Part shown: positions 1 to 64,000 of the stretch, piece after piece | Position numbering within the stretch: position 1 is the first letter of the stretch | Layout of the letters: the number at the start of each line of letters is the position of its first letter | Assembly (NCBI GenBank): GCA_902762875.1 | Contig: CACWPS010000003.1 | Location: forward strand, 30,550 to 94,549 | Length of the DNA stretch: 64,000 nt | Source of the DNA: Oscillospiraceae bacterium | Lineage (GTDB): Bacteria; Bacillota; Clostridia; Oscillospirales; Acutalibacteraceae | Direction of reading: 5' to 3' | Translations under genes and position numbers: made by a program | The notes under the pieces: model-generated | The model's database searches: none | What the model was told of the DNA's origin: nothing | What the model saw: the letters and a program-made list of their open reading frames with translations, nothing else

Positions 1-207
1 AACGGCTTTTTTAGCGTTCTCATATTGCTCGTGACAGGATTTGCACCCGGCTCCTAAGACCTTTATACAGCAAATACCGCCCCTTGCTTCAGGACAGCAA
101 GCGTTAGTAATTTCTTCTGCTTCGCCTGTCGGACAGCCGCAGCTGCAAGCGCAAGCGGGAGCCTTCTTTTCTTCTTCCTTTTTCTTTTTGAAATTAAATA
201 ATGACAT
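1..207 (-). CDS. thioredoxin-like small redox protein (partial, C-terminus off window)
   Basis: The gene starts at 207 after a good Shine-Dalgarno (CGGAGG) and reads off the left edge, so only 69 codons are visible. A Lys/Glu-rich start is followed by a Cys-rich segment (C19, C21, C23, C25, then C37-C38 and C46-C47). After it comes a KVLGAGCKSC-type strand with the CxxC pair C55/C58, the active-site signature of the small thioredoxin-like (redox-active disulfide protein 2) family. It is the third gene of an arsR-permease-thioredoxin operon, an arrangement commonly linked to arsenic or organoarsenical efflux. The extra cysteines before the fold could bind metal; that is inference. The family call rests on CxxC and context. 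Confidence 0.75.
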   Translation of the reverse strand, partial: MSLFNFKKKKEEEKKAPACACSCGCPTGEAEEITNACCPEARGGICCIKVLGAGCKSCHEQYENAKKAV

Positions 208-224
208 AATGTTACCTCCGAAAT

Positions 225-1229
225 TTATATAATAATATTTTGTATAGCGTTGAAGAAATAACCTACAACGATAATACCAACAGTGCATATAGAAATAAAT
301 ATACCGAGCAGCTTTGGTTTTACCGCCTTGCGCAGCATTATCATTGACGGCAGAGAAAGGGTAGTAACCGCCATCATAAAGGAAAGCACAACGCCCAGCA
401 ATGCGCCTTTTGCAAGCAGAGCCTCGGCAATCGGGATTGTGCCGAATATATCGGCATACATAGGAACACCTGCGATTGTGGCAAGAACCACACCTAAGGA
501 ATTATTGTCGCCGAGAATTTTTACGATAAATTCTTCGGGTATCCAGTTATGAATAATTGCTCCGATTCCAACCCCTATAAGCACATAAGGGAAGACCTTT
601 TTTGCGGTGGCGACAACCTGTTCCCACGCATATTTCAATCGGTCTTTGAAATGCAGTTCATCTTGCGGAACATCAAGCGACCGCCCGTTACGAATAAACT
701 CCTCGACCTGATTTTGAAGGTGCAGTTTCTCAATCAGCGTACCGCCCGCAACCGCAATTACAAGTCCGAGAAGGACATAAACAACCGCCACCTTCCACCC
801 GAAAATACTCATTAACAGCACAAGACTTCCAAGGTCAACCATAGGTGAAGAAATAAGGAAAGAGAAGGTTACTCCTAGGGGCAGACCTGCGCTTGTAAAA
901 CCGATAAATAACGGAATCGACGAACAGGAGCAAAAGGGTGTAACCGTACCGAGCAATGCGGCGATGATATTTGCCCATATCCCGTGGAAACGCCCGAGTA
1001 TCTTTTTTGTCCTCTCGGGCGGGAAAAAGCTTTGAATATATGAAATAATCAAAATCAAAACGCCGAGTAAGATCATAATTTTTATAGTATCATATATAAA
1101 GAAGCGAATACTGCCGCCTATCCTGCTTGAAGTATCTAAGCCACAGTAATTAAGAGCTGTGCTTATAAGTCGGTTAAGCCACTGCATACCGAGGATTTCA
1201 TTTTGAAAAAAATCCCATACTGCTTTCAT
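225..1229 (-). CDS. ArsP/DUF318-family permease (metalloid efflux candidate)
   Basis: This 334-residue polytopic membrane protein has about eight hydrophobic segments. Around residues 98-106 lies a PFCSCSSIP motif, the conserved cysteine-containing signature of the SO_0444/ArsP permease family (PF03773), followed by a second conserved stretch, FLISSPMVDLGS. Family members export trivalent organoarsenicals or related metalloids. The gene lies between an ArsR-type repressor and a thioredoxin-like gene with only 17 bases to the repressor, so co-transcription is likely. A strong GAAAGGAG site supports the start at 1229. The exact substrate is not visible in the sequence. Confidence 0.85.
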   Translation of the reverse strand: MKAVWDFFQNEILGMQWLNRLISTALNYCGLDTSSRIGGSIRFFIYDTIKIMILLGVLILIISYIQSFFPPERTKKILGRFHGIWANIIAALLGTVTPFCSCSSIPLFIGFTSAGLPLGVTFSFLISSPMVDLGSLVLLMSIFGWKVAVVYVLLGLVIAVAGGTLIEKLHLQNQVEEFIRNGRSLDVPQDELHFKDRLKYAWEQVVATAKKVFPYVLIGVGIGAIIHNWIPEEFIVKILGDNNSLGVVLATIAGVPMYADIFGTIPIAEALLAKGALLGVVLSFMMAVTTLSLPSMIMLRKAVKPKLLGIFISICTVGIIVVGYFFNAIQNIII

Positions 1230-1246
1230 AAGAAGCTCCTTTCGTA

Positions 1247-1525
1247 TTATGAATCAATAGTTGTCAGCTCTTTAAGACATTTACAGGCATATTCTGCTCC
1301 CTCGGGAGAAATTGAGTAGTGAGTCCACTTTCCCTCTTTTCTGCCTGTCACAATTCCCGAATCACACAAAATTTTCATATGATGGGATAGGGTTGGCTGT
1401 GTTACATTGAGCTCCTCAAGCAGCTTGCAGGCGCATTTTTCGCCGCTTCGGAGCATTTCTATAATTCGGATACGGTTTTCATCACAAAAGGCTTTAAATA
1501 TTAATGCCGTTTTTCTTTCGTCCAT
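1247..1525 (-). CDS. ArsR/SmtB-family metal-responsive repressor
   Basis: A 92-residue winged-helix regulator. The recognition region VTQPTLSHHMKIL (about 41-53) is typical of ArsR proteins. C31 and C33 sit in the helix before it, where ArsR repressors carry the metalloid-sensing CxC pair, and a second CxC (C81/C83) lies at the C-terminus. Known family behaviour is binding of an operator over its own promoter and release on As(III)/Sb(III) or similar metals. A nested inverted repeat just upstream (1551-1583) fits as that operator. First gene of the operon. Confidence 0.88.
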   Translation of the reverse strand: MDERKTALIFKAFCDENRIRIIEMLRSGEKCACKLLEELNVTQPTLSHHMKILCDSGIVTGRKEGKWTHYSISPEGAEYACKCLKELTTIDS

Positions 1526-1550
1526 CTGCCTTTCACCTCATATATACATT

Positions 1551-1583
1551 TATCTATGTATGATTATACATAACATATAGATA
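1551..1583. promoter_or_regulatory. candidate ArsR operator (nested inverted repeat)
   Basis: An AT-rich dyad lies 26 bases upstream of the arsR-type start. The inner arms TATGTAT (1555-1561) and ATACATA (1566-1572) are perfect with a four-base spacer. Outer arms TATCTAT (1551-1557) and ATAGATA (1577-1583) also pair. Position and shape match autoregulatory ArsR operators; binding is inferred. Confidence 0.65.
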
Positions 1584-1629
1584 ATTGTCAATAGATAAAA
1601 TTCTTATGTTCAAAAGCGGTTTTTAGAGT

Positions 1630-1658
1630 TTGACATTTAGGCCTATTATATGTATACT
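1630..1658 (+). promoter_or_regulatory. promoter for the 1688-4944 genes
   Basis: A consensus TTGACA at 1630-1635, a 17-base spacer and TATACT at 1653-1658 form a vegetative-type promoter. It lies 30 bases before the glycosyltransferase start and probably drives the downstream plus-strand run. Confidence 0.7.
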
Positions 1659-1687
1659 AAATAGTAGCTTACTGTCGGAGGGAATAA

Positions 1688-2827
1688 ATGAAAGCAATTA
1701 TATTTTCCTGCGGAACGGGCGGAGGTCACAATGCCGCAGGATTAGCTGTAAAGGAAGAGCTTGAGCTAAGGGGTCATACCGTACTGATGCTTAACCCTTA
1801 CAGCTTAAAAAGCAAAAGAACAGAAAGAATAATCAATCAGGTATATATTAAAATGGTGCAAAAGGTGCCAAAAGTTTTCGGGGCGGTTTACGCTTTGGGC
1901 AACGCTTACAGAAAGCTGCCCTTCCGTTCGCCTGTTTATTTTGTAAACGGGGGTATGGCAAAGCGGCTCGATGAATTTTTCAAAACCGAAAAACCCGATA
2001 TAGTGATAATGCCCCATGTTTTTCCTGCGGAGATTATTACCAATATGAAAAACCGAGGTATGGCTGTACCGAAAACAGTATTTGTTTCCACCGATTACAC
2101 CTGCGTACCCTTTACCGAGGAGACCGACTGCGACATTTATATAACCCCGCAGGAAAGCCTTGATTTTGAATATGAAAGTCACGGAATAGCAAAGGAAAGG
2201 CTAAAGCCCTTGGGCATTCCCGTAAGCCGTAGATTTTCCGAACCTCTTTCAAGGGAAGAGGCGGCGGAAAAACTGGGACTTGACAGTGATAAAAGATATA
2301 TACTGGTCTCGGGCGGAAGTATGGGCGCAGGCAGGCTTATTTATGCTATTAAAATACTGTACGATAAATTTAAAAGCGAAGAAAATACCCGCATAATTGT
2401 GATTTGCGGCAGTAATGAATGGCTTTATAATCAGCTCTCAAAGCGCTACAGCCAAAAAATAATCGCTGTAGGCTATACCGATAAAATGGCGGAATATATG
2501 CGTATTTCGGATATTTATGTAACAAAGCCCGGCGGGCTTTCTACCACCGAGGGGGCGGCAATGGGTATTCCGATGGTTCATACAATGTCAATTCCCGGAT
2601 GCGAGACTGCAAATATGCAATATTTTGGGGAGTACGGTATGAGTATCCCTGTGAAAAAGCTTACAAAAAATCTTTCCGCGGCGGTGGACAGGCTTTCTGA
2701 GAGCTCGGCAATTAATGAAATGACGGAAAACCAGAAAAATATGATTAACGGAAATGCCGCGCAGGATATTTGTATCCTTGCGGAAAATATTATAAATAAC
2801 AGCTTAGAGGTAGAAAAATATGATTAA
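1688..2827 (+). CDS. MGDG synthase/UgtP-type glycosyltransferase
   Basis: 379 residues. The N-terminus carries SCGTGGGHNAAG (about 7-18), the signature of the MGDG synthase family (PF06925). The C-terminal half has the GT28-type donor-binding segment TKPGGLSTTEGAAMG. Relatives transfer glucose or galactose to diacylglycerol to make membrane glycolipids and lipoteichoic acid anchors; a MurG-like role is less likely because of the N-terminal domain. An RBS (GGAGGG) lies close upstream. The end overlaps the next gene by eight bases, suggesting translational coupling. The sugar and acceptor cannot be read from sequence. Confidence 0.82.
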   Translation: MKAIIFSCGTGGGHNAAGLAVKEELELRGHTVLMLNPYSLKSKRTERIINQVYIKMVQKVPKVFGAVYALGNAYRKLPFRSPVYFVNGGMAKRLDEFFKTEKPDIVIMPHVFPAEIITNMKNRGMAVPKTVFVSTDYTCVPFTEETDCDIYITPQESLDFEYESHGIAKERLKPLGIPVSRRFSEPLSREEAAEKLGLDSDKRYILVSGGSMGAGRLIYAIKILYDKFKSEENTRIIVICGSNEWLYNQLSKRYSQKIIAVGYTDKMAEYMRISDIYVTKPGGLSTTEGAAMGIPMVHTMSIPGCETANMQYFGEYGMSIPVKKLTKNLSAAVDRLSESSAINEMTENQKNMINGNAAQDICILAENIINNSLEVEKYD

Positions 2828-4019
2828 CGAGGTTTTAAATACAAAGGTTTCTGAAAACTGTGATGTCTTGGTTTGCGGCGGCGGTTTTGCGGGAATTTCT
2901 GCGGCACTTGCGGCGGCAAGGCAGGGTAAAAAGACAATTCTTTTAGAAAAGGAATTTATTTTGGGCGGACTCGGTACAGCAGGTCTTGTTACAATGTATC
3001 TGCCTCTTTGCGACGGAATGGGCCGTCAGGTCTCCTTTGGTATAGCCGAGGAGCTTTTAAAACTTTCAATTTCTATGGGAGCTGAGGCTCAATATCCCGA
3101 AAACTGGCTTGACAGCGAGGATAAAGCCTTTAGAACAGAAAAGAATAAACGCTTTGAGGTGCGTTATAATCCAAGCCTATTTGCGATACTTGCAGAACAG
3201 CTTTTGCTTAAAGAAAATGTAAAGATTTTATACGGTACATACGCTGTGGCGGTGGATAAAACCGCTGATAAAATAAACGCGGTCATAACCGAAAGCAAAT
3301 CGGGCAGACAGGCGATAAAAGCGGCTTCGGTGGTTGACGCAACGGGCGACTGCGATATTGCTTTTTTTACAGGTGCACCTACCGATACCTTTAAGCAGGG
3401 CAACATTCTTGCGGCATGGTACTATTTTTTGGAGAGCTCCGGTTATGACCTTGCTGCGCTTGGTTGTGCGGATATTCCCGATGACCAAAAGAATGGGGAA
3501 AACGGGGTTGAAACACTTATAAACCGCCGTTTCACGGGACTTGACGCAGAGGAAATTTCGCAAATGGTACAGCTTTCGCACAATGCTGTTATAGAGGATA
3601 TTAAAAAAAGAAGAGATCGAGGAAGCGACCTTGTGCCGACATGCATAGCCACAATTCCGCAAATACGAATGACAAGAAAGCTTGTCGGAGAGTATGTTTT
3701 GCACGATACCGAGGAGCATAAATATTTTGAGGATTCTGTCGGAATGGTATCGGACTGGCGAAAGCGCGGACCTGTATACGAAGTGCCTTTTAGAACTCTT
3801 TATTCAGGCAAAATTAAGAATTTGATTACAGCGGGCAGATGCACTTCTGTGACCGACAGTATGTGGGATATAATGCGTGTTATACCTTGCTGTGCGGTGA
3901 CCGGTCAGGCGGCGGGAACAGCCGCGGCTATGACAGACGATTTCACAAAGCTTGATGTTAAAAAGCTTCAATGCGAGCTTGAGGAAAACGGAGTTGTTCT
4001 ACACGAAAATCAGCTTTAA
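2820..4019 (+). CDS. FAD-dependent oxidoreductase (PF12831-type)
   Basis: 399 residues with an N-terminal dinucleotide-binding motif CGGGFAGISAA (about 19-29), an acidic strand end (LLEKE) and a GGLGTAGLVT segment typical of the FAD_oxidored family. Near the C-terminus, AGRCTSVTDSMWDIMRVIP and a Gly/Ala-rich FAD-contacting helix (TGQAAGTAAA) are also family-like. Many relatives are annotated only as FAD-dependent oxidoreductases, and the substrate is unknown. It overlaps the glycosyltransferase gene and is followed by the DnaD-like gene after 16 bases. Confidence 0.78.
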   Translation: MINEVLNTKVSENCDVLVCGGGFAGISAALAAARQGKKTILLEKEFILGGLGTAGLVTMYLPLCDGMGRQVSFGIAEELLKLSISMGAEAQYPENWLDSEDKAFRTEKNKRFEVRYNPSLFAILAEQLLLKENVKILYGTYAVAVDKTADKINAVITESKSGRQAIKAASVVDATGDCDIAFFTGAPTDTFKQGNILAAWYYFLESSGYDLAALGCADIPDDQKNGENGVETLINRRFTGLDAEEISQMVQLSHNAVIEDIKKRRDRGSDLVPTCIATIPQIRMTRKLVGEYVLHDTEEHKYFEDSVGMVSDWRKRGPVYEVPFRTLYSGKIKNLITAGRCTSVTDSMWDIMRVIPCCAVTGQAAGTAAAMTDDFTKLDVKKLQCELEENGVVLHENQL

Positions 4020-4035
4020 TATAAGAGGTTGAATA

Positions 4036-4944
4036 ATGAATTACCGAATTAATACAACAGCACTTTCCGCTGTTTTTACCGTCCCTGCCGCCGTCGCAGA
4101 TAATCACTTAAAGCTGGCACGGGGCGAGCATATAAAGGTTTTGCTTTACATAATGCGTAATATGACAGCTCCGATTGAGCCTTCTGTTATTGCCGAGGCG
4201 GTCGGGATTTCCGCCTATGATGTGAAAGAGGCGCTGGTTTACTGGGAAGACGCGGGGATTTTAAGCTGTGACAGTAGTCCTAAAGAAAATACAGAAATCA
4301 AACCAAAAACGGCAAGCCGTGCCGAAAAACCCAGCCGAAACGATGTGGCAAGGCGCGGTGCGGAGGATGAAAAGGTAAGCTACCTTTTAAGGGAAACCCA
4401 AATGCGCCTCGGCAGAAATCTAAAGAGCAACGAGGCGAGCACCCTTGTTTGGCTTTATGACGACGAGGGACTTGATGTTTCCCTTATACTTATGATAGTG
4501 CAGTATGCGGCGGCGCATAATAAGGCTAATATCCGTTTTATCGAGTCAACGGCGGTTGATTGGATAAACAAGGGGATAGATACTGTTGCAGCGGCGGATA
4601 ATGAGCTTAACCTATTGGCGATGGGGGAGCAGGCGTGGAAAATTGTAAGCTCTGCCTTCGGAATTGAGCGCAGAAAGCCCAGCAAAAAGGAAACCGAGCT
4701 TTCCTTGCTTTGGGTGAACGACTGGAAAATGTCAAAGCAGATGCTTGAAAGAGCGTACGAGGAATGCGTCAACACAAAATCGAAGTTTTCCTTTGCTTAT
4801 ACTGCGAAAATTATCGAAAGCTGGCACGAAAAGGGCTATAAAACCCCCGAAGACATACAGAAAAGAGAGAAAGGCGATGAAAAGGAGGGCTTTGCCGCCT
4901 ATGACATCGACCTGTTTGAAAAAATGCTTAACACAAAGGATTAG
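4036..4944 (+). CDS. DnaD/DnaB-domain replication initiation protein
   Basis: 302 residues. An N-terminal winged-helix-like region (about 20-80) is followed by a charged linker and two DnaB_2-type helical modules. The first runs from about 115 (YLLRETQMRLGR) to 180, the second from about 205 to 275 and includes WVNDWKMSKQMLERAYEEC. Such proteins act with the helicase loader to open DNA and load DnaC/DnaB helicase. The next gene, six bases downstream, encodes a DnaC-type ATPase, which strongly supports a primosomal role. DnaD and phage-type replication proteins share this layout; the housekeeping context favours the chromosomal version. Confidence 0.85.
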   Translation: MNYRINTTALSAVFTVPAAVADNHLKLARGEHIKVLLYIMRNMTAPIEPSVIAEAVGISAYDVKEALVYWEDAGILSCDSSPKENTEIKPKTASRAEKPSRNDVARRGAEDEKVSYLLRETQMRLGRNLKSNEASTLVWLYDDEGLDVSLILMIVQYAAAHNKANIRFIESTAVDWINKGIDTVAAADNELNLLAMGEQAWKIVSSAFGIERRKPSKKETELSLLWVNDWKMSKQMLERAYEECVNTKSKFSFAYTAKIIESWHEKGYKTPEDIQKREKGDEKEGFAAYDIDLFEKMLNTKD

Positions 4945-4950
4945 AGTGAT

Positions 4951-5919
4951 ATGATTACAAGGGAAGAAGCTTACAAAAAGGCTATTGAACAAAAGAAACA
5001 TGCGCAAAAGGACAAGCAAAGGCAGTATAATATGCTGCTTAATTCCGCTTATGCTTCTAACCCCCGTCTTAAGGAAATCGACAGGGAACACGCCGCTGTG
5101 GGAGCAAACCTTGTGAATGCGGCGCTTTCGGGCGGAAAGGCGCTTGACGGTTTAAAAAAACACTCTGCCGCACTTACTCTTGAAAAAAAGCTCATCCTTG
5201 AAAAGGCAGAGGTTAAAGAGCCTACCCCCGATTGCCCGATTTGCGGGGACACGGGTTATGTAAGCGGTAAAATCTGCGACTGTGTCAAAAGAAAAGCCTC
5301 CGATATTATGCTTACAGAGCTGTCGGCTGAAATGCCCCTTGAAAGCTCACGGTTTGATAATTTCAGTCTCAGCTATTATAAGGACGAGGACGGCAAAGAG
5401 GGCAATCCCCGCCGCAGAATGACGGCAATATTAAAGGTTTGCAAGGAGTATGTAATAGGCTTTGACCCTAAAAAAAGCAAAAACCTTTTGTTTATGGGAA
5501 GCGCAGGGCTCGGTAAAACCCACTTGACCTTAGCTATTGTTTCGGGGCTTATAGAAAAGGGCTTTTTGCCTGTATACGGCTCGGCGGAAAATCTTTTTTG
5601 CAAAATAGAAAAGGAAAAATTTGCAGGGGAAAACCGAGGCACATACGAATCAATGACTAACTGCGACCTTTTGGTTATAGACGATTTGGGTGCGGAAATG
5701 GCGACCTCGTTTACAAAATCGGCGCTTTATAACCTTGTAAACACACGCCTTTTGTCGGGCAGACCCACCATAATAAACACAAATCTTTCTATGAAGGAAA
5801 TTGAAACCCGCTACACTGCGAGAATTTCCTCACGGCTTATAGGAAGCTACGACGCATATAAATTTATCGGCGGAGATATAAGACAGCAAAAGGCTGTCGA
5901 ACGGATGAATAAGGAGTAA
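4951..5919 (+). CDS. DnaC/DnaI-type helicase loader ATPase
   Basis: 322 residues. A Cys4 cluster near residues 90-110 (CPICGDTG...CDC) precedes an AAA+ domain with Walker A GSAGLGKTH (about 183-191) and Walker B LLVIDDLGAE (about 237-246). An Arg-rich segment (TRYTARISSRLIGSY) matches the sensor and arginine-finger region of DnaC/DnaI/IstB-like loaders. The N-terminal zinc-binding module followed by AAA+ is the DnaI layout. It sits directly after the DnaD-like gene, so the two probably act together in helicase loading. IstB is excluded by the lack of a transposase partner. Confidence 0.88.
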   Translation: MITREEAYKKAIEQKKHAQKDKQRQYNMLLNSAYASNPRLKEIDREHAAVGANLVNAALSGGKALDGLKKHSAALTLEKKLILEKAEVKEPTPDCPICGDTGYVSGKICDCVKRKASDIMLTELSAEMPLESSRFDNFSLSYYKDEDGKEGNPRRRMTAILKVCKEYVIGFDPKKSKNLLFMGSAGLGKTHLTLAIVSGLIEKGFLPVYGSAENLFCKIEKEKFAGENRGTYESMTNCDLLVIDDLGAEMATSFTKSALYNLVNTRLLSGRPTIINTNLSMKEIETRYTARISSRLIGSYDAYKFIGGDIRQQKAVERMNKE

Positions 5920-5925
5920 TTCTTT

Positions 5926-7794
5926 TTGGATATAAAGAAATATAACGCAGGAGAATATGAGGTTGCCGTTATAGGCGGCGGTCACGCAGGGGTCGAGGCG
6001 GCCTTGGCTTCAGCAAGGCTCGGCTGTAAGACAATAATGTTTACAATAAGCGTTGACTGGGTGGGCAATATGCCCTGCAACCCGTCAATAGGCGGTACTG
6101 CAAAGGGTCACCTTGTAAGAGAGCTTGACGCTTTAGGCGGAGAAATGGGCAAGGCGGCGGATAAAAACACCCTGCAAAGCCGTATGCTTAATCTCGGCAA
6201 GGGCCCCGCAGTTCATTCCCTGCGTGCACAGATTGACCGCAGAGCCTACAGCGAATATATGAAGCATGCAGTAGAACTTCAGGAAAATCTTGATGTTAAG
6301 CAGTGCGAGATTACCGATATTTACTGCGAAAATGAAGTGTGGCATTGCGTATCAAAGCTGGGGGCAGACTTTTCCTGCCGCTCGGTGGTTATCGCCACGG
6401 GTACTTTTTTAGGCGGCAGAGTATATGTAGGTGAGGTGAACTATGCCTCGGGGCCTGACGGTAATTTCCCCGCAACCGAATTGGCAGAGTCTTTAAAACG
6501 GCTCGGTCTGCCGCTCAGACGCTTTAAAACCGGAACTCCCGCCCGTGTTTCAAGGGACAGTATTGATTTTTCCGAGCTTGAAGTACAGGAGGGGGATAGC
6601 CGTGTAGTACCCTTCAGCTATTCCACCGAAGCTCCCCCCGAAAATAAGGTGGTTTGCCACATTTCCTATACAAACGACGAGACAAAGCGGGTGATTTTAG
6701 AAAATATCAACCGCTCGCCCCTTTATGCGGGGGATATTGAGGGTGTGGGCCCCCGATATTGCCCCAGTATTGAGGATAAAATCGTCCGTTTTGCCGATAA
6801 AAAGCGGCATCAGTTCTTTATTGAGCCCTGCGGAATTAATACAGAGGAAATGTATTTGCAGGGGCTTTCTTCTTCACTTCCCGAAGAGGTGCAGATTGAG
6901 CTTTATAAGACCGTCCCCTGCCTTAAAGATGTTAAAATAATGCGCAACGCATATGCTATAGAATACGATTGCGTTGACCCTACAGCTATGCGTGCAACCC
7001 TTGAAATGAAAGATTTTCCCTACCTTTACGGTGCTGGGCAGTTCAACGGCTCATCAGGGTATGAGGAGGCGGCGGTACAGGGCTTTATTGCGGGAGCAAA
7101 CGCCGCTTTAAAGGTGCAGGGTAAAGAGCCTCTTGTACTTTCCCGTGCCTCGTCCTATATCGGCACGCTTATAGACGACCTGGTGACAAAGGGTTGTTCT
7201 GACCCCTATAGAATGATGACCTCAAGGAGCGAGTACAGATTACTTTTAAGGCAGGATAATGCCGACGAACGCCTTATGCCCATAGGCAGAAAATTAGGTC
7301 TTATAGACGATAAAACCTATTCTGATTTTTTACTTCGTAAGGAGTTAAAGGAAAAGGAAATTAAGCGTTTTAAAACCACCTTTTTAGCCCCGAATGAGGA
7401 GTTGAACCGACTGTTAGAGGAGAACGGCACCGCACCTATAAGCACGGGTACACGCCTTTCCGACCTTGTTAAAAGACCGCAGATAGGCTACGATATGTTG
7501 GCTCCCTTTGATAAAGAAAGACCCGATTTGCCTTTTAGCGTGCGGGAAAAGGTTGAGACCGAGATTAAGTACGAGGGCTATATTGCAAGACAGCAGGCGC
7601 AGGTAAACGAAATGCTCCGCCTTGAGGGCAAAGCTATCCCTGATGATATTGATTATTCTTCCGTTTACGGTCTTCGGCTTGAGGCGGTGGAAAAGCTTAA
7701 TAAAATAAGACCCGCTAATATCGGTCAGGCTTCCCGCATTTCGGGAGTAAGCCCCGCAGATATTTCGGTGTTGCTGATTTATCTTACAAAATAG
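5926..7794 (+). CDS. mnmG: tRNA uridine-5-carboxymethylaminomethyl modification enzyme MnmG (GidA)
   Basis: 622 residues, the usual length. GGGHAGVEAA (about 17-26) is the FAD-binding motif and PCNPSIGGTAKGHLVREL is the hallmark MnmG segment. The C-terminal tRNA- and MnmE-binding region (QASRISGVSPADISVLLIYL) is present. MnmG with MnmE modifies U34 in the wobble position of certain tRNAs. The start is TTG at 5926, preceded by AAGGAG at 5911-5916; no ATG alternative keeps the FAD motif at its normal distance. Its usual partner mnmE is not in the window. Confidence 0.97.
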   Translation: MDIKKYNAGEYEVAVIGGGHAGVEAALASARLGCKTIMFTISVDWVGNMPCNPSIGGTAKGHLVRELDALGGEMGKAADKNTLQSRMLNLGKGPAVHSLRAQIDRRAYSEYMKHAVELQENLDVKQCEITDIYCENEVWHCVSKLGADFSCRSVVIATGTFLGGRVYVGEVNYASGPDGNFPATELAESLKRLGLPLRRFKTGTPARVSRDSIDFSELEVQEGDSRVVPFSYSTEAPPENKVVCHISYTNDETKRVILENINRSPLYAGDIEGVGPRYCPSIEDKIVRFADKKRHQFFIEPCGINTEEMYLQGLSSSLPEEVQIELYKTVPCLKDVKIMRNAYAIEYDCVDPTAMRATLEMKDFPYLYGAGQFNGSSGYEEAAVQGFIAGANAALKVQGKEPLVLSRASSYIGTLIDDLVTKGCSDPYRMMTSRSEYRLLLRQDNADERLMPIGRKLGLIDDKTYSDFLLRKELKEKEIKRFKTTFLAPNEELNRLLEENGTAPISTGTRLSDLVKRPQIGYDMLAPFDKERPDLPFSVREKVETEIKYEGYIARQQAQVNEMLRLEGKAIPDDIDYSSVYGLRLEAVEKLNKIRPANIGQASRISGVSPADISVLLIYLTK

Positions 7795-7800
7795 ATTTTT

Positions 7801-7975
7801 GATGTAGGGACAGGCGTCCTCGACTGTCCGTTAATTTGTTCGCGCTCATGCCGCGCGGCACCCTATTTCTGTGCGGACAGAAATAGGGGAAAGAGCCGTC
7901 GGGAACCCTTTCGATCGGGTTCCCGAACCCTCCTAAACGACAAAAGGGGAATATCCCCTTTTGAAACCCCATTAT
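7801..7975. repeat. intergenic array of perfect hairpins
   Basis: A gene-free stretch after mnmG is built of successive inverted repeats: GGACAG/CTGTCC (7808-7829), GCCGCGCGGC (about 7850-7859), a 12-bp perfect stem with a four-base loop (7861-7888), GGGAACCC/GGGTTCCC (7901-7924) and CAAAAGGGGA/TCCCCTTTTG (7941-7963). The last could end mnmG transcription, but the array as a whole is more like a dispersed REP-type element. No protein-coding signal was accepted here. Confidence 0.7.
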
Positions 7976-8049
7976 GGTTTTTAAACCAACATCAAAATAT
8001 ATTAATGAGGGATATAATCTCTTGATTGACTGTAGGAGAGAGGATAATT

Positions 8050-8259
8050 ATGGATTTAAAAGACATTCTTTATCTTTTGGGTAAAAAGGTTAAAATTATT
8101 GATACAGACGATATTCAGTATATTGGCTATTTTTTGGATTATACACCGGCTTTTAATAATCCCGAAGACGAGTGGAGCATTTCGATTTATCCTTATAAAT
8201 CTTCTAATAGCGGTATGGGCTTTTTTGAATCTGATATTAAGTCGATTGAAGAAATTTAA
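8050..8259 (+). CDS. small protein of unknown function (69 aa)
   Basis: An acidic 69-residue protein with an alternating strand pattern (KKVKIIDTDDIQYIGYFLDY ... EWSISIYPY ... FFESDIKSIEEI) that suggests a small beta-barrel, SH3- or Lsm-like, fold. A GGAGAGAGG element at 8034-8043 favours the ATG at 8050 over the in-frame TTG at 8026. I do not recognise a family with confidence. It lies between the hairpin array and a TraX-like gene. Confidence 0.6.
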   Translation: MDLKDILYLLGKKVKIIDTDDIQYIGYFLDYTPAFNNPEDEWSISIYPYKSSNSGMGFFESDIKSIEEI

Positions 8260-8306
8260 TCGTAGCCACGATGTAGTTATGGTGGCGGAATGGGAAATAA
8301 ATAATT

Positions 8307-9038
8307 ATGATTAATATAATAAACAACTGTTGCAAAAAAATTCAGTTTCTTTCGGGGGCGTGGCTTAAAACTATTGCGATTATATCAATGATAGCCGACC
8401 ATACCAACAAGGCGCTGATTTATCCCTATTTAACCTCGACGAACGGGTTTCTTGCGGCAATAAGCAATCTGTTTGATATAATCGGCAGAATCGCCTTTCC
8501 GCTCTTTTGCTTTTTCTTGGTTGAGGGCTTCTTCAAAACGAGGAGCCGAAAAAAATATCTGCTTAATTTGCTTTTGTTCGGCGTAATATCGGAAGTGCCC
8601 TTTGATATGTTTACAACGGCAAGCTTTTTTAATACTAATTGGCAGAATATTATGTTTACGCTGGCGCTTGTGCTTGTAACTATATGGATTATAGATATTT
8701 TGAAAGCGAAAATGCAAAGCAAGCCAAAGGTGCTTTGGTATGTGGCATCCCTTTTGATTGTGGGGGTAATGTGTATTGTTTCAATGATTCTGAGCCTTGA
8801 CTATGAGCATCATGCGATTTTGATAGGTTATTTCTTTTATCTGTTCCACGATATGCCGATTTTTGCGATTCCTTTCGGGTACGCCTCTATGTATGAATCG
8901 CCTTGGGCGCTTTTGGGCTTTGGCCTTACGCTTACATATAACGGCGAGCGGGGCAGACAGAATAAAATGCTCAACTACCTGTTCTATCCCGTACATATGC
9001 TTATTCTCGGAATACTGCGGCTTTGCCTTGGTATATAA
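8307..9038 (+). CDS. TraX-family membrane protein
   Basis: 243 residues with about seven hydrophobic segments. The N-terminal stretch SGAWLKTIAIISMIADHTNKA, the repeated GRIAFPLFCFFLVEGFF motif and the C-terminal YLFYPVHMLILGILR are typical of the TraX family (PF05857). The founder acetylates F-pilin, but chromosomal Clostridia homologues have no known substrate and no conjugation genes are nearby. A membrane acyltransferase role is plausible only by family. Confidence 0.8.
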   Translation: MINIINNCCKKIQFLSGAWLKTIAIISMIADHTNKALIYPYLTSTNGFLAAISNLFDIIGRIAFPLFCFFLVEGFFKTRSRKKYLLNLLLFGVISEVPFDMFTTASFFNTNWQNIMFTLALVLVTIWIIDILKAKMQSKPKVLWYVASLLIVGVMCIVSMILSLDYEHHAILIGYFFYLFHDMPIFAIPFGYASMYESPWALLGFGLTLTYNGERGRQNKMLNYLFYPVHMLILGILRLCLGI

Positions 9039-9053
9039 ATTCAAACTAAAACC

Positions 9054-9082
9054 TTGTAACTTTTTTAAAAATGTGATATTAT
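9054..9082 (+). promoter_or_regulatory. trpS promoter
   Basis: TTGTAA (9054-9059), a 17-base spacer and TATTAT (9077-9082) sit 30 bases before the trpS start. The leader is too short to hold a T-box. Confidence 0.55.
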
Positions 9083-9112
9083 AACTATATTAATTCTAAA
9101 GGCGGAATGGTT

Positions 9113-10123
9113 ATGTGTAATGTGAACGAAGAAACGGCAAAAAAAAGAGTGCTTAGCTGTATTCAGCCCAGCGGACTTTTAACCCTTGGTAATTACTTGG
9201 GTGCCCTTAAAAACTGGGCGGCAATGCAGGAGGAGTTTGACTGCACCTTTGCAGTTGCTGATCTTCACGCCATAACCGTAAGGCAGGAGCCCGCAAAGCT
9301 CCGCAGTCAGATTTACTCCACCTTTGCCATTCTTTTGGCGCTGGGTATTGACCCCGAAAAGAATACCGTTTTTATCCAGTCACAGGTACCTGAACATACG
9401 GCGCTTTCCTGGCTGTTGTCCTGCTATACACAATTCGGCGAAATGTCCCGTATGACACAGTTTAAGGATAAAAGCCAAAAGCACCCCGATAATATTAATG
9501 TGGGTCTTTTCTCATACCCTGTGCTTATGGCGGCGGATATTCTTTTATATCAGTCCGATTTAGTCCCCGTAGGGGCAGACCAAAAACAGCACCTTGAAAT
9601 AGCAAGGGATATTGCAATTCGCTTTAACAATATTTACGGCGATGTTTTCACCGTGCCTGATGCTTATATACCCAAAGCAGGGGCGAGGGTTAAGTCACTT
9701 CAAGACCCGACCAAGAAAATGTCAAAGTCGGACGATAATGTAAATGCTTGGGTTGCTATACTTGATAATAAGGACGATATTATAAGGAAATTTAAGCGTG
9801 CGGTCACCGATTCGGATAATGAGATTAGAATGTCCGATGAAAAGCCCGGAATTTCAAACCTTATAACGATTTATTCCGCCGTTACGGGGAAAACTTGCGA
9901 AGAGGTTGAAAGAGAGTTTATAGGTCGTGGCTACGGCGAGTTTAAGCTTGCGGTGGGCGAGGCCGTTGCGGATACATTAGCACCCATAAAGCAAAAGCAC
10001 GACGAGATTATTAAGGATAAAAAAATGCTCGAACAGCTTTACAGGCAGGGCGCCGAAAAGGCGGAGCATGTCGCACGCAAGACCTACTTTAAGGCTATGA
10101 AAAAGGTCGGCTTTGTGCTATGA
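9113..10123 (+). CDS. trpS: tryptophanyl-tRNA synthetase
   Basis: A class I aminoacyl-tRNA synthetase of 336 residues. The HIGH-region equivalent is IQPSGLLTLGNYLGA (about 15-29) and the KMSKS loop is KKMSKSD (about 201-207). ADLHAITV and VPVGADQKQHLE are characteristic TrpRS segments. It charges tRNA-Trp with tryptophan. ATG at 9113 is preferred over 9107 because AAAGGCGG at 9099-9105 gives normal spacing. The stop overlaps the holB start by four bases. Confidence 0.96.
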   Translation: MCNVNEETAKKRVLSCIQPSGLLTLGNYLGALKNWAAMQEEFDCTFAVADLHAITVRQEPAKLRSQIYSTFAILLALGIDPEKNTVFIQSQVPEHTALSWLLSCYTQFGEMSRMTQFKDKSQKHPDNINVGLFSYPVLMAADILLYQSDLVPVGADQKQHLEIARDIAIRFNNIYGDVFTVPDAYIPKAGARVKSLQDPTKKMSKSDDNVNAWVAILDNKDDIIRKFKRAVTDSDNEIRMSDEKPGISNLITIYSAVTGKTCEEVEREFIGRGYGEFKLAVGEAVADTLAPIKQKHDEIIKDKKMLEQLYRQGAEKAEHVARKTYFKAMKKVGFVL

Positions 10124-11049
10124 GCTTTCCCCTTGTAGGTAATGAAAGAATAAGGGACGCTGTAACCTCGGCGGTTGCCGAAAAAAGAATACCCCACGCA
10201 ATTTTGCTTGAGGGGGATAGAGGCACCGGTAGACACACACTTATGCAGTTTTTAAGCAGAGCGGCGGTGTGTGACGGTGAGAACGCTCCTTGCGGGGAAT
10301 GTCGAGGCTGTCATTTGGCGGAAATCGGCACCCACCCCGATATAACGGTTATAACACCCGAGGACGGCAAGAAAAATATTGCCGTTTCGCAGATAAGAGA
10401 CCTGCGAACCGAAGCCTATGTTAAGCCCCATATGGCGGCAAGGCGTGTTTTCGTGATTGACAGGGCGGACAGTATGAACGAGCAGGCGCAAAATGCGCTT
10501 TTAAAGGTGCTGGAGGAGCCGCCTGCCGATATAATTTTTATCCTTATTGCCGAATCTGCGGCGGCGCTTTTGGACACTATAATTTCACGGTGTACTCTGC
10601 TGTCCCTTGTGCCGCCCGAAACGAATAAGGCTTTAGAGTATCTAAGGAAAAACACCGACTTTTCCGAGGAGCAAATAAAAGAGGCACTCAGTATTACGGG
10701 CAATAATATAGGTGCGGCTTTAGATGGGCTTTCGGGCGCAGGAACTGCGACACAGACTGCGGCCAAGCGCTTTACAGAGCTTTTAATTTCGGGCGATGAA
10801 GCGGGTATGCTTAAAGTGACGGCACAGCTTGAAAAAAGCCGAGTTTTAGCCGACGAGTTTTTAAAGGAGCTAAAGCTTTCGATTGCAACCGAGATAAAGA
10901 AAAATCTTTCTAATCATCACTCTGCAAAGGCACTTGTAAGCTTTTATGATGCGCTCCCCCAATTTGAGGAGGCACTTAAAACAAATATTAATTTAAGTCT
11001 GCTGTTTTGCACGCTTGTCTGCAAAGCGGCTGAAATAAGTCATAAATGA
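10120..11049 (+). CDS. holB: DNA polymerase III delta-prime subunit
   Basis: 309 residues. The AAA+ core has a Walker A-like EGDRGTGRHTLM segment, a Cys4 zinc module (CDGENAPCGECRGCH, about 47-61), and NALLKVLEEPPADIIFILI followed by SRC in the sensor region. These match delta-prime/gamma-tau clamp-loader subunits. It is immediately followed by ricT, the order found in many Bacillota (holB-yaaT). The C-terminal domain is divergent, as usual. It overlaps trpS by four bases, so it is probably in the same operon. Confidence 0.92.
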   Translation: MSFPLVGNERIRDAVTSAVAEKRIPHAILLEGDRGTGRHTLMQFLSRAAVCDGENAPCGECRGCHLAEIGTHPDITVITPEDGKKNIAVSQIRDLRTEAYVKPHMAARRVFVIDRADSMNEQAQNALLKVLEEPPADIIFILIAESAAALLDTIISRCTLLSLVPPETNKALEYLRKNTDFSEEQIKEALSITGNNIGAALDGLSGAGTATQTAAKRFTELLISGDEAGMLKVTAQLEKSRVLADEFLKELKLSIATEIKKNLSNHHSAKALVSFYDALPQFEEALKTNINLSLLFCTLVCKAAEISHK

Positions 11050-11066
11050 TAATTTCGGAGGAATAT

Positions 11067-11915
11067 ATGACAGAGGTTATATCCGTAAAATTTAAGGACG
11101 GCGGCAGGGCGTATTATTTTGACCCCTGTGGCATTAAGGTGAATGCGGGAGACAGCGTTATTGTCGAGACCCAGAACGGAACCGAGTTCGGAACTGTAAG
11201 CGTCCCTAACCATGAGGTTGAGGACGACTCAATCGTAAAGCCATTAAGAAAAACCCTTAGAATCGCAAACGAGCGGGATTTTAATAAGCTTAGTGAAAAC
11301 CGCAAAAAAGAGGGAGAGGCATTCGGCGTTTGCGAGAAAAAGATTGCAGAGCTCGGTCTTGATATGAAGCTTGTAAGCGTTGAATACTCCTTTGATTCAA
11401 ATAAAATAGTGTTTTTCTTCACCTCGGACGGCAGGGTGGATTTCCGTGAGCTTGTTAAGAATTTAGCCTCCCACTTCCATACAAGAATTGAGCTTAGGCA
11501 GATAGGCGTAAGGGACGAGGCTAAGATGCTGGGCGGCATAGGTATCTGCGGTCAGCCATATTGCTGTAAGCGGTTTTTAAGCGATTTTCAGCCCGTATCA
11601 ATTAAAATGGCTAAGGAGCAGGGCCTGTCCCTTAATCCCACCAAGATTTCGGGCAGCTGCGGAAGACTTATGTGCTGTCTTAATTACGAGCAGGACGCAT
11701 ATGAGTATTTAAACTCCTTTACCCCTAATGTGGGTGCCACAGTTAAAACAGCCGAGGGGCTTGCTACCGTTACCGATGTCAACCTGATAACGGGCAATCT
11801 TTTCGTAAAGCTTATTGACAGCGAGACTATTCCTTTTAAGGTTCACAGGGACGAGGTTAAGCTTATTTCCCGCTCGAAAAAGCGCCCAAGGGACGACAAA
11901 AAGGACGAAGAATAG
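11067..11915 (+). CDS. ricT: PSP1-domain protein RicT (YaaT)
   Basis: 282 residues. The PSP1 domain includes GGIGICGQPYCCKRFL and KISGSCGRLMCCLNYE, with the conserved CxxxxCC and CxxxxxCC pairs that bind an iron-sulfur cluster in the Bacillus RicAFT complex. RicT promotes RNase Y-dependent mRNA maturation, sporulation and competence. ATG at 11067 follows CGGAGG with good spacing; the upstream ATG at 11046 has none. Its position directly after holB is conserved. The Lys/Arg/Asp-rich tail is typical. Confidence 0.92.
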   Translation: MTEVISVKFKDGGRAYYFDPCGIKVNAGDSVIVETQNGTEFGTVSVPNHEVEDDSIVKPLRKTLRIANERDFNKLSENRKKEGEAFGVCEKKIAELGLDMKLVSVEYSFDSNKIVFFFTSDGRVDFRELVKNLASHFHTRIELRQIGVRDEAKMLGGIGICGQPYCCKRFLSDFQPVSIKMAKEQGLSLNPTKISGSCGRLMCCLNYEQDAYEYLNSFTPNVGATVKTAEGLATVTDVNLITGNLFVKLIDSETIPFKVHRDEVKLISRSKKRPRDDKKDEE

Positions 11916-11954
11916 ATTTTTTTGTAAAAATAATCGATTGGAATAATATTTTAC

Positions 11955-11983
11955 TTGCTTTTTTGAAAAAAACTTGCTACAAT
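11955..11983 (+). promoter_or_regulatory. ferredoxin gene promoter
   Basis: TTGCTT (11955-11960), a 17-base spacer and TACAAT (11978-11983) lie 39 bases before the ferredoxin start. Confidence 0.6.
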
Positions 11984-12021
11984 ATATTAAGCAAAGCATT
12001 TGAGCTATGGAGGTGTTTTTG

Positions 12022-12192
12022 ATGGCTTACAAAATTTCCGATGCCTGCATTAGCTGCGGAGCATGTGCTGCGGGATGTCCTTGCGATGCAATCGCCGAAG
12101 GCGCTGAGCATTACGAGATTGACGCAGATAAGTGCTGCAGCTGCGGTGCTTGCGCTGCCGGTTGTCCGGTAGAGGCAATCTCCGAGGATTAA
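12022..12192 (+). CDS. 2[4Fe-4S] ferredoxin
   Basis: A 56-residue ferredoxin with two CxxCxxCxxxC motifs, CISCGACAAGCP and CCSCGACAAGCP, each expected to hold a [4Fe-4S] cluster. This clostridial-type ferredoxin carries electrons for pyruvate oxidoreductase, hydrogenase and similar enzymes of anaerobic metabolism. ATG at 12022 follows GGAGG at 12009-12013. It is monocistronic, with its own promoter and a strong terminator at 12242-12284. Confidence 0.95.
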   Translation: MAYKISDACISCGACAAGCPCDAIAEGAEHYEIDADKCCSCGACAAGCPVEAISED

Positions 12193-12241
12193 TTTCAAAA
12201 TAAAGCATTATCCTGTTTTGGGTACATAACGCTTTAAAAGA

Positions 12242-12284
12242 AATGAACGCCTGTGCAGTTTTTACTGTTCGGGCGTTCATTTTT
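12242..12284 (+). terminator. terminator after ferredoxin
   Basis: Perfect 10-bp arms AATGAACGCC (12242-12251) and GGCGTTCATT (12272-12281) are followed by a T-run. Confidence 0.85.
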
Positions 12285-12297
12285 CGACATTATTTAC

Positions 12298-12326
12298 TTG
12301 CAAGCACCAAAAAGCTGTGTTATACT
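12298..12326 (+). promoter_or_regulatory. smpB promoter
   Basis: TTGCAA (12298-12303), a 17-base spacer and TATACT (12321-12326) lie just after the ferredoxin terminator and 27 bases before the smpB start. Confidence 0.65.
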
Positions 12327-12352
12327 TTAATTCCCGAGGGGAGGTATGCCGT

Positions 12353-12811
12353 ATGGAAAATACAAAAACAATTACTACAAATAAAAAAGCCTTTCACGAG
12401 TATTTTGTGCTGGAAAGCTTTGAATGCGGCATTGAGCTTTCGGGGACCGAGATTAAGTCCATAAGGCAGGGGGGCGTTAATTTAAAGGATGCGTGGTGTT
12501 CGGTCGATAACGGGGAAATGATAATTAAGCAGATGCACATCAGCCCCTACGACCACGGGAATATCTTTAACAAGAACCCAACCCGCAACAGGCGGCTGCT
12601 TATGCACAAGCGGGAAATTATGCGCCTTTTCGGTGCAGTAAAGCAAGAGGGTTTGGCATTAATCCCCTTGTCGCTCTACTTTAAGGGCTCTCTTGTTAAG
12701 GTGCAGTTAGGGCTGTGCAAGGGCAAAAAGCTTCACGATAAGCGGGAAACTGCCGCCAAGCGTGATGCCGCCCGCACTATTGACAGGGCGTTAAAGGAAC
12801 AAAACAGATAA
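12353..12811 (+). CDS. smpB: SsrA-binding protein SmpB
   Basis: 152 residues. FHEYFVLESFECGIELSGTE is the usual start of the SmpB OB-fold, GNIFNKNPTRNRRLLMHK is the tmRNA-contacting region and KKLHDKRETAAKRDAAR is the basic tail. SmpB carries tmRNA to stalled ribosomes for trans-translation. The start at 12353 follows a GAGGGGAGG site. It directly precedes the tmRNA gene it serves. Confidence 0.96.
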   Translation: MENTKTITTNKKAFHEYFVLESFECGIELSGTEIKSIRQGGVNLKDAWCSVDNGEMIIKQMHISPYDHGNIFNKNPTRNRRLLMHKREIMRLFGAVKQEGLALIPLSLYFKGSLVKVQLGLCKGKKLHDKRETAAKRDAARTIDRALKEQNR

Positions 12812-12818
12812 CTTATTA

Positions 12819-12880
12819 ACTTTTACTTCTTCACTCTTCACTATTACTTCTTCACTATTCACTATTACTTCTTACTTTAA
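12819..12880. repeat. TTCACTATT/TTACTTCTT low-complexity tract
   Basis: Imperfect tandem units of the type TTACTTCTTCACTCTTCAC and TTCACTATTCACTATTACTT lie between smpB and the tmRNA. The same words recur in direct orientation at about 15341-15377 and inverted at about 15399-15430, on the far side of the decayed island. Function unknown. Confidence 0.6.
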
Positions 12881-12884
12881 ATAT

Positions 12885-13175
12885 GGGGATGTAAAGGTTT
12901 CGACAGGGATTTTGAAGTATCGGAAGCGAGCAGCGGTGCGGAACCGCTATAAAATCCGTAAACAAAATTAACTAACAACGGTTCGGCAAGGGTGTCATTT
13001 TAGCGGTGAACATGAACGAGAGCCTGCTCCCGCTTTCGTCACGACTTAGGAGCTACCAAGCGCACAAGCCTGACATTTGGCGTGTGCGTAAGGGAATGTA
13101 AACAAGTGTCTGCGCTCGGAGACGCCGATATGAATAAATTTTTGGACAGGAGTTCGACTCTCCTCATCTCCACCA
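12885..13175 (+). ncRNA. ssrA: tmRNA (ssrA)
   Basis: The 5' end GGGGATGTAAAGG and the 3' end with a T-arm-like GACAGGAGTTCGACTCTCCT and CATCTCCACCA pair as a tRNA-like acceptor stem (seven pairs including one G-U). The conserved GTTTCGACAGGG block follows the 5' end. CCA is encoded. At 291 nt it is shorter than the roughly 350-nt tmRNAs of most Bacillota. The tag reading frame is not clear: I find no canonical ALAA-stop. The frame ending in TAG at about 12998-13000 would give a tag ending in ...NNGSARVSF. It lies directly after smpB. Confidence 0.9.
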
Positions 13176-13215
13176 AAAATCCCGAATGCGTTAGCCAGAG
13201 GTGGCTAAGGACAGT
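13175..13215. repeat. left arm of a 41-bp imperfect inverted repeat around the tmRNA-adjacent island
   Basis: The arm begins at the last base of the tmRNA with AAAAATCCCGAA and ends with GCTAAGGACAGT. Its inverted partner lies at 15303-15343. The outer part looks like the ascending arm of a rho-independent tmRNA terminator, the inner part like an element end. Confidence 0.7.
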
Positions 13216-13266
13216 CGGGTATGTAGGATACGGTGTAGCCGATAAAGGCTACGCCGTATTTCTCTT

Positions 13267-14460
13267 TTACGCCACTCTTGGCGGATTCTTGCGGATTTCT
13301 TCATAGGTTTCAAGAATTGTCTTCCCATCGGGGATTACAATAACACCCACACCAATAAAGTGAACCTTAATAGGAACGTGCTTTTTGCCATTTTCGTCTT
13401 TGGTACTATCAAAGACTTCAATTTTTGTTATTAGCCGATTAACGAGTTCAGGTGCCAGTTCCTTTAGATCGGTGCATTTGCGGATAATGGAAAGAAATGC
13501 TCGCAAGTCTATGTTATCCTGCTCGGCATTGGCAAGTCGCTGTTCCGCTTCGGCAACAGCTTGTATCAATTCTCTTTGCTCTTTTTCGTAATTGGCGGTC
13601 ATGCGCTCAAACAGATCGTCCCTTAGTGTACCAAGCACGTTCTTTTCAAAGGCGGCTTCAATCAACTTATCAAGTGCCACAATACGCTTTTTGTTTTTCT
13701 CAAGTTCCTGCTTTGCTGCTTTGAAATTGTTTGCCTTGTGCAGTTTGTGTTGCTTACCGTACAGATATAGAAAAACAGGCTCATATTCCGTAATATATTC
13801 AGCCGCTTCCCGTATGAGCTTTAATACCATCTTTTCAAGTACCACGTTACGGATAAAATGGATCGTGCAACTACCTCTGTTTTCCTTATAGGCGGAGCAA
13901 CGGTAAAATTCCTGATGCTCCTTTACGCTCTTGGCGGCACAGAAATATAGCTTTGAACCGCAATCGCCGCAATACATAAGTCCCGAAAAGATGCTTTGTC
14001 TGCCCGTCGCAGTGTTTCTGCGGCGGTGCTTTTTTATCTCCTGCACACGCTCCCAAGTATCCATATCAATAATGGCTTCTTGTGTGTTCGGGATGATTAC
14101 CCAATCTTCAGGGGAATTATAGACTGTTTTGTGAACCTTAAAGCTGACGGTGCTCGACTTGAAATTCACGGTACAACCGGTGTACTGCATATTGGCGAGA
14201 ATGTGGTCTACGCTGTTTTCAGACCAACGGTAAGGATCAATAACCTTGTTCCGTGTCTTTCTGCCGATGCTGTTGTAATAGGCGGTTGGTGTTAAAATCT
14301 TTTCTGCTTCTAAACGGCGTGCGATTTTGGTAACACCCAACCCCTCAATACAAAGCTGAAAGATATACCGCACCACCTTTGCGGCAGGCTCATCAATAAC
14401 CCATTGCTTAGAATCATCATCGGCTTTCTTGTAACCGAAGGCTAAATGAGCCACATTGGG
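13267..14460 (-). pseudogene. serine recombinase fragment lacking the catalytic domain
   Basis: From about codon 64 of the open frame, the product matches the C-terminal two-thirds of a large serine recombinase. It has a recombinase domain (AFGYKK ... DEPAAKVVRYIFQLC ... GVTKIARRL), a zinc ribbon (MYCGDCGSKLYFC ... YRCSAYKENRGSC) and a coiled-coil region. The N-terminal resolvase domain with its catalytic Ser is absent. Upstream sequence in another frame is relaxase-like instead. The reading frame stays open to 14649, but the first ~60 residues do not look like a recombinase. I infer a rearranged, inactive remnant of an integrative element next to the tmRNA. Confidence 0.75.
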
Positions 14461-14652
14461 ATAGCGCTTCGTCCACGTCTTTTCGTAGCATATCTCGATG
14501 TGTGAGCTTACCGGATTTTTCAACCCAATACGCTTTTTTGTTGCTGTAAAACTTGTTGCCTTGAATAACCGATTTATTTCGTTCGGCGCAAATAGCATCA
14601 GAAATCTTGCGAAGCTCAAGACGATCCCCGATACCGTTAACTGTTCCATAAT
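14461..14652 (-). pseudogene. relaxase (MobA-like) fragment
   Basis: Read in the frame one base offset from the recombinase frame, this stretch gives GIGDRLELRKISDAICAERN, then KSVIQGNKF and later SGKLTHRDMLRKDVDEALSQ. This resembles the post-catalytic part of MobA-type relaxases (ISDxxCxExxLSVI ... IRxDIDEAI). Neither the nicking Tyr/His region nor a start is present. It is interrupted by the recombinase fragment. The assignment is from motif memory and should be checked. Confidence 0.5.
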
Positions 14653-14838
14653 TTATGCCTCCTTATATATAACCTTGAGTTTCTTTTGTTTTGGTTGAAT
14701 AACCTTTATCAAAACTTCATCCAAAGCATCGGTATACTTTCCTTCAGCGATGAGCTTATTTCGCATTTCATTCATACAGTTCACAACCACCCGACGTTCG
14801 AAGTCATCAAGTGCTATATAATATTTCTTTTCTTTCAT
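14653..14838 (-). CDS. small conserved mobile-element protein (61 aa)
   Basis: 61 residues beginning MKEKKYYIALDDFERR. ATG at 14838 has AAGGAG eight bases upstream (14847-14852). It has no recognised domain; the pattern is basic and helical. A clear relative (KKQKYYINLTDQERSEI ...) lies at 61735-61914 in the other accessory zone: both share KxKYYIxLxDxER, NKLxxxGKxTDxxDEVxxKxxxxxxKxxKV. Such proteins accompany integrated elements, but their function is unknown. It follows the DUF6809-like gene with minimal spacing. Confidence 0.65.
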   Translation of the reverse strand: MKEKKYYIALDDFERRVVVNCMNEMRNKLIAEGKYTDALDEVLIKVIQPKQKKLKVIYKEA

Positions 14839-14843
14839 ATCAC

Positions 14844-15143
14844 TCACTCCTTCAGCAAGTCCTTAAACGGCGCTTCATCATTTACGAAAGTGTCATATGT
14901 AAAATTAGCACCAAGCCGAAACCCCATAATAAAACTATCAAGATTTGACTCGCCGTTTACAACACTCCAAGCATTAGAAAATTCAAGGAATTTCTTTTTG
15001 CTTTCGCCCGAAAGGTTCTCAGTTAAGAACTCCTCATTTATCATCAAGACTTCCATTTGCTTTTGCACGGCTTTGTTTTCCTTTGTGCTCCTTGCTTGTG
15101 GATCAAGTTTGCCGTAATAAAACTCTTCAATGAATTTTCCCAT
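14844..15143 (-). CDS. DUF6809-like mobile-element protein (99 aa)
   Basis: 99 residues, starting MGKFIEEFYYGKLDPQARS and ending in a SFIMGFRLGANFTYD segment. The pattern LxxxYYGxxxPxxRS ... E.FxxxxxLSxExKxxFxxxxxA...L....SxxxFIxGFRLG matches the DUF6809 family common on conjugative elements and prophages. A TAAAGGAGG site at 15151-15160 supports ATG at 15143. Function is unknown. First gene of the short minus-strand island operon. Confidence 0.65.
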   Translation of the reverse strand: MGKFIEEFYYGKLDPQARSTKENKAVQKQMEVLMINEEFLTENLSGESKKKFLEFSNAWSVVNGESNLDSFIMGFRLGANFTYDTFVNDEAPFKDLLKE

Positions 15144-15224
15144 AAAAATAACCTCCTTTAAGTTTCTACAATAATTGTACTTAAAGAAGGAGCTGTAGTC
15201 GAATGTACGGATATAAAAGGAAAA

Positions 15225-15271
15225 GGGCAAGAAAAAAGAGAGAAGCTAAACTTCTCTCGATTCTCTTGCCC
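15225..15271. terminator. long hairpin at island edge
   Basis: Outer arms GGGCAAGA/TCTCTTGCCC enclose a perfect GAGAGAAG/CTTCTCTC stem with loop CTAAA. It may act as a terminator or as an element-end structure. Confidence 0.5.
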
Positions 15272-15302
15272 TTCGCAATGCTCAGCGTTCCTATAAAACA
15301 CA

Positions 15303-15343
15303 ACTGTCCTTAGCAACCCTGCTCATTAGCGTTCGGGATTTTT
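15303..15343. repeat. right arm of the 41-bp inverted repeat
   Basis: It starts ACTGTCCTTAGC and ends GTTCGGGATTTTT, an imperfect inverted match to 13175-13215. The GCGTTCGGGATTTTT part would complete a terminator hairpin with the sequence just after the tmRNA. Confidence 0.7.
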
Positions 15344-15527
15344 ACTTCTTACCTCTTCACTATTCACTCTTCACTCGTCCCTGCGTTCGGGATTTTTGGC
15401 AAGTAATAAGTAATAGTGAATAGTGAAAAAGTGTTTTTAAGGCTTCGCCCTGCGCTTAAACAAGCGGGTATTTGTATAAAAGTGGATTTTCTTTTTATGT
15501 ACGAAAAATGTACGAATTATTGCCTTT

Positions 15528-16148
15528 TCAGAAAAGCTGACCGGGCAGAACGAGCTTTTCTTTGTAGGGAAAGGTTTTGTCAAATTCCTCTGCGGCTGTT
15601 TCGTCTACGAAATAACCTTGCGGTGTTGCGTACTCGCCTGTAATACCGTTAAGATACCCCTTTTCTAACTCTTTACAAAGAAAGAAGGAGGCATCTTCGC
15701 CCTCCGGCAACCCGTGATAACGGATACCGTAATCAGAGGCAAATGTAAAGCCGCTTTTTCCGTAAAAGTCGATATTGCCTTCAAAACAAAGCGCTTTACA
15801 GCCGTACTCCTTTGCCTTTTCCAAGGAGTAGTCCAAAAGAATTTTGCCGTAACCCTTTCTTTTAAGCACGGGTGCAATGCAAATCGGTCCCATGGTCATA
15901 ACAGGTATATCTCTGCCGTCATCAGCTTTGATATTAGCACTCATAAACATATTCTGACCGATAATTTCACTGTCAAGCTCCATAACGAAACTAAGCTCCG
16001 GTATAAAGGCCTCATCATCACGAAGCGCATGAATAACATAATGCTCAAGGCAACCGGGGCGGTAAACATTCCAGAAGGACTCACGGATTAGGTTCTCTAC
16101 TGTGCGGTAGTCTTCTTTTTTCTCGTTGCGAATTATTAAATTTTCCAT
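15528..16148 (-). CDS. GNAT-family N-acetyltransferase
   Basis: 206 residues. An N-terminal IRNEKKEDYRTVENLIRESFW start leads to the acetyl-CoA-binding region GPICIAPVLKRKGYGKILLDYSLEKAKEYGCKALCFEG (about 92-129), with the R/Q-x-x-G-x-G/A loop represented by RKGYGK. The family transfers acetyl groups to amines; the substrate is unknown. It is monocistronic and lies just beyond the decayed tmRNA island. Confidence 0.82.
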   Translation of the reverse strand: MENLIIRNEKKEDYRTVENLIRESFWNVYRPGCLEHYVIHALRDDEAFIPELSFVMELDSEIIGQNMFMSANIKADDGRDIPVMTMGPICIAPVLKRKGYGKILLDYSLEKAKEYGCKALCFEGNIDFYGKSGFTFASDYGIRYHGLPEGEDASFFLCKELEKGYLNGITGEYATPQGYFVDETAAEEFDKTFPYKEKLVLPGQLF

Positions 16149-16473
16149 TGTAAAAATCCTTTCGTTATTAAAATATTAAAATCGGATTTTCACAATCTCC
16201 AAGGTGTTGTTTTTCAAACAGCAATCTCCTAAAAATAAGATATAATTAAGTATTGTTACCTGACATTTTCAGTATATCACAAGAGTCTAAAAAAATCTAC
16301 TTTTTTATTAAAAACTCTGCTTTTCAGTTCGTTTTCCATATGAAATCGGGCTTCTTTTGTGGGAAATTAAAATAATATTACAATTATTCATATTTTCGTA
16401 ATAAAAATATTATATTATTGTACTTAAATAAAGAAGGGTTAATAAGGAAATAAAAAAACGGAGGTTGTTTATT
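16149..16473. other. divergent intergenic region
   Basis: These 325 AT-rich bases separate the acetyltransferase from the two-component system. The regulator's RBS (CGGAGG, 16459-16464) is clear. I could not fix a convincing -35/-10 pair on either strand and see no conserved RNA. Confidence 0.5.
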
Positions 16474-17160
16474 TTGCAGTATAAGATACTTATTGTTGAT
16501 GATGACGAAAATATATGCGAGCTTTTAAGACTTTATCTTGAGAAGGACGGGTTTGATACCATAGTCGCAAACGACGGCGAGCAGGCGGTGGACTTTGCCG
16601 CTAAGTATTCTCCCGACCTTATTCTGCTTGATATTATGCTTCCGAAGCTTGACGGCTGGCAGGTTTGCCGTGAAATACGCAAGACAAGCGAAACTCCGAT
16701 AATTATGCTTACCGCAAAGGGTGAGACCTTTGATAAGATTTTAGGACTGGAGCTGGGCGCCGACGATTATGTTTCAAAGCCCTTTGATACGAAAGAGGTT
16801 ATCGCCAGAATCAAGGCGGTACTGCGCCGCAGTCACGAAAAGGACAAGGCTTCGCAAATTAATGAAGTAAGGTATGATAAGCTTAGAATAAATCTTACCA
16901 ACTACGAGCTTGAGGTAAACGGAGTTAAAATAGATACTCCGCCTAAGGAGCTTGAGCTTGTCTACCATCTTGCAAGCAACCCAAACCGTGTTTACACAAG
17001 GGACCAGCTGCTCGATGAGGTTTGGGGCTTCGATTATTACGGAGACTCCCGAACGGTGGATGTTCATGTAAAAAGATTGCGTGAAAAGCTCGAAAATGTT
17101 TCGGACGAATGGAGCCTTAAAACGGTTTGGGGCGTGGGCTACAAATTCGAGGTAAAATAG
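16474..17160 (+). CDS. OmpR/PhoB-family response regulator
   Basis: 228 residues. The receiver domain (about 1-115) has the acidic pair VDDDEN, phospho-acceptor Asp in LILLDIMLP and Lys in SKPFD. The C-terminal winged helix (about 130-228) includes YTRDQLLDEVWGFDYYGDSRTVDVHVKRLREKL, typical of PhoB/WalR-like regulators. TTG at 16474 is chosen because CGGAGG ends at 16464, giving normal spacing. The kinase gene follows after four bases, so they form one two-component system; the signal is unknown. Confidence 0.94.
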   Translation: MQYKILIVDDDENICELLRLYLEKDGFDTIVANDGEQAVDFAAKYSPDLILLDIMLPKLDGWQVCREIRKTSETPIIMLTAKGETFDKILGLELGADDYVSKPFDTKEVIARIKAVLRRSHEKDKASQINEVRYDKLRINLTNYELEVNGVKIDTPPKELELVYHLASNPNRVYTRDQLLDEVWGFDYYGDSRTVDVHVKRLREKLENVSDEWSLKTVWGVGYKFEVK

Positions 17161-17164
17161 GCTT

Positions 17165-18583
17165 ATGAAGCTTAAGCTTTTTAAAAAATACTTCTTTACA
17201 ACCTCACTTATAATAGTATTCAGCCTCTCGGTTATGATGATGATTTTGTCCTTTGCACTTAATAATCACCTTGCAAAGGAAAAATATAAATCCTTAAGCA
17301 AAAGCTGTACGGAGGTTACCGAGTATATTGCGGAGCTGTCCGACGGGGAAATCGGAGAAGAGGATTTTGTTAAGACTTTAAATGCGATTGCCTCGGTTTC
17401 GGATGTAGATATTCTTATTTCCGACAGTACAGGCACGGTTATAGTTTGCGGCTGTGACGATTGGATAAATGACGGTAAGTGCTTTCATTCCGAAAAAATA
17501 ATTTCTAATGAGGTACTCGCAGGTAAGGGCGGGCAGGCCTCTTTCAGGCTCGGCACCCTTGATATTTATAAAAACCCGCATTATATAGCATCCGAGCCGA
17601 TTAAAGATAGCGAGAACAACCGCATCGGAACGGTCTTCAGCACTGCACCGCTTTCCTCTATACGGGATCTGATGCTCACAATAATTCGGCTTTACCTGCT
17701 TTCGGCGATTATCCCGATAATTTTAATGTTCTTTGCAATTTACACCATGACCTACCGTATGACAAAGCCATTAAAGCTTATGTCGGAGGCATCAAAGGCT
17801 ATGGCAAAGGGAGATTTTTCAAAGCGGATACCCGTAACCAGCGATGATGAAATAGGCGAGCTTGCGGTTTCCTTTAACCAGATGACAAACTCCCTTGTAC
17901 AGCTTGAGGGAATGAGAAAGAGCTTCGTTGCGAATGTTTCCCACGAGCTTAAAACCCCGATGACCACCATAGGCGGCTTTATTGACGGCATACTTGACGG
18001 CACCATTGAGCCTGAAAAACAGCACTATTACCTAACAGTTGTATCGGATGAGGTTAAAAGACTTTCACGCCTTGTGCAGTCAATGCTTAGTATGGCAAAG
18101 CTTGAATCGGGCGAGTTTGTGCTAAAGCCGGAGCTTTTTGACTTCAGGGAACTGCTTTGTACTATTGTTATAAGTCAGGAGCAGAGGATTGAGTCACAAA
18201 AGCTTAATATTTCAGGCCTTGACGAGATACAAAGTATTTCGGTAAATGCCGACCGTGACCTTATTCATCAGGTTATATACAATCTTGTTGACAATGCGAT
18301 TAAATTTACCGACGAATCGGGGACAATAGACTTTAAGCTTAAAAAAGACAGTAAAAAGCTTGTTTTCATCATAACCAATACAGGCAAGGGAATACCCGAA
18401 AACGAGCTGCCCTATGTTTTTGACAGATTTTATAAAGGCGATAAGTCCCGTTCGGCGGTTAAAAACAGCACGGGCCTCGGTCTTTATATCGTTAAAACCA
18501 TTCTTAAGGCGCACGGCGGCTCAATTACCGTTACCAGCCGTGAAAACGACTTTACATCATTTAGTGTGACGCTACCACTTTGA
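17165..18583 (+). CDS. two-component sensor histidine kinase
   Basis: 472 residues. TM1 lies at about 10-33 and TM2 at about 168-195, bracketing an extracytoplasmic sensor of about 135 residues. A HAMP linker (KPLKLMSEASKAMAKGDFSKRI) follows, then the HisKA box with phospho-His in SHELKTPMT, and HATPase motifs NLVDNAIKFT, FDRFYKGDKS and GLGLYIVKTI. It phosphorylates the preceding regulator. The HtrA-like protease gene follows after 19 bases, suggesting an envelope-stress-type output as in CssRS-HtrA; that link is inference. Confidence 0.94.
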   Translation: MKLKLFKKYFFTTSLIIVFSLSVMMMILSFALNNHLAKEKYKSLSKSCTEVTEYIAELSDGEIGEEDFVKTLNAIASVSDVDILISDSTGTVIVCGCDDWINDGKCFHSEKIISNEVLAGKGGQASFRLGTLDIYKNPHYIASEPIKDSENNRIGTVFSTAPLSSIRDLMLTIIRLYLLSAIIPIILMFFAIYTMTYRMTKPLKLMSEASKAMAKGDFSKRIPVTSDDEIGELAVSFNQMTNSLVQLEGMRKSFVANVSHELKTPMTTIGGFIDGILDGTIEPEKQHYYLTVVSDEVKRLSRLVQSMLSMAKLESGEFVLKPELFDFRELLCTIVISQEQRIESQKLNISGLDEIQSISVNADRDLIHQVIYNLVDNAIKFTDESGTIDFKLKKDSKKLVFIITNTGKGIPENELPYVFDRFYKGDKSRSAVKNSTGLGLYIVKTILKAHGGSITVTSRENDFTSFSVTLPL

Positions 18584-18602
18584 TACAGAACGGAGAATAA
18601 AA

Positions 18603-20054
18603 ATGGAAGAATTCTTTGATAAAGAAGACTGCGTGGATGAGGGAACAGAAGTCTCGGAAAACACCGAAGCTACTGCCTTTGAGGATAATTCAGAAAATCA
18701 GAATGAGAACCCCGAAGAACAGGGCACGCAAAACAGCGAGGAAAATAATAATTCTCCTGAGGAACAGGAGCAAAACCCACCTTACTCCTCGCAAAATTTC
18801 GGCTATCCCGATTTTGGCGGGGATAATACCGCTGTACAGAACAGGATAAACTACTCCGATGTACTGCCCGTTAACGATTATAAGCCTATGAGCAGGGGAC
18901 TTAAGGTTTTTGCTTTGATTATGGCGGCGGTTATAATGCTTACGGGTGCGTCGGTTGCAGGCTACTTCTTAGGCAGAAGCAGCGTAGGCTCAGGGGCACG
19001 CAAAAATGTTGCGGTTAATTTGGCGGCAAAGCCTGCTGATACGGACGAGCTGACAGCCGCCCAAGTTTACGAAAAGGTAAACAGCTCCGTTGTTGGTATT
19101 ACGGTGTATAATTCCGCCGGAGACGGCTCTCAGGCGAGCGGTGTTTTCTACTCCGAGGACGGGTATATTGTAACCAACGACCATATTTATTCAGAGGTGG
19201 GGGCTCCTAAGTTTAAGGTTTATACATCGGACGGTAAGGAATATGACGCAAAGTATATTGCCGGTGATCAGGTAAGCGACCTTGCGGTGCTTAAAATTGA
19301 CTCAAGCGGCTTTGCTCCTGCCCAGTTTGGAAATTCGGACGAAATTGTATTCGGTGAAAATGTTGTCGCCATAGGCAGACCAAGCGACGCTACACAGGCT
19401 TCCAGCATTACAAAGGGTATTATTTCTTCTACGGGAAGACGGGTAAGAACCACATCTAACTACTCCGCAAAGCTTATCCAGACCGACAGCGCCATTAACC
19501 CCGGCAGCTCGGGCGGTGCGCTTGTAAATATGTACGGTCAGGTAATAGGTATTACCTCTTCAAAGCTGGCGGGAGTAAGCTATGATGCGGTGGGATACGC
19601 TATACCTACAAAGACGATGAAACGCATTTGCGAGGAGCTTATAAAGGAAGGAAAGGTTGTCAGCCGTGCAAAGCTGGGTATAACCTATACTGCAATTAAT
19701 TCGGTAACTGCCGAGATTAACGGTTATGACTGTGTGGGTCTGTATGTTGCCTCGGTTTCGGAGGATAGCGACCTTTTCGGCAAGATTTCCGAGGGCGATG
19801 TAATTACCCATATAAACGGCATAGAGGTTACAAGCGATGATATCGTGCTTGATATTATAGAGGAAAGCTCCGCAGGGGATAAAATTTCGGTCACCGTGTT
19901 AAACACAAAGGGAAATGAAGTCACCCTCGAAGCACAGCTCAAAGCGAATACAGGTGAGTCAAGCTATTCTACTGTAATTGATTCGTATGAAAACAAGGAT
20001 GACAACAGCTCAGACGGCTCGGGCGGAACGTTTAATTTCCCGTTCGGGGAGTAA
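18603..20054 (+). CDS. HtrA/DegP-like membrane-anchored serine protease with PDZ domain
   Basis: 483 residues. A very acidic, Gln/Asn-rich cytoplasmic N-terminus (about 1-95) precedes one membrane segment (about 102-125). The trypsin-like domain carries the triad His194 (TNDHI), Asp226 (VSDLAV) and Ser303 (PGSSGGA). A PDZ domain (about 355-450) includes EGDVITHINGIEV. Family members degrade or refold misfolded exported proteins. The gene follows a two-component pair as in the Bacillus CssRS/HtrA control circuit. A terminator follows at 20083-20118. Confidence 0.93.
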   Translation: MEEFFDKEDCVDEGTEVSENTEATAFEDNSENQNENPEEQGTQNSEENNNSPEEQEQNPPYSSQNFGYPDFGGDNTAVQNRINYSDVLPVNDYKPMSRGLKVFALIMAAVIMLTGASVAGYFLGRSSVGSGARKNVAVNLAAKPADTDELTAAQVYEKVNSSVVGITVYNSAGDGSQASGVFYSEDGYIVTNDHIYSEVGAPKFKVYTSDGKEYDAKYIAGDQVSDLAVLKIDSSGFAPAQFGNSDEIVFGENVVAIGRPSDATQASSITKGIISSTGRRVRTTSNYSAKLIQTDSAINPGSSGGALVNMYGQVIGITSSKLAGVSYDAVGYAIPTKTMKRICEELIKEGKVVSRAKLGITYTAINSVTAEINGYDCVGLYVASVSEDSDLFGKISEGDVITHINGIEVTSDDIVLDIIEESSAGDKISVTVLNTKGNEVTLEAQLKANTGESSYSTVIDSYENKDDNSSDGSGGTFNFPFGE

Positions 20055-20082
20055 GTGCAGAGGCGGAGTCAATAAAACAGTT

Positions 20083-20118
20083 AAATGCCGTGTATCCATT
20101 GCGATACACGGCATTTTT
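20083..20118 (+). terminator. terminator after htrA-like gene
   Basis: AAATGCCGTGTATC (20083-20096) pairs perfectly with GATACACGGCATTT (20103-20116), followed by T residues. It closes the kinase-protease operon. Confidence 0.9.
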
Positions 20119-20134
20119 ATAAGCGCTTTTTTGG

Positions 20135-20644
20135 GGCTCCCTTGTGTAAAGGGTAACTCCTCGCAGTGCGAGGAGATGTCACGGAGTGACAGAGGTGACC
20201 GCCGCCGTCAGCGGCTGTCAGCCGTCAGGCTGACTGAGGGATTGTTTGCAGATATTATCAATGTACTCACACACACCACGAAAATTGCGGGTAACTTCGT
20301 TGTTTGGTATGCGTAGAATCTTTAATCCATAGCCTTCAAGAAAAGTGTCACGCTCAATATCTTTTTCTTTGTTTTCATCCTCATAGTGTTGAGAACCATC
20401 TAACTCAATCACAAGTTTTGCTTGAGCGCTGTAAAAATCAGCAATGTATTTTCCCAATACTTTCTGGCGGGAAAACCGAACCGGATAGGTACGGAGGAAA
20501 TCGTACCATAGATGCCGTTCCTCCTTAGTCATTTCTTTTCGTAGCTGTTTTGCAAAAGGAACTAACTGCTTATTATGCTTTGACTGCATTGCAATCCCTC
20601 CGTCACGGCCTATGCCGTGCCACCTCCCTTTACACAAGGGAGGC
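20135..20644. mobile_element. DUF559 cassette A (hairpin-ended, 510 bp)
   Basis: The ends form imperfect terminal inverted repeats: GGCTCCCTTGTGTAAAGGG at 20135-20153 and its counterpart at 20624-20644. Each end is a chain of stem-loops. On the left these are CTCCTCGC/GCGAGGAG (20157-20175), TGTCAC/GTGACA (20177-20191), GCCGC/GCGGC (20201-20215) and GTCAGCC/GGCTGAC (20217-20234). On the right they are CACGGC/GCCGTG (20604-20619) and CTCCCTT/AAGGGAG (20624-20642). The only gene is a DUF559 nuclease on the minus strand. A second cassette with the same plan lies at 22702-23148. No target duplication was found. Mobility is inferred. Confidence 0.65.
20218..20589 (-). CDS. DUF559 endonuclease-like protein (cassette A)
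   Basis: 123 residues. MTKEERHLWYDFLR, RFSRQKVLGKYIADFY and LVIELDGSQHYE are hallmarks of the DUF559 family, a Vsr/PD-(D/E)XK-like nuclease fold. The putative metal ligands are the Asp of ADFY and the Glu/Asp of IELDG. The start at 20589 follows GGAGGGATTGCA, which is part of the repeat end. The last codons (QSLSQPDG-stop) read into the GTCAGCC hairpin. The encoded activity is untested; members are usually annotated only as endonuclease-domain proteins. It is homologous over its full length to the product at 22696-23094. Confidence 0.8.
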   Translation of the reverse strand: MQSKHNKQLVPFAKQLRKEMTKEERHLWYDFLRTYPVRFSRQKVLGKYIADFYSAQAKLVIELDGSQHYEDENKEKDIERDTFLEGYGLKILRIPNNEVTRNFRGVCEYIDNICKQSLSQPDG

Positions 20645-20660
20645 TTTGTTGCTTTTAGAT

Positions 20661-21071
20661 TTAACATTCTACAGGCTGCCATGCAAACGGCAACAAATCT
20701 CTTGCTTTAACCTTAATTAAGCTACCGTTTTCGTCATTTACAATCACCTTGATATCGGGACAATATTCAAAAAGCATCTGTCGGCAATTACCGCAAGGCG
20801 GAATCACACAATTAATATGTTTCTCGTGAACGGCAACGATTGTATCAAATTCACGCTCACCGTTTGAAATTGCGGTGCCAATGGTAATGTATTCCGCACA
20901 GGAGCCGTGAATACCGTCACAGTTTACACCTGTGTATATATTTCCGTTCTTGCACAAAACGGTACAGCCGACAGTATGATTGTATATACCGTCGTCAAAA
21001 TTCTTTTCTAAAACTTCTAATCCTAAAGCTATGAGCTCTTTATCTTTTTCGGTTATTGAATATAGCTCCAT
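20661..21071 (-). CDS. cytidine deaminase family protein
   Basis: 136 residues. The zinc site is formed by CAE (HGSCAEYITIG, about 57-67) and PCGNCRQ (about 92-98), as in homotetrameric cytidine deaminases. The Glu of CAE is the proton shuttle. The family converts (deoxy)cytidine to (deoxy)uridine in pyrimidine salvage. A blasticidin-deaminase-like subfamily is an alternative. The gene lies directly beside the right end of DUF559 cassette A, only 16 bases from the repeat. Confidence 0.85.
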   Translation of the reverse strand: MELYSITEKDKELIALGLEVLEKNFDDGIYNHTVGCTVLCKNGNIYTGVNCDGIHGSCAEYITIGTAISNGEREFDTIVAVHEKHINCVIPPCGNCRQMLFEYCPDIKVIVNDENGSLIKVKARDLLPFAWQPVEC

Positions 21072-21081
21072 ATTAACCTCA

Positions 21082-21633
21082 TTATCGCTTTGTCAGTATT
21101 TCAATGATTTGCGAATAAATGGTGTTGTCGTTCAAAAAGCGCTCTTTGATATAATTTGCCTGTTCCTCGTCCGAGACCAAAAGCTTTACGCTCATAAAGG
21201 GCTGTCCGCCGTCCATAGCCGAGCAGGTGATAAACATTTTTCCGTTTTCTTTTGTGATTTTTATATCGCTTTCCTTGGCGTTTCTGAAATGTGCGACCAT
21301 TTTAACTGCGGCGTTATACGCTCTGTCCTTTACCGAGTAGGCAAGAGAGGTTTTAAGGGTTTCGGCAATACTTCTGCCGCTTTGGGTAATAATATATGTG
21401 TCGTCCTTACTGTCTACAAGCTCCAAATGCCCGCTTTTGCACAGCGAGTCAATAGAGTCGTTCACTTCAAAGCAGTTAGCTATTCCCTCATAATGCAGGG
21501 TATTAGCGAGCATTCGCCCCGGTACGGGTGCGTTAATTGATGAAATGACATAACAAATTAATATTTTTATTTCTGCTGTGCTGAACAAACCGCCTACCGG
21601 GGATACTCCGGCGGAAACTGCATCCCTTTCCAA
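21082..21633 (-). CDS. DUF4364 family protein
   Basis: 183 residues. The N-terminal winged-helix-like half (LFSTAEIKILICYVISSINAPVPG ... NDSIDSLCKSGHLELV ... ITQSGRSIAETL) and C-terminal alpha/beta region match DUF4364, a Clostridia family of putative regulators with unknown targets. The start is TTG at 21633, preceded by TAAAGGAG. It lies ten bases upstream of the cytidine deaminase gene and probably shares its transcript. Confidence 0.78.
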   Translation of the reverse strand: MERDAVSAGVSPVGGLFSTAEIKILICYVISSINAPVPGRMLANTLHYEGIANCFEVNDSIDSLCKSGHLELVDSKDDTYIITQSGRSIAETLKTSLAYSVKDRAYNAAVKMVAHFRNAKESDIKITKENGKMFITCSAMDGGQPFMSVKLLVSDEEQANYIKERFLNDNTIYSQIIEILTKR

Positions 21634-21751
21634 AAGGCTTACTCCTTTACTGTTGATTTATTATATTATAACTTTAATTGGTGCTTTTTTCAAGTGTAAA
21701 AGAGTAAAAAACAACAATTCAATAAAAGTGGGCGAAAATGCTATTTTTTTC

Positions 21752-21780
21752 TTGACAATGGGACAAAGTGTTGATATAAT
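21752..21780 (+). promoter_or_regulatory. tRNA-Lys promoter (perfect consensus)
   Basis: TTGACA (21752-21757), a 17-base spacer and TATAAT (21775-21780) lie 17 bases before the tRNA. Confidence 0.9.
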
Positions 21781-21797
21781 AATAAAGCTGTTTATTT

Positions 21798-21873
21798 GAT
21801 TCATTAGCTCAGTTGGCAGAGCACTTGACTTTTAATCAAGGTGTCCGGGGTTCGAATCCCCGATGGATCACCA
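21798..21873 (+). tRNA. tRNA-Lys (TTT)
   Basis: 76 nt with encoded CCA. The acceptor stem is GATTCAT/ATGGATC, the anticodon loop CTTTTAA with anticodon TTT, and the T-arm CCGGGGTTCGAATCCCCG. A perfect promoter precedes it and a G-U-containing terminator hairpin follows at about 21878-21906. Its 3' part is duplicated downstream. Confidence 0.97.
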
Positions 21874-21922
21874 ACAAAGCATCGGCTTTTGTCGGTGCTT
21901 TTTTATTTCATATCAAATCGGG
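21856..21922 (+). repeat. 67-bp direct repeat, copy 1 (tRNA-Lys 3' half plus terminator)
   Basis: It runs from within the T-arm through CCA and the terminator hairpin. It is identical to 22037-22103, 181 bases downstream. Such duplication of a tRNA 3' end is what site-specific integration leaves behind. Confidence 0.9.
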
Positions 21923-22036
21923 GATTCGAACCCTGAGAGGGTGAGTGGCGTTAAGAAAACAGTCCGGTGGACTGTTTTTAGTCACGAAGTCCGCAGCGGT
22001 CATACCGCAAGGACGAAATACGCCTACGGCGGATTT
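21923..22036. repeat. hairpin-rich insert between the tRNA-Lys repeats
   Basis: 114 bases with stems AAAACAGTCC/GGACTGTTTT, GCGGT/ACCGC and CGCC/GGCG. Together with the end of copy 1 it begins with an inverted copy of the tRNA T-arm (GGGATTCGAACCC). No coding potential seen. Confidence 0.65.
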
Positions 22037-22103
22037 ATCCCCGATGGATCACCAACAAAGCATCGGCTTTTGTCGGTGCTTTTTTATTTCATATCAAATC
22101 GGG
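22037..22103 (+). repeat. 67-bp direct repeat, copy 2
   Basis: Exact copy of 21856-21922, including tRNA-Lys 3' end, CCA and terminator. It has no 5' half, so it is not a functional tRNA. Confidence 0.9.
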
Positions 22104-22121
22104 ATTTCGTAATGAATCTTT

Positions 22122-22652
22122 TTACGATTCAAACCGTTTATACAGTAAATCTACGGCTTTACAGGCAAAAAAGCCGATAAATACGCCGAGAATAATGCCC
22201 GCTAAGACATCGGTGGGATAGTGCACATAAAGGTAAAGCCTTGAAAAGGCGATAATTACCGCAAGAATAAGGGCGGGAATGCCTATGCGTTTATCCCGTA
22301 TCATCAGCACGGTCGCCGCCTCAAAGGAGGCGAGGGTGTGGCCCGACGGAAAAGAATAGTCCGAAAGGCGGGCAATCAGAATTTCAATACCCTCGTTTAA
22401 ATCATAAGGCCGTATGCGCCCCACAAGATTTTTTAAAAGCAGATTTCCGATAATAAGCCCGCCTATAAGGGCTAGCGCAACCGAAAAGCCCGTCTTGCGG
22501 GTTTTTTTGAATATTAAAAGCAGTACCGCCGCTATAATCCAGATAATACCGCCGTTTGCAAGACTTGTTATCACGGGCATTACCGCATCAAGAAACGGGC
22601 AGGCGAGATGCTCCCTTATAAAATCAAGTATTCTAAGCTCAAATTCGTTCAA
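22122..22652 (-). CDS. PAP2-family phosphatase
   Basis: 176 residues with about five membrane segments. The three phosphatase motifs are present: KNLVGRIRP (about 74-82), PSGH (about 102-105) and SRLYLYVHYPTDVLAG (about 137-152) with its catalytic His. The family dephosphorylates undecaprenyl pyrophosphate, phosphatidic acid or related lipids at the membrane. The closely placed SRxYxxxHxPxDV motif is typical of UppP/BcrC-like enzymes; the substrate is not certain. Confidence 0.9.
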   Translation of the reverse strand: MNEFELRILDFIREHLACPFLDAVMPVITSLANGGIIWIIAAVLLLIFKKTRKTGFSVALALIGGLIIGNLLLKNLVGRIRPYDLNEGIEILIARLSDYSFPSGHTLASFEAATVLMIRDKRIGIPALILAVIIAFSRLYLYVHYPTDVLAGIILGVFIGFFACKAVDLLYKRFES

Positions 22653-22695
22653 GTTTTTCAGCTCCTTTTAATTTACTATATATTTGTGATACAAA

Positions 22696-23094
22696 TCAGT
22701 CGGCTCCCTCTGACGAGGGAGCTGTCAGCGAAGCTGACTGAGGGAGAGATTTTTTAACCGCTAAATCTATGTATTCGCATACACCGGAGAAATTACGGTC
22801 AATATCCAAATTACAAATTCTTAAAACCGTTAGATTCATATTTTCCAAATCTTTTGTACGAATTTTGTCTTTTTCCGCTTGCTCTGAGGTATAGTGTCCG
22901 CCGCCGTCAAGTTCAATAACGAGCCTTGCTTTTGCACAATAGAAATCCGTTATATAATTTCCAATAGCTTTCTGCCTTTGGAATCGTATAGGGTAATTTC
23001 TTAAAAACTCATACCAAAGTTTTCGCTCCCACGGTGTCATATTATTTCTCAAGATTTTAGCAAGAGGGATATTGGCTTTATTGTATTCCTTCAT
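22696..23094 (-). CDS. DUF559 endonuclease-like protein (cassette B)
   Basis: 132 residues. MTPWERKLWYEFLR, RFQRQKAIGNYITDFY and LVIELDGGGHY align with the cassette A protein. The putative metal ligands are the Asp of TDFY and the Glu/Asp of IELDG. The start at 23094 follows GGAGGGAGAGAAA, again supplied by the repeat end. The last residues (QSASLTAPSSEGAD) are encoded by the left-end hairpins, with the stop beyond the cassette edge. The function is unproven; a nuclease acting on the cassette's own hairpin ends is one possibility. Confidence 0.8.
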   Translation of the reverse strand: MKEYNKANIPLAKILRNNMTPWERKLWYEFLRNYPIRFQRQKAIGNYITDFYCAKARLVIELDGGGHYTSEQAEKDKIRTKDLENMNLTVLRICNLDIDRNFSGVCEYIDLAVKKSLPQSASLTAPSSEGAD

Positions 23095-23148
23095 TTTCTC
23101 TCCCTCCGTCAAAACTTCGTTTTGCCACCTCCCTCGTCAGAGGGAGGC
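22702..23148. mobile_element. DUF559 cassette B (hairpin-ended, 447 bp)
   Basis: Same plan as cassette A. Left-end hairpins are CTCCCTC/GAGGGAG (22704-22721) and GTCAGC/GCTGAC (22724-22738). Right-end hairpins are CAAAAC/GTTTTG (23110-23124) and CTCCCTC/GAGGGAG (23129-23146). The ends start GGCTCCCT and finish AGGGAGGC. Stem sequences differ from cassette A but pairing is kept. Target duplication not seen. Confidence 0.65.
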
Positions 23149-23278
23149 TTGATTCGGTTAATTCTAATATACCATTTATCGCCATTATTTTCAAGTTATA
23201 TTCCTGCCGTGTCTTGAACTGAACATTTTTTGTGAGTCTGCACACAAAATAAGATGTGGACTTTATTAAAATATCAGA

Positions 23279-23302
23279 TATAATTTAATTAGAAGCTTCT
23301 AA
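23279..23302 (+). promoter_or_regulatory. -10 box and palindromic operator before the XRE regulator
   Basis: TATAAT at 23279-23284 is followed by the perfect 14-bp palindrome TTAGAAGCTTCTAA (23289-23302). It overlaps the likely transcription start and is a good site for autoregulation by the downstream HTH protein. Confidence 0.6.
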
Positions 23303-23329
23303 TAAAACCTGATTAAAGGAGCACCGAAT

Positions 23330-24262
23330 ATGAATAATGCTGTATTTAAAAATAACTTAAAAAAATTGAGATTGCAAAAAAATCTTACACAAGAGCAGGT
23401 TGCCGATATTTTATGTGTCAGTTCACACACAATTTCAAGGTGGGAATGCGGCACTACCTTCCCTGATGTTATGATGCTGCCGCAAATCGCACAATTATAC
23501 TGTGTAACGATTGATGATTTATATAAGGATAATTCAGTAGCATATGACAACTATGCTCAACGCTTAGCCGCCATTTATGAATCTACCCGTAATCCTTATG
23601 ATTTTATTCAAGCAGAAACAGAATTTTCAAAACTGATAAAAAGCGGTACTCATACCATTGAGGATATAAGGCAATACGGTATAATGCACCAATATATGAT
23701 GCAATACTGTACGAATAAGGCGATTTCTTTGTTTGATGAAATTTTGGAGCAAGATGCTGAATTGAACGAAGAGGTTTATTGGGCTACCAAGCGTCAAAAA
23801 CTGCTTTTATATTCGCAAATCGGAAAAGGCAGTCAAAGCATTTCCGAGCAGTTAGAAAGAATAAACAGCGGCTTGGCAGGAGTACAAGATTGGATATGCT
23901 TGATAGCCGCATACCGTTATAACGGTAATGAAAAGGAGGCATATACTTACTTTAAAAAGGCAGTGATGCAATTTCCTGACAATGCAATTCTTTATGTGTA
24001 CGGCGGTGATGCTTGCAAAAATTTAAAGCTTTATGATGAAGCGTTTGTGTATTGGGATACGGCGATTAAATTGGACGGTTCCGTTTTGGCGGCGAAGTAT
24101 TCAAAGGCAGACTGCTATGAAGAATTATCGGAATTTGAAAAAGCAGGTGCTGTCTGGGAAGAAATTGCACAAGACTTGAAAAATAACGGTTATGATATTG
24201 AATCCGAATTTCCTTCTAAGCAAGCAAAACTATGCGCCGACAGAGTTAAAAAGCACATTTAA
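23330..24262 (+). CDS. XRE-family regulator with TPR domain
   Basis: 310 residues. The N-terminal Cro/CI HTH (about 7-62) contains LTQEQVADILCVSSHTISRWECG. The rest is helical TPR-like repeats, for example AYTYFKKAVMQFPDNAILYVYGGDA and LYDEAFVYWDTAIKLDGS. This architecture resembles peptide- or ligand-sensing HTH-TPR regulators, but no partner peptide gene is visible. AAAGGAG supports the start. It is monocistronic, with a hairpin at 24273-24298 downstream. It sits just outside DUF559 cassette B. Confidence 0.82.
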   Translation: MNNAVFKNNLKKLRLQKNLTQEQVADILCVSSHTISRWECGTTFPDVMMLPQIAQLYCVTIDDLYKDNSVAYDNYAQRLAAIYESTRNPYDFIQAETEFSKLIKSGTHTIEDIRQYGIMHQYMMQYCTNKAISLFDEILEQDAELNEEVYWATKRQKLLLYSQIGKGSQSISEQLERINSGLAGVQDWICLIAAYRYNGNEKEAYTYFKKAVMQFPDNAILYVYGGDACKNLKLYDEAFVYWDTAIKLDGSVLAAKYSKADCYEELSEFEKAGAVWEEIAQDLKNNGYDIESEFPSKQAKLCADRVKKHI

Positions 24263-24272
24263 CTATTATAAG

Positions 24273-24303
24273 ACGGGTGGGAGAGACAGCTCACCCGTAT
24301 TTT
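24273..24303 (+). terminator. terminator after XRE-TPR gene
   Basis: ACGGGTG (24273-24279) pairs with CACCCGT (24292-24298), followed by ATTTTGT. Confidence 0.6.
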
Positions 24304-24359
24304 GTATCCGTTGTATCTCGGCTATAAAACTTTTTCTTGTGCTTTGCAACACATATTGC

Positions 24360-24388
24360 TTGAATAAAACCTATTTATGTGATAATAT
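24360..24388 (+). promoter_or_regulatory. pth-mfd promoter
   Basis: TTGAAT (24360-24365), a 17-base spacer and TAATAT (24383-24388) lie 15 bases before the pth start. Confidence 0.6.
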
Positions 24389-24403
24389 AATAGGCGGTGA
24401 GAA

Positions 24404-24997
24404 ATGATGATATTCGGAAAAAATAAAAGTGATATGTGGCTTATAGCGGGGCTTGGTAATCCGGGGCTTCAGTATGAGAAAACACGGCATAACGCAGGCT
24501 TTATGGCGGCGGATATACTGGCGGAAAAACAGGGTGCGCAGTTTAATAAGCATAAATTCGAGGCGGTTTACGCCGATTTTAAAATGGGGGACAACCGCAT
24601 TTTGCTTGCAAAGCCCCAAACCTATATGAACAATTCAGGCAGTGCGGTGACGGCGCTTTTGAATTTTTATAAAATACCGACAGACCGCCTTATTGTTATG
24701 TTTGATGATATTACCCTTGATGTGGGCAAGCTGAGGCTTAGAAGGAAGGGCAGTCACGGCGGGCATAACGGAATAAAGGACATAATCGAGCTTGCGGGCA
24801 CAGACGAGATTATGCGTGTTAAAATAGGCGTGGGAGAGCGGGAAAACCCCAACTATGATTTAAAGGATTGGGTTTTAGGCAAAATTCCCGCAGAACAGAT
24901 GACGGAGCTTGACAAGGCGCTTGACCGAGCGGCTTTAGCCGTAGAGGAGATAATAAACTGCGGAATAGACTCTGCAATGAATAAATACAACGGTTGA
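24404..24997 (+). CDS. pth: peptidyl-tRNA hydrolase
   Basis: 197 residues. GLGNPGLQYEKTRHNAGFMAAD holds the catalytic His in TRHNAGF. QTYMNNSG, FDDITLDVGKLRLRRKGSHGGHNG and the DWVLG stretch are Pth family motifs. The enzyme recycles tRNA from peptidyl-tRNA dropped by ribosomes. The pth-mfd order, with one base between stop and start, is conserved in Bacillota. Confidence 0.96.
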   Translation: MMIFGKNKSDMWLIAGLGNPGLQYEKTRHNAGFMAADILAEKQGAQFNKHKFEAVYADFKMGDNRILLAKPQTYMNNSGSAVTALLNFYKIPTDRLIVMFDDITLDVGKLRLRRKGSHGGHNGIKDIIELAGTDEIMRVKIGVGERENPNYDLKDWVLGKIPAEQMTELDKALDRAALAVEEIINCGIDSAMNKYNG

Positions 24998-24998
24998 T

Positions 24999-27900
24999 AT
25001 GAAATTTATAAACGAAATTCTTAAAAAAGACCCCGATTACAGCAGTCTTTTACAGTCGGTGAGGAAGGAACGCCTGCCTGTAGTATGCACGGGACTTTCA
25101 ATGATTCACAAGGCGGCGGTTACGGCGGCGCTTTATAGAGCGACGGGAAAGAAAATTGCGGTTATTACTCACGATGAAGCCTCGGCAAACGAGCTGAAGG
25201 ACGATTTGAGGTCGCAAGGTCTTAACTGTCTTAACTTCCCCTCGAGAGACTACTGTATAGGCCCGCTTTCGGGCTACTCAAAGGAATATGAGCATAGGAG
25301 AACGGACACCCTGTCTAAGCTTTTAGACGGGGATTTTGACATGCTTACAATTTCCCTTGATGCGGCGGTGCAGTATACCGTTCCGCCCGAAAATTTAAGC
25401 CGTGCACGCTTTACCTTGAATTCAGGAGACAGCACTGATATATCCGAGCTGTCGGGACGGCTTATTTCGGCAGGCTATGTAAGAAGCGAGCTTTGCGAGG
25501 GAGCAGGGCAGTTTTCGGTACGGGGCGGAATTTTTGATGTTTTCCCAGTTAATTCCGAACAGCCCTGCCGTATCGAGTTTTGGGGCGATGAGATTGACAA
25601 TATTTCGTATTTTGATACCGAAACCCAGAGAAGAACAGAAAATACCGAAAAAATAGAAATCACACCCGCCTGCGAGGTAGTTTTTGACCCGCAGGAGCTG
25701 ATAGCTAAGCTTAACAATTATCTTAAAACCGCAAAGGGGCTTACCGAAAAGCAAAGGTCGGTTATCCTAAAGGATATTGATGCTCTGGAAAACGGCATAG
25801 AGTTTTCCTATGACCGCTATATTCCCCTTATATTTGAGGGCGGCGAGACGGTCTTTGACTATATTTCGGACGCACTTGTTATTGTCAGCGAAAGCGGCGG
25901 TATTAACGATAGGTTTAAATCTATGGCGGTTCAGCAGTCGGCGGATATAGAGGCTTATCTTGAAGAGGGGTATCTTACGGAAAAGACTGCGGGGCTGTGG
26001 CTTGATAAAACCGATTTTTTCAGCTGTGTGCCGGGTGCTGTAATAATGGAAAACTTCCCACGCAATTCCTATGAGCTAAGACCCAGAGACATTATTAATT
26101 TTAATTACAAGCGCTCTACGGCTTGGAGCGGGGATATAAAGGTTTTGCTTGAGGACATTTCCTTTATTCGGGAAACGGGCGGCTCGGTTGTAATTTTAGC
26201 GGGAGAGCGGCGTGCGGCACAGGTTCTTAATAACGAGCTTAACGAGAAAGGTATAAACAGTACCTTCAGCGAGTCCCACGATTTCACCCCCTCGGGTGTA
26301 ACCGTCACCGTCGGCGGACTGACCGGTGGGTTTGAAATCCCGTCCTGTAGGTTTATGCTTATAACCCACCGATATATCGCCTCTGAGGGCAAGCGGAAAA
26401 AGCCGAGACCTAAAAACGGGCAGGAAATAGGCTCCCTTGATGAGCTTAGAACGGGAGACTATGTTGTTCACGAATCCCACGGAATAGGGGTTTTTGACGG
26501 GATTAAGCGCATCACAAACGGCGGGGTTACAAAGGATTATATTAAGATTAATTACGCCAAGGGCGATGTGCTTTATGTGCCCGTAACCCAGCTTGATTTG
26601 GTTTCAAAATACATCGGTGCGGCGACAGAGGGCGGTATAAAGCTTAACCGATTGGGCGGTACGGAATGGCAGAAAACAAGAAGGCGTGTAAAAGCCGCAG
26701 TACGGGATATGGCAAAGCAGTTAACCGCCTTGTACGCTAAGCGAATGTCGGTAAAGGGCTACGCATTCAGCCCCGATACAGACCTGCAAAACGATTTTGA
26801 ACGCCGTTTTGAGTATGACGAGACCGATGACCAACTTCGCTGTATAAACGAGATAAAGCGGGATATGGAGCGGGAAGTGCCTATGGACAGACTGCTCTGC
26901 GGAGATGTGGGCTTCGGTAAGACCGAGGTGGCCTTGCGTGCGGCGTTCAAGTGCATAAGCGAGGGCAAGCAATGCGCTATGTTAGTTCCCACAACCATTC
27001 TTGCAATGCAGCATTACAACACTATTGTTAGGCGTTTCGGCGATATGCCCGTAAATGTGGGACTGCTTAACCGCTTTGTTCCGCTAAAGGAGCAGACAAG
27101 GATAATAAATGACCTTAAATGCGGCAGACTCGATATGGTGGTGGGCACTCACAGGCTTATTTCAAAGGATATTTCCTTTAAAAATATCGGGCTTGTGATA
27201 ATCGACGAGGAACAGCGTTTCGGTGTTGCTCAAAAGGAACGGCTTAAGGAGCTTTACCCATTTGTGGATATTTTAACCCTTAGCGCAACCCCCATTCCCC
27301 GCACCCTTAATATGGCACTTTCGGGGCTTAGGGATATGTCCAGCCTTGACGAAGCCCCCGGTGACCGCCACCCTGTGCAGACCTATGTGCTTGAATATAA
27401 TATGGGTGTTATTACCGATGCTATAAACAAAGAGGTGCGCAGAGGCGGTCAGGTTTATTACCTGCATAACAGGGTTGAGAGTATAGAGCGCTGTGCGGCT
27501 TCCCTTAAAGCGAGACTGCCTGATATTAATGTGGGAATAGCCCACGGGCAGATGAGTGAAGACGAGCTTACCGAGGTTTGGCGCAAGCTTATTGAACACG
27601 AAATTGATTTGCTTGTATGCACAACCATAATTGAGACGGGGGTTGATGTACCTAATGCCAATACCCTTATAATCGAGGATGCGGACAAAATGGGACTTGC
27701 TCAGCTCCACCAGCTAAGGGGCAGAGTAGGGCGCTCGCCCCGCCGTGCTTATGCTTATTTCTGCTTTAGAACAGGCAAACAGCTTTCCGATGTGGCTTCA
27801 AAGCGGCTTGAGGCTATAAGAGAGTTTACCGAGTTCGGCTCGGGCTATAAAATAGCGCTCCGTGACCTTGAAATAAGGGGAGCGGGCAGTATTTTAGGCG

Positions 27901-28424
27901 GCGACCAGCACGGAAATATGGAGTCGGTAGGCTACGATATGTACCTGAAGCTCTTAAACGAGGCGGTGAACGAGGAGAACGGCGCACCCGTAGAAGACGA
28001 TATTCCCTGTACGGTTGACCTTAACATTTCGGCGCATATCCCTGAAAGATATATTGAGTCCTTACCCGCAAGGCTTGGTATTTACAAGCGGATTGCGGCA
28101 ATAAGGAATGACGATGACGCAAGCGATGTTATAGACGAGCTGTGCGACCGCTTCGGCGAGCCGCCTGTAGCAGTTATGGGACTTATAGATGTAGCCTTAC
28201 TTAGAAGCAAAGCGGCGGCGGCCAAAATCACCGAGATTACGGGCACATCAAACACCGCAATATTGCATATAACCTCAATCGAGCCGGAGGTTATGCACAA
28301 GCTTTCGGACTATTTCGGCAACAGATTTTCCCTTAACGCTACGGATAAGCCCGTCTATACTGTAAGGCTTAATAAGGGACAGAAAATGTCCGACCTTGCG
28401 GCAGAGCTTACGGCGGCACTTTGA
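24999..28424 (+). CDS. mfd: transcription-repair coupling factor Mfd
   Basis: 1141 residues, near the family norm. Order: UvrB-homology N-terminal modules, RNA-polymerase-interacting domain (GDYVVHESHGIGVFDGIKRI, about 486-505), then RecG-like helicase with Walker A GDVGFGKTE, DEEQ box, TLSATPIPRTLNM, and QLRGRVGRS motif VI. The C-terminal TRCF domain follows. Mfd removes RNA polymerase stalled at DNA lesions and recruits UvrA. It is translated directly after pth. Confidence 0.97.
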   Translation: MKFINEILKKDPDYSSLLQSVRKERLPVVCTGLSMIHKAAVTAALYRATGKKIAVITHDEASANELKDDLRSQGLNCLNFPSRDYCIGPLSGYSKEYEHRRTDTLSKLLDGDFDMLTISLDAAVQYTVPPENLSRARFTLNSGDSTDISELSGRLISAGYVRSELCEGAGQFSVRGGIFDVFPVNSEQPCRIEFWGDEIDNISYFDTETQRRTENTEKIEITPACEVVFDPQELIAKLNNYLKTAKGLTEKQRSVILKDIDALENGIEFSYDRYIPLIFEGGETVFDYISDALVIVSESGGINDRFKSMAVQQSADIEAYLEEGYLTEKTAGLWLDKTDFFSCVPGAVIMENFPRNSYELRPRDIINFNYKRSTAWSGDIKVLLEDISFIRETGGSVVILAGERRAAQVLNNELNEKGINSTFSESHDFTPSGVTVTVGGLTGGFEIPSCRFMLITHRYIASEGKRKKPRPKNGQEIGSLDELRTGDYVVHESHGIGVFDGIKRITNGGVTKDYIKINYAKGDVLYVPVTQLDLVSKYIGAATEGGIKLNRLGGTEWQKTRRRVKAAVRDMAKQLTALYAKRMSVKGYAFSPDTDLQNDFERRFEYDETDDQLRCINEIKRDMEREVPMDRLLCGDVGFGKTEVALRAAFKCISEGKQCAMLVPTTILAMQHYNTIVRRFGDMPVNVGLLNRFVPLKEQTRIINDLKCGRLDMVVGTHRLISKDISFKNIGLVIIDEEQRFGVAQKERLKELYPFVDILTLSATPIPRTLNMALSGLRDMSSLDEAPGDRHPVQTYVLEYNMGVITDAINKEVRRGGQVYYLHNRVESIERCAASLKARLPDINVGIAHGQMSEDELTEVWRKLIEHEIDLLVCTTIIETGVDVPNANTLIIEDADKMGLAQLHQLRGRVGRSPRRAYAYFCFRTGKQLSDVASKRLEAIREFTEFGSGYKIALRDLEIRGAGSILGGDQHGNMESVGYDMYLKLLNEAVNEENGAPVEDDIPCTVDLNISAHIPERYIESLPARLGIYKRIAAIRNDDDASDVIDELCDRFGEPPVAVMGLIDVALLRSKAAAAKITEITGTSNTAILHITSIEPEVMHKLSDYFGNRFSLNATDKPVYTVRLNKGQKMSDLAAELTAAL

Positions 28425-28442
28425 TAAACGGAGGTCAAGAAA

Positions 28443-29054
28443 ATGACAGATAAGGAAAAAATGCACTCGGGAAATTTGTATTTACCGGGAAACGAAGAAA
28501 TAATGGCTGAACAGCTCCAATGTCTTGAAAAGCTTTACGATTTTAACCAAACTCGCCCTCACGAGCAAATGAAGCGTGAGGAAATGCTTAAAAAAATGTT
28601 TGCCGAGATAGGAGACGGCTGTTATATTGAGCCGCCCTTTCACGCAAACTGGGGCGGAAAGCATTGTCACTTCGGAAAATGTGTATACGCTAATTTTAAT
28701 TTGACCCTTGTTGACGATACTCATATATATGTGGGCGATTATACTATGATAGGACCTAATGTTACTGTTGCAACGGCGGGACATCCTATTTTACCGAGTC
28801 TTCGCGAGAAGCAGTATCAGTATAACGCTCCTGTTCGTATAGGTAAAAACTGTTGGATAGGCGCGGGGGTCATAATTGTTCCCGGCGTTACTGTGGGAGA
28901 CAATTCGGTTATCGGCGCAGGTTCGGTTGTAACTAAAGATATTCCGCCTAATGTTGTGGCTGTCGGAAATCCCTGCAGAGTATTGCGTGAAATTGGAGAC
29001 CGTGATAAGGAATACTATTTTAAAAACAGAAAAATTGATTACGGCAATTTATAA
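28443..29054 (+). CDS. maltose/galactoside O-acetyltransferase-like protein
   Basis: 203 residues. An N-terminal helical MAT cap (about 1-60) precedes left-handed beta-helix hexapeptide repeats (about 70-190), including VTVATAGHP, with the catalytic-type His of AGHP, and WIGAGVIIVPGVTVGDNSVIGAGSVVTKDIPPNVVAVGNPCRV. The family acetylates sugars with acetyl-CoA. The substrate is unknown. It starts 18 bases after mfd with a strong GGAGGT site, so it may be read from the same transcript. Confidence 0.88.
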   Translation: MTDKEKMHSGNLYLPGNEEIMAEQLQCLEKLYDFNQTRPHEQMKREEMLKKMFAEIGDGCYIEPPFHANWGGKHCHFGKCVYANFNLTLVDDTHIYVGDYTMIGPNVTVATAGHPILPSLREKQYQYNAPVRIGKNCWIGAGVIIVPGVTVGDNSVIGAGSVVTKDIPPNVVAVGNPCRVLREIGDRDKEYYFKNRKIDYGNL

Positions 29055-29069
29055 TTTACAATATTTTTG

Positions 29070-29098
29070 TAGACATTTATTAAAATTTGATATATAAT
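29070..29098 (+). promoter_or_regulatory. lipoprotein gene promoter
   Basis: TAGACA (29070-29075), a 17-base spacer and TATAAT (29093-29098) lie 31 bases before the lipoprotein start. Confidence 0.65.
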
Positions 29099-29129
29099 TA
29101 ATATATTAAGCTCTTATGGAGGAATAAAG

Positions 29130-30206
29130 ATGAAGAATATTAAAAGAGTTTTCGCTTTGGCGTTAGTTCTTGTTATGGCACTTACGGTTACTGCCTGCCA
29201 TAAAAAGGACGAGATTGCAGTTAAAATAGGCGATGTTGAGTTTACTTCAGCGTATTATATGTGTGCTCTTATAAACGCCGATTCCGAGGCAAAGGCGAAG
29301 GTTCAAGAGGAGCTTTCCGAGGATGAGTCTACGGGCGATGTTGATTATTATTCAAAGAAAATTGACGATAAGGACTTTGTTAGCTGGGTTGAGGATACCG
29401 CTATAGATTATCTTAAGGAAATCGCTGCGTATAAAACCCTTTGCAAGGAAAATGACCTTGAAATTTCGGATGAGGAGGCTGAAAATGCCGAGTCTTATGC
29501 TTCCTTTTATTGGTCAAGCTATGGCTATTCGGCATACTTTGAGCCCAACGGAGTAGGCGAGAGTACATACACCCAATATATGAAGGATTCCTATTATTCA
29601 AACCTTTATTTTGAACACCTTTACGGCAAGGGCGGGGAAAAGGAAATTGCGGCCGATACCGTAAAGACAAAAATGCTTGAAAATTTTGTTGTGGCAGATA
29701 TTTTAGAGGTAAGCTTTTCGGACAAGGAAGATGACGAAATAACTGCAATTAAGGAACAGATTAACGGCTATGCTACCGATTTAAAGAACGGTAAGAAGAC
29801 CTTTGAAGAGGTTTATAAGGATTATAACGCAATTACAGAGGAGACAGAAGAGGAAGAAACCGAGACCGATGAGCCACAGCCCAAAGATGAATATGCGAGC
29901 ATTTTGGGATCCTCAAGCACGGCTTACTCTTCCGACTACTACTCTAAGGTTAAGGAAATGGCTACAGGCGAGGTTAAGGTTATCGAACTTGACGATGACG
30001 AAGGCCTTGTGCTTGCCGTAAAGCAGGATATTGAGGCTGATTCCTACTATCTTGATACCCTTGATATGACAGTACGCCACCTTATCTCCGACGAGGAGTA
30101 CGAAGAGGATATTAAGGAATATGCCGAAAAAATGGATTGCAAGGTAATTGAAAGTGCCGTTAAGCAGTTTAAGGTAAAGAAAATAGTAGAACCGTCCGCT
30201 TCTTAA
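29130..30206 (+). CDS. lipoprotein, PrsA/SurA-like with degenerate parvulin region
   Basis: 358 residues. A signal peptide ends in the lipobox VTAC (Cys23). Residues about 30-180 resemble the helical SurA/PrsA N-terminal domain. The stretch from about 185 (VADILEVSF ... AIKEQINGYATDLKNGKKTFEEVYKDYNA) is parvulin-like, but the usual HIL start is replaced by ADIL and the remainder is interrupted by an acidic insert (about 233-255). The location just after mfd matches prsA-like genes in many Clostridia. A chaperone role without isomerase activity is inferred. Confidence 0.62.
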   Translation: MKNIKRVFALALVLVMALTVTACHKKDEIAVKIGDVEFTSAYYMCALINADSEAKAKVQEELSEDESTGDVDYYSKKIDDKDFVSWVEDTAIDYLKEIAAYKTLCKENDLEISDEEAENAESYASFYWSSYGYSAYFEPNGVGESTYTQYMKDSYYSNLYFEHLYGKGGEKEIAADTVKTKMLENFVVADILEVSFSDKEDDEITAIKEQINGYATDLKNGKKTFEEVYKDYNAITEETEEEETETDEPQPKDEYASILGSSSTAYSSDYYSKVKEMATGEVKVIELDDDEGLVLAVKQDIEADSYYLDTLDMTVRHLISDEEYEEDIKEYAEKMDCKVIESAVKQFKVKKIVEPSAS

Positions 30207-30222
30207 TAATATCGGTTTAAAT

Positions 30223-30262
30223 AAACACCTTTTGTTAATACTTTTAACAAGAGGTGTTTTTT
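30223..30262 (+). promoter_or_regulatory. terminator-like hairpin holding the PBP ribosome binding site
   Basis: AAACACCT plus an inner TTTGTTAA arm pairs with TTAACAA and AGGTGTTT, followed by a T-run that ends at the ATG (30263). The purine-rich AGAGGTG inside the descending arm is the only SD-like sequence for the PBP gene. The structure can end lipoprotein transcription and also mask the start. Confidence 0.65.
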
Positions 30263-31876
30263 ATGTCTAAAGAAGGCTTTTGGGGTATATTTTCAAAACG
30301 CTCGGCAATCTGCTTTTTCCTTATAATTGTGCTGTTTTTCAGCTGTATAATGCGGGTTGCGGTTATAGCTACTTCGGATTATTCCGAGGTCCAAGCTAAG
30401 CAGTCCGCTATGAGACTTACGGTGTCAAGTCTCAGGGGAACAGTTTATGACTGCAATATGGTGCCGATTACAAACAGCAGTACAAAAATTATTGCGGCAG
30501 TTTCGCCTATCCCCCGTGCAGTTACTGCGATAAGCTCGGTTTTGTCGGGCGAGGAGCTGGAAAGCGTGCTTGAAAGGCTTAAATCAGGCAGGCCTGTCTT
30601 ATGCGAGGTGCCAAAAATGATAGACTGTGACGGAATAACCTGTATTACCGTTTACGAGCATAATTCGGCGGATACAAAGGCTTTACACCTTATAGGGTAT
30701 ACCGATAGCGAGTCCCACGGTGTTTCGGGACTTGAAAAGGCGTATGATAAGTACCTGTATTCCGATAAAAAGGCGGCGTTTTGCTTTACTATGGACGGCG
30801 GCGGGGATATTCTTGTAGGCTTAAAGCCCGAAATTGAAAACGACACCTCTGTTATTGCGTCGGGTGTGGTTTCAACGATTGATATTAATATACAGACTAT
30901 TGCCGAGGAAGCGGCAAAGCAAATCGAATGCGGCGCAGTTGTGGTTGCAGATGCTAAAAACTCAAAAATCAGGGCTATGGTAAGCGTTCCAAGCTTTGAT
31001 GTTGCAGACATCAGCACTTATCTTAATGAAAAAAACTCCCCGTTATTAAACCGAGCGCTTGCGGCGTATAGCGTAGGCTCGGTATTTAAGCCCTGCGTTG
31101 CGGCGGCGGGTATTGAGCGGGGAAAGGGTGATTTTTCTTATACCTGTACCGGCAGTACAAAAATAATAGACCGCTATTTTAAATGCCATAAGCTCTCGGG
31201 TCACGGGGATATGAATTTAAAAAGCGGACTTGCAAATTCCTGCAATACCTTTTTTTACAATTTTTCCTTTACCGTTGGCGGGGAGCGGATATATAACACC
31301 GCCTCTGCTTTAGGGTTCGGGAAAAGTATAGATATATGTGACGGGCTTTCGACTGCAAAGGGAAATCTGCCTAATCCCGACAGACTTTCAAATATAGCCT
31401 ATCTTGCAAATTTCAGTATAGGTCAGGGGGAGCTTTTGCTGTCTCCCGTGGCTATGCTCAATCTCTACTGCGCCATAGCCTCGGACGGGGCGTATAATAT
31501 CCCGTCAGCGGTAGAGGGGACGCTTTCGGGAGGGGCATTTACTCCCTATAGCATTGGGGAACGCACAAGGGTTATGGAAAAGGAAACCACTTTAATACTG
31601 CGGGAATATTTAACCGCAGTTATCGACGAGGGAACGGGTAAGTCTGCAAAGCCTGAAACCGTCTCGGCGGCGGGAAAAACCGCTACTGCCCAAACCGGAA
31701 AATACGAAAACGGAACCGAAATCTGTGCGGGCTGGTTCTGCGGCTTTTTTCCTGTGGAGGACCCGCAATATACCGTTATAGTGTTTTCCGAAAACACAAA
31801 AAAACAATCCGCTGCCTGCGGTGAAATCTTTGCTGAAATCGCCGACAGAATAGCAGAAATGAAAAATTTGATTTAA
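30263..31876 (+). CDS. class B penicillin-binding protein (transpeptidase)
   Basis: 537 residues. One N-terminal membrane anchor (about 13-33) is followed by a dimerisation-type region and a transpeptidase domain. The active site has SxxK at Ser273-Lys276 (SVFK), SxN in SCN (NSCNTFF), and KTA in AGKTATAQ where KTG is usual. PBP2/SpoVD-like enzymes cross-link peptidoglycan in elongation, division or the spore cortex. No PASTA domain is present. The gene order does not tell which process it serves. Preceded by an unusual hairpin over its RBS. Confidence 0.88.
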   Translation: MSKEGFWGIFSKRSAICFFLIIVLFFSCIMRVAVIATSDYSEVQAKQSAMRLTVSSLRGTVYDCNMVPITNSSTKIIAAVSPIPRAVTAISSVLSGEELESVLERLKSGRPVLCEVPKMIDCDGITCITVYEHNSADTKALHLIGYTDSESHGVSGLEKAYDKYLYSDKKAAFCFTMDGGGDILVGLKPEIENDTSVIASGVVSTIDINIQTIAEEAAKQIECGAVVVADAKNSKIRAMVSVPSFDVADISTYLNEKNSPLLNRALAAYSVGSVFKPCVAAAGIERGKGDFSYTCTGSTKIIDRYFKCHKLSGHGDMNLKSGLANSCNTFFYNFSFTVGGERIYNTASALGFGKSIDICDGLSTAKGNLPNPDRLSNIAYLANFSIGQGELLLSPVAMLNLYCAIASDGAYNIPSAVEGTLSGGAFTPYSIGERTRVMEKETTLILREYLTAVIDEGTGKSAKPETVSAAGKTATAQTGKYENGTEICAGWFCGFFPVEDPQYTVIVFSENTKKQSAACGEIFAEIADRIAEMKNLI

Positions 31877-32181
31877 AGTATAATTAGCTCTATTATAAAT
31901 ACAACCACGCAGGAGCAGACCGCCACACCGAAAAGGCTTACGCCGAAATAGGCGAGAAGCACCCCGACGATAAGTGCGGCAAGACCTGACCAGATGCTGT
32001 TAGTAGCCTCAATTATGGCGGGGAAGGTCATAACCGCAAGGGTGACATAGGGCACATAGTAAAGAAATGAGCGCAGGGTCACATTGGTGATTTTTTTGCG
32101 TATTAGGGTAAGGGGTAATACGCGGATTAAAAAGGTTACCGCCGCCATTATAAATATGTAAATATAAATATTATGCTGCAT
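31873..32181 (-). CDS. azlD: AzlD-type branched-chain amino acid export subunit
   Basis: 102 residues with four hydrophobic segments. AAVTFLIRVLPLTLIRK and FLYYVPYVTLAVMTFPAI are typical of the AzlD family (PF05437). It works with AzlC as a two-component exporter of branched-chain amino acids and analogues such as 4-azaleucine. It overlaps the azlC 3' end by 11 bases. It ends four bases inside the convergent PBP gene. Confidence 0.9.
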   Translation of the reverse strand: MQHNIYIYIFIMAAVTFLIRVLPLTLIRKKITNVTLRSFLYYVPYVTLAVMTFPAIIEATNSIWSGLAALIVGVLLAYFGVSLFGVAVCSCVVVFIIELIIL

Positions 32182-32890
32182 CGTCTTCCTCCTTTACAGG
32201 GAAGAGTAAAGCCGCCGCAATAGAAATTACAACGGTAAGTATAATAACCCGCATACCTGACGATACCGATGAAATAACGGGAAGCTTAGAAAATGCAAGG
32301 CTTGCTAACATTGAAATAATTACAAGTGCCGCTATAACCCCGTTTTTCTTTGCGGGCGGGATTATTATCGCAATAAACATTCCGTAAAGCCCTACTCCCA
32401 AGGCGCTTACAAGGCTTGCGGGCAGAATGTTACCTGTTATTACCCCGAAGACTGTTCCGAGTGTCCAACCCGGTATCGCCACGGTCATAGCGCCGTAGTT
32501 GTAATAGGGGTTAAGTGTGCCTGTCACCGAAACCGAAATACCGAAAATTTCGTCGGTCACATCAAAGGCTACAAGTATTCTGTGAAGAATTGAAGTGTCC
32601 GGCGAAAGCTTTTGGCTTAACGCACAGGACATTAAAAGATACCTTGCGTTTACAATAAGCTCGGTAAGTGCTACTTCAAGGTATCCCGCTCCTGCCGCAA
32701 TAAGGGTAAAGCCTGCATAACCGCCCGCCGAGGCGTTGGTAAGCCCGGTGGCAAGTCCCGCCTGAAAGGCGGTAAGCCCAGCCTTTTTTGCAACTATTCC
32801 AAGGGTGAAGGCAACAGCAAAGTAACCGAGTGCTATCGGTATGCCGTCACGCAGCCCCTTTTTATACCATTCCTTATTAATTGACATCAA
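32171..32890 (-). CDS. azlC: AzlC-type branched-chain amino acid export subunit
   Basis: 239 residues with seven or eight hydrophobic segments. GIPIALGYFAVAFTLGIVAKKAGLT, the Ser/Gly-rich TNASAGGYAGFTLI and DEIFGISV match AzlC (PF03591). Together with the overlapping azlD it forms an exporter. A promoter on the minus strand lies at 32947-32975. Confidence 0.9.
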   Translation of the reverse strand: MMSINKEWYKKGLRDGIPIALGYFAVAFTLGIVAKKAGLTAFQAGLATGLTNASAGGYAGFTLIAAGAGYLEVALTELIVNARYLLMSCALSQKLSPDTSILHRILVAFDVTDEIFGISVSVTGTLNPYYNYGAMTVAIPGWTLGTVFGVITGNILPASLVSALGVGLYGMFIAIIIPPAKKNGVIAALVIISMLASLAFSKLPVISSVSSGMRVIILTVVISIAAALLFPVKEEDDAA

Positions 32891-32946
32891 AATCGCCGTT
32901 CCTGTAAACTTGCTTTTACTGCCGGCTTAAATTTGCCGACCTTTCT

Positions 32947-32975
32947 ATTTTACATACTTTTTTAAAATTAGTCAA
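32947..32975 (-). promoter_or_regulatory. azlCD promoter
   Basis: On the minus strand: TTGACT (32975-32970), a 17-base spacer and TAAAAT (32952-32947). Confidence 0.65.
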
Positions 32976-32993
32976 TAATGAGTTTCTTGTGTA

Positions 32994-33022
32994 TTGACAA
33001 ACAACCGAAAAAGCAATAAAAT
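32994..33022 (+). promoter_or_regulatory. degV-type gene promoter
   Basis: TTGACA (32994-32999), a 17-base spacer and TAAAAT (33017-33022), back to back with the azlCD promoter. Confidence 0.75.
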
Positions 33023-33070
33023 AAATATATATTTTAACTAATCAGCCGATGCGGCGGAACGGAGCCTTAA

Positions 33071-33922
33071 ATGAATAAAACAGCCATTATGACCGATACC
33101 AACAGCGGCATTACACCTGAGGTTGCAAAGGAAAACGGAATATTTCTTTTAGAAATGCCCTTTGTGGTTGACGGAAAGGAATATATCGAATACGGCGAAA
33201 TGTCTTATAGCGAGTTTTTTGAGGTCTTAGAGTCGGGAGCGGAGGTTTCAACATCACAGCCGTCCCCCGCCGCACTTATCGAAATGTGGGACGACATTTT
33301 AAATGATTATGAAGCTGTTGTATATTTCCCGATGTCAAGCGGCTTAAGCGGCACCTGCGACACCGCAAAAGCACTTGCTGCCGATTATGACGGCAGGGTT
33401 TTTGTTGTGGATAATAAGCGCATTTCCGTAACCCTTTACACCTCGGTTTTCAATGCGGTTAAGCTTGCAAATAACGGTCTATCTGCTAAAGAAATTGCCC
33501 ATATTTCCGAAAACGATGCGGCTAAACAGAGCATTTATGTCTCGGTAAATACCCTTGAGCATCTAAAAAAGAGCGGCAGGGTCACTACTGCCGGTGCGGC
33601 GATAGGCACTTTGCTTGGCATAAAGCCGGTTTTGCAGATTCAGGGCGGCAAGCTTGACGCTTATAAAAAGGTGCGGGGAATGAAAGCCGCTACCGACGCT
33701 ATGCTCGACGGCATAGAAAATGACCGCAAAACCCGTTTTAAAGGTGAAAAGGTGGAAATCCGTGCGGCATATTCGGGCGACCTCAGTGTCGGTAAGGAAT
33801 GGCAACAGGAGGTTGCAAAGCGTTTTCCAGACCTTGAAATCGAGCTTGTCGCTCTGCCCTTAAGCATTTCCTGCCATGTGGGCGGGGGCGCCTTGGGAAT
33901 CGGTATTTGCAAAGTAATTTAA
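33071..33922 (+). CDS. DegV-family fatty-acid-binding protein
   Basis: 283 residues, the usual DegV length. TDTNSGITPEVAKENGI, SQPSPAAL, FPMSSGLSGTCDTAKA and VDNKRISV (normally VDT/VDS) form the lipid-binding core. LEHLKKSGRVTTAGAAIGTLLGIKPVL is the family signature. DegV/FakB proteins present fatty acids to the FakA kinase; no fakA is in the window. Own promoter and a terminator at 33940-33976. Confidence 0.92.
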   Translation: MNKTAIMTDTNSGITPEVAKENGIFLLEMPFVVDGKEYIEYGEMSYSEFFEVLESGAEVSTSQPSPAALIEMWDDILNDYEAVVYFPMSSGLSGTCDTAKALAADYDGRVFVVDNKRISVTLYTSVFNAVKLANNGLSAKEIAHISENDAAKQSIYVSVNTLEHLKKSGRVTTAGAAIGTLLGIKPVLQIQGGKLDAYKKVRGMKAATDAMLDGIENDRKTRFKGEKVEIRAAYSGDLSVGKEWQQEVAKRFPDLEIELVALPLSISCHVGGGALGIGICKVI

Positions 33923-33939
33923 TCGGTATTAATAATTAA

Positions 33940-33976
33940 CAGTCGGTTTGCAGAAAAGCAGACCGGCTGATTTTTT
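33940..33976 (+). terminator. terminator after degV-type gene
   Basis: CAGTCGGT (33940-33947) pairs with ACCGGCTG (33962-33969; one G-U), with an inner TGC/GCA, followed by seven T residues. Confidence 0.85.
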
Positions 33977-34073
33977 TACGCCAAATTCTAAAAAAGTATA
34001 TTTTTCACCCCTGCTATCCGACATAATCTGCGCACAAAAAATCGTATAATAGGGTTGTTAGGGGGCGGGGCGT

Positions 34074-34904
34074 TTGATAGTCTATGCGGATATACTGGTG
34101 ATACTTAATTTAATTGTGGATTATTTTTTGCTCTCGGCGACGGCTGCGGTATTGCGTGTAAAGCTATCGGTTTTCCGCCAGCTTGGCGGTGCGGCGGCGG
34201 GTGCGCTATCCTCGCTTTACATATTTGCTCCCGATTTAGGGCTTTTTTTTGATTTGGTTTTCAGAGCGGTAATTTGTGCGGTTATGGTGCTATGCGCTTT
34301 TGGCTTTAGGGGCATAAGGCGGTTTTTAAGAGCGGCGGGGGTTTTATTTCTAGTGACCTGCGGCTTCGGCGGCATTATGACGGCGGTTTGGAGCGTTTTT
34401 AGACCCAAAGGAATGACGGTTGTAAACTCGGTGGTTTACTTTAATATTTCTCCTGCGGTGCTTATCGGGGTATCGGTTATAACCTATCTGCTTTTTATGC
34501 TTTTGCGTGCAATATTTTCGGGAACCTCACAGCTTGCCGAAAGGTGCGAGATTACCGTTACCGCAGAGGAAAAAAGCATAACTATGGATGCAATAGTGGA
34601 TACGGGCAATTCGATTAAGGATTATATAAGCGGCTGTGAGGTTATAATAGCTGACGGTGAATTTGTTAAAGCCTTGTTAGGCTCCGATAACCCTGATACC
34701 GATGCAAACCTTGAAAAGCGTTACAGAATTTTGCCGCTGAGCACGGTTTCGGGCGGGGGAACCCTTGACGGCTTCAGGTGTGACAGCGCAGTTGTAAGTG
34801 ACGGCAATCGCACGGTCAAACTTGAAAAACCGATACTTGCGGTATCTAAAACACCCCTTAGGGACGATTATCAAGCGATAGTAAATCCCGAAATTTTTAT
34901 TTGA
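34074..34904 (+). CDS. spoIIGA: sigma-E processing peptidase SpoIIGA
   Basis: 276 residues. Five N-terminal membrane segments (about 1-150) start with VYADILVILNLIVDYFLL, the usual SpoIIGA opening. The C-terminal cytoplasmic half contains IVDTGNSIKDY, an aspartic-protease-like DTGN motif with the catalytic Asp. SpoIIGA cleaves pro-sigma-E in the mother cell after asymmetric division. The start is TTG at 34074 with a G-rich SD. sigE follows after 15 bases, the conserved order. Confidence 0.93.
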   Translation: MIVYADILVILNLIVDYFLLSATAAVLRVKLSVFRQLGGAAAGALSSLYIFAPDLGLFFDLVFRAVICAVMVLCAFGFRGIRRFLRAAGVLFLVTCGFGGIMTAVWSVFRPKGMTVVNSVVYFNISPAVLIGVSVITYLLFMLLRAIFSGTSQLAERCEITVTAEEKSITMDAIVDTGNSIKDYISGCEVIIADGEFVKALLGSDNPDTDANLEKRYRILPLSTVSGGGTLDGFRCDSAVVSDGNRTVKLEKPILAVSKTPLRDDYQAIVNPEIFI

Positions 34905-34919
34905 GACAGGTTGGTAATA

Positions 34920-35612
34920 ATGAAAGTCAAATCACTTATTTATGCTTTTTTAATTAAAATCGGGTTAGTAAAGCCGACATTTTACATAAAAGGGCCTGAA
35001 ACCCTACCGCCGCCCCTTTCTTCCGAAGAGGAACAGAGGCTTTTAAGCGAAGGGGACGAGGAAAGCCGAAACACGCTTATAGTGCATAATCTGCGGCTGG
35101 TGGTATACATAGCGAGGAAATTTGACTCGGCGGGGGTTAATATTGAGGACCTGATTTCTATAGGGACAATAGGACTTATAAAGGCGGTAAACACCTTTTG
35201 TACAGATAGAAACATTAAGCTTGCAACCTATGCCTCAAGGTGCATTGAAAACGAAATTCTGATGTACCTGCGGAAAAATGCCAGCCGTAAAAACGAGGTT
35301 TCAATAGATGAGCCGCTCAATATAGACTGGGACGGCAATGAGCTGCTGCTCTCGGATGTTTTGGGGAGCGACGCTGATGATATTGGCAGAGGAATAGAGC
35401 AGGAGGATGAAAAATATTTGCTCCTGCGCCTTGTGGGCGGACTTCCGCCCAGAGAAAAGCAGATAATGGAGATGCGGTTCGGTATGAACGGGTATCAGGA
35501 ATATACCCAAAAGGAGGTGGCGGATACTTTGGGTATTTCCCAGTCCTATATTTCAAGACTTGAAAAAAGAATTATCGTAAAGCTTAAAAAACAGATTGAA
35601 AAGGCGGTGTAA
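34920..35612 (+). CDS. sigE: sporulation sigma factor SigE
   Basis: 230 residues. A short hydrophobic pro-sequence (about 1-25, [11 protein letters not shown]) fits an inactive precursor cleaved by SpoIIGA. Region 2 includes [37 protein letters not shown]. Region 4 includes [28 protein letters not shown]. It directs early mother-cell transcription in sporulation. Its pairing with spoIIGA separates it from other sporulation sigmas. ATG at 34920 preferred. Confidence 0.95.
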
Positions 35613-35640
35613 AGCTGTTAAAATAATAGCGGTGATTCTT

Positions 35641-35925
35641 TTGGATAATAAATACATTTTTATATATTTAGGCGTAATAAGCCTTATTTCGGTAATTGTT
35701 TGCGTGACGGACAAATCGCGTGCAAGAAAAGGCAAATGGCGGGTAAAGGAAAGCACGCTATTTTTGCTTTCCGCCTTGGGCGGGAGCTTGGCTATGTACA
35801 TTACAATGCTGACAATAAGACATAAAACCCTTCATAAACGCTTTATGATAGGCATTCCGCTGATTATAATAATTCAGGCAGCGGTTTTAATTACAATATA
35901 TTTTAAAATCCCCTCTGTCATTTGA
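35641..35925 (+). CDS. DUF1294 family membrane protein
   Basis: About 94 residues with three hydrophobic segments. DKSRARKGKWRVKESTLFLLSALGGSLAMYITM is the DUF1294 hallmark (DKxxA ... R.pE..L...a..GG..Ga). Function unknown. TTG at 35641 follows a GCGGTG element; an earlier TTG at 35596 would overlap sigE. Followed by a bidirectional terminator at 35907-35936. Confidence 0.8.
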   Translation: MDNKYIFIYLGVISLISVIVCVTDKSRARKGKWRVKESTLFLLSALGGSLAMYITMLTIRHKTLHKRFMIGIPLIIIIQAAVLITIYFKIPSVI

Positions 35926-35940
35926 CAAAGGGGATTCAAT
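35907..35940. terminator. bidirectional terminator between DUF1294 gene and the BY-kinase gene
   Basis: AATCCCCT (35907-35914) pairs with AGGGGATT (35929-35936), inner TGTCA/TGACA arms extend it, and T/A-rich flanks on both sides serve both converging genes. Confidence 0.75.
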
Positions 35941-35950
35941 TTTGCTTAAA

Positions 35951-36685
35951 CTATTTGCCGGCGGCACTATACTCATAGCTTTTATAATATTTTTTGCTGT
36001 ATTTTTTGTTTTTTCCGTAGGCATCATTCAATATAACACCTAAAATCTTACAATTACTCTTCTCAAGCTGGTGCTTTACATCCAAGCCTTCCTTTACTGT
36101 TACAACTCCCTGAGTCATTACTATAATCGAACCGTCGCATTGTGTTGAGATAACGGCTGAGTCGATTACACACCCGAGGGGTGGAGAGTCTATTATAATA
36201 TAATCGTAAATCTCTCTTGCGTCTTTTATTAGCTTGTTAAAGCGTTCGGTGCTTAAAAGCTCAACAGGGTTGGGCGGGAAATTGCCGCTGAAAATAACAT
36301 CAAACAAAGGATTTTGCGTATTGTAAAGAACATCGCCAAGCTCTGCCTGCTCAGACAGAAATTCAGAAAGACCGTAAAAGTTTTGTGAATTTATACTGCG
36401 GCGAAGCATTACTGATTTGCGCATATCCGCATCAATCAAAAGGGTTTTTTTATTTATATCTGCCATACTTTTGGCAATTTCGGCAGAGATTACACTTTTC
36501 CCCTCATTTTCTCTGGCACTTGTAAGCACGATAACCTTAATATTTGAGCCGCAAAACATAATATTCGTGCGCAGAGTTTTAAAGCCTTCCGTGGTTAAAA
36601 AGTCATTGGACGAGCAGGTGTTGAAATTGACCTTGCCTGCGGATTTGCCTGTAAAAAAAGAGACGGTATCGGTATTACTTATCAT
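35951..36685 (-). CDS. CpsD/CapB-type bacterial tyrosine kinase
   Basis: 244 residues. Walker A is SARENEGKSV (about 53-62), Walker A' LLIDADMRKS (about 78-87) and Walker B DYIIIDSPPLGCVID (about 159-173), as in BY-kinases. The C-terminus holds a tyrosine cluster (KYSKKYYKSYEYSAAGK), the autophosphorylation site that tunes exopolysaccharide synthesis. The usual transmembrane partner (CpsC/Wzz) and capsule genes are absent nearby, so it is an orphan here. ParA/MinD is excluded by the Tyr tail and the Walker A' motif. Confidence 0.9.
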   Translation of the reverse strand: MISNTDTVSFFTGKSAGKVNFNTCSSNDFLTTEGFKTLRTNIMFCGSNIKVIVLTSARENEGKSVISAEIAKSMADINKKTLLIDADMRKSVMLRRSINSQNFYGLSEFLSEQAELGDVLYNTQNPLFDVIFSGNFPPNPVELLSTERFNKLIKDAREIYDYIIIDSPPLGCVIDSAVISTQCDGSIIVMTQGVVTVKEGLDVKHQLEKSNCKILGVILNDAYGKNKKYSKKYYKSYEYSAAGK

Positions 36686-36810
36686 TAAACTGCCTTTCCG
36701 ACAATTTCTTGTCTATCTATCCGAATTTTAATGCACAAAGCCACATAAACAATTCTATCACATATGAATTAACTATGCAAGAGTTTAATTTAAAAAAGAT
36801 GATAAGATGA

Positions 36811-37782
36811 TTAAATTTTTATACTGACTTCGCCTGAGGAGAGAAGTGTTTCCTCACCGTTCGGATATTTTACCCTAAGATGGCAATTTTCGTCAATATC
36901 AAGGGCAAGGGCGGGAGATGAACCCGAAGAGGATAGGATATTAATCTGTTTTCCGAGAACTATACAGCGTTCACGGTAAGCTTTGAGATATTTTCGCTCG
37001 GAAATATCCTTGTAGTACTTAAAAAAGCTTTCAAGCACCGCCGCAGTAAGCTTACTGCGAAGTCCGTCATTTTGCTCCTTAAAGATTGCTCCTGCGATAT
37101 CTTTAATTTCATCGGGGAAACCGCACTTTGGCTCATAGGCATTAAGACCTATGCCTATAACTGCGTAATCAAGAGTGCCGCTTTCTATGTTGAGGGAGGC
37201 CTCGGTAAGTATTCCGCAGATTTTTTTACCGTCTATAAGCACATCATTTACCCATTTAATACCCGCTTTCCTGCCGCTTAAATTCTCTGCCGCTTCTGCT
37301 ACTGCCACCGCCGCAGCTGTGGTTATAAGCACGGCGTTTTCGGCGGGAATATTCGGGCGAAGCAAAATACTCATATAAATACCGCTGTCTGAAGGGGAGA
37401 AGAAGCTTCGCTGAAATCGGCCTCTTCCCGCAGTTTGCTTAAGGGCTATTAAAACCGTCCCCTCGGGTGCGCCTAAAGCGGCTTTTTCTTTTAATAAGGC
37501 GTTTGTAGAGGTGACGGTTTCCTTTACCCTGATATCAAGCTTTCCTTTAAGCTCGGTTAGATTATTTTCAATTTCGGAAGGGGAGAGAATATCACCGCTA
37601 TTCACTAAGCGGTAGCCTCTGTTGGTTACGGCCTCTATATTATAGCCCTCCTTTTTAAGGGAGGAAACCGCCTTCCAAACGGCATTTCGGCTGACACCTA
37701 AAAGCTTTGCAGCGTCTTCACCCGAAAGATAATCCTTGCCGCAGGCTTGAAGCAACGGCAGTAAGCGTTCTTTGACTGACAT
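36811..37782 (-). CDS. birA: biotin-[acetyl-CoA-carboxylase] ligase and repressor BirA
   Basis: 323 residues. The N-terminal HTH (about 14-65: LSGEDAAKLLGVSRNAVWKAVSSLKKEGY) marks the bifunctional repressor class. The catalytic domain has TSTNALLKEKAALGAPEGT, the biotin-binding loop TAGRGRFQRSFFSP and KWVNDVLIDGKKICGILTE. A small C-terminal domain closes it. It makes biotinyl-AMP, biotinylates carboxylases and represses biotin genes. ATG at 37782 is chosen because AGGTG precedes it at normal spacing. It follows deoD almost directly. Confidence 0.93.
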   Translation of the reverse strand: MSVKERLLPLLQACGKDYLSGEDAAKLLGVSRNAVWKAVSSLKKEGYNIEAVTNRGYRLVNSGDILSPSEIENNLTELKGKLDIRVKETVTSTNALLKEKAALGAPEGTVLIALKQTAGRGRFQRSFFSPSDSGIYMSILLRPNIPAENAVLITTAAAVAVAEAAENLSGRKAGIKWVNDVLIDGKKICGILTEASLNIESGTLDYAVIGIGLNAYEPKCGFPDEIKDIAGAIFKEQNDGLRSKLTAAVLESFFKYYKDISERKYLKAYRERCIVLGKQINILSSSGSSPALALDIDENCHLRVKYPNGEETLLSSGEVSIKI

Positions 37783-37791
37783 TTTCATCAC

Positions 37792-38520
37792 CTAAATTGA
37801 AGCTGCGGTTTCAAGGGCAAGCTTTATCATATCGGTAAAGGAGCTTTGCCTTTCCTCGGCGGTGGTCTCTTCGCCGGTTATAAGGGAATCGGAAATCGTG
37901 CAGATGCACAGCGCCCGTTTTCCCGCTCTTGCGGCGTTCATATAAAGTGCCGCCGCCTCCATTTCAACCGCCAGTACTCCCATTTTTGCCCAGAGAGACA
38001 CAGGCTGTTTCCAATCGGGAAGCCCCTTGCTGTCGCCGTAAAAGCGGTCGCTGGAAAGGACATTTCCTATATGACAGTTGAGACCTAAAGCCTTAGCAAC
38101 AGAAACTGCCTTTGTAAGCAGACCGAAATCGGCAATAGGGGAAAAGTCCCCGGGAAGACCGAATTGTTTTACAAAGTTTGAATCGGTGCAGGCGGCCTGT
38201 GCCAAAACTATATCACGAAGCTTAACATCAGCACGGTAAGAGCCGGCAGAGCCTACCCGTATTATATTTTTAACACCGAAGAAATTGTAAAGCTCATAGG
38301 AATAAATACCGATTGAGGGCATACCCATACCGCTTGCCATTACAGAGATTTTTTCGCCCTTATAAAGCCCCGTGTAGCCCTGAACACCTCGGACATCGTT
38401 CACAAGCTTTGCATTATTTAAGAAATTTTCGGCAATAAACCTTGAACGCAACGGGTCGCCCGGCATAAGCAGAGTATCGGCAAAGTCGCCCTTTTCGGCG
38501 CCTATATGGGGTGTAGACAT
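37792..38520 (-). CDS. deoD: purine-nucleoside phosphorylase, DeoD (hexameric) type
   Basis: 242 residues. MSTPHIGAEKGDFADTLLMPGDPLR, the phosphate-site Gly/Arg residues, GMGMPSIGIYSYELY, VEMEAAALYM and CTISDS follow the E. coli DeoD pattern. It phosphorolyses (deoxy)purine nucleosides in salvage. A strong AAAGGTGG SD precedes the start. The birA start lies within ten bases of its stop. Confidence 0.95.
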   Translation of the reverse strand: MSTPHIGAEKGDFADTLLMPGDPLRSRFIAENFLNNAKLVNDVRGVQGYTGLYKGEKISVMASGMGMPSIGIYSYELYNFFGVKNIIRVGSAGSYRADVKLRDIVLAQAACTDSNFVKQFGLPGDFSPIADFGLLTKAVSVAKALGLNCHIGNVLSSDRFYGDSKGLPDWKQPVSLWAKMGVLAVEMEAAALYMNAARAGKRALCICTISDSLITGEETTAEERQSSFTDMIKLALETAASI

Positions 38521-38554
38521 ATAAATTCCACCTTTCCTTTAGCAAATGTACGGT

Positions 38555-38583
38555 TTGTCTCATATACTGTAACAAAATAATAT
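38555..38583 (+). promoter_or_regulatory. promoter for the 38602 gene
   Basis: TTGTCT (38555-38560), a 17-base spacer and TAATAT (38578-38583), 19 bases before the start. Confidence 0.5.
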
Positions 38584-38601
38584 ATATCGGGAGTGTCAAC
38601 T

Positions 38602-38976
38602 ATGGAACATAATTTTCCCTGCCCGATTACGGGTGAAAAGGATTTAAAATATTACGAGGATTATCTTAAAAAAAGCGAAAACGGGACAGAAAGCAGGGTG
38701 ACGGTGGAAAGGGCAAGTAAATGCAATGATATTCGCCTTAACGACACAGCATATATGCCCGCTTTTCTAAACACTATGGTGGGGAAGCTTGTACGGGTGG
38801 AGTCCCTTATAGGGGGCTGTCTTGAAAGCCGAATAGGAATACTTTTAAATGTCGGCGCAGATTACATTGTGCTAAAGCTATATAGGGGTTGCAGTACAAT
38901 GATTTGCGAAGCTTCCTCAATTAAATACATCACCGTCATTCATGATAACGATTTGAATAAATCGGGGCTTTTTTAA
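38602..38976 (+). CDS. uncharacterised 124-aa protein, possibly GerQ-like
   Basis: 124 residues with a charged N-terminal half. The C-terminal domain (FLNTMVGKLVRVESLIGGCLESRIGILLNVGADYIVLKL ... IKYITVIHDND) has the strand pattern 'GK.v.v......... GiL...G.DyIvL......yllp...I.yit'. That pattern resembles spore-coat GerQ-type and other small Sm-like proteins, but the match is from memory and weak. A GGGAG SD precedes ATG 38602. It converges with the sufB-like gene over a shared terminator. Confidence 0.5.
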   Translation: MEHNFPCPITGEKDLKYYEDYLKKSENGTESRVTVERASKCNDIRLNDTAYMPAFLNTMVGKLVRVESLIGGCLESRIGILLNVGADYIVLKLYRGCSTMICEASSIKYITVIHDNDLNKSGLF

Positions 38977-38984
38977 GCCCCGAA
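38961..38984. terminator. bidirectional terminator between the 38602 gene and the sufB-like gene
   Basis: TCGGGGCTT pairs with AAGCCCCGA around TTTT. The stem overlaps the last codons of the plus-strand gene and lies just past the minus-strand stop. Confidence 0.8.
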
Positions 38985-38991
38985 ATACATA

Positions 38992-39909
38992 TTATTTCAA
39001 AAATCCGTTAATAATCTGTTCCTCGGCCTCAGCTTCGGTAAGGCCTAAGGTCATAAGCTTTATAAGCTGGTCGCCCGCTATTTTGCCGATTGCCGCCTCG
39101 TGAATAAGTGAGGCATCAATGCTGTTGGCGGTAATTTCGGGTATGGCGGTTACCTTGGCGTTATCCATAATAATCGCATCGCACTCCGTATGGCCACTGC
39201 ATACATTGTTTCCGTTGATTTTAGATAGGAAACGCTGGAAGGAGTTATCCTTTGCAACCGAGCGGGATACAACATTAGCGCTGGAATTTTTACCGTCAAG
39301 GTCTACTGTAAAGTCGGTCTCGGCGGTTTGCCTGCCGTGGGTCATAATTTTTTCGTGTATCACAAGAGAAGCACCGTCCGAAAGGCGGGCCTTGGTTACA
39401 CGGTTTGTGGAGTCAATACCCTTTATTTGGGCGGTATCCATTTCCATATACCCCCCCTCGGCGATATTTACAACGGTGGTGGGGTTCATATTGTTTTCGC
39501 CGTTGCCGTCCCCCTCGCCGTAGTGCTTTTCGATGTATTTCACCTTGGCGTTTTTGCCCACAAAAAAGGTGTGGATTCCGTCATGGCGGGATTCCTTTTC
39601 GCCGCAGTTGTGTATTCCGCAGCCTGCAATTATAGTTACATCGGCATTTTCGCCGATTATAAAATCGTTATATACAAGGTCATTAAGCCCTGTTTCGCTG
39701 ATAATTACGGGAATGTGTACGGTTTCGCCTACAGTTCCCGCTTTTATTATAATATCAATACCCGGGCGGTCGGTTTTGGTTTTAATGTCAATATTTTCGG
39801 TTATATGGCGGTCGGCAAGCTGACCGTTAGACCTGATGTTATAAGCGCCATCGGGAGAAGCACCCATATCGGCAATAATCTTTAAAAGCTCTAATTCCGT
39901 GCCGTTCAT
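38992..39909 (-). CDS. SufB/SufD-family Fe-S assembly scaffold
   Basis: 305 residues, shorter than full SufB (about 470). The C-terminal beta-helix region is clear: HTECDAIIMDNAKVTAIPEITAN and DASLIHEAAIGKIAGDQLIKLMTLGLTEAEAEEQIINGFL. With the adjacent SufC-like ATPase it forms a minimal SufCB pair of the type found in many anaerobes, without SufA, SufS or SufU nearby. It probably builds or repairs [4Fe-4S] clusters. Its start overlaps the sufC stop by one base. Confidence 0.87.
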   Translation of the reverse strand: MNGTELELLKIIADMGASPDGAYNIRSNGQLADRHITENIDIKTKTDRPGIDIIIKAGTVGETVHIPVIISETGLNDLVYNDFIIGENADVTIIAGCGIHNCGEKESRHDGIHTFFVGKNAKVKYIEKHYGEGDGNGENNMNPTTVVNIAEGGYMEMDTAQIKGIDSTNRVTKARLSDGASLVIHEKIMTHGRQTAETDFTVDLDGKNSSANVVSRSVAKDNSFQRFLSKINGNNVCSGHTECDAIIMDNAKVTAIPEITANSIDASLIHEAAIGKIAGDQLIKLMTLGLTEAEAEEQIINGFLK

Positions 39910-40646
39910 CAGTATGCCCCCTTTGCATTGTCGGCAAGTATTTTACAGCCGCTGTCAACCGTTCCTAAAATTTCGGGCAGAATATCAGCCTTAGTGCCTG
40001 TAGCACGAAGCTCGCCGCCCCCTAAAACAACAATCTTGTCCGCAATATTGAGAATACGCTCCTGATGGGAAATTATTATTATACTTCCGCCTAAGTTGTT
40101 GTGCATTTTCTCAAATACCTGAATTAAATTTCCAAAGCTCCATAGGTCAATGCCCGCCTCGGGCTCGTCAAAAATGGTGACCTTTGAGGAGCGGGCAAGT
40201 ACCGTGGCGATTTCTATTCTCTTAAGCTCGCCGCCCGAAAGGGAGGAGTTGACCTCACGGTTTATATAATCCCTTGCACAAAGACCTACCTGCGAAAGGT
40301 AGTCGCAAGCCTCATTGATTCCGATTTTTTTGCCGGCGGCAAGACCCATAAGGTCATAAACCGTAAGCCCTTTAAAGTGTACCGGCTGTTGAAATGCAAA
40401 GCTTATTCCTTTTTTTGCCCTCTCTGTAATGGAAAGGTGAGTAATATCCTCGCCGTCAAGCAAAATCTGCCCTGAAACGGGGGTGATTATTCCCGCAATA
40501 ATTTTTGCAAGGGTTGATTTACCGCCGCCGTTGGGTCCTGTTATTACAACGAAGCTTTCGTCGATTTTAAGATTGATGTTTTTTAGAATTTCCTTTTTGC
40601 CCGTTTCATTTTCGGCGCTGAAGGAAATATTTTTTAATTCTAACAT
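39909..40646 (-). CDS. sufC: SufC-type Fe-S assembly ATPase
   Basis: 245 residues. Walker A GPNGGGKST (about 34-42), Q-loop FAFQQP, signature SLSGGELKRIEIA (about 131-143) and Walker B VTIFDEPEAGID with SHQ match SufC, including the SufC-typical DEPEAGID. It energises the SufB/D scaffold and is cytosolic, with no membrane partner encoded. ATG 40646 follows CGGAGGA. A promoter lies at 40677-40705. Confidence 0.92.
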   Translation of the reverse strand: MLELKNISFSAENETGKKEILKNINLKIDESFVVITGPNGGGKSTLAKIIAGIITPVSGQILLDGEDITHLSITERAKKGISFAFQQPVHFKGLTVYDLMGLAAGKKIGINEACDYLSQVGLCARDYINREVNSSLSGGELKRIEIATVLARSSKVTIFDEPEAGIDLWSFGNLIQVFEKMHNNLGGSIIIISHQERILNIADKIVVLGGGELRATGTKADILPEILGTVDSGCKILADNAKGAY

Positions 40647-40676
40647 TTTTTCCTCCGAGTAATTATTCTCCCTAAT

Positions 40677-40705
40677 ATGATACCTTTTTTTTGCCATAAA
40701 ATCAA
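40677..40705 (-). promoter_or_regulatory. sufCB promoter
   Basis: Minus strand: TTGATT (40705-40700), a 17-base spacer and TATCAT (40682-40677), 31 bases before the start. Confidence 0.6.
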
Positions 40706-40739
40706 CAGTTTGAGCAAAAAAACGGAATTATTTTCTATT

Positions 40740-41441
40740 TTACAGCTCTTTAGCATTAAAAAAATCACGGAATTCCTCTCTAAAGCTCTTAAAGTAGCAC
40801 CGCCCCACATGTAGCTGTTCGCCGTTTCTAAGGGTGACGGCATCTCTGTTATAGCCCGAAATGTAATTGAAATTAACAACATAAGCTCGGTTAATTTTAC
40901 CGAAATGCTGTTTTGGCAGCTCGCAGTATACCCGTGCCATAGTTTTACGGCAACGGATTTTTTTGTTTCTAAGACTTATGAAGCAATTTTTATTATCCGC
41001 TTCAAGGTAGAATATATCGTTTGCACTTAAACAAAATATGTCTCCGCCGTCCTTTATCAAAAGCGGGCGGCTATCGCTTCTGGCTTTAAAAAAATCGTCA
41101 AGAGCGGAAAATAGGAGGGATTTATCAAGGGGCTTTAGTAAAAATCGGAAGGGGTTAACCTTAAAAGATTCGATTATAAACCCTTTGTATGAGCTTAAAA
41201 AAATTATTGTGCAGGAGGGATTGTTGTCCCTTAAAATCCTTGCGGTTTCAAGTCCGTTCAAGTCACTTGTATTGTAGTCAAGTATAATCAGCGGATATTT
41301 AATTTTATTAATCAGCAGTTCACTCCCGGAAGAGTATTCCTCTACTAAAAGCTCTAATCCATGCAGATTTGCGTATTCGTATATAATTCGTTTTGTGGTT
41401 TTTATGGCAGAGGTGTCTGCATCGCACAATGCTATTCTCAT
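40740..41441 (-). CDS. LytTR-family response regulator
   Basis: 233 residues. The receiver domain (about 1-120) has acidic residues near the start (CDADTS), acceptor Asp in LIILDYNTSDLNG and Lys in LLKPLD. The LytTR DNA-binding domain (about 130-230) includes IFYLEADNKNCFISL and HFGKINRAYVVNFNYISGYNRDAVTLRNGEQLHVGR. Such regulators control peptide, bacteriocin or autolysin genes with a HPK10-type kinase, but no kinase is encoded nearby. Its own promoter is a perfect consensus. Confidence 0.92.
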   Translation of the reverse strand: MRIALCDADTSAIKTTKRIIYEYANLHGLELLVEEYSSGSELLINKIKYPLIILDYNTSDLNGLETARILRDNNPSCTIIFLSSYKGFIIESFKVNPFRFLLKPLDKSLLFSALDDFFKARSDSRPLLIKDGGDIFCLSANDIFYLEADNKNCFISLRNKKIRCRKTMARVYCELPKQHFGKINRAYVVNFNYISGYNRDAVTLRNGEQLHVGRCYFKSFREEFRDFFNAKEL

Positions 41442-41474
41442 AATAATACTCTCCTTGAAAACTTAGAATTTAAC

Positions 41475-41524
41475 TTTTCGACTTATTTCGACAATATTAT
41501 ATAATATATATTATTAAATGTCAA
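41475..41524 (-). promoter_or_regulatory. LytTR regulator promoter with direct repeat
   Basis: Minus strand: TTGACA (41524-41519), a 17-base spacer and TATAAT (41501-41496). Just downstream, GTCGAAA occurs twice (41491-41485 and 41481-41475), ten bases apart, a spacing like that of LytTR operators. Confidence 0.65.
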
Positions 41525-41734
41525 TATATAACTTTTTTAGACAAAAAATACATTATTTTTAGCGTTTTGCTCCCTTTAAAGTACGGCTTACTCTCAAAAA
41601 TATAATTTTTTTGCAGGAAATATGTAAAATTTTCCAAAAGAAAAGGGCGGAAGCTTTTTTTGGAAAATTTTTGTGACATAGAAGTTTACAAATCCACTGC
41701 CTTTTTCTTTCTATAAGAGAAAGGGAGATTAGGG

Positions 41735-42259
41735 ATGTGCAACAGAGATATTTTGTATATAGCTAGGGAGATTAAAAACAAGAATATGTCCCACTTCGGG
41801 GAGATTTATGAGGCTTTTGCGGGGCTGATACATCATTTTGAAATTAAACTCGGATGTGATGATGCAGGACAGGAGCTGACGGTTTTTTTACTGGAGCTTA
41901 TTTATTCCCTCGATACCGATAAATTTTTACCCGATGATACAGAGCAGCTTAACAGATATATCGCCGCCTCCATACGAAACAAATACATTGCGCTTTCAAA
42001 GAAAAGGCATAGACATATGCTTGAATTGGGTGAGCGTTATGACGGTGTTTACTGTGTTGAGGCGAGAGAAAGCTCTCTTACTCTGAGGGACGGAATAAAA
42101 CTGCTTAACGAAAGGCAGAGAGAGTCGCTGATTTTAAAGTACATATACGGCTATTCCGATGCGGAAATTGCAGAGAGGCTTGGAATAACAAGACAGGCAG
42201 TAAACCGTCTCGAAAGGCGAGGACTTGAAATCTTAAAAGAATATTTGAGTATAAAATAA
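41735..42259 (+). CDS. sigma-70-like factor (region 4 type)
   Basis: 174 residues. The N-terminal half is a divergent region 2-like helical domain (FGEIYEAFAGLIHHFEIKLG ... IAASIRNKYIALSKK). The C-terminal region 4 is clear (LNERQRESLILKYIYGYSDAEIAERLGITRQAVNRLERRGLEILKEYL). The size and layout resemble UviA/BotR-like or mobile-element sigma factors. Targets are unknown. GGGAG precedes the start; a long hairpin terminator follows. Divergent from the LytTR regulator across 293 bases that otherwise show nothing I recognise. Confidence 0.78.
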   Translation: MCNRDILYIAREIKNKNMSHFGEIYEAFAGLIHHFEIKLGCDDAGQELTVFLLELIYSLDTDKFLPDDTEQLNRYIAASIRNKYIALSKKRHRHMLELGERYDGVYCVEARESSLTLRDGIKLLNERQRESLILKYIYGYSDAEIAERLGITRQAVNRLERRGLEILKEYLSIK

Positions 42260-42286
42260 AACGAGGCTGTTAGCCTCGTTTTATTT
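42254..42286. terminator. bidirectional terminator between the sigma-like gene and potCD
   Basis: A perfect 15-bp stem (42254-42268 with 42272-42286) around GTT has A/T-runs on both sides, serving two converging genes. Confidence 0.88.
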
Positions 42287-44201
42287 AAGAAATTCTAACC
42301 TTAGTCCAAAGTGATTCGTAATAGTCCCTGATTTCAGGGTCTAAGTCGTGATAATACTGTGTGTTGCTCTTGATTTCTTCGGGCGGGTAAAGTATGGGGT
42401 CATCCTTGAAGGAATATTCTTCATTGTTAATAACCGAAGTATTAGGCGAAGCGTAGCAGATATATTCCGCATTTGCCAAAGCGACCTCAGGCTCTAACAG
42501 GAAGTTTATATACATCATAGCCGCATCATAGTTTTGGGCGGTTTGAGGCACACAAACAGAATCCACAAAAATGTTTGTGCCTTCCTTTGGATAAACAAAT
42601 TCAAGGTCATCATTTGCATCCTTCATAGTGTAAAAATCGCCTGCATAATAGGGAGCAAGGGCGGCATTGCCCGATTCCATTTTATTGAATACCTCGTCCA
42701 TAACCCTTGCCTGCAACACCTTGTTTTGCTCAATAAGCTTATTTGCCGCCTTAGCCCAGTCTTCCTTGTTACTGCTGTTGACATCAAGCCCCAAAGCAAA
42801 CTGCGCTATTCCGAAGGCGTCCCTTGAGTTGTTAAAGGTAAGTATATTTCCGGCATATCGGCTGTCGAATAAAATCTCCCAGCTGTCAGGCTTTTCGGTG
42901 ACGATTTTTGAGTTATAAATAAGCCCTACCATTCCAACATTATAAGGTACGGAATATTCATTATCGGGGTCAAAATAAAGGTTTTTATAGCCCTCGTCAA
43001 TATATGAATAGTTCGAAATTTTGGAAAAATCCAGCTTTTTAAGCATATTTTCCTTAATCATTCGGTGAATCATATAATCCGACGGAATAATTATATCATA
43101 GGCAGAGGAGCCCGCCTTGATTTTGGCATACATCTCCTCGTTGCTCTCAAAATAACTGTAATTAACCTTAATTCCCGTAAGCTTTTCGAAAGCGGAATTG
43201 ACATCGAGGGTGTCGTCGGTGCCGTCGGAAATGTATTCGCCCCAGTTGTACACATTAAGCGTAGTACCCGCAAGCTCTCTGTCATACTCGCCCACAACCC
43301 CTATGCTTGTGTTTTTAAGATTGCGGCTTATAATGGACACTCCCGTCATAGCGGTAACAATGGCCACACAAACCGCAACCGAGGCAATCTTCATAAGACG
43401 GGGTCTAAGCTTTGACTTTTTGTTTTCGCTCTTGGAAAGATTTACAAGTATAAGCAGTATAAGAACGGTTAAAAAGATTATGGTGGAAAGGGCGTACATA
43501 GTGGGTTTAACCGTCTTTTTGGTCATTGAATAAATGCGGATAGGCAGGGTTTGGAAGGCTGTTCCCGAGGTAAAGTAGCTTATAACGAAATCGTCAAGAG
43601 AGAGGGTAAAGGACATTATAAAGCCTGTAAAAATACCGGGGTAGATTGCGGGCAAAACAACCTTTAAAAATGCCTTTATAGGGGTACAGCCCAAATCCTC
43701 CGCCGCTTCGGAGAGATGAGAGTCTGTTTGCTTTAATTTCGGTAGTACATTGAGTATTACATAGGGCAGGTTAAAGGTAATATGAGCGCAAAGCACCGTT
43801 CCGAAGCCCAAAGCCTCTTTTTTCCCCACTAAGCTTGCCATAAAAACAAACAAAAGCATAAGGGAGACACCTGTTACAATTTCGGGGGTCATCATTGGGA
43901 TATTTGTAACGGTGGTCATAGTGGTTTTTAAAATTCCCTTTTTCGTTTTGTATATGCCCACAGCCGCAACTGTGCCCAATACTGTTGCTATAACCGCCGA
44001 AAGCACGGCTAAAATAAGGGTGTTTTGCAGGGCGGAAATAGATTCACTGTCATAAAGCAGCTGTTCGTACCATTTAAGGGAGAAGCCCTCAAAAACAGAG
44101 GTACTGCTTGAGCTGTTAAAGGAAAAAAAGGTCATTACCAAAAGCGGTGCATATAAGAACACCAGCATTAAGGCGATAAATATTTTACGGAGAATGCTCA
44201 T
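42285..44201 (-). CDS. polyamine ABC transporter permease-substrate-binding fusion PotCD
   Basis: 638 residues in one frame. Residues about 1-265 are a PotC-type permease with six hydrophobic segments and the EAA loop (EAAEDLGCTPIKAFLKVVLP). After a further membrane segment (about 270-292), residues about 305-638 form a PotD-type binding domain (LNVYNWGEYISDGTDD ... VPYNVGMVGLIYNSK ... LEPEVALANAEYICYASPN). The binding protein is thus tethered to the permease instead of being a lipoprotein. Last gene of the potA-potB-potCD operon, overlapping potB by four bases. Spermidine/putrescine is the inferred substrate. Confidence 0.93.
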   Translation of the reverse strand: MSILRKIFIALMLVFLYAPLLVMTFFSFNSSSSTSVFEGFSLKWYEQLLYDSESISALQNTLILAVLSAVIATVLGTVAAVGIYKTKKGILKTTMTTVTNIPMMTPEIVTGVSLMLLFVFMASLVGKKEALGFGTVLCAHITFNLPYVILNVLPKLKQTDSHLSEAAEDLGCTPIKAFLKVVLPAIYPGIFTGFIMSFTLSLDDFVISYFTSGTAFQTLPIRIYSMTKKTVKPTMYALSTIIFLTVLILLILVNLSKSENKKSKLRPRLMKIASVAVCVAIVTAMTGVSIISRNLKNTSIGVVGEYDRELAGTTLNVYNWGEYISDGTDDTLDVNSAFEKLTGIKVNYSYFESNEEMYAKIKAGSSAYDIIIPSDYMIHRMIKENMLKKLDFSKISNYSYIDEGYKNLYFDPDNEYSVPYNVGMVGLIYNSKIVTEKPDSWEILFDSRYAGNILTFNNSRDAFGIAQFALGLDVNSSNKEDWAKAANKLIEQNKVLQARVMDEVFNKMESGNAALAPYYAGDFYTMKDANDDLEFVYPKEGTNIFVDSVCVPQTAQNYDAAMMYINFLLEPEVALANAEYICYASPNTSVINNEEYSFKDDPILYPPEEIKSNTQYYHDLDPEIRDYYESLWTKVRIS

Positions 44202-45016
44202 ATCATAACACCTCCGCTGTCGGAATCGCCGAATTTATTCATTATTGCAATACTTATAATAATGAATATCATAAGCACCAAAGACATTGAAGCACCTAAC
44301 GGGTAATTGGGTATTTTAAACTGGGTTTCAATAATATCGCCCACTAAAAGTATCATTCCGTTACCGAGCTTTTGCGAGATGTAGAATGTGCTTATAGAGG
44401 GGACAAACACCATGGTTATACCCGAAAGAACACCGGGTAAACTAAGGGGTAAAACGACCCTTTTTAGCTTGGAAAAGGCATTTGAGCCCAAATCCTCTGC
44501 CGCTTCAAGGAGAGAATTATCTATTTTTGAAATTGTGGTGTAAATGGGTAAAATCATATATGGGATATAGTCGTATACCATACCCAGTATTACAGCCCCA
44601 GGAGTTCCCATTAATTTTACACTTCCGAAGCCTATTAGGTTAAGCAATCTGTTTAAAACACCGTTGTTATCCAAAATAACGGTCCAAGAGTAGGTTTTTA
44701 TAAGCAGATTCATCCACATGGGAAGCATAACAAGCAATACCATCATTTTTTGAGAACTGACCGATGTTTTAGTAAGAAAATAAGCGAAGGGGTAGGCGAG
44801 CAACAGGCAGATTGCCGTTGCAACCAAAGCATATATTATTGAGGTTATAAAAACGCCCTTATACTGTGCTAATTCATATATGTTTGAAAGGGTGAAGCCG
44901 CCGTCTTTATCTAAAAAGGTATAGTAAAGAACTATAAACAGCGGGACAATAATAAATATTGCCGACCATACAGCACAGGGGGCATTAAGCAACCTCTTAC
45001 CTAAAGAAGTTTTCAT
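44198..45016 (-). CDS. potB: spermidine/putrescine ABC permease PotB
   Basis: 272 residues with six hydrophobic segments. The EAA loop [27 protein letters not shown] (about 165-191) contacts the ATPase. [16 protein letters not shown] and an IIETQF segment are PotB-like. Overlaps potA by four bases and potCD by four bases, so the three genes are translationally coupled. Confidence 0.93.
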
Positions 45017-46137
45017 TCTGCCGCTTCCTCCGCCATTTCGTTCATTTCGTCCATTTCTTCACTGTAAGATGAATAGTCGCCGTAAAGTCCCGAATATTCG
45101 GACTTTTTCATTATATGAATAGCGTCAGGCTCAATAAAGAGCCCTACATTATCCCCTACAAAATGCTCGTCCGTGGTTTGAATCATCCACTTAAAGCCGC
45201 CGATGTCTACAATGATCTCATAATGCACGCCTAAGAATGCAACCGAGGTAACCTGTCCCTTAAGCATACCCTTTTCGGGGGATACAATATCCACATCCTC
45301 GGGGCGTACTACAACATCAACCAGCTCATTTTCATTAAAGCCCTTATCAAGGCAGTCGAATTTCTGCCCCGAAAATTCAACATAATAATCCCGAAGCATC
45401 TTGCCGTCTACAATATTGGATTCGCCGATAAAGTCCGCCACAAAGGCGTTCTGCGGTTCATTATATATATCCTGCGGAGAGCCCACCTGCTGGATTTTGC
45501 CGCCGTCCATTACCACTACTCGGTCGGACATAGTAAGGGCTTCCTCTTGGTCGTGGGTTACAAATATAAATGTTATCCCTAACTGCTCCTGAATCTTTTT
45601 AAGCTCCTTTTGCATATCCTTGCGAAGCTTTAAATCAAGGGCGGCGAGGGGCTCGTCAAGAAGCAGTACCTTCGGGTGGTTGGCAATAGCTCTCGCTATA
45701 GCAACCCTTTGCTGTTGACCGCCCGAAAGGGTGTCAATATGGCGCTTTTCAAGCCCCGTTAGGTTTACGAGTCTTAACATCTCCGCAACCTTTTCCTTAA
45801 TTTCCTTTTCGGGGCGTTTTTTCACCCGCAGACCGAAAGCGATGTTTTCATAAACATTAAGGTGCGGAAACAGCGCATAACGCTGAAAAATGGTGTTTAC
45901 CTGTCGCTTGTAAGCAGGAACACCATTAATTTTTTCGCCTCCGAACAAAACATCGCCCGAATCAGGCTCTAAAAAGCCTGCGATAAGCCTTAAGGTTGTG
46001 GTTTTTCCGCAACCCGACGGCCCTAACAGAGTTATAAACTCCTTGTCCTTGATTTCAAGGTTTAGTCCGTCCAAGACCTGCTCGCCGTCAAAAGCGACCG
46101 AAATGTTTTTCAGCTCTACAATATTTTCTTTTTCCAT
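45013..46137 (-). CDS. potA: spermidine/putrescine ABC transporter ATPase PotA
   Basis: 374 residues. Walker [10 protein letters not shown] (about 36-44), Q-loop [20 protein letters not shown] (the canonical residue after the Gln differs), signature [14 protein letters not shown], Walker [13 protein letters not shown] and H-loop [14 protein letters not shown]-terminal TOBE domain follows (about 285-350). It powers polyamine uptake. The AAAGGGGG RBS (46153-46146) can pair with the leader upstream. First gene of the operon. Confidence 0.95.
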
Positions 46138-46388
46138 AAAAGCATCCCCCTTTGTTCAACACTCAAATGTCGACACAAGAATAATATTCCGATTTTTACG
46201 GCAAAGTGCGTGCCGCAAAATCTACCCTGTGCGATACCCGCAGCTTCTTCGTAATATGCCCTGAACAAAGGGTTTTTCATAGTTTTCTGAAGCGCTTTTA
46301 AAGCCCCGAAACTACGGCATAAAATCTGAAACCGCTCTCTACACAGATGCCTTTCATTAAACATATTAAGTTTTTTATGTTCAACTAA
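46138..46388 (-). promoter_or_regulatory. long structured leader of the pot operon (candidate cis-regulatory RNA)
   Basis: About 250 nt lie between the likely transcription start and potA. On the transcript, CCCTTTGTTCA (46272-46262) is perfectly complementary over 11 bases to TGAACAAAGGG (46158-46148), which contains the potA Shine-Dalgarno. A further TTGAACA near the 5' end (about 46384-46378) could compete for the same strand. The region also holds GC-rich potential stems. No riboswitch class I know matches. Regulation is inferred from the pairing. Confidence 0.55.
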
Positions 46389-46394
46389 TTAAAG

Positions 46395-46423
46395 ACTATA
46401 CAATGAAATGCTTTAAATGTCAA
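46395..46423 (-). promoter_or_regulatory. pot operon promoter
   Basis: Minus strand: TTGACA (46423-46418), a 17-base spacer and TATAGT (46400-46395). It implies a leader of about 250 nt. Confidence 0.85.
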
Positions 46424-46570
46424 GTATAATTTGCGTTTTTTCTACAATTTTCTAATAAATTTTGAGCACAATTTTGAAAAACTCTTAAATGCTCGTTTTT
46501 TCTCGCTTTTTCTCGCAAATACTCGCTTTTTGAAAAAATCGGAAAATCGGGGTTTTGTTTCATAAAATTG

Positions 46571-46599
46571 TTGATGTATTTTACAATTTGTGATATAAT
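46571..46599 (+). promoter_or_regulatory. ruvCAB promoter
   Basis: TTGATG (46571-46576), a 17-base spacer and TATAAT (46594-46599), 43 bases before the ruvC start. The stretch from 46424 to 46570 between the two promoters shows nothing else except repeated CTCG(C/T)TTTTT words. Confidence 0.6.
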
Positions 46600-46642
46600 C
46601 TTATATAGTTATGATGTAATACTATGCTTTGGAGGCAGGGCT

Positions 46643-47146
46643 TTGAGGATTTTAGGTATAGACCCGGGGTATGCAACGATAGGCTACGGTGTTGTTGATT
46701 ACGATAAAAACCGCTTTAAAACTGTAGGCTTCGGGGCGATTACAACTGCGGCGGGCATTCCTTTCCCGAAAAGACTTAAGGATATATATAACGATATGAT
46801 AACCGTTATCGAAAGGTTTAGGCCTGATGAAATGTCGGTTGAAAAGCTTTATTTTAATACCAACACCACAACGGCTATTGATGTAGCCCAAGCAAGGGGC
46901 GTAATAGTACTTGCCGCTGAAAACAGCGGTATTCCTGTTTTTGAGTACACACCCCTTCAGGTTAAGCAGTCTATAACGGGCTACGGCAGAGCCGAAAAAC
47001 GGCAGGTTATGGAAATGGTTAAGAGCTTTTTGAATTTACAAAAGGTTCCCAAGCCCGACGACACCGCCGATGCGCTGGCGTTAGCCGTTTGCCACGGGCA
47101 TTATTCGGGCTCGGCTTATTCAAAACTTTGGAGTGAAAATAAATGA
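46643..47146 (+). CDS. ruvC: Holliday junction resolvase RuvC
   Basis: 167 residues. [15 protein letters not shown] carries the first catalytic Asp (about 7), MSVEKLYF the Glu (about 67) and [17 protein letters not shown] the terminal acidic pair. RuvC cuts Holliday junctions formed in recombinational repair. The start is TTG at 46643, with GGAGG at 46631-46635; the conserved MRILGIDPG start rules out longer versions. Overlaps ruvA by four bases. Confidence 0.95.
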
Positions 47147-47745
47147 TTTCTTCTTTAAGAGGCAGGCTTATTTATACAGACAATACCTCCGCTGTGGTTG
47201 AGTGCGGCGGGGTTGGGTTTCGCTGTGCCGTAACAAAAAACACCCTTTACAAGCTCCCGCAAAAGGGGAATGAGGTGTTTTTATACACTTATCTCGCAGT
47301 AAGAGAGGACGCACTTGATTTATACGGCTTTGCAGAGGAAGAGGAGCTAAACGCCTTTAAGCTTATAACCTCTGTAAACGGGGTAGGTGCTAAGATAGGA
47401 ATAGCAATGCTTTCTGAGTTTACCGCCCCACAGCTTACCGTTTACATAGCAAGCGGAGACGCTAAGGCGCTGACCTCTGCGGTGGGTGTTGGTATTAAGC
47501 TTGCGCAAAGGATTGTGCTTGAGTTAAAGGACAAGGTTGGCTCACTTGAAACCGACAACAGCATAGATTTAAGGGCGGTGGGTAATGCAACCGTAAACGG
47601 CAATTCCGCCGAAGCGGTTGCGGCGCTTGTGTCCCTTGGCTATACAAAGTCGGAGGCTTCCTTAGCCGTTGGCAGGCTTGACCAAACGCTTTCCGCCGAG
47701 GAGCTTATTAAACAGGCGCTTAAAACTCTTGCAAGGGGGATATAA
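47143..47745 (+). CDS. ruvA: Holliday junction branch-migration protein RuvA
   Basis: 200 residues. N-terminal OB-fold ([27 protein letters not shown]), helix-hairpin-helix motifs ([14 protein letters not shown] and [18 protein letters not shown]) and a C-terminal UBA-like RuvB-binding domain ([16 protein letters not shown]). A tetramer holds the junction for RuvB. It lies between ruvC and ruvB. Confidence 0.96.
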
Positions 47746-47748
47746 TTC

Positions 47749-48795
47749 TTGATTGAGCAGGAAATGGATTTTGAAAACCGCATAGTTTCGCCCGAGTATA
47801 ATTACAACGAGGACGATGCGGAATTAAGCCTTAGACCTAAATCTTTAAATGAATATATCGGGCAGGATAAGGTTAAGGAAAATTTAGGTATATATATTAA
47901 GGCGGCGTTAGGCCGTCACGAAACACTTGACCATGTTTTGCTTTACGGCCCTCCCGGGCTTGGTAAAACCACACTTTCGGGTATTATTGCAAAGGAAATG
48001 GGGGTAAACCTGCGGGTTACCTCAGGCCCTGCTATTGAAAAGCAGGGGGATTTAGTGGCGATACTTACCTCACTTAACGAGGGGGATGTGCTCTTTATTG
48101 ACGAGATACACCGCCTTTCCCGCAATGTTGAGGAAATTCTGTACCCCGCTATGGAGGACTTTTCCCTTGATATAATCCTCGGTAAAGGCCCCTCCGCCCG
48201 ATCAATAAGGCTTGATGTGCCCCACTTTACCCTTGTGGGGGCTACAACCCGCTCGGGTCAGCTAACGGCACCGCTTAGAGACCGTTTTGGTGTACTCTTA
48301 AGGTTGGAGCTTTACTCACCCGAGGATTTGGCGAAGATTATCACCCGTTCGGCGGGGATATTGGGCATCGGCATTGAAAGGGACGGAGCTTTGGAAATAG
48401 CTTCACGCTCAAGAGGCACACCCCGAATTGCAAACCGCCTTTTAAAGCGTGTGCGGGATATTGCCGAGGTGGAGTATAACGGCGAAATCACCGAAGAGGT
48501 GGCGAGAGCCGCACTTGCAAGGTTTGAAATTGATGAATTGGGACTTGACGATTTCGACCGCAAAATGCTTACCACCATTATTAATAATTATCAAGGCGGC
48601 CCTGTGGGGCTTGACACCTTGGCGGCGGCGGTAGGCGAAGAATCGGTCACAATAGAGGATGTTTATGAGCCTTATTTAATGCAGATAGGATTTTTAACAA
48701 GGACTGCGAGGGGCAGATGCGTAACTGCCCTTGCATATGACCATTTAGGTATTCCAAAGGGCGGAGATAACTCCGCTCAGCAAGCGATATTTTAA
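47749..48795 (+). CDS. ruvB: Holliday junction helicase RuvB
   Basis: 348 residues. [18 protein letters not shown], Walker [10 protein letters not shown], Walker [10 protein letters not shown] and the signature [18 protein letters not shown] are RuvB hallmarks; the winged-helix end ([15 protein letters not shown]) is present. The ring motor drives branch migration. The start is TTG at 47749, four bases after the ruvA stop. Confidence 0.97.
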
Positions 48796-48816
48796 AGAAT
48801 ATAAGGAGAGAAAATT

Positions 48817-50163
48817 ATGGGAAGATTATTCGGAACAGACGGGGCGAGAGGTATTGCCAATAAAGAGCTTACCTGCGAGCTTGCTACAAATATAGGCAGA
48901 GCAGCGGCGTATGTGCTGACCGAGAAGACCACCGAAAAGCCCAAGGTGCTTATCGGCAAGGATACCCGTGTTTCTTCAAATATGCTTGAAATGGCGCTGG
49001 CGGCGGGGCTTTGCTCGGTAGGTGCCGATGTTGTGCTTGTGGGCTTTGTGCCGACTCCTGCTATTGCGTATCTTGTAAAGGATAGGGAAGCGGACGCGGG
49101 TATTATGATTTCCGCATCTCACAACCCCTGCGAGTATAACGGAATTAAGATATTTGATTCCAACGGCTTTAAGCTGCCCGACGCTTTGGAGGAGGAAATC
49201 GAGTCGCTTGTGCTTGACGATATAAGCCCTATTGAGTTCCCCGTGGGCGGAGATGTGGGCAGTGTATTTATGCGCTACGACTATGTTGATTTGTATATAG
49301 ACCACCTTGCAGAGTCGGTAAACGCCGACCTTTCGGGGCTTAAGATTGCTATTGACTGCGCAAACGGCTGTGCGTCCTACACCGCCGAAAAGCTGTTTAC
49401 AAGGCTCGGAGCTCAGGTGCATATGATGCACGACAGCCCGAACGGCGTAAATATTAACGCCCGTTGCGGCTCTACACATATGGACGACCTTATAGACTAT
49501 GTAAACGGCCACGAGGTTGATTTAGCCCTTGCCTTTGACGGCGACTCCGACCGCTGTTTGGCGGTTGACGAGAACGGAAAGCTTATTGACGGTGACCGTA
49601 TGATAGCCGTTTTTGCGCTTGATATGAAAAACCGAGGCATTTTAAAGGACAAAACCGTCGTTGTTACGGTTATGACCAACTTGGGCTTTAAGCATTTTGC
49701 GGAGCATAACGGAATTGCCGTGAAAGAGACCAAGGTGGGCGACCGCTATGTGCTTGAGGAAATGGTAAAGCATGATTATAAGATAGGCGGCGAGCAGTCG
49801 GGACATATTATATTCAGAGACTTTGCTACAACGGGAGACGGTCAGCTTTCGGGCGCAATGTTAGCGGCTATTCTTAAAAGAAGCGGAAAAGCCGCCTCGG
49901 CGGTTGCCTCTGTTATGACGGTATTACCCCAGACCCTCGTTAATATCAAAGCTCCCGCCGAGCTTAAAGCAAAGCTTGACACAGACGAAGATATTAAAAA
50001 CGCTATTGAAAATGTTAAAAAGACCTTGGGCAGCCGAGGCAGAATTTTGGTAAGGGCATCGGGAACAGAGCCCCTTATCCGTGTAATGCTTGAGGGCGAG
50101 AATATTGCCGAAATTAAGCGCCTTGCAAAGAATGTTGCAAAGGTTATTGAGGGGAAGGCTTAA
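48817..50163 (+). CDS. glmM: phosphoglucosamine mutase
   Basis: 448 residues. MGRLFGTDGARGIAN is the family start. The phosphoserine loop is ISASHNPCEYNGIK (Ser about 101), the metal loop DGDSDRC, the sugar-binding GGEQSGHI, and the phosphate-binding end RASGTEPLIRVM. It converts glucosamine-6-P to glucosamine-1-P for peptidoglycan precursor synthesis. AAGGAGAG precedes the ATG. The methyltransferase gene starts at the base after its stop. Confidence 0.96.
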   Translation: MGRLFGTDGARGIANKELTCELATNIGRAAAYVLTEKTTEKPKVLIGKDTRVSSNMLEMALAAGLCSVGADVVLVGFVPTPAIAYLVKDREADAGIMISASHNPCEYNGIKIFDSNGFKLPDALEEEIESLVLDDISPIEFPVGGDVGSVFMRYDYVDLYIDHLAESVNADLSGLKIAIDCANGCASYTAEKLFTRLGAQVHMMHDSPNGVNINARCGSTHMDDLIDYVNGHEVDLALAFDGDSDRCLAVDENGKLIDGDRMIAVFALDMKNRGILKDKTVVVTVMTNLGFKHFAEHNGIAVKETKVGDRYVLEEMVKHDYKIGGEQSGHIIFRDFATTGDGQLSGAMLAAILKRSGKAASAVASVMTVLPQTLVNIKAPAELKAKLDTDEDIKNAIENVKKTLGSRGRILVRASGTEPLIRVMLEGENIAEIKRLAKNVAKVIEGKA

Positions 50164-51027
50164 ATGAGAACCGTCACAGGCTTTGACGATTACGAGCTTA
50201 TAGACGCCGATTCGGGCGAACGGCTTGAACGCTGGAAAAATATTGTGCTTATCCGCCCCGACCCGCAGATAATATGGTCGGGGGAAAGAAAGGACAGCCG
50301 CTGGAAAACCGCAAACGCAGTTTATCACCGTTCCCAGAGCGGCGGCGGGCGTTGGGAGGTATTAAAACCCGTACCCGATGTCTGGAGCGTAAATTACGAG
50401 GGGCTTACCTTCCGCTTAAAACCGATGGGCTTTAAGCACACAGGTCTTTTCCCCGAGCAGGCGGTCAACTGGACTTTAGCAAGACAGCTTATTGAAAAGG
50501 AAAACCGACATCTTTCGGTGCTAAACCTTTTTGCCTACACGGGAGCGGCGACCCTTGCCTGCTTAAAGGCGGGGGCAAAGGTCACCCATGTTGATGCCTC
50601 AAAGGGTATGGTGCAGTGGGCAAAGGAAAATGCTGCGGCAAGCGGGCTTAGCGACGCTCCTGTGCGCTGGCTTGTGGACGACTGCCTAAAGTTTGTAAAG
50701 CGGGAGATACGGCGTGGAAACAAGTATGATGCGGTGATAATGGATCCGCCCTCCTACGGCAGAGGGCCTGACGGGGAGGTTTGGAAGCTTGAACAGCAGT
50801 TGGCGGAGCTTTTAAGTGAAACGGGAAAGCTTCTTTCAGATAATGCGGCGTTCTTCTTTCTAAACTCTTATACAGGCGGGCTTTCCCCCACAATACTGAA
50901 TTTTATGGTACAGCGGTATGTTGTGAAAGACCGAGGCGGTAAGGTTTATACCGATGAAATAGGACTTCATATTTCGGATAAAGGGATAAGCCTGCCTGCG
51001 GGCAATACTACGATTTGGACAAGGTAA
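50164..51027 (+). CDS. class I SAM-dependent methyltransferase (RlmI/RlmK-like)
   Basis: 287 residues. An N-terminal domain (GFDDYELIDADSGERLERWKNIVLIRPDPQ) precedes a Rossmann methyltransferase with VLNLFAYTGAATLACLKAGA (motif I, about 119-138), HVDASKGMVQWAKENAAASG and the DPPSYGRG catalytic-loop motif (about 198-205). This resembles the 23S rRNA cytosine methyltransferase group (RlmI, PF10672-type), though the exact base is unknown. It is tightly packed between glmM and ecfA1. Confidence 0.85.
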   Translation: MRTVTGFDDYELIDADSGERLERWKNIVLIRPDPQIIWSGERKDSRWKTANAVYHRSQSGGGRWEVLKPVPDVWSVNYEGLTFRLKPMGFKHTGLFPEQAVNWTLARQLIEKENRHLSVLNLFAYTGAATLACLKAGAKVTHVDASKGMVQWAKENAAASGLSDAPVRWLVDDCLKFVKREIRRGNKYDAVIMDPPSYGRGPDGEVWKLEQQLAELLSETGKLLSDNAAFFFLNSYTGGLSPTILNFMVQRYVVKDRGGKVYTDEIGLHISDKGISLPAGNTTIWTR

Positions 51028-51028
51028 A

Positions 51029-51895
51029 ATGGACAGCATAATTAGTGTAAAAAATGTGACATATGAATACAAGAACGAGGACGCTTACAGGGGCGAAGAA
51101 GCCGTGGTTGCCGCCGTTAAGGATTTAAGCCTTGAAATCGAGCGGGGCAGTTTTACGGTAATACTCGGTCACAACGGCTCGGGCAAATCCACCCTTGCGA
51201 AAATGCTTAACGGCCTTAATAAGCCCACCTCGGGGGATATTTTTGTGGACGGAATAAACACAAAGGACGAGGAAAGGGAAATTGAGGTAAAGCGAAAGGT
51301 CGGAATGGTTTTTCAAAACCCCGATAATCAGATAATCGCTTCTATAGTTGAGGAAGATGTGGCTTTCGGGCCTGAAAACTTAGGCGTGCCGCCAAAGGAG
51401 ATTAAGGAGCGGGTTAATGATGCTCTTAAATCGGTGGGTATGCTGGATTTTAAGGAGTCCACGCCCCACAGGCTTTCGGGGGGACAAAAGCAGAGAATAG
51501 CCATAGCGGGAATAATTGCGATGCAGCCGGAGTGCCTTGTGCTTGACGAGCCTACCGCTATGTTAGACCCTAAGGGCAGGGCGGAAATAATCGAAACCCT
51601 TATAAGGCTTAACAAGGAAAAGGGCATTACCGTGGTGCTTATAACACATTATATGGAAGAGGCGCAGAACGCCGACAGGGTGCTTGTTATGAACGACGGC
51701 GAGATTATTGCGGACGATGTGCCCAAGGTGATTTTTTCGGATGTGGAAAGGCTTAAAAAGGTAGGTCTTGATGTTCCGCAGACCGCCGAACTTCTGTATA
51801 ATTTAAAGAAAAACGGATTCAGCGTGGATACCCATGCGCTTTCAATCAAAGAGGCAGCCGAGGAAATAATTAAGGCGCTTCATTCGGAGGAGTAG
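51029..51895 (+). CDS. ecfA1: ECF transporter ATPase EcfA1
   Basis: 288 residues. Walker A GHNGSGKST (about 48-56), Q-loop FQNPDNQIIA with the EcfA-specific DNQ, signature LSGGQKQR, Walker B CLVLDEPTAMLD and H-loop ITHYMEEA. It pairs with EcfA2 and EcfT to energise vitamin/metal S-components, none of which is in the window. Order ecfA1-ecfA2-ecfT-truA is the usual Bacillota arrangement. Confidence 0.95.
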   Translation: MDSIISVKNVTYEYKNEDAYRGEEAVVAAVKDLSLEIERGSFTVILGHNGSGKSTLAKMLNGLNKPTSGDIFVDGINTKDEEREIEVKRKVGMVFQNPDNQIIASIVEEDVAFGPENLGVPPKEIKERVNDALKSVGMLDFKESTPHRLSGGQKQRIAIAGIIAMQPECLVLDEPTAMLDPKGRAEIIETLIRLNKEKGITVVLITHYMEEAQNADRVLVMNDGEIIADDVPKVIFSDVERLKKVGLDVPQTAELLYNLKKNGFSVDTHALSIKEAAEEIIKALHSEE

Positions 51896-51899
51896 GAAT

Positions 51900-52763
51900 T
51901 TGTCAGTATTAGAGGTTAAAAATCTTACCCACACCTACAGCGGAAATACACCCTTCGTCAACGATGCGGTAAGCGGAGTAAGCTTTTCAGTCGAAAAGGG
52001 CGAAATAATAGGTATTATCGGCCATACGGGTTCGGGTAAGTCAACCCTTGTTCAGCATCTGAACGGACTTTTGAAGCCCACAGAGGGCGAAATTTTTATA
52101 GACGGCGAAAATATTTGGGACAACCTAAAGGAAATAAGAAAGGTCCGCTCAAAGGTGGGGCTTGTTTTTCAGTACCCCGAATACCAGCTTTTTGAGGAAA
52201 CGGTTTTTGCAGATATCGCCTTCGGCCCTAAAAATATGGGGCTCTCGGGGGACGAGCTAAAGACAAGAGTGCTTGAAACCTGTAAAATAATAGGCGTAAA
52301 GGACGAGTATTTGGAAAAATCGCCCTTTGATTTGTCGGGCGGTGAAAAGCGCAGAGTAGCTATTGCGGGGGTTATGGCAATGAGACCCGAGGTTATCGTC
52401 TTTGACGAGCCGACGGCAGGCCTTGACCCTGAAGGCCGGGAAAATGTGATGAGCATTATCGCCGATTACCGCAATGCTACGGGGGCTACCGTAATAATAA
52501 TCTCCCACAGTATGGAGGATATGGCGCTTGTTGCGGACAGGCTTATGGTTATGAACAACGGAAAACTTGAAATGTTCGACACAGTGGAAAATGTATTTAA
52601 AAACGGGGACAGGCTAAGGGCTATCGGGCTTAATGTGCCTATCGTGACAAGGGTTTTTAACGAGCTTAAAAATATGGGTATTCCCGTTCCCGATGATGTA
52701 TTTACAGTAAGCCATGCCGTCGAGGTTTTAAAGCAGATAAAGGCAGGTGGCGGCAATGCTTAG
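51900..52763 (+). CDS. ecfA2: ECF transporter ATPase EcfA2
   Basis: 287 residues. Walker A GHTGSGKST (about 41-49), Q-loop FQYPEYQLFEETV typical of EcfA2, signature LSGGEKRR, Walker B VIVFDEPTAGLD and H-loop ISHSMED. The start is TTG at 51900 preceded by GGAGGAG; it begins four bases after ecfA1. Its stop overlaps the ecfT start. Confidence 0.95.
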   Translation: MSVLEVKNLTHTYSGNTPFVNDAVSGVSFSVEKGEIIGIIGHTGSGKSTLVQHLNGLLKPTEGEIFIDGENIWDNLKEIRKVRSKVGLVFQYPEYQLFEETVFADIAFGPKNMGLSGDELKTRVLETCKIIGVKDEYLEKSPFDLSGGEKRRVAIAGVMAMRPEVIVFDEPTAGLDPEGRENVMSIIADYRNATGATVIIISHSMEDMALVADRLMVMNNGKLEMFDTVENVFKNGDRLRAIGLNVPIVTRVFNELKNMGIPVPDDVFTVSHAVEVLKQIKAGGGNA

Positions 52764-53565
52764 AGATATTACCTTCGGTCAGTATTATGAGAGTCATTCG
52801 GTAATTCACAAAACCGACCCGAGAATTAAAATAATACTCTTAATACTGCTTATTGTTTTTATTTTCCTTGCAAAAAACGGCTTTGCACTTGGGTTTGCGG
52901 TGCTTTCGGTAATAACGATAATGCTTATTACCAAAATACCCATAAAGCTTTATTTTAAAAATATGAAGGCTATTTTGCCTGTGCTTATATTCACCGCTGT
53001 GTTAAACCTTTTTTACGGCGAGAGCGGTAGGGTGCTCCTATCCTTTTGGAAGCTGCAGATTACTACAGACGGAGTCAGCCGTGCGGTATTTATGGCTACA
53101 AGGATAATTCTGCTTATATTTATAAGCTCGGCGCTTACCTATACCACCACCCCTAACGATTTAACCGATGCTATAGAAAGACTATTAAGTCCCCTTAAAT
53201 TTATCGGTCTTAAAAATGCGGTGCATACCCTTGCTATGATGATGACAATAGCCTTAAGGTTTATCCCCACCCTTATTGAGGAAGCCGAAAAGATAATGAA
53301 CGCCCAAAAGGCGAGGGGAGCAGACCTTGAAAACGGAAAGCTTACCGAGCGGGTAAAGGCGCTTATACCTATATTAATACCCCTGCTTATCTCCTCTGTA
53401 AGGCGGGCGTATGAACTTGCCGAGGCTATGGAGTGCCGCTGTTACAACGGCGGAGAGGGTAGAACCCGTATGAAGCAGATGCATCTTAAGGGCAGGGATT
53501 TTGTTGTTTTAGGCGCTTCGCTGATTATTTGCGGCGGAATTTTAACCTTAAATATACTTCTTTAA
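52756..53565 (+). CDS. ecfT: ECF transporter transmembrane subunit EcfT
   Basis: 269 residues with about five membrane segments. DITFGQYYESHSVIHKTDPRIKI is the family start. The coupling motifs ARG appear as AQKARGADLE and AMECRCYN (second motif slightly divergent from ARG). It scaffolds the A-subunits and recruits S-components. ATG at 52756 follows AGGTGG and overlaps the ecfA2 end by eight bases. Confidence 0.94.
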   Translation: MLRDITFGQYYESHSVIHKTDPRIKIILLILLIVFIFLAKNGFALGFAVLSVITIMLITKIPIKLYFKNMKAILPVLIFTAVLNLFYGESGRVLLSFWKLQITTDGVSRAVFMATRIILLIFISSALTYTTTPNDLTDAIERLLSPLKFIGLKNAVHTLAMMMTIALRFIPTLIEEAEKIMNAQKARGADLENGKLTERVKALIPILIPLLISSVRRAYELAEAMECRCYNGGEGRTRMKQMHLKGRDFVVLGASLIICGGILTLNILL

Positions 53566-53581
53566 AGGCGGTGTGCCGTTA

Positions 53582-54316
53582 ATGAAAAGAATTTTACTTA
53601 CAATTTCATATGACGGCACGGCTTATCACGGCTGGCAGGTTCAGCCAAACGGAATTACCGTACAGGAGACGGTGCAGAACGCCCTTAATGAGCTTTTAGG
53701 CGGAAAAACCGCTTTGACGGGCTGCAGCCGCACCGATGCGGGGGTACACGCAAGGGAGTTCTGCTGTCACCTTGACTGTGACGAAAAATTCCCCGAAAGC
53801 GCCTTTTTAAAGGGACTTGACGCCTTGCTTCCCGATGATATTTCGGTTAAGGCGGCAAGGGAAGTGCCGCCGGACTTTCACGCAAGGTATAACGCAAAGG
53901 GTAAAACCTATGCTTATTATATTTTAAACAGCACACTCAGCGACCCATTTTTATCAAGGTACACTTGGCGGATTGAAAGAAGCCTTGATTTAAAGCGGAT
54001 AAATGCTTTTTGTAGGGAAATTATCGGCACCCACGATTTTTACGCCTTTTCTTCCTCGGGCAGAACGGTGGAGGATACCGTAAGAACCGTAAAAGAATGT
54101 TATGCCGTGGGTGAAGGCGATAAAGTGATTTTAAAAATTACCGCCGACGGCTTCCTATATAATATGGTGCGTATTATCGTAGGTACGGCGGTTGCTGTAT
54201 CCGACGGGAAAATAGAGCCCTTGGTTACAAAAGAAATTTTAAATTCACAAAACCGAGCTCTTGCGGGGCAAACCGCCCCGCCGCAGGGACTGTTTTTAGA
54301 AAAAGTATGGTATTAG
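53582..54316 (+). CDS. truA: tRNA pseudouridine(38-40) synthase TruA
   Basis: 244 residues. MKRILLTISYDGTAYHGWQVQPN is the family start; the catalytic Asp lies in GCSRTDAGVHA (about 52). FLYNMVRIIVGTAVAVSDGK is the C-terminal hallmark. It modifies positions 38-40 of tRNA anticodon stems. ATG at 53582 fits AGGCGG spacing better than GTG 53573. Located after ecfT as usual. Confidence 0.95.
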   Translation: MKRILLTISYDGTAYHGWQVQPNGITVQETVQNALNELLGGKTALTGCSRTDAGVHAREFCCHLDCDEKFPESAFLKGLDALLPDDISVKAAREVPPDFHARYNAKGKTYAYYILNSTLSDPFLSRYTWRIERSLDLKRINAFCREIIGTHDFYAFSSSGRTVEDTVRTVKECYAVGEGDKVILKITADGFLYNMVRIIVGTAVAVSDGKIEPLVTKEILNSQNRALAGQTAPPQGLFLEKVWY

Positions 54317-54327
54317 GTGGGTAGTAT

Positions 54328-55626
54328 ATGCCTGATTATAAAAAGAAAAAGGTTAATAGACTAAGGGGTGCGCCAAGGCCAAAAAAGACAAAGCATTCGG
54401 CAATGCCCGAAAACGAAGATATTGTTATGACCCACACGCCCGCTAAAAGGCGCAGTGCGCCGAAAAAGGCCGAAAAGCCCCTTACAAATATGCGGGTGGT
54501 AAACGGCAACAAGCTTGAGAGGAAACGAAGGCTTAGTATTTCCTTTTCTGCGGTAGCAGTTGCGGCGGTAATAGCTATCGTTCTTCATTTGATTTTGCCT
54601 GTCGGAATATTTGAAAATGTGCAGAATCTTTCCGCCCTTATAGGCTCGGGAAGCTACCCTGCCGAGATAAACAGTACCGAGGTTTTAAATGCCGTTTCAC
54701 GGGGGAATTACTATTATGTCCTTACCGATACACGGCTTAGCGCATACTCGAACGGCGGCAAGGAAATTTATTCCTATTCCCACGGCTTTGAAAATCCCGT
54801 GCTTAAAACATCTAAGACCAGAGCTTTGATTTTTTCGCAAGGGGGGAACGAGGCTCTTATATACAACCTCGCCAATATAAAAAGCACGATTAGTACCGAA
54901 AAGGAAATAATCACGGCAAACATCTCCGATTCGGGAACCTATGCTATTGTGACCCGCTCGGATTCCTATGCCTCGGTAGTAAGTATTTATAACAAGAATG
55001 ACAAGCTTGTTTACGAATGGTATTCCTCGGAGGATACGGTCAACAATGTGGCGATTTCTCCAAACGGCAAAAAAATAGCCGTCTCTGCCTTTAATGCAAC
55101 CTCGGGAGATTACAGCGCAAAGGTTTGCGTGTTAAGCTTCGACTCTGCAACCCCCGAATTTACCGAAAACTATACCGGCTTGCCTGTTTACGGAATTGAG
55201 ACGGTTTCTAACTCAAGGTTTTCGGTTATTACAGAAAACGGGATACAGTTTATAAAATGGTCAAAATTTCAAAAAACCGAGTATAAAAACGATTATTCGG
55301 CGGCCATGCTAAGGTTTTCTTCAAGAGGAAGTGTGGCGGTTTTCAATCGCTCAAGTGATAAAACCGATAACCGCATAGCGGTCTTTAATTCAAATGGCGG
55401 TCTTAAGGGCGAATTTGAATTTAAAGGAATTATAAGTGATATTCAAATCCGAGGCGGGCATATTTATTGTATAAGCGACACCGATGTTTATCTTCTTTCT
55501 GAGGACGGAGAGGTTTTGCGAAGTGCCGAATGTGGCTTCGGAGCGGTAAGAATAAGTGTTACGGGTACAAATTCGGTAGCGGTTATAACCGACAATCAAA
55601 TTTACAGAATACAGCTTGAACAGTAG
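54328..55626 (+). CDS. DUF5711-type membrane-anchored beta-propeller-like protein
   Basis: 432 residues. A very basic N-terminal cytoplasmic part (about 1-70) precedes one membrane segment (about 72-92). The outside part has repeated strand motifs typical of a propeller (SDSGTYAIVTRSDSYASVVSIYNKNDKLVYEW; ISPNGKKIAVSAF; SRGSVAVFNR). It matches DUF5711, a Clostridia family of unknown function. It may bind envelope components; no partner is evident. It is followed at 12 bases by cvpA. Confidence 0.75.
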   Translation: MPDYKKKKVNRLRGAPRPKKTKHSAMPENEDIVMTHTPAKRRSAPKKAEKPLTNMRVVNGNKLERKRRLSISFSAVAVAAVIAIVLHLILPVGIFENVQNLSALIGSGSYPAEINSTEVLNAVSRGNYYYVLTDTRLSAYSNGGKEIYSYSHGFENPVLKTSKTRALIFSQGGNEALIYNLANIKSTISTEKEIITANISDSGTYAIVTRSDSYASVVSIYNKNDKLVYEWYSSEDTVNNVAISPNGKKIAVSAFNATSGDYSAKVCVLSFDSATPEFTENYTGLPVYGIETVSNSRFSVITENGIQFIKWSKFQKTEYKNDYSAAMLRFSSRGSVAVFNRSSDKTDNRIAVFNSNGGLKGEFEFKGIISDIQIRGGHIYCISDTDVYLLSEDGEVLRSAECGFGAVRISVTGTNSVAVITDNQIYRIQLEQ

Positions 55627-55637
55627 GAGTGATAAAA

Positions 55638-56336
55638 ATGAGTATTATTCTTGATTTAATAGTATTGGCAATTATTGTTTTAACAGTTTTGTTATCTGCA
55701 AAACGGGGTTTTGTAAGAACTGCGGTTGAATTGGCAGGCTTTATTGCCGCTGTTTTCATTTCGTTTACAATCAGTACACCACTTGCTAACACTACATATG
55801 ATAAAATAGTTGAGCCGACAATATTATCCTCGGTTACCTCTGCGGTAGGCACTGTAACGGAGGATTCCGCCGCCGTCGCAGTTGACGGATTTTGGGACGG
55901 AATGCCCGGTTGGATAAGAAGCGGCGTTGAAAAGTCGGGTGTTTCAAAGGAAAGCCTTAACGGAAGCATTACGGAAAATATAGGAAACGGCGTTCAGTCG
56001 GCGGTGGAAACTGCATCACAGAGCGTTATCAAGCCTGCCGTTACAAGTATGCTTGCCCTTGTTTATCAGGTGATTTCCCTTATGGTTTTGCTGATTCTTG
56101 TAAAGCCCCTTGCAAAGCTAATAAACAAGCTTTTCTCTTTCAGTATTATCGGCACTGCAAACCGTGTGTTAGGCGGAGTAGTGGGTATTCCTAAAGGCAT
56201 AATATACGCTATTGCCTTTTGCCTTATAATTATGCTGATAGTGTCCTTTACAGGAAAAGGATTTTTAATATTTACAGGCGAGACTATGGAAAAATCAATG
56301 TTTTTCTCTTTTGTAAATTCACTTAGACTTATTTAA
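55638..56336 (+). CDS. CvpA-family membrane protein
   Basis: 232 residues. The start IILDLIVLAIIVLTVLLSAKRGFVRTAVELAGFI is the CvpA signature, and GTANRVLGGVVGIPKGII lies before the last membrane segment. Four membrane segments in all, with a soluble loop (about 55-135) longer than in E. coli CvpA. Relatives affect colicin export or envelope integrity; the function here is unknown. ATG at 55638 follows AGGAGTG. Confidence 0.82.
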   Translation: MSIILDLIVLAIIVLTVLLSAKRGFVRTAVELAGFIAAVFISFTISTPLANTTYDKIVEPTILSSVTSAVGTVTEDSAAVAVDGFWDGMPGWIRSGVEKSGVSKESLNGSITENIGNGVQSAVETASQSVIKPAVTSMLALVYQVISLMVLLILVKPLAKLINKLFSFSIIGTANRVLGGVVGIPKGIIYAIAFCLIIMLIVSFTGKGFLIFTGETMEKSMFFSFVNSLRLI

Positions 56337-56364
56337 GCATTTTATACCCTTTAAGGAGACAGAT

Positions 56365-58659
56365 ATGAAACTTTGCTCAAAATGTAAGAAGCGCCCTGCG
56401 GTGGTTTTCGTGTCGGACGCAATGAACCCCAGCGCCGAGCCCAACGGGCTTTGCCTTGTCTGCGCTAAGGAATTAGGTATTAAGCCTATTGACGATATGC
56501 TCAAGAAAATGAATATTACCGATGAGGATATTGAGCAGATGAGCGAGCAGTTTATGGACTTAATGCCTATGGGTGAGGACGGCGAGCCCGACGACGAGGC
56601 GCTTAACGACGAGACCTTCGACTTAGGCACGGCCCCCGCAATACCTATGTTTAACAAGCTTTTCGGCAACCTTATGGGCGGTACGAACGAGGAAAAGAAA
56701 ACAGAGGGTGTTAAGGACGGCGGGGAGAAAAAGCAGAAGAAAAAACGCCGCCGCTTTATGGAGCAGTACTGCTCGAACCTTACCGACAAGGCAAGGGCAG
56801 GGCAGATTGATGCTATAATCGGCAGGGATAAGGAGCTCTACCGCACTATTCAGATTTTGTCCCGCCGCACTAAAAACAACCCCTGCCTTATAGGTGAGCC
56901 GGGTGTCGGCAAAACCGCTATTGCAGAGGGGCTTGCCCTTAAAATAGCAAAGGGTGACGCTCCCGCAAGACTTCTTGATAAGGAAATTTATCTGCTTGAC
57001 CTTACGGGACTTGTGGCGGGCACCCAGTTTAGAGGTCAATTTGAAAGCCGGGTTAAAGGTCTTGTGGAAGAGGTAAAAAGTGCGGGAAACATTATTCTTT
57101 TTATCGACGAAATTCATAACCTTGTGGGTGCAGGTGACTCGGCAGAGGGGTCTATGAATGCGGCAAACATCTTAAAGCCCGCCCTTTCAAGAGGTGAAAT
57201 TCAGGTTATAGGCGCTACTACATTTAAGGAGTACCGCAAGTATATTGAAAAGGATGCGGCTCTTGAACGCCGTTTCCAGCCTGTCACGGTTGAGGAGCCT
57301 TCCCTTGCCGAGGCAGAGGAAGTGCTTATGGGCGTTAAGGGCTATTACGAGGGCTTCCACGGCGTGACCGTGCCTGATGATATTGTCAAAAAGGCGGTTT
57401 TATTGTCGGAGCGGTATGTAACCGACCGTTATCTGCCCGATAAGGCTATCGACCTTTTGGACGAGGCCTGCGCCTGTGCCAGCCTTGCAAACAAGGCGGT
57501 TGACGAGCTTTATACCGCCAATAAAAAAATAGCCGAGTATTCCGTTGAGCTTGAAAACCTCGAAAGCGAGATTGAGAACCCCGATTATGAAAAGCAGGCA
57601 ATGGTTAAAGCCGAGCTTGAAAAATATAAAAATATCGCCGAGGGACTGTATGAGCCTGCGTCTCATAATACCGTAACCGACGGGGATATTGCAAAGGTTA
57701 TCGAGCTTTGGACGGGTATCCCCGCATCTAAGGTTCAGGAAAGCGACCTTAAAAAGCTTGCAAATCTTGAAGAAGCGCTTAATAAGCGGATAATAGGGCA
57801 GGAGGAGGCAACAAGGCTTGTGGCTTCGGCGGTCAAGCGCTCAAGGGTGCACACAAGCAATCTGCATCGCCCTGCATCCTTTATATTTGTAGGACCTACG
57901 GGGGTGGGCAAAACCGCACTTGTAAAGGTGCTGTCCGAACAGCTTTTCGATACCCCCGAAACCCTGATACGGCTTGATATGTCGGAATTTATGGAGAAGC
58001 ACTCGGTCTCCCGCATAATAGGTGCCCCTCCCGGATATGTGGGCTATGACGAGGCGGGTCAGCTCACCGAAAAGGTGCGCAGAAAGCCCTATTCGGTTGT
58101 GCTTTTTGACGAGATTGAAAAGGCCCATCCTGATGTTTTAAATGTGCTTTTGCAGATTTTGGACGACGGCAGAATTACCGATGCGCAGGGAAGAACGGTT
58201 AATTTTGAAAATACCATTATTGTTATGACCTCGAATGCTGGCAGCGAAAGGTCGGAAAATCTCTTGGGATTTGGCAGAACTCAGGCAGACGCATCAAAAG
58301 AAAAAGCCTTAAAGGCACTTGAAGGCTTCTTGCGCCCTGAATTTATTGCCCGTGTTGATGAGATAGTGGTATTTAATCCTCTCTCTGTAGAGTCGCTCTC
58401 AAAAATCGGGGCTATAATGCTTGACGAGCTGAAGGACTCCCTTAAAGAAAGGCTTATTGAGTTTTCTTATGACGAGGGCGTTTGCAAATATCTTGCCGAT
58501 AAATGCGGCGGCGGAAAGCGGGGAGCAAGGGCGCTGCGCAATATTATACGCCGTGAGATTGAAAATAAGGCAGTTGATATAATCGTTGAAAAGGGCGAGG
58601 GCAACCTAAAGAAGCTTACGGTTACTGCCAACTCCGAAATCAGGATATCCGCCGAGTAA
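56365..58659 (+). CDS. Clp-family AAA+ unfoldase, ClpE/ClpC type
   Basis: 764 residues. Instead of Clp-N repeats, the N-terminus has a Cys4 zinc module (CSKCKKRP ... CLVC, about 4-32), as in ClpE. AAA-1 has Walker [10 protein letters not shown] (about 177) and a middle region with a short coiled coil (about 385-420). AAA-2 has Walker [10 protein letters not shown] (about 515) and arginine-finger region [31 protein letters not shown]. It unfolds substrates, probably for ClpP. A ClpP-binding tripeptide in AAA-2 (such as LGF in NLLGFGR) fits this. No ctsR/mcsAB nearby. Confidence 0.9.
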
Positions 58660-58780
58660 ATCCACCCTTAAAATTGTGAAAATATATAAATATTAGGGTT
58701 TAAAATCAGTTTAATTTATTATTGAATATAAAAATATCACTTTTTTTAAAAAAATCCTTTATTTTTGTGTAAAAAATTGT

Positions 58781-58862
58781 TATAATGGATTGGATACCTA
58801 TGGAAGCAGGTATTAAAAAAGTTAATATTGGATAATATCCATAAAAAAATTAGGAGGTTGAT
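58781..58862 (+). promoter_or_regulatory. ppdK promoter and RBS
   Basis: TATAAT at 58781-58786 with a weak TTTATT 17 bases upstream (58758-58763), a small ATACCT/AGGTAT hairpin in the leader, and a strong AGGAGGTTG RBS ending about 58861 before ATG 58868. Confidence 0.55.
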
Positions 58863-58867
58863 TCTCA

Positions 58868-61501
58868 ATGAGTCACAAGTACGTCTACCTTTTCAGCGAA
58901 GGCAACGCAAGCATGCGTGAGCTTTTGGGCGGTAAGGGTGCTAACCTTGCAGAGATGACCAACATCGGTCTTCCCGTTCCGCAGGGCTTCACCGTAACCA
59001 CCGAGGCCTGCACGCAGTATTACGAGGACGGCAGAAAAATCAATGATGACATCCAGGCACAAATTATGGAGTACATCGACAAAATGGAAGGCATCACCGG
59101 TATGAAATTCGGTGATAAGGAGAACCCGCTTCTCGTTTCCGTTCGTTCGGGTGCCCGTGCTTCAATGCCCGGTATGATGGATACCATTCTTAACCTCGGT
59201 CTTAACGAAGAGGTTGTTGAGGTTATGTCCAAGAAGTCCGGCAACCCCCGTTGGGCTTGGGACTGCTACAGAAGATTCATTCAGATGTATTCCGATGTAG
59301 TTATGGAAGTCGGCAAGAAGTACTTTGAACAGCTTATCGATGAGATGAAGGCCGAAAAGGGCGTCACTCAGGATATCGAGCTTACCGCTGAAGACCTTAA
59401 GGTACTCGCAGGTCAGTTCAAGGCTGAATATAAGAACAAAATCGGTAAGGACTTCCCCTCTGATCCTAAGGAGCAGTTAATGGGCGCTGTTGAAGCCGTT
59501 TTCCGTTCTTGGGACAACCCCCGTGCTAATGTTTACCGCCGTGATAACGATATTCCTTATTCTTGGGGTACCGCTGTTAATGTACAGATGATGGCGTTCG
59601 GTAATATGGGCGACGATTGCGGTACAGGTGTTGCCTTTACCCGTGACCCCGCTACCGGTGAGCGCGGACTTATGGGTGAGTTCCTCACCAACGCACAGGG
59701 CGAGGACGTTGTTGCAGGCGTTCGTACTCCTATGCCGATTGCCGAGATGGCTGATAAGTTCCCCGAGGCTTTCGCTCAGTTTAAAGAGGTTTGCGCTATC
59801 CTTGAAGATCACTACCGTGATATGCAGGATATGGAGTTCACCGTTCAGGCAGGCAAGCTTTATATGCTCCAGACCCGTAACGGCAAGCGTACCGCTAAGG
59901 CTGCTCTTAAGATTGCTTGCGACCTCGTTGACGAGGGTATGATCGATAAGAAGCAGGCTGTTGCTATGATCGATCCCCGTAACCTTGACACACTTCTCCA
60001 TCCCCAGTTTGACGCTAAGGCTTTAAAGGCTGCTACACCTGCGGGCAAGGGCTTGGGTGCTTCTCCCGGTGCCGCTTGCGGTAAGGTTGTATTCACAGCT
60101 GAAGACGCTGAAGAGTGGAATGCCCGTGGCGAGAAGGTTGTTCTTGTCCGTCTCGAAACCTCTCCTGAAGACATTACAGGTATGAAGGCTTCTCAGGGTA
60201 TACTTACCGTTCGCGGCGGTATGACCTCTCACGCTGCCGTTGTTGCACGCGGTATGGGTACCTGCTGTGTATCCGGCTGCGGCGACATTATTATGGACGA
60301 AGAGAATAAGAAGTTCACCCTTGCAGGCAAGACCTACAATGAGGGCGACTATATCTCTATTGACGGTTCAACCGGTAATATCTATGACGGCATCATCCCC
60401 ACCGTTGACGCTGAAATCGCCGGCGAGTTCGGCAGAATTATGGCTTGGGCTGACGAGTTCAGAACCCTTAAGGTTCGCACCAATGCCGACACTCCCGCTG
60501 ACGCTAAGAAGGCTCGTGAGTTAGGTGCTGAGGGTATCGGTCTCTGCCGTACCGAGCATATGTTCTTCGAGGCTGACAGAATTGCTGCCTTCCGTGAGAT
60601 GATCTGCTCCGATACAGTAGAAGAGAGAGAAGCTGCTCTTGCTAAGATTCTTCCTTATCAGCAGGGCGACTTTGAAAAGCTTTACGAGGCACTTGAGGGT
60701 AACCCTGTTACCATCCGTTTCCTCGATCCTCCGCTTCACGAGTTCGTTCCGACTGAGGAAGCTGACATTGAGGCTCTCGCTAAGGCTCAGGGCAAGTCTG
60801 TAGAGGATATCAAGAATATCATCACAGGCTTACACGAGTTCAACCCGATGATGGGTCACCGTGGTTGCCGTCTTGCAGTTACCTATCCTGAAATTGCTAA
60901 GATGCAGACACAGGCTGTTATCCGTGCGGCTATCAATGTTAAGAAGAATCATCCCGACTGGAACATCGTTCCCGAGATTATGATTCCCCTTACAGGCGAA
61001 GTTAAGGAAATGAAGTTTGTTAAGGATATCGTTGTTGCTACTGCTGACGCTGAAATCGCAGCTGCAGGCGCAGACCTTAAGTACGAAGTAGGTACTATGA
61101 TGGAAATCCCGAGAGCCTGCTTAACCGCTGACGAAATCGCTAAGGAAGCTGAATTCTTCTGCTTCGGTACTAACGACCTTACCCAGATGACCTTCGGCTT
61201 CAGCCGTGACGACGCAGGTAAGTTCCTCGGTGCTTACTACGATAACAAGATTTATGAGAACGATCCCTTTGCTAAGCTCGACCAGAACGGTGTAGGCAAG
61301 CTTATGGAGATGGCTGTAACCCTCGGTAAGAAGGTACGCCCTGAAATGCATTGCGGCATCTGCGGTGAGCACGGCGGTGACCCTGTTTCTGTTGAGTTCT
61401 GCCACAAGATTGGTCTTAACTATGTATCCTGCTCACCCTTCCGTGTTCCGATTGCACGCCTCGCCGCTGCACAGGCTGCTATCAAATATGGGGAGGACTA
61501 A
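58868..61501 (+). CDS. ppdK: pyruvate, phosphate dikinase
   Basis: 877 residues, the normal length. The N-terminal ATP-grasp domain starts KYVYLFSEGNASMRELLGGKGANLAEM. The phospho-His domain has GGMTSHAAVVARGMGTCCVSG with the catalytic His (about 455). The PEP/pyruvate barrel includes GLCRTEHMFF, PEIMIPLTG and MHCGICGEHGGDP with its catalytic Cys. The enzyme interconverts pyruvate+ATP+Pi and PEP+AMP+PPi, central in PPi-based glycolysis of anaerobes. Codon use (GGT/GGC, CGT, AAG, CTT/CTC) is much more biased than in neighbours, indicating high expression. Confidence 0.97.
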   Translation: MSHKYVYLFSEGNASMRELLGGKGANLAEMTNIGLPVPQGFTVTTEACTQYYEDGRKINDDIQAQIMEYIDKMEGITGMKFGDKENPLLVSVRSGARASMPGMMDTILNLGLNEEVVEVMSKKSGNPRWAWDCYRRFIQMYSDVVMEVGKKYFEQLIDEMKAEKGVTQDIELTAEDLKVLAGQFKAEYKNKIGKDFPSDPKEQLMGAVEAVFRSWDNPRANVYRRDNDIPYSWGTAVNVQMMAFGNMGDDCGTGVAFTRDPATGERGLMGEFLTNAQGEDVVAGVRTPMPIAEMADKFPEAFAQFKEVCAILEDHYRDMQDMEFTVQAGKLYMLQTRNGKRTAKAALKIACDLVDEGMIDKKQAVAMIDPRNLDTLLHPQFDAKALKAATPAGKGLGASPGAACGKVVFTAEDAEEWNARGEKVVLVRLETSPEDITGMKASQGILTVRGGMTSHAAVVARGMGTCCVSGCGDIIMDEENKKFTLAGKTYNEGDYISIDGSTGNIYDGIIPTVDAEIAGEFGRIMAWADEFRTLKVRTNADTPADAKKARELGAEGIGLCRTEHMFFEADRIAAFREMICSDTVEEREAALAKILPYQQGDFEKLYEALEGNPVTIRFLDPPLHEFVPTEEADIEALAKAQGKSVEDIKNIITGLHEFNPMMGHRGCRLAVTYPEIAKMQTQAVIRAAINVKKNHPDWNIVPEIMIPLTGEVKEMKFVKDIVVATADAEIAAAGADLKYEVGTMMEIPRACLTADEIAKEAEFFCFGTNDLTQMTFGFSRDDAGKFLGAYYDNKIYENDPFAKLDQNGVGKLMEMAVTLGKKVRPEMHCGICGEHGGDPVSVEFCHKIGLNYVSCSPFRVPIARLAAAQAAIKYGED

Positions 61502-61616
61502 TCTGTACTTCAGTTTTAAGGTTAATTTCGACCAAGCAGAAGCATACAGAAAATCAACAGACCAATATCTTCGTGCAAAACAGTGGGAAGATTTAACTGT
61601 TGAAGTCTTTATCTAA
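61502..61616 (+). pseudogene. 3' fragment of an unidentified gene
   Basis: Right after ppdK an open frame gives FKVNFDQAEAYRKSTDQYL, then RAKQWEDLTVEVFI and a stop, with no start or RBS. It looks like the end of a gene cut off by insertion or deletion beside ppdK. I do not recognise the family. Confidence 0.35.
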
Positions 61617-61622
61617 ACAATT

Positions 61623-61665
61623 AGCAGGCATATTACTGTAAAAAGTAGTATGCCTGCTTTTTTTA
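61623..61665 (+). terminator. terminator after ppdK/fragment
   Basis: AGCAGGCATA...ACT pairs with AGTAGTATGCCTGCT (one mismatch), followed by a T-run. It may serve ppdK. Confidence 0.8.
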
Positions 61666-61734
61666 TGCCCATTTTGCACCTTTGTCCCTTTTTCATACCT
61701 ATTATATAATAAGAATGAAAGCGAGGTGTTCAGT

Positions 61735-61914
61735 TTGAAAAAGCAAAAGTATTATATCAATTTGACTGATCAGGAACGCAGTGAAATCCTATCTTCCCTT
61801 TTGATTAAGAAGAATAAACTGACACATCAGGGAAAGTTCACAGATGGTATTGATGAAGTTATCTGCAAGTTGATGAAGGCACGTACTAAGTTATTTAAGG
61901 TTAAAATTGTATAA
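61735..61914 (+). CDS. small mobile-element protein, relative of the 14653-14838 product
   Basis: 59 residues from TTG at 61735, with GAGGTG upstream. KKQKYYINLTDQERSEI, NKLTHQGKFTDGIDEVICKL and KLFKVKIV align with the 61-residue product of the tmRNA-adjacent island. Function unknown. The IS3 remnant begins 15 bases later. A marker that both accessory zones received related elements. Confidence 0.6.
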   Translation: MKKQKYYINLTDQERSEILSSLLIKKNKLTHQGKFTDGIDEVICKLMKARTKLFKVKIV

Positions 61915-61928
61915 AGTAAATCGGTACA

Positions 61929-62117
61929 TATGACAATGCTTTGGCTGAAAATTTCTTTTCTATTCTTAAAACAGAGTGTATTTACCGAACCAAACTTCAG
62001 ACCTATGAGGAGGCTCGCCTCCTCATAGGTGAGTACATCCATTTCTACAATCACCAGCGCATTCAACTAAAAACAAAACTGACACCACTTGAAAAGCGAT
62101 GCCAGTTCGTTGCTTAA
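61929..62117 (+). pseudogene. IS3-family transposase C-terminal remnant
   Basis: The frame reads DNALAENFFSILKTE, YRTKLQTYEEARLLIGEYI and HFYNHQRIQLKTKLTPLEKR to a stop. This is the end of the IS3/IS150-group OrfB integrase, including the catalytic Glu region (ENFFS.LKTE). No N-terminal part, DD residues or orfA is present. The IS right end (GGGGCAGTTCA) lies at about 62169-62179. Confidence 0.85.
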
Positions 62118-62180
62118 AATTTAATTTTAACTACCATAAAGGCGGTTTTTGTACTGTCCGCACAAATTGGGGCAGTTCAG
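62118..62180. mobile_element. right end of the decayed IS3-family element
   Basis: After the transposase stop, TACTGTCCGCACAAATTGG then GGCAGTTCA ends with CA, the typical IS3 terminal dinucleotide. The left end was not found. Confidence 0.55.
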
Positions 62181-62210
62181 TAATGACCGTGACGGTTTTC
62201 TTATTCTTCG

Positions 62211-62909
62211 TTAAATTTTATGTTCCTTGATCCATTCCAGTAATTCAGTATAATTACCCGGATAATAAGAGGTACAAAAACGCTTGAAATTACTGTAGCC
62301 ATCTTCTTCAATTGCCCACGTTACACGCTCTATATAACATTCATCTCTTTCTGCGTGTTTCGAATCGGAGAATTGAAAGAATATGATAACATCCTTGTCT
62401 CTCTGTGGCAAGTAGTTTTGTAGGAAACGCTTGGGATAACTCCATTTGAATTTCCCACCATTATCATTATGGCTTGACCATTCCTCGTAGCAATCGATGC
62501 GACCGTCTTCAAATTCATCGGTGAAGTCAAAAATCCAAATGACTTTTTTGCCGTAGTTCAGATAGAAATTGTTGCGTTCGTTGAACTCATCTGCTGTGAT
62601 GGGAGAGTGCTGAAATTCAATTACATAACCACAAGCCATCACATCGGCTCGGTGTTTTTCACCATTGAATTCGATGACAACTTCTTGATTTCTCTTGGGG
62701 AATTGTTGCTGCCATTCAGAATGCCAAGCAGACATATCATACTTCCAAGTGTCATCGCATTTCGACTGATGAGCAAAGTGATCGATATTAACTTCACCCT
62801 TGCGAAACACAACCTTTTTGCGACACAAAGGACAAATGTACTCGTCCTGCTTGTTTGCATCTGTAGCATGAATTCTCTCGCTGTTATGATTCAATGCGAA
62901 CTCCATCAC
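62211..62909 (-). CDS. CoiA-like nuclease-domain protein
   Basis: 232 residues. An N-terminal zinc-like module ICPLCRKKVVFRKG is followed by HFAH (about 43-46). The nuclease core contains HSEWQQQFP, HRADVMACGYVIEFQHSPIT (about 86-105) and FNERNNFY, matching the CoiA family, whose core is PD-(D/E)XK-like (Asp of RADV, Glu-x-Gln of EFQ). CoiA assists recombination of incoming DNA in competence. This short form has no competence neighbours and sits in an accessory zone between an IS3 remnant and tRNA-Pro, so a cargo or defence role is possible. Confidence 0.7.
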   Translation of the reverse strand: MMEFALNHNSERIHATDANKQDEYICPLCRKKVVFRKGEVNIDHFAHQSKCDDTWKYDMSAWHSEWQQQFPKRNQEVVIEFNGEKHRADVMACGYVIEFQHSPITADEFNERNNFYLNYGKKVIWIFDFTDEFEDGRIDCYEEWSSHNDNGGKFKWSYPKRFLQNYLPQRDKDVIIFFQFSDSKHAERDECYIERVTWAIEEDGYSNFKRFCTSYYPGNYTELLEWIKEHKI

Positions 62910-62984
62910 TTCACCTCCATCATGTCATTAACTGTATTATACCAAATAAAGAAAACAACCGCAATCCTAAGATTACGGTTGTTT

Positions 62985-63060
62985 TGGTCGGAGTGACAGG
63001 GTTCGAACCTGCGGCATCGACATCCCAAATGTCGCGCGCTACCAACTGCGCCACACCCCG
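62985..63060 (-). tRNA. tRNA-Pro (TGG)
   Basis: 76 nt on the minus strand with encoded CCA. Acceptor CGGGGTG/CACTCCG (one G-U), anticodon loop TTTGGGA with anticodon TGG, T-arm CAGGTTCGAACCTG. A promoter lies at 63070-63098. Confidence 0.96.
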
Positions 63061-63063
63061 ATA
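63023..63063. repeat. 41-bp direct repeat, copy 1 (tRNA-Pro 5' half)
   Basis: Covers the tRNA-Pro 5' end to the anticodon loop plus three flanking bases; identical to 63214-63254. Confidence 0.9.
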
Positions 63064-63069
63064 TATTAA

Positions 63070-63098
63070 ATTGTATCAAAGAAAACTTGAAAAATCAA
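63070..63098 (-). promoter_or_regulatory. tRNA-Pro promoter
   Basis: Minus strand: TTGATT (63098-63093), a 17-base spacer and TACAAT (63075-63070). Confidence 0.7.
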
Positions 63099-63213
63099 GT
63101 TCCACAGTTGTGGTCAAATATAGGGTCAAAACCTAAAAATCGAAGTTTGAAACTCCCGAAAACCCAGTGTTTAAGCGGTTTTTCAAGGTGAGGGGGTTGA
63201 CCCGTTCTCTTAG

Positions 63214-63254
63214 TCCCAAATGTCGCGCGCTACCAACTGCGCCACACCCCGATA
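63214..63254. repeat. 41-bp direct repeat, copy 2 (orphan tRNA-Pro 5' half)
   Basis: Exact copy of 63023-63063, 191 bases away, without a 3' half; an att-like duplication. Confidence 0.9.
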
Positions 63255-63400
63255 ACTATTTAATTTTGGTCGTGTAGGTGGTCAAATCTGTGGTCAAACA
63301 CATTTTTGACTGCTTTTTTTCATTTTCCAAACCGCCCGAAATCCGCACGGTTAAAGGCTTTTCGGCGGTTTTCGCTTTCGTGCGGTGCGGATACCGTCTA

Positions 63401-63440
63401 TGCTCCCAAAGCAGGCGCCCTACCAATTGGGAGAGACCTC
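63401..63440 (-). pseudogene. divergent tRNA 5'-half fragment (Pro-like)
   Basis: On the minus strand, a D-arm-like CCCAATTGGTAGGG is followed by TGCTTTGGGAGCA, an anticodon hairpin with TGG in the usual position. No T-arm follows. It differs in sequence from tRNA-Pro at 62985-63060, so it may come from an integrated element. Confidence 0.5.
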
Positions 63441-63562
63441 AAAATTTAGTTGACCTAATGATTTTACCCTATTAAAAAAAATTTGTCAATACTTTTCGTT
63501 GAAATATATAAAATTTATGTTATAATATACTAGTATGAGTTTTTATGCGTTGGGAGAAAATT

Positions 63563-64000
63563 ATGAGATTGCTTGCAGTCGGTGATGTGTGCGGCAGTAT
63601 CGGCTGCGGCGAGGTAAGGCGCATATTGCCGATACTTAAAAAAGAAAAAAATATTGATATGGTGATAATAAACGGCGAGAACTCGGCGGACGGAAACGGC
63701 GTTTTGCCCGAGAGTGCCGACAGCCTTTTTGCCTGTGGAGCAGATGTAATAACGGGTGGAAATCACTCCTTAAGGCGTAAGCAGGTTTATGATTACCTTG
63801 ACGAAAACGAATTTATATTAAGGCCGCACAATCTCCCTGAAGCCGAAAACGGCAATGGAATGTGCCTTGTTGACCTCGGGTATGTCACTGCGGCGGTTAT
63901 AAATTTAAGCGGGAAAATTTATCTTGAAAAGCTGGGTGCTTCCTGCCCGTTTAAGGCGGCGGATGAATTAATTGAAAAGGCGAAGGAAGCGGGAGCTAAG
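63563..64000 (+). CDS. YmdB-family metallophosphoesterase (partial, runs off window)
   Basis: The first 146 codons are visible. MRLLAVGDVCGSIG and VIINGENSADGNGV hold metal ligands (GDVxG, NGEN), followed by GADVITGGNHSLRRKQVYDYLDEN and RPHNLP. This matches the YmdB/TIGR00282 phosphodiesterases (2',3'-cyclic nucleotides) that often sit after rny in Bacillota. The start follows TGGGAG. It begins just past the tRNA-scar zone and marks the return to core genome. Confidence 0.85.
   Translation, partial: MRLLAVGDVCGSIGCGEVRRILPILKKEKNIDMVIINGENSADGNGVLPESADSLFACGADVITGGNHSLRRKQVYDYLDENEFILRPHNLPEAENGNGMCLVDLGYVTAAVINLSGKIYLEKLGASCPFKAADELIEKAKEAGAK

Follow-up and report, generated by a model that had tools for sequence, protein, structure and literature searches.

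Two short cassettes, each with a DUF559 gene as its sole gene, lie within the window, by which we mean the whole 64,000-nucleotide stretch of Oscillospiraceae DNA that was analysed. Their coordinates and architecture are as follows.

20135–20644, minus strand: cassette 1, with B-type ends, 510 bp; matching ends flank relatives of gene 1.
20218–20589, minus strand: DUF559 (PF04480) predicted nuclease gene 1, 123 amino acids, starting MQSKHNKQ.
20135–20244, plus strand: left end of cassette 1, 3′ of the gene, in the order hairpin 1, three extra hairpins, hairpin 2, tag GACTGAGGGATTG; DNA fold z -6.1.
20592–20644, plus strand: right end of cassette 1, 5′ of the gene, in the order tag TCCCTCCGTC, hairpin 2, hairpin 1; DNA fold z -6.2.
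22702–23148, minus strand: cassette 2, with A-type ends, 447 bp; nine further copies have near-identical boundaries.
22696–23094, minus strand: DUF559 predicted nuclease gene 2, read from ATG, starting MKEYNKAN; stop codon at 22696–22698.
22702–22748, plus strand: left end of cassette 2, in the order hairpin 1, hairpin 2, tag GACTGAGGGAGAG; DNA fold z -4.1.
23098–23148, plus strand: right end of cassette 2, in the order tag TCCCTCCGTC, hairpin 2, hairpin 1; DNA fold z -4.6.

An earlier note on this DNA had described elements of 510 and 447 bp, each with one minus-strand DUF559 gene and bounded by imperfect terminal inverted repeats, and the same coordinates were recovered here. The repeats are 17 nt at 100% identity in cassette 1 (20137–20153 and 20626–20642) and 24 nt at 92% in cassette 2 (22704–22727 and 23123–23146), and all four ends fold as single-stranded DNA (z-scores -4.1 to -6.2). 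The reading frame of gene 2 crosses the left repeat of cassette 2, such that its stop codon lies just beyond the cassette. The two proteins share 54% identity, in agreement with the earlier description of them as homologous yet clearly diverged. No Rfam intron was found in the window at the gathering score, and the DUF559 genes are free-standing.

GACTGAGGGA occurs six times in the window at no more than one mismatch (1.55 expected), four of these being at cassette ends, and genome-wide there are 49 occurrences of GACKGAGGGA versus one for the reversed control, so that the cassette ends are not unique. Three DUF559 genes were found in this genome, each inside a hairpin-ended cassette, and the end motif is present without a DUF559 gene at 32 other sites. 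This organization resembles that of REPtrons (REP/REPIN sequences with a RAYT, or TnpA-REP), where likewise inverted palindromic repeats surround one enzyme gene and are found elsewhere by themselves, gene-less paired palindromes are numerous in the genome, and the ends vary by enzyme clade. However, REPtrons have a GTAG tag, whereas the cassettes have two hairpins and GACKGAGGGA-like tags (GACTGAGGGA / GACGGAGGGA plus type-specific variants), and RAYT belongs to the HUH tyrosine enzymes (IS200/IS605 type), whereas the cassette enzyme belongs to PF04480 and appears to be PD-(D/E)XK/Vsr-like.

Both genes match the PF04480 profile (E 7.3e-30 and 6.5e-26), and the AF2 model of the gene 1 product has a pLDDT of 88. 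Residues E63, D65 and H69 are invariant. By both sequence and fold the solved relatives of the DUF559 protein are NGO0050 and the homing endonuclease I-Bth0305I, the latter ranking second among solved matches by sequence and near the top by fold; the EDxHD/Vsr-like comparison gave E 0.0013 by sequence (3r3p) and, by fold, TM 0.65/0.81 and E 3.6e-3. The fold lies near those of NGO0050, I-Bth0305I and Vsr and is not that of an HUH tyrosine transposase of the IS200/IS605 type, and we predict that the protein is a PD-(D/E)XK Vsr-like nuclease, placed by its relatives and fold rather than by a residue-by-residue motif. EDxHD (Vsr-like) homing endonucleases such as I-Bth0305I have this nuclease superfamily in common with it, but the I-Bth0305I gene sits in a group I intron, whereas the DUF559 gene has its own hairpin ends and no intron match. 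The DUF559 gene of an intein has been placed in the EDxHD homing endonuclease family (PMC9403480).

Away from its own surroundings, cassette 2 has nine further copies whose similarity stops within a few bases of its ends. One of these comes from a different family and is 87% identical in DNA sequence, and the flanks of copies that keep the fixed boundaries are unrelated. Four of the nine lie inside one multi-copy frame, and the frame may therefore have moved some of them. A Deinococcus operon is filled in some species and empty in others, and a comparison of Clostridia with one genome per species revealed related filled and empty sites inside multi-copy frames; the earlier note had regarded the lack of any clean empty site as an argument against mobility, and that outcome did not arise. 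One site of a multi-copy frame carries full, gene-less, single-hairpin or other-type cassettes, the single-hairpin state being orderable neither as before nor as after insertion. Within the genus, genome G023 was rejected as an empty site for cassette 1, as the cytidine deaminase gene is missing there along with the cassette and the empty site is thus not precise. Among six Butyricicoccus-group genomes, a long flank of locus L113, on the right, is shared by only one genome besides the source.

Among relatives, terminal inverted repeats at 92 of the 106 testable DUF559 genes exceed the maximum of 86 controls, and the concern that flanking hairpins would prove unconnected to DUF559 in other genomes was not borne out. 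The cassette ends are specific to the protein clade, end similarity tracks protein identity (Mantel rho 0.62 and 0.73), and hairpin 2, the inner one, has both-sided compensatory changes at all six pairs (48 ends). All 88 distinct pairs of facing halves 150–2500 bp apart enclose DUF559 and none encloses a different gene, in loci that were mostly chosen for DUF559. Less favourably, the correlation between repeat and DUF559 counts vanishes when a flat two hits per gene are subtracted (rho 0.13, p 0.27), and is 0.41, uncorrected for phylogeny or genome size, when the hits actually at genes are subtracted. The cassette is a unit with fixed boundaries, present at many sites in several families, with gene-less miniatures and with ends that follow the protein, and its mobility is well supported.

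The repeats could instead be MITEs that some unrelated transposase or recombinase mobilizes in trans, with DUF559 as a well-travelling passenger. Prokaryotic MITEs are also short, non-coding and dispersed with terminal inverted repeats. The cassettes are often nested in larger palindromic frames, which recur independently, including the one containing four of the nine cassette 2 copies, and two of nine repeat-rich genomes (G035 and G063) have no DUF559 match. Nonetheless we consider this explanation unlikely, as the facing halves are without DDE cargo and enclose DUF559 alone (with the choice of loci described above), the ends track the protein phylogeny, and inverted repeats recur at DUF559 genes of other phyla; outside the gut Clostridia they are present at nine of 16 such genes, with no significant terminal inverted repeat at the other seven. 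Furthermore, a target-site duplication of at least 5 bp was found at none of 76 cassettes (2.0% of cross pairs), many of which share one outer unit and are thus not independent. Direct repeats of 3–4 bp are slightly commoner than in cross pairs (22% versus 17%, and 12% versus 7% at 4 bp), and a duplication of that length is possible. Of the hallmarks of DDE-type IS elements and their MITEs, neither the longer target-site duplication nor a DDE transposase was found. Insertion into palindromes is weak as a general rule, with flanks beyond the ends being palindromic above the 95% cross level in 8/43 pairs; flanks outside the ends are thus rarely palindromic, and only the frames hint at a hairpin target.

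A different proposal is that the host benefits from DUF559 as a nuclease for repair, similar to VSP repair, or for defence. The cassettes would then owe their spread to ordinary homologous recombination among dispersed repeats, with no dedicated mobility function. The genes are under strong purifying selection (median dN/dS 0.09 over 443 non-independent pairs), which also counts for the mobile-element reading favoured below, and a report on Caulobacter describes VsrA, which has a DUF559 domain, as causing the SOS response that appears when the methylase ScmA is absent (PMC12907096). Escherichia coli ycjD, a DUF559 gene between sapF and fabI, occupies a single location in most E. coli genomes, with 3363 of 5426 having at least 80% of a 2.5-kb ycjD query in one place. 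(We considered and rejected ycjD as a strain-level empty site, since the three ycjD-less genomes inspected have an efflux operon before fabI, indicating replacement rather than a clean empty site.) However, gene-less sites far exceed genes in the Oscillospiraceae genome, the flanks of the fixed-boundary copies are unrelated, the ends are clade-specific, and a scan of seven neighbouring genes turned up no methylase, making this proposal very improbable.

As for how the cassettes move, a strict REP/RAYT-like mode would have the nuclease itself excise and insert single-stranded DNA guided by the hairpins. The two-hairpin ends, with their conserved tags, resemble the sites that IS200/IS605 and REP enzymes recognise, and the absence of a target-site duplication of at least 5 bp is consistent with this mode; but no conserved insertion tetranucleotide emerged, strand rejoining of the HUH tyrosine transposase kind is not known for PD-(D/E)XK enzymes, and we find this mode very doubtful. 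The earlier note's inference of mobile cassettes with a Vsr-like nuclease, parallel to REP/RAYT, is supported by the hairpin ends and by the filled and empty states; the nuclease is a putative driver, and transposition in the strict sense a tentative idea.

On balance we favour the reading that the cassette is a mobile element, that the Vsr-like nuclease it encodes spreads it by acting on hairpin DNA, and that the gene-less copies derive from it; it would operate as REP/RAYT does, though with an unrelated enzyme. Hairpin-bounded units and gene-less miniatures scattered in gut Clostridia and some other bacteria suggest a selfish element; that the nuclease drives its movement, and the manner of it, we infer. 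The nuclease would recognise its own hairpin ends, as a cruciform or a single-stranded hairpin, and cut a hairpin-bearing target, and repair of the break by copying of the cassette would result in homing-style spread, which fits at least as well as strict transposition. Gene-less copies would be non-autonomous derivatives served by the nuclease in trans, and recombination between the terminal hairpins may lose the cassette and leave a single hairpin.

More tentatively, and with the odds somewhat against it, DUF559 nucleases could serve a second superfamily of palindromic repeats that extends across bacteria. Its members would be selfish bipartite hairpin elements, with gene-less forms derived from them, that are spread by a Vsr/PD-(D/E)XK nuclease rather than by an HUH or DDE transposase, and CGTC-tagged REPs might be among them. 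A 2013 survey reports these REPs as lacking a dedicated transposase (Di Nocera et al. 2013, PMC3733652). Their definition (CGTC tag, 8–9 bp stem from AT, 4–5 nt loop, CCA tail) is matched in part, in that a CGTC – stem-loop – CCA module is present 5′ of 49/106 DUF559 genes; however, the stem rule fails in most of these, as most stems begin AC, AA or TT and the survey gives AT. We do not claim CGTC REPs as the same family, the pattern being in one of five alphaproteobacterial records (a sixth record, Neisseria, was left out for its size), in two copies and only at its DUF559 gene.

Bacterial genomes commonly contain dispersed palindromic repeats, many families of which have no known mobilising enzyme. 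DUF559, a large and strongly conserved family of unknown role that is matched to flanking hairpins clade by clade, is a specific and testable candidate mobiliser; if so, a new nuclease class would join the drivers of minimal mobile elements and DUF559 would gain a role. In the literature searched, no such system is described and nuclease classes of this kind (DUF559, COG2852 or Vsr-like) are unlinked to MITEs or REPs, a weak absence with most subscription journals and bioRxiv outside coverage.

DUF559 genes are also present in viruses, with two loci in viral contigs and five in phage records; inverted repeats are absent at two of the four inspected and present at the other two. The three extra hairpins make the left end of cassette 1 larger, and a similar extra stretch is present in several gene-less copies.

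The window contains two genes matching DUF559 (PF04480; profile search E-values 7.3e-30 and 6.5e-26), each within a short hairpin-ended cassette:

20135-20644, cassette 1, DUF559 gene on the minus strand, B-type ends
22702-23148, cassette 2, DUF559 gene on the minus strand, A-type ends

We noted this arrangement previously from the sequence alone, and the cassettes lie at the coordinates given then, with ends that as single-stranded DNA fold more stably than shuffled sequences (z -4.1 to -6.2). The ends of both cassettes are bipartite. Outermost is a hairpin that is CTCCCTTGTGTAAAGGG-like for cassette 1 and CTCCCTCTGACGAGGGAG for cassette 2; an inner hairpin follows, and then a tag, which is GACTGAGGGA on the 3' side of the gene and GACGGAGGGA on its 5' side. 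In B-type ends (cassette 1) the tag is followed by TTG, and in A-type ends (cassette 2) by GAG. The neighbouring genes are ordinary (a trypsin-like/PDZ protease, cytidine deaminase, DUF4364, PAP2, HTH-TPR, peptidyl-tRNA hydrolase, and a histidine kinase). The reading frame of the cassette 2 gene crosses the left inverted repeat and stops beyond the cassette (22696-22701), so that its C-terminus is set by the insertion site.

The 1.69-Mb genome has 49 occurrences of the end motif GACKGAGGGA, compared with one of the reversed control. All three DUF559 matches in the genome lie within hairpin-ended cassettes, and the 43 hits outside these three correspond to 32 sites when hits less than 120 bp apart are merged. 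These sites are gene-less; many consist of inverted T-tagged and G-tagged halves, and others of a single exact motif paired with a variant partner. A loose whole-element pattern gives 23 matches of 108-244 bp (median 140), although these are overlapping loci and one site may count twice. The gene-less copies include A-type and B-type forms plus two more kinds with different left halves; extra hairpins are present in some, and larger palindromic frames enclose some others. An extra-hairpin block (CTCCTCGCAGTGCGAGGAG...CCGCCGCCGTCAGCGG-like) is present at 20153-20220 in the window, with similar blocks in the left ends of loci L012, L025, L034, and L046, which looks as though hairpin modules had themselves been swapped between elements.

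The boundaries of cassette 2 are fixed. A search with 19000-24400 of the window against 48 genomes, the source genome among them, identified nine further copies at 80-87% identity, of which eight start within 2 bp of 22702 (the ninth 11 bp before it) and all nine end within 7 bp of 23148. Three are in genome G007, one is elsewhere in the source genome, and one, at 87% identity, is in G059, a genome from another family; the coding neighbours in the window are 63-79% identical to those of same-genus genomes (stretches over 400 bp listed). G007 also has a copy that has decayed and lost an internal stretch by deletion. Four copies (in G059, G023, and two in G007) share one multi-copy frame in their 80-nt flanks, and the other five and cassette 2 itself have apparently unrelated flanks (local scores of at most 16, versus 13-58 within the frame). 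None of the 76 cassettes compared is flanked by direct repeats of at least 5 bp, which occur in 2.0% of cross pairs; repeats of at least 4 bp flank 12%, versus 7% of cross pairs.

The earlier note held that the absence of a clean empty site would speak against mobility, and both filled and empty sites were found, between species in Deinococcus and as varied occupancy of one frame site in Clostridia. In the NW-56 plasmid of Deinococcus the hpaE/oxidoreductase junction is 511 bp and contains a DUF559 cassette, whereas in D. deserti, D. ficus, D. radiophilus, and D. proteolyticus these genes overlap by 4 bp. At the oxidoreductase/hpaB junction D. proteolyticus has a cassette (487 bp) and D. wulumuqiensis a truncated one (328 bp); junctions without a cassette are 12 bp in D. 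deserti, 33 bp in D. ficus, and 35 bp in D. radiophilus, and the genes overlap in D. radiodurans. D. aetherius has a cassette between a VOC gene and hpaE, and in D. radiodurans and D. wulumuqiensis an SMI1/KNR4 gene separates hpaE from the oxidoreductase gene.

The Clostridia site lies in a palindromic frame beginning GCTTGTGTCAAATTAGGGACAAAT, of which 30 copies were found in 15 of 49 genomes of the source genus. One internal site is occupied by a full A-type cassette in six (two with nearly identical flanks), a decayed or partial A-type cassette in two, a different end type with DUF559 in two (L300, L322), a gene-less element in seven, and a single hairpin in four; nine are unclassed, with the right arm not found or other sequence there. 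The ten copies with full, decayed or partial, or other-type cassettes have a DUF559 frame, and the remaining 20 lack one. The single-hairpin state may be either a target or a scar. A second, larger outer unit was sought in 17 genomes with known DUF559, and 30 of 34 places were read: 20 have B-type starts, four A-type, and two a third type (both with DUF559), with one gene-less element (L219), one single hairpin (L221), and two with neither. Four of the 26 cassette starts (L215, L218, L222, L227) have no DUF559 frame in the stretch examined.

Hairpins lacking an association with DUF559 in other genomes were also named in the earlier note as counter-evidence; the association was found. PF04480 is present in 34 of 80 genomes, counting the source, and a protein-level scan across the 84,980 species of genome_contigs found at least 563 relatives among the stretches examined, of which the best 80, with identities up to 88% and many from different Clostridia, were used. 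Among 114 distinct genes, 106 had enough flank on both sides (eight were left out), and in 92 of the 106 the terminal inverted repeat score exceeds the maximum of 86 control pairs placed 700 bp outwards (26/33 from whole-genome searches; 66/73 from the best 80 of the scan, which is biased to relatives of protein 1). End types vary by clade, for example GCCTTCCCCTTGAGGGGAAGG ... GGATGAGG or CCCCTCCCGTGGAGGGG ... GGGGTGGT. All 88 distinct pairs of facing halves spaced by 150-2500 bp have a DUF559 frame between them, at loci mostly picked for DUF559.

Beyond gut Clostridia, 16 of 37 matching plasmid-collection records were read, picked for spread. Inverted repeats at shuffle p < 0.02 are present in nine (four Deinococcus, in which the order of end components differs, Novosphingobium, Sphingomonas, and three cyanobacteria), and none are significant in the seven from E. 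coli, Neisseria, Azospirillum, Shinella, Photobacterium, Sinorhizobium, and Thermoactinomyces. Two of four loci from viral or phage records have repeats (scores 18 and 28) and two lack them (8 and 9). What precedes fabI varies in E. coli, as L195, L196, and L198 versus L197 show: the interval carries ycjD (DUF559) in some genomes and an efflux operon in others.

The correlation of DUF559 gene number with motif hits across 80 genomes weakly supports a link between gene and repeat. It has a rho of 0.52, to which the cassettes themselves add hits, and falls to 0.13 (p 0.27) when a flat two hits per gene are subtracted, an over-correction because end hits of this kind occur at only 27 of the 53 genes examined. 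With the hits actually at genes removed, rho is 0.41 (p 1.4e-4; a few genes missing, kinship uncorrected). DUF559 is present in 7/9 repeat-rich genomes versus 27/71 others (Fisher p 0.028, kinship uncorrected), and genome size is correlated too.

Proteins and ends have diverged together. For 57 genes with mutual identity below 85%, protein identity correlates with end similarity upstream (Mantel rho 0.62) and downstream (0.73), both reaching p 0.002, the lowest value that 500 permutations can give. Among 48 distinct 5' ends, pattern-selected from 77, each of the six inner-hairpin pairs shows changes on both sides; for both hairpins 93.4% of cells are paired versus 77.7% in shuffles, with a covariation score of 0.410 versus 0.134, the outer hairpin being mis-registered in some types. 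An earlier count with 41 of the 48 ends gave the same picture. The median DUF559 dN/dS is 0.09 (443 non-independent pairs).

An AlphaFold2 model from 51 sequences (pLDDT 88, pTM 0.82) matches NGO0050 (3hrl; E 1.1e-5), the only fold match below 0.001. Next come a mitochondrial ribosome protein at E 2.9e-3 and, at E 3.6e-3 and TM 0.65/0.81, the homing endonuclease I-Bth0305I (3r3p); Vsr (1vsr) has a TM of 0.60 but an E of 2.0. By sequence the best solved relatives are 3hrl (E 1.5e-19) and 3r3p (E 0.0013). Invariant residues include E25, E63, D65, H69, D78, and R81, in a numbering that counts one residue before the start methionine.

The cassette is mobile, its ends are fixed, it has derivatives without the gene, and the conserved nuclease that it encodes is matched to its ends. 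The nuclease presumably acts on the hairpins and would drive the spread of the cassette. We favour homing-like copying into hairpin sites for three reasons: what the nuclease is related to, the absence of a longer target duplication, and the finding that one site can hold cassettes of different types or a single hairpin. Strand transfer of the RAYT kind, carried out by the nuclease itself, is less likely, and the main rival to homing-like copying is that DUF559 travels as a passenger of MITEs that a different enzyme mobilises.

No description of DUF559 cassettes with hairpin ends was found in the literature searched. In the DUF559 literature, a Faecalibacterium DUF559 gene adjoins mam (PMC8836110), VsrA is treated (PMC12907096), and a DUF559 gene is listed among inteins (EDxHD; PMC9403480); PMC1829167 and PMC6712171 belong to it too. 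A CGTC-hairpin-CCA module is located 5' of 49 of 106 DUF559 genes and 3' of none (same orientation towards the gene), versus five hits when both strands of 204 control stretches are counted. The module resembles the CGTC-tagged REPs of PMC3733652, but the stem rule at DUF559 genes differs, and no dispersed copies were found in the alphaproteobacterial records searched; a relationship between the two is therefore a lead.

The multi-copy palindromic frame described above, GCTTGTGTCAAATTAGGGACAAAT ... CATAACAACAAGCA (L294-L323), carries hairpin elements or other sequence. At L079, L090, and L113 the DUF559 cassette is part of a larger unit that resembles a gene cassette, has outer repeats like GGTGTCCGTAAAACAGTT / AACTGTTTTACGGACACC, and also contains a small passenger ORF that varies; by eye, this unit appears to be inserted in transcription terminator loops in different Clostridia. 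In the window, a tRNA gene lies at 21798-21870, and its 3' end together with the downstream sequence is repeated (21856-21928 and 22037-22109; 97% over 73 nt, 181 bp apart), which resembles the duplicated attachment site of an integrated element that is tiny or has been lost.
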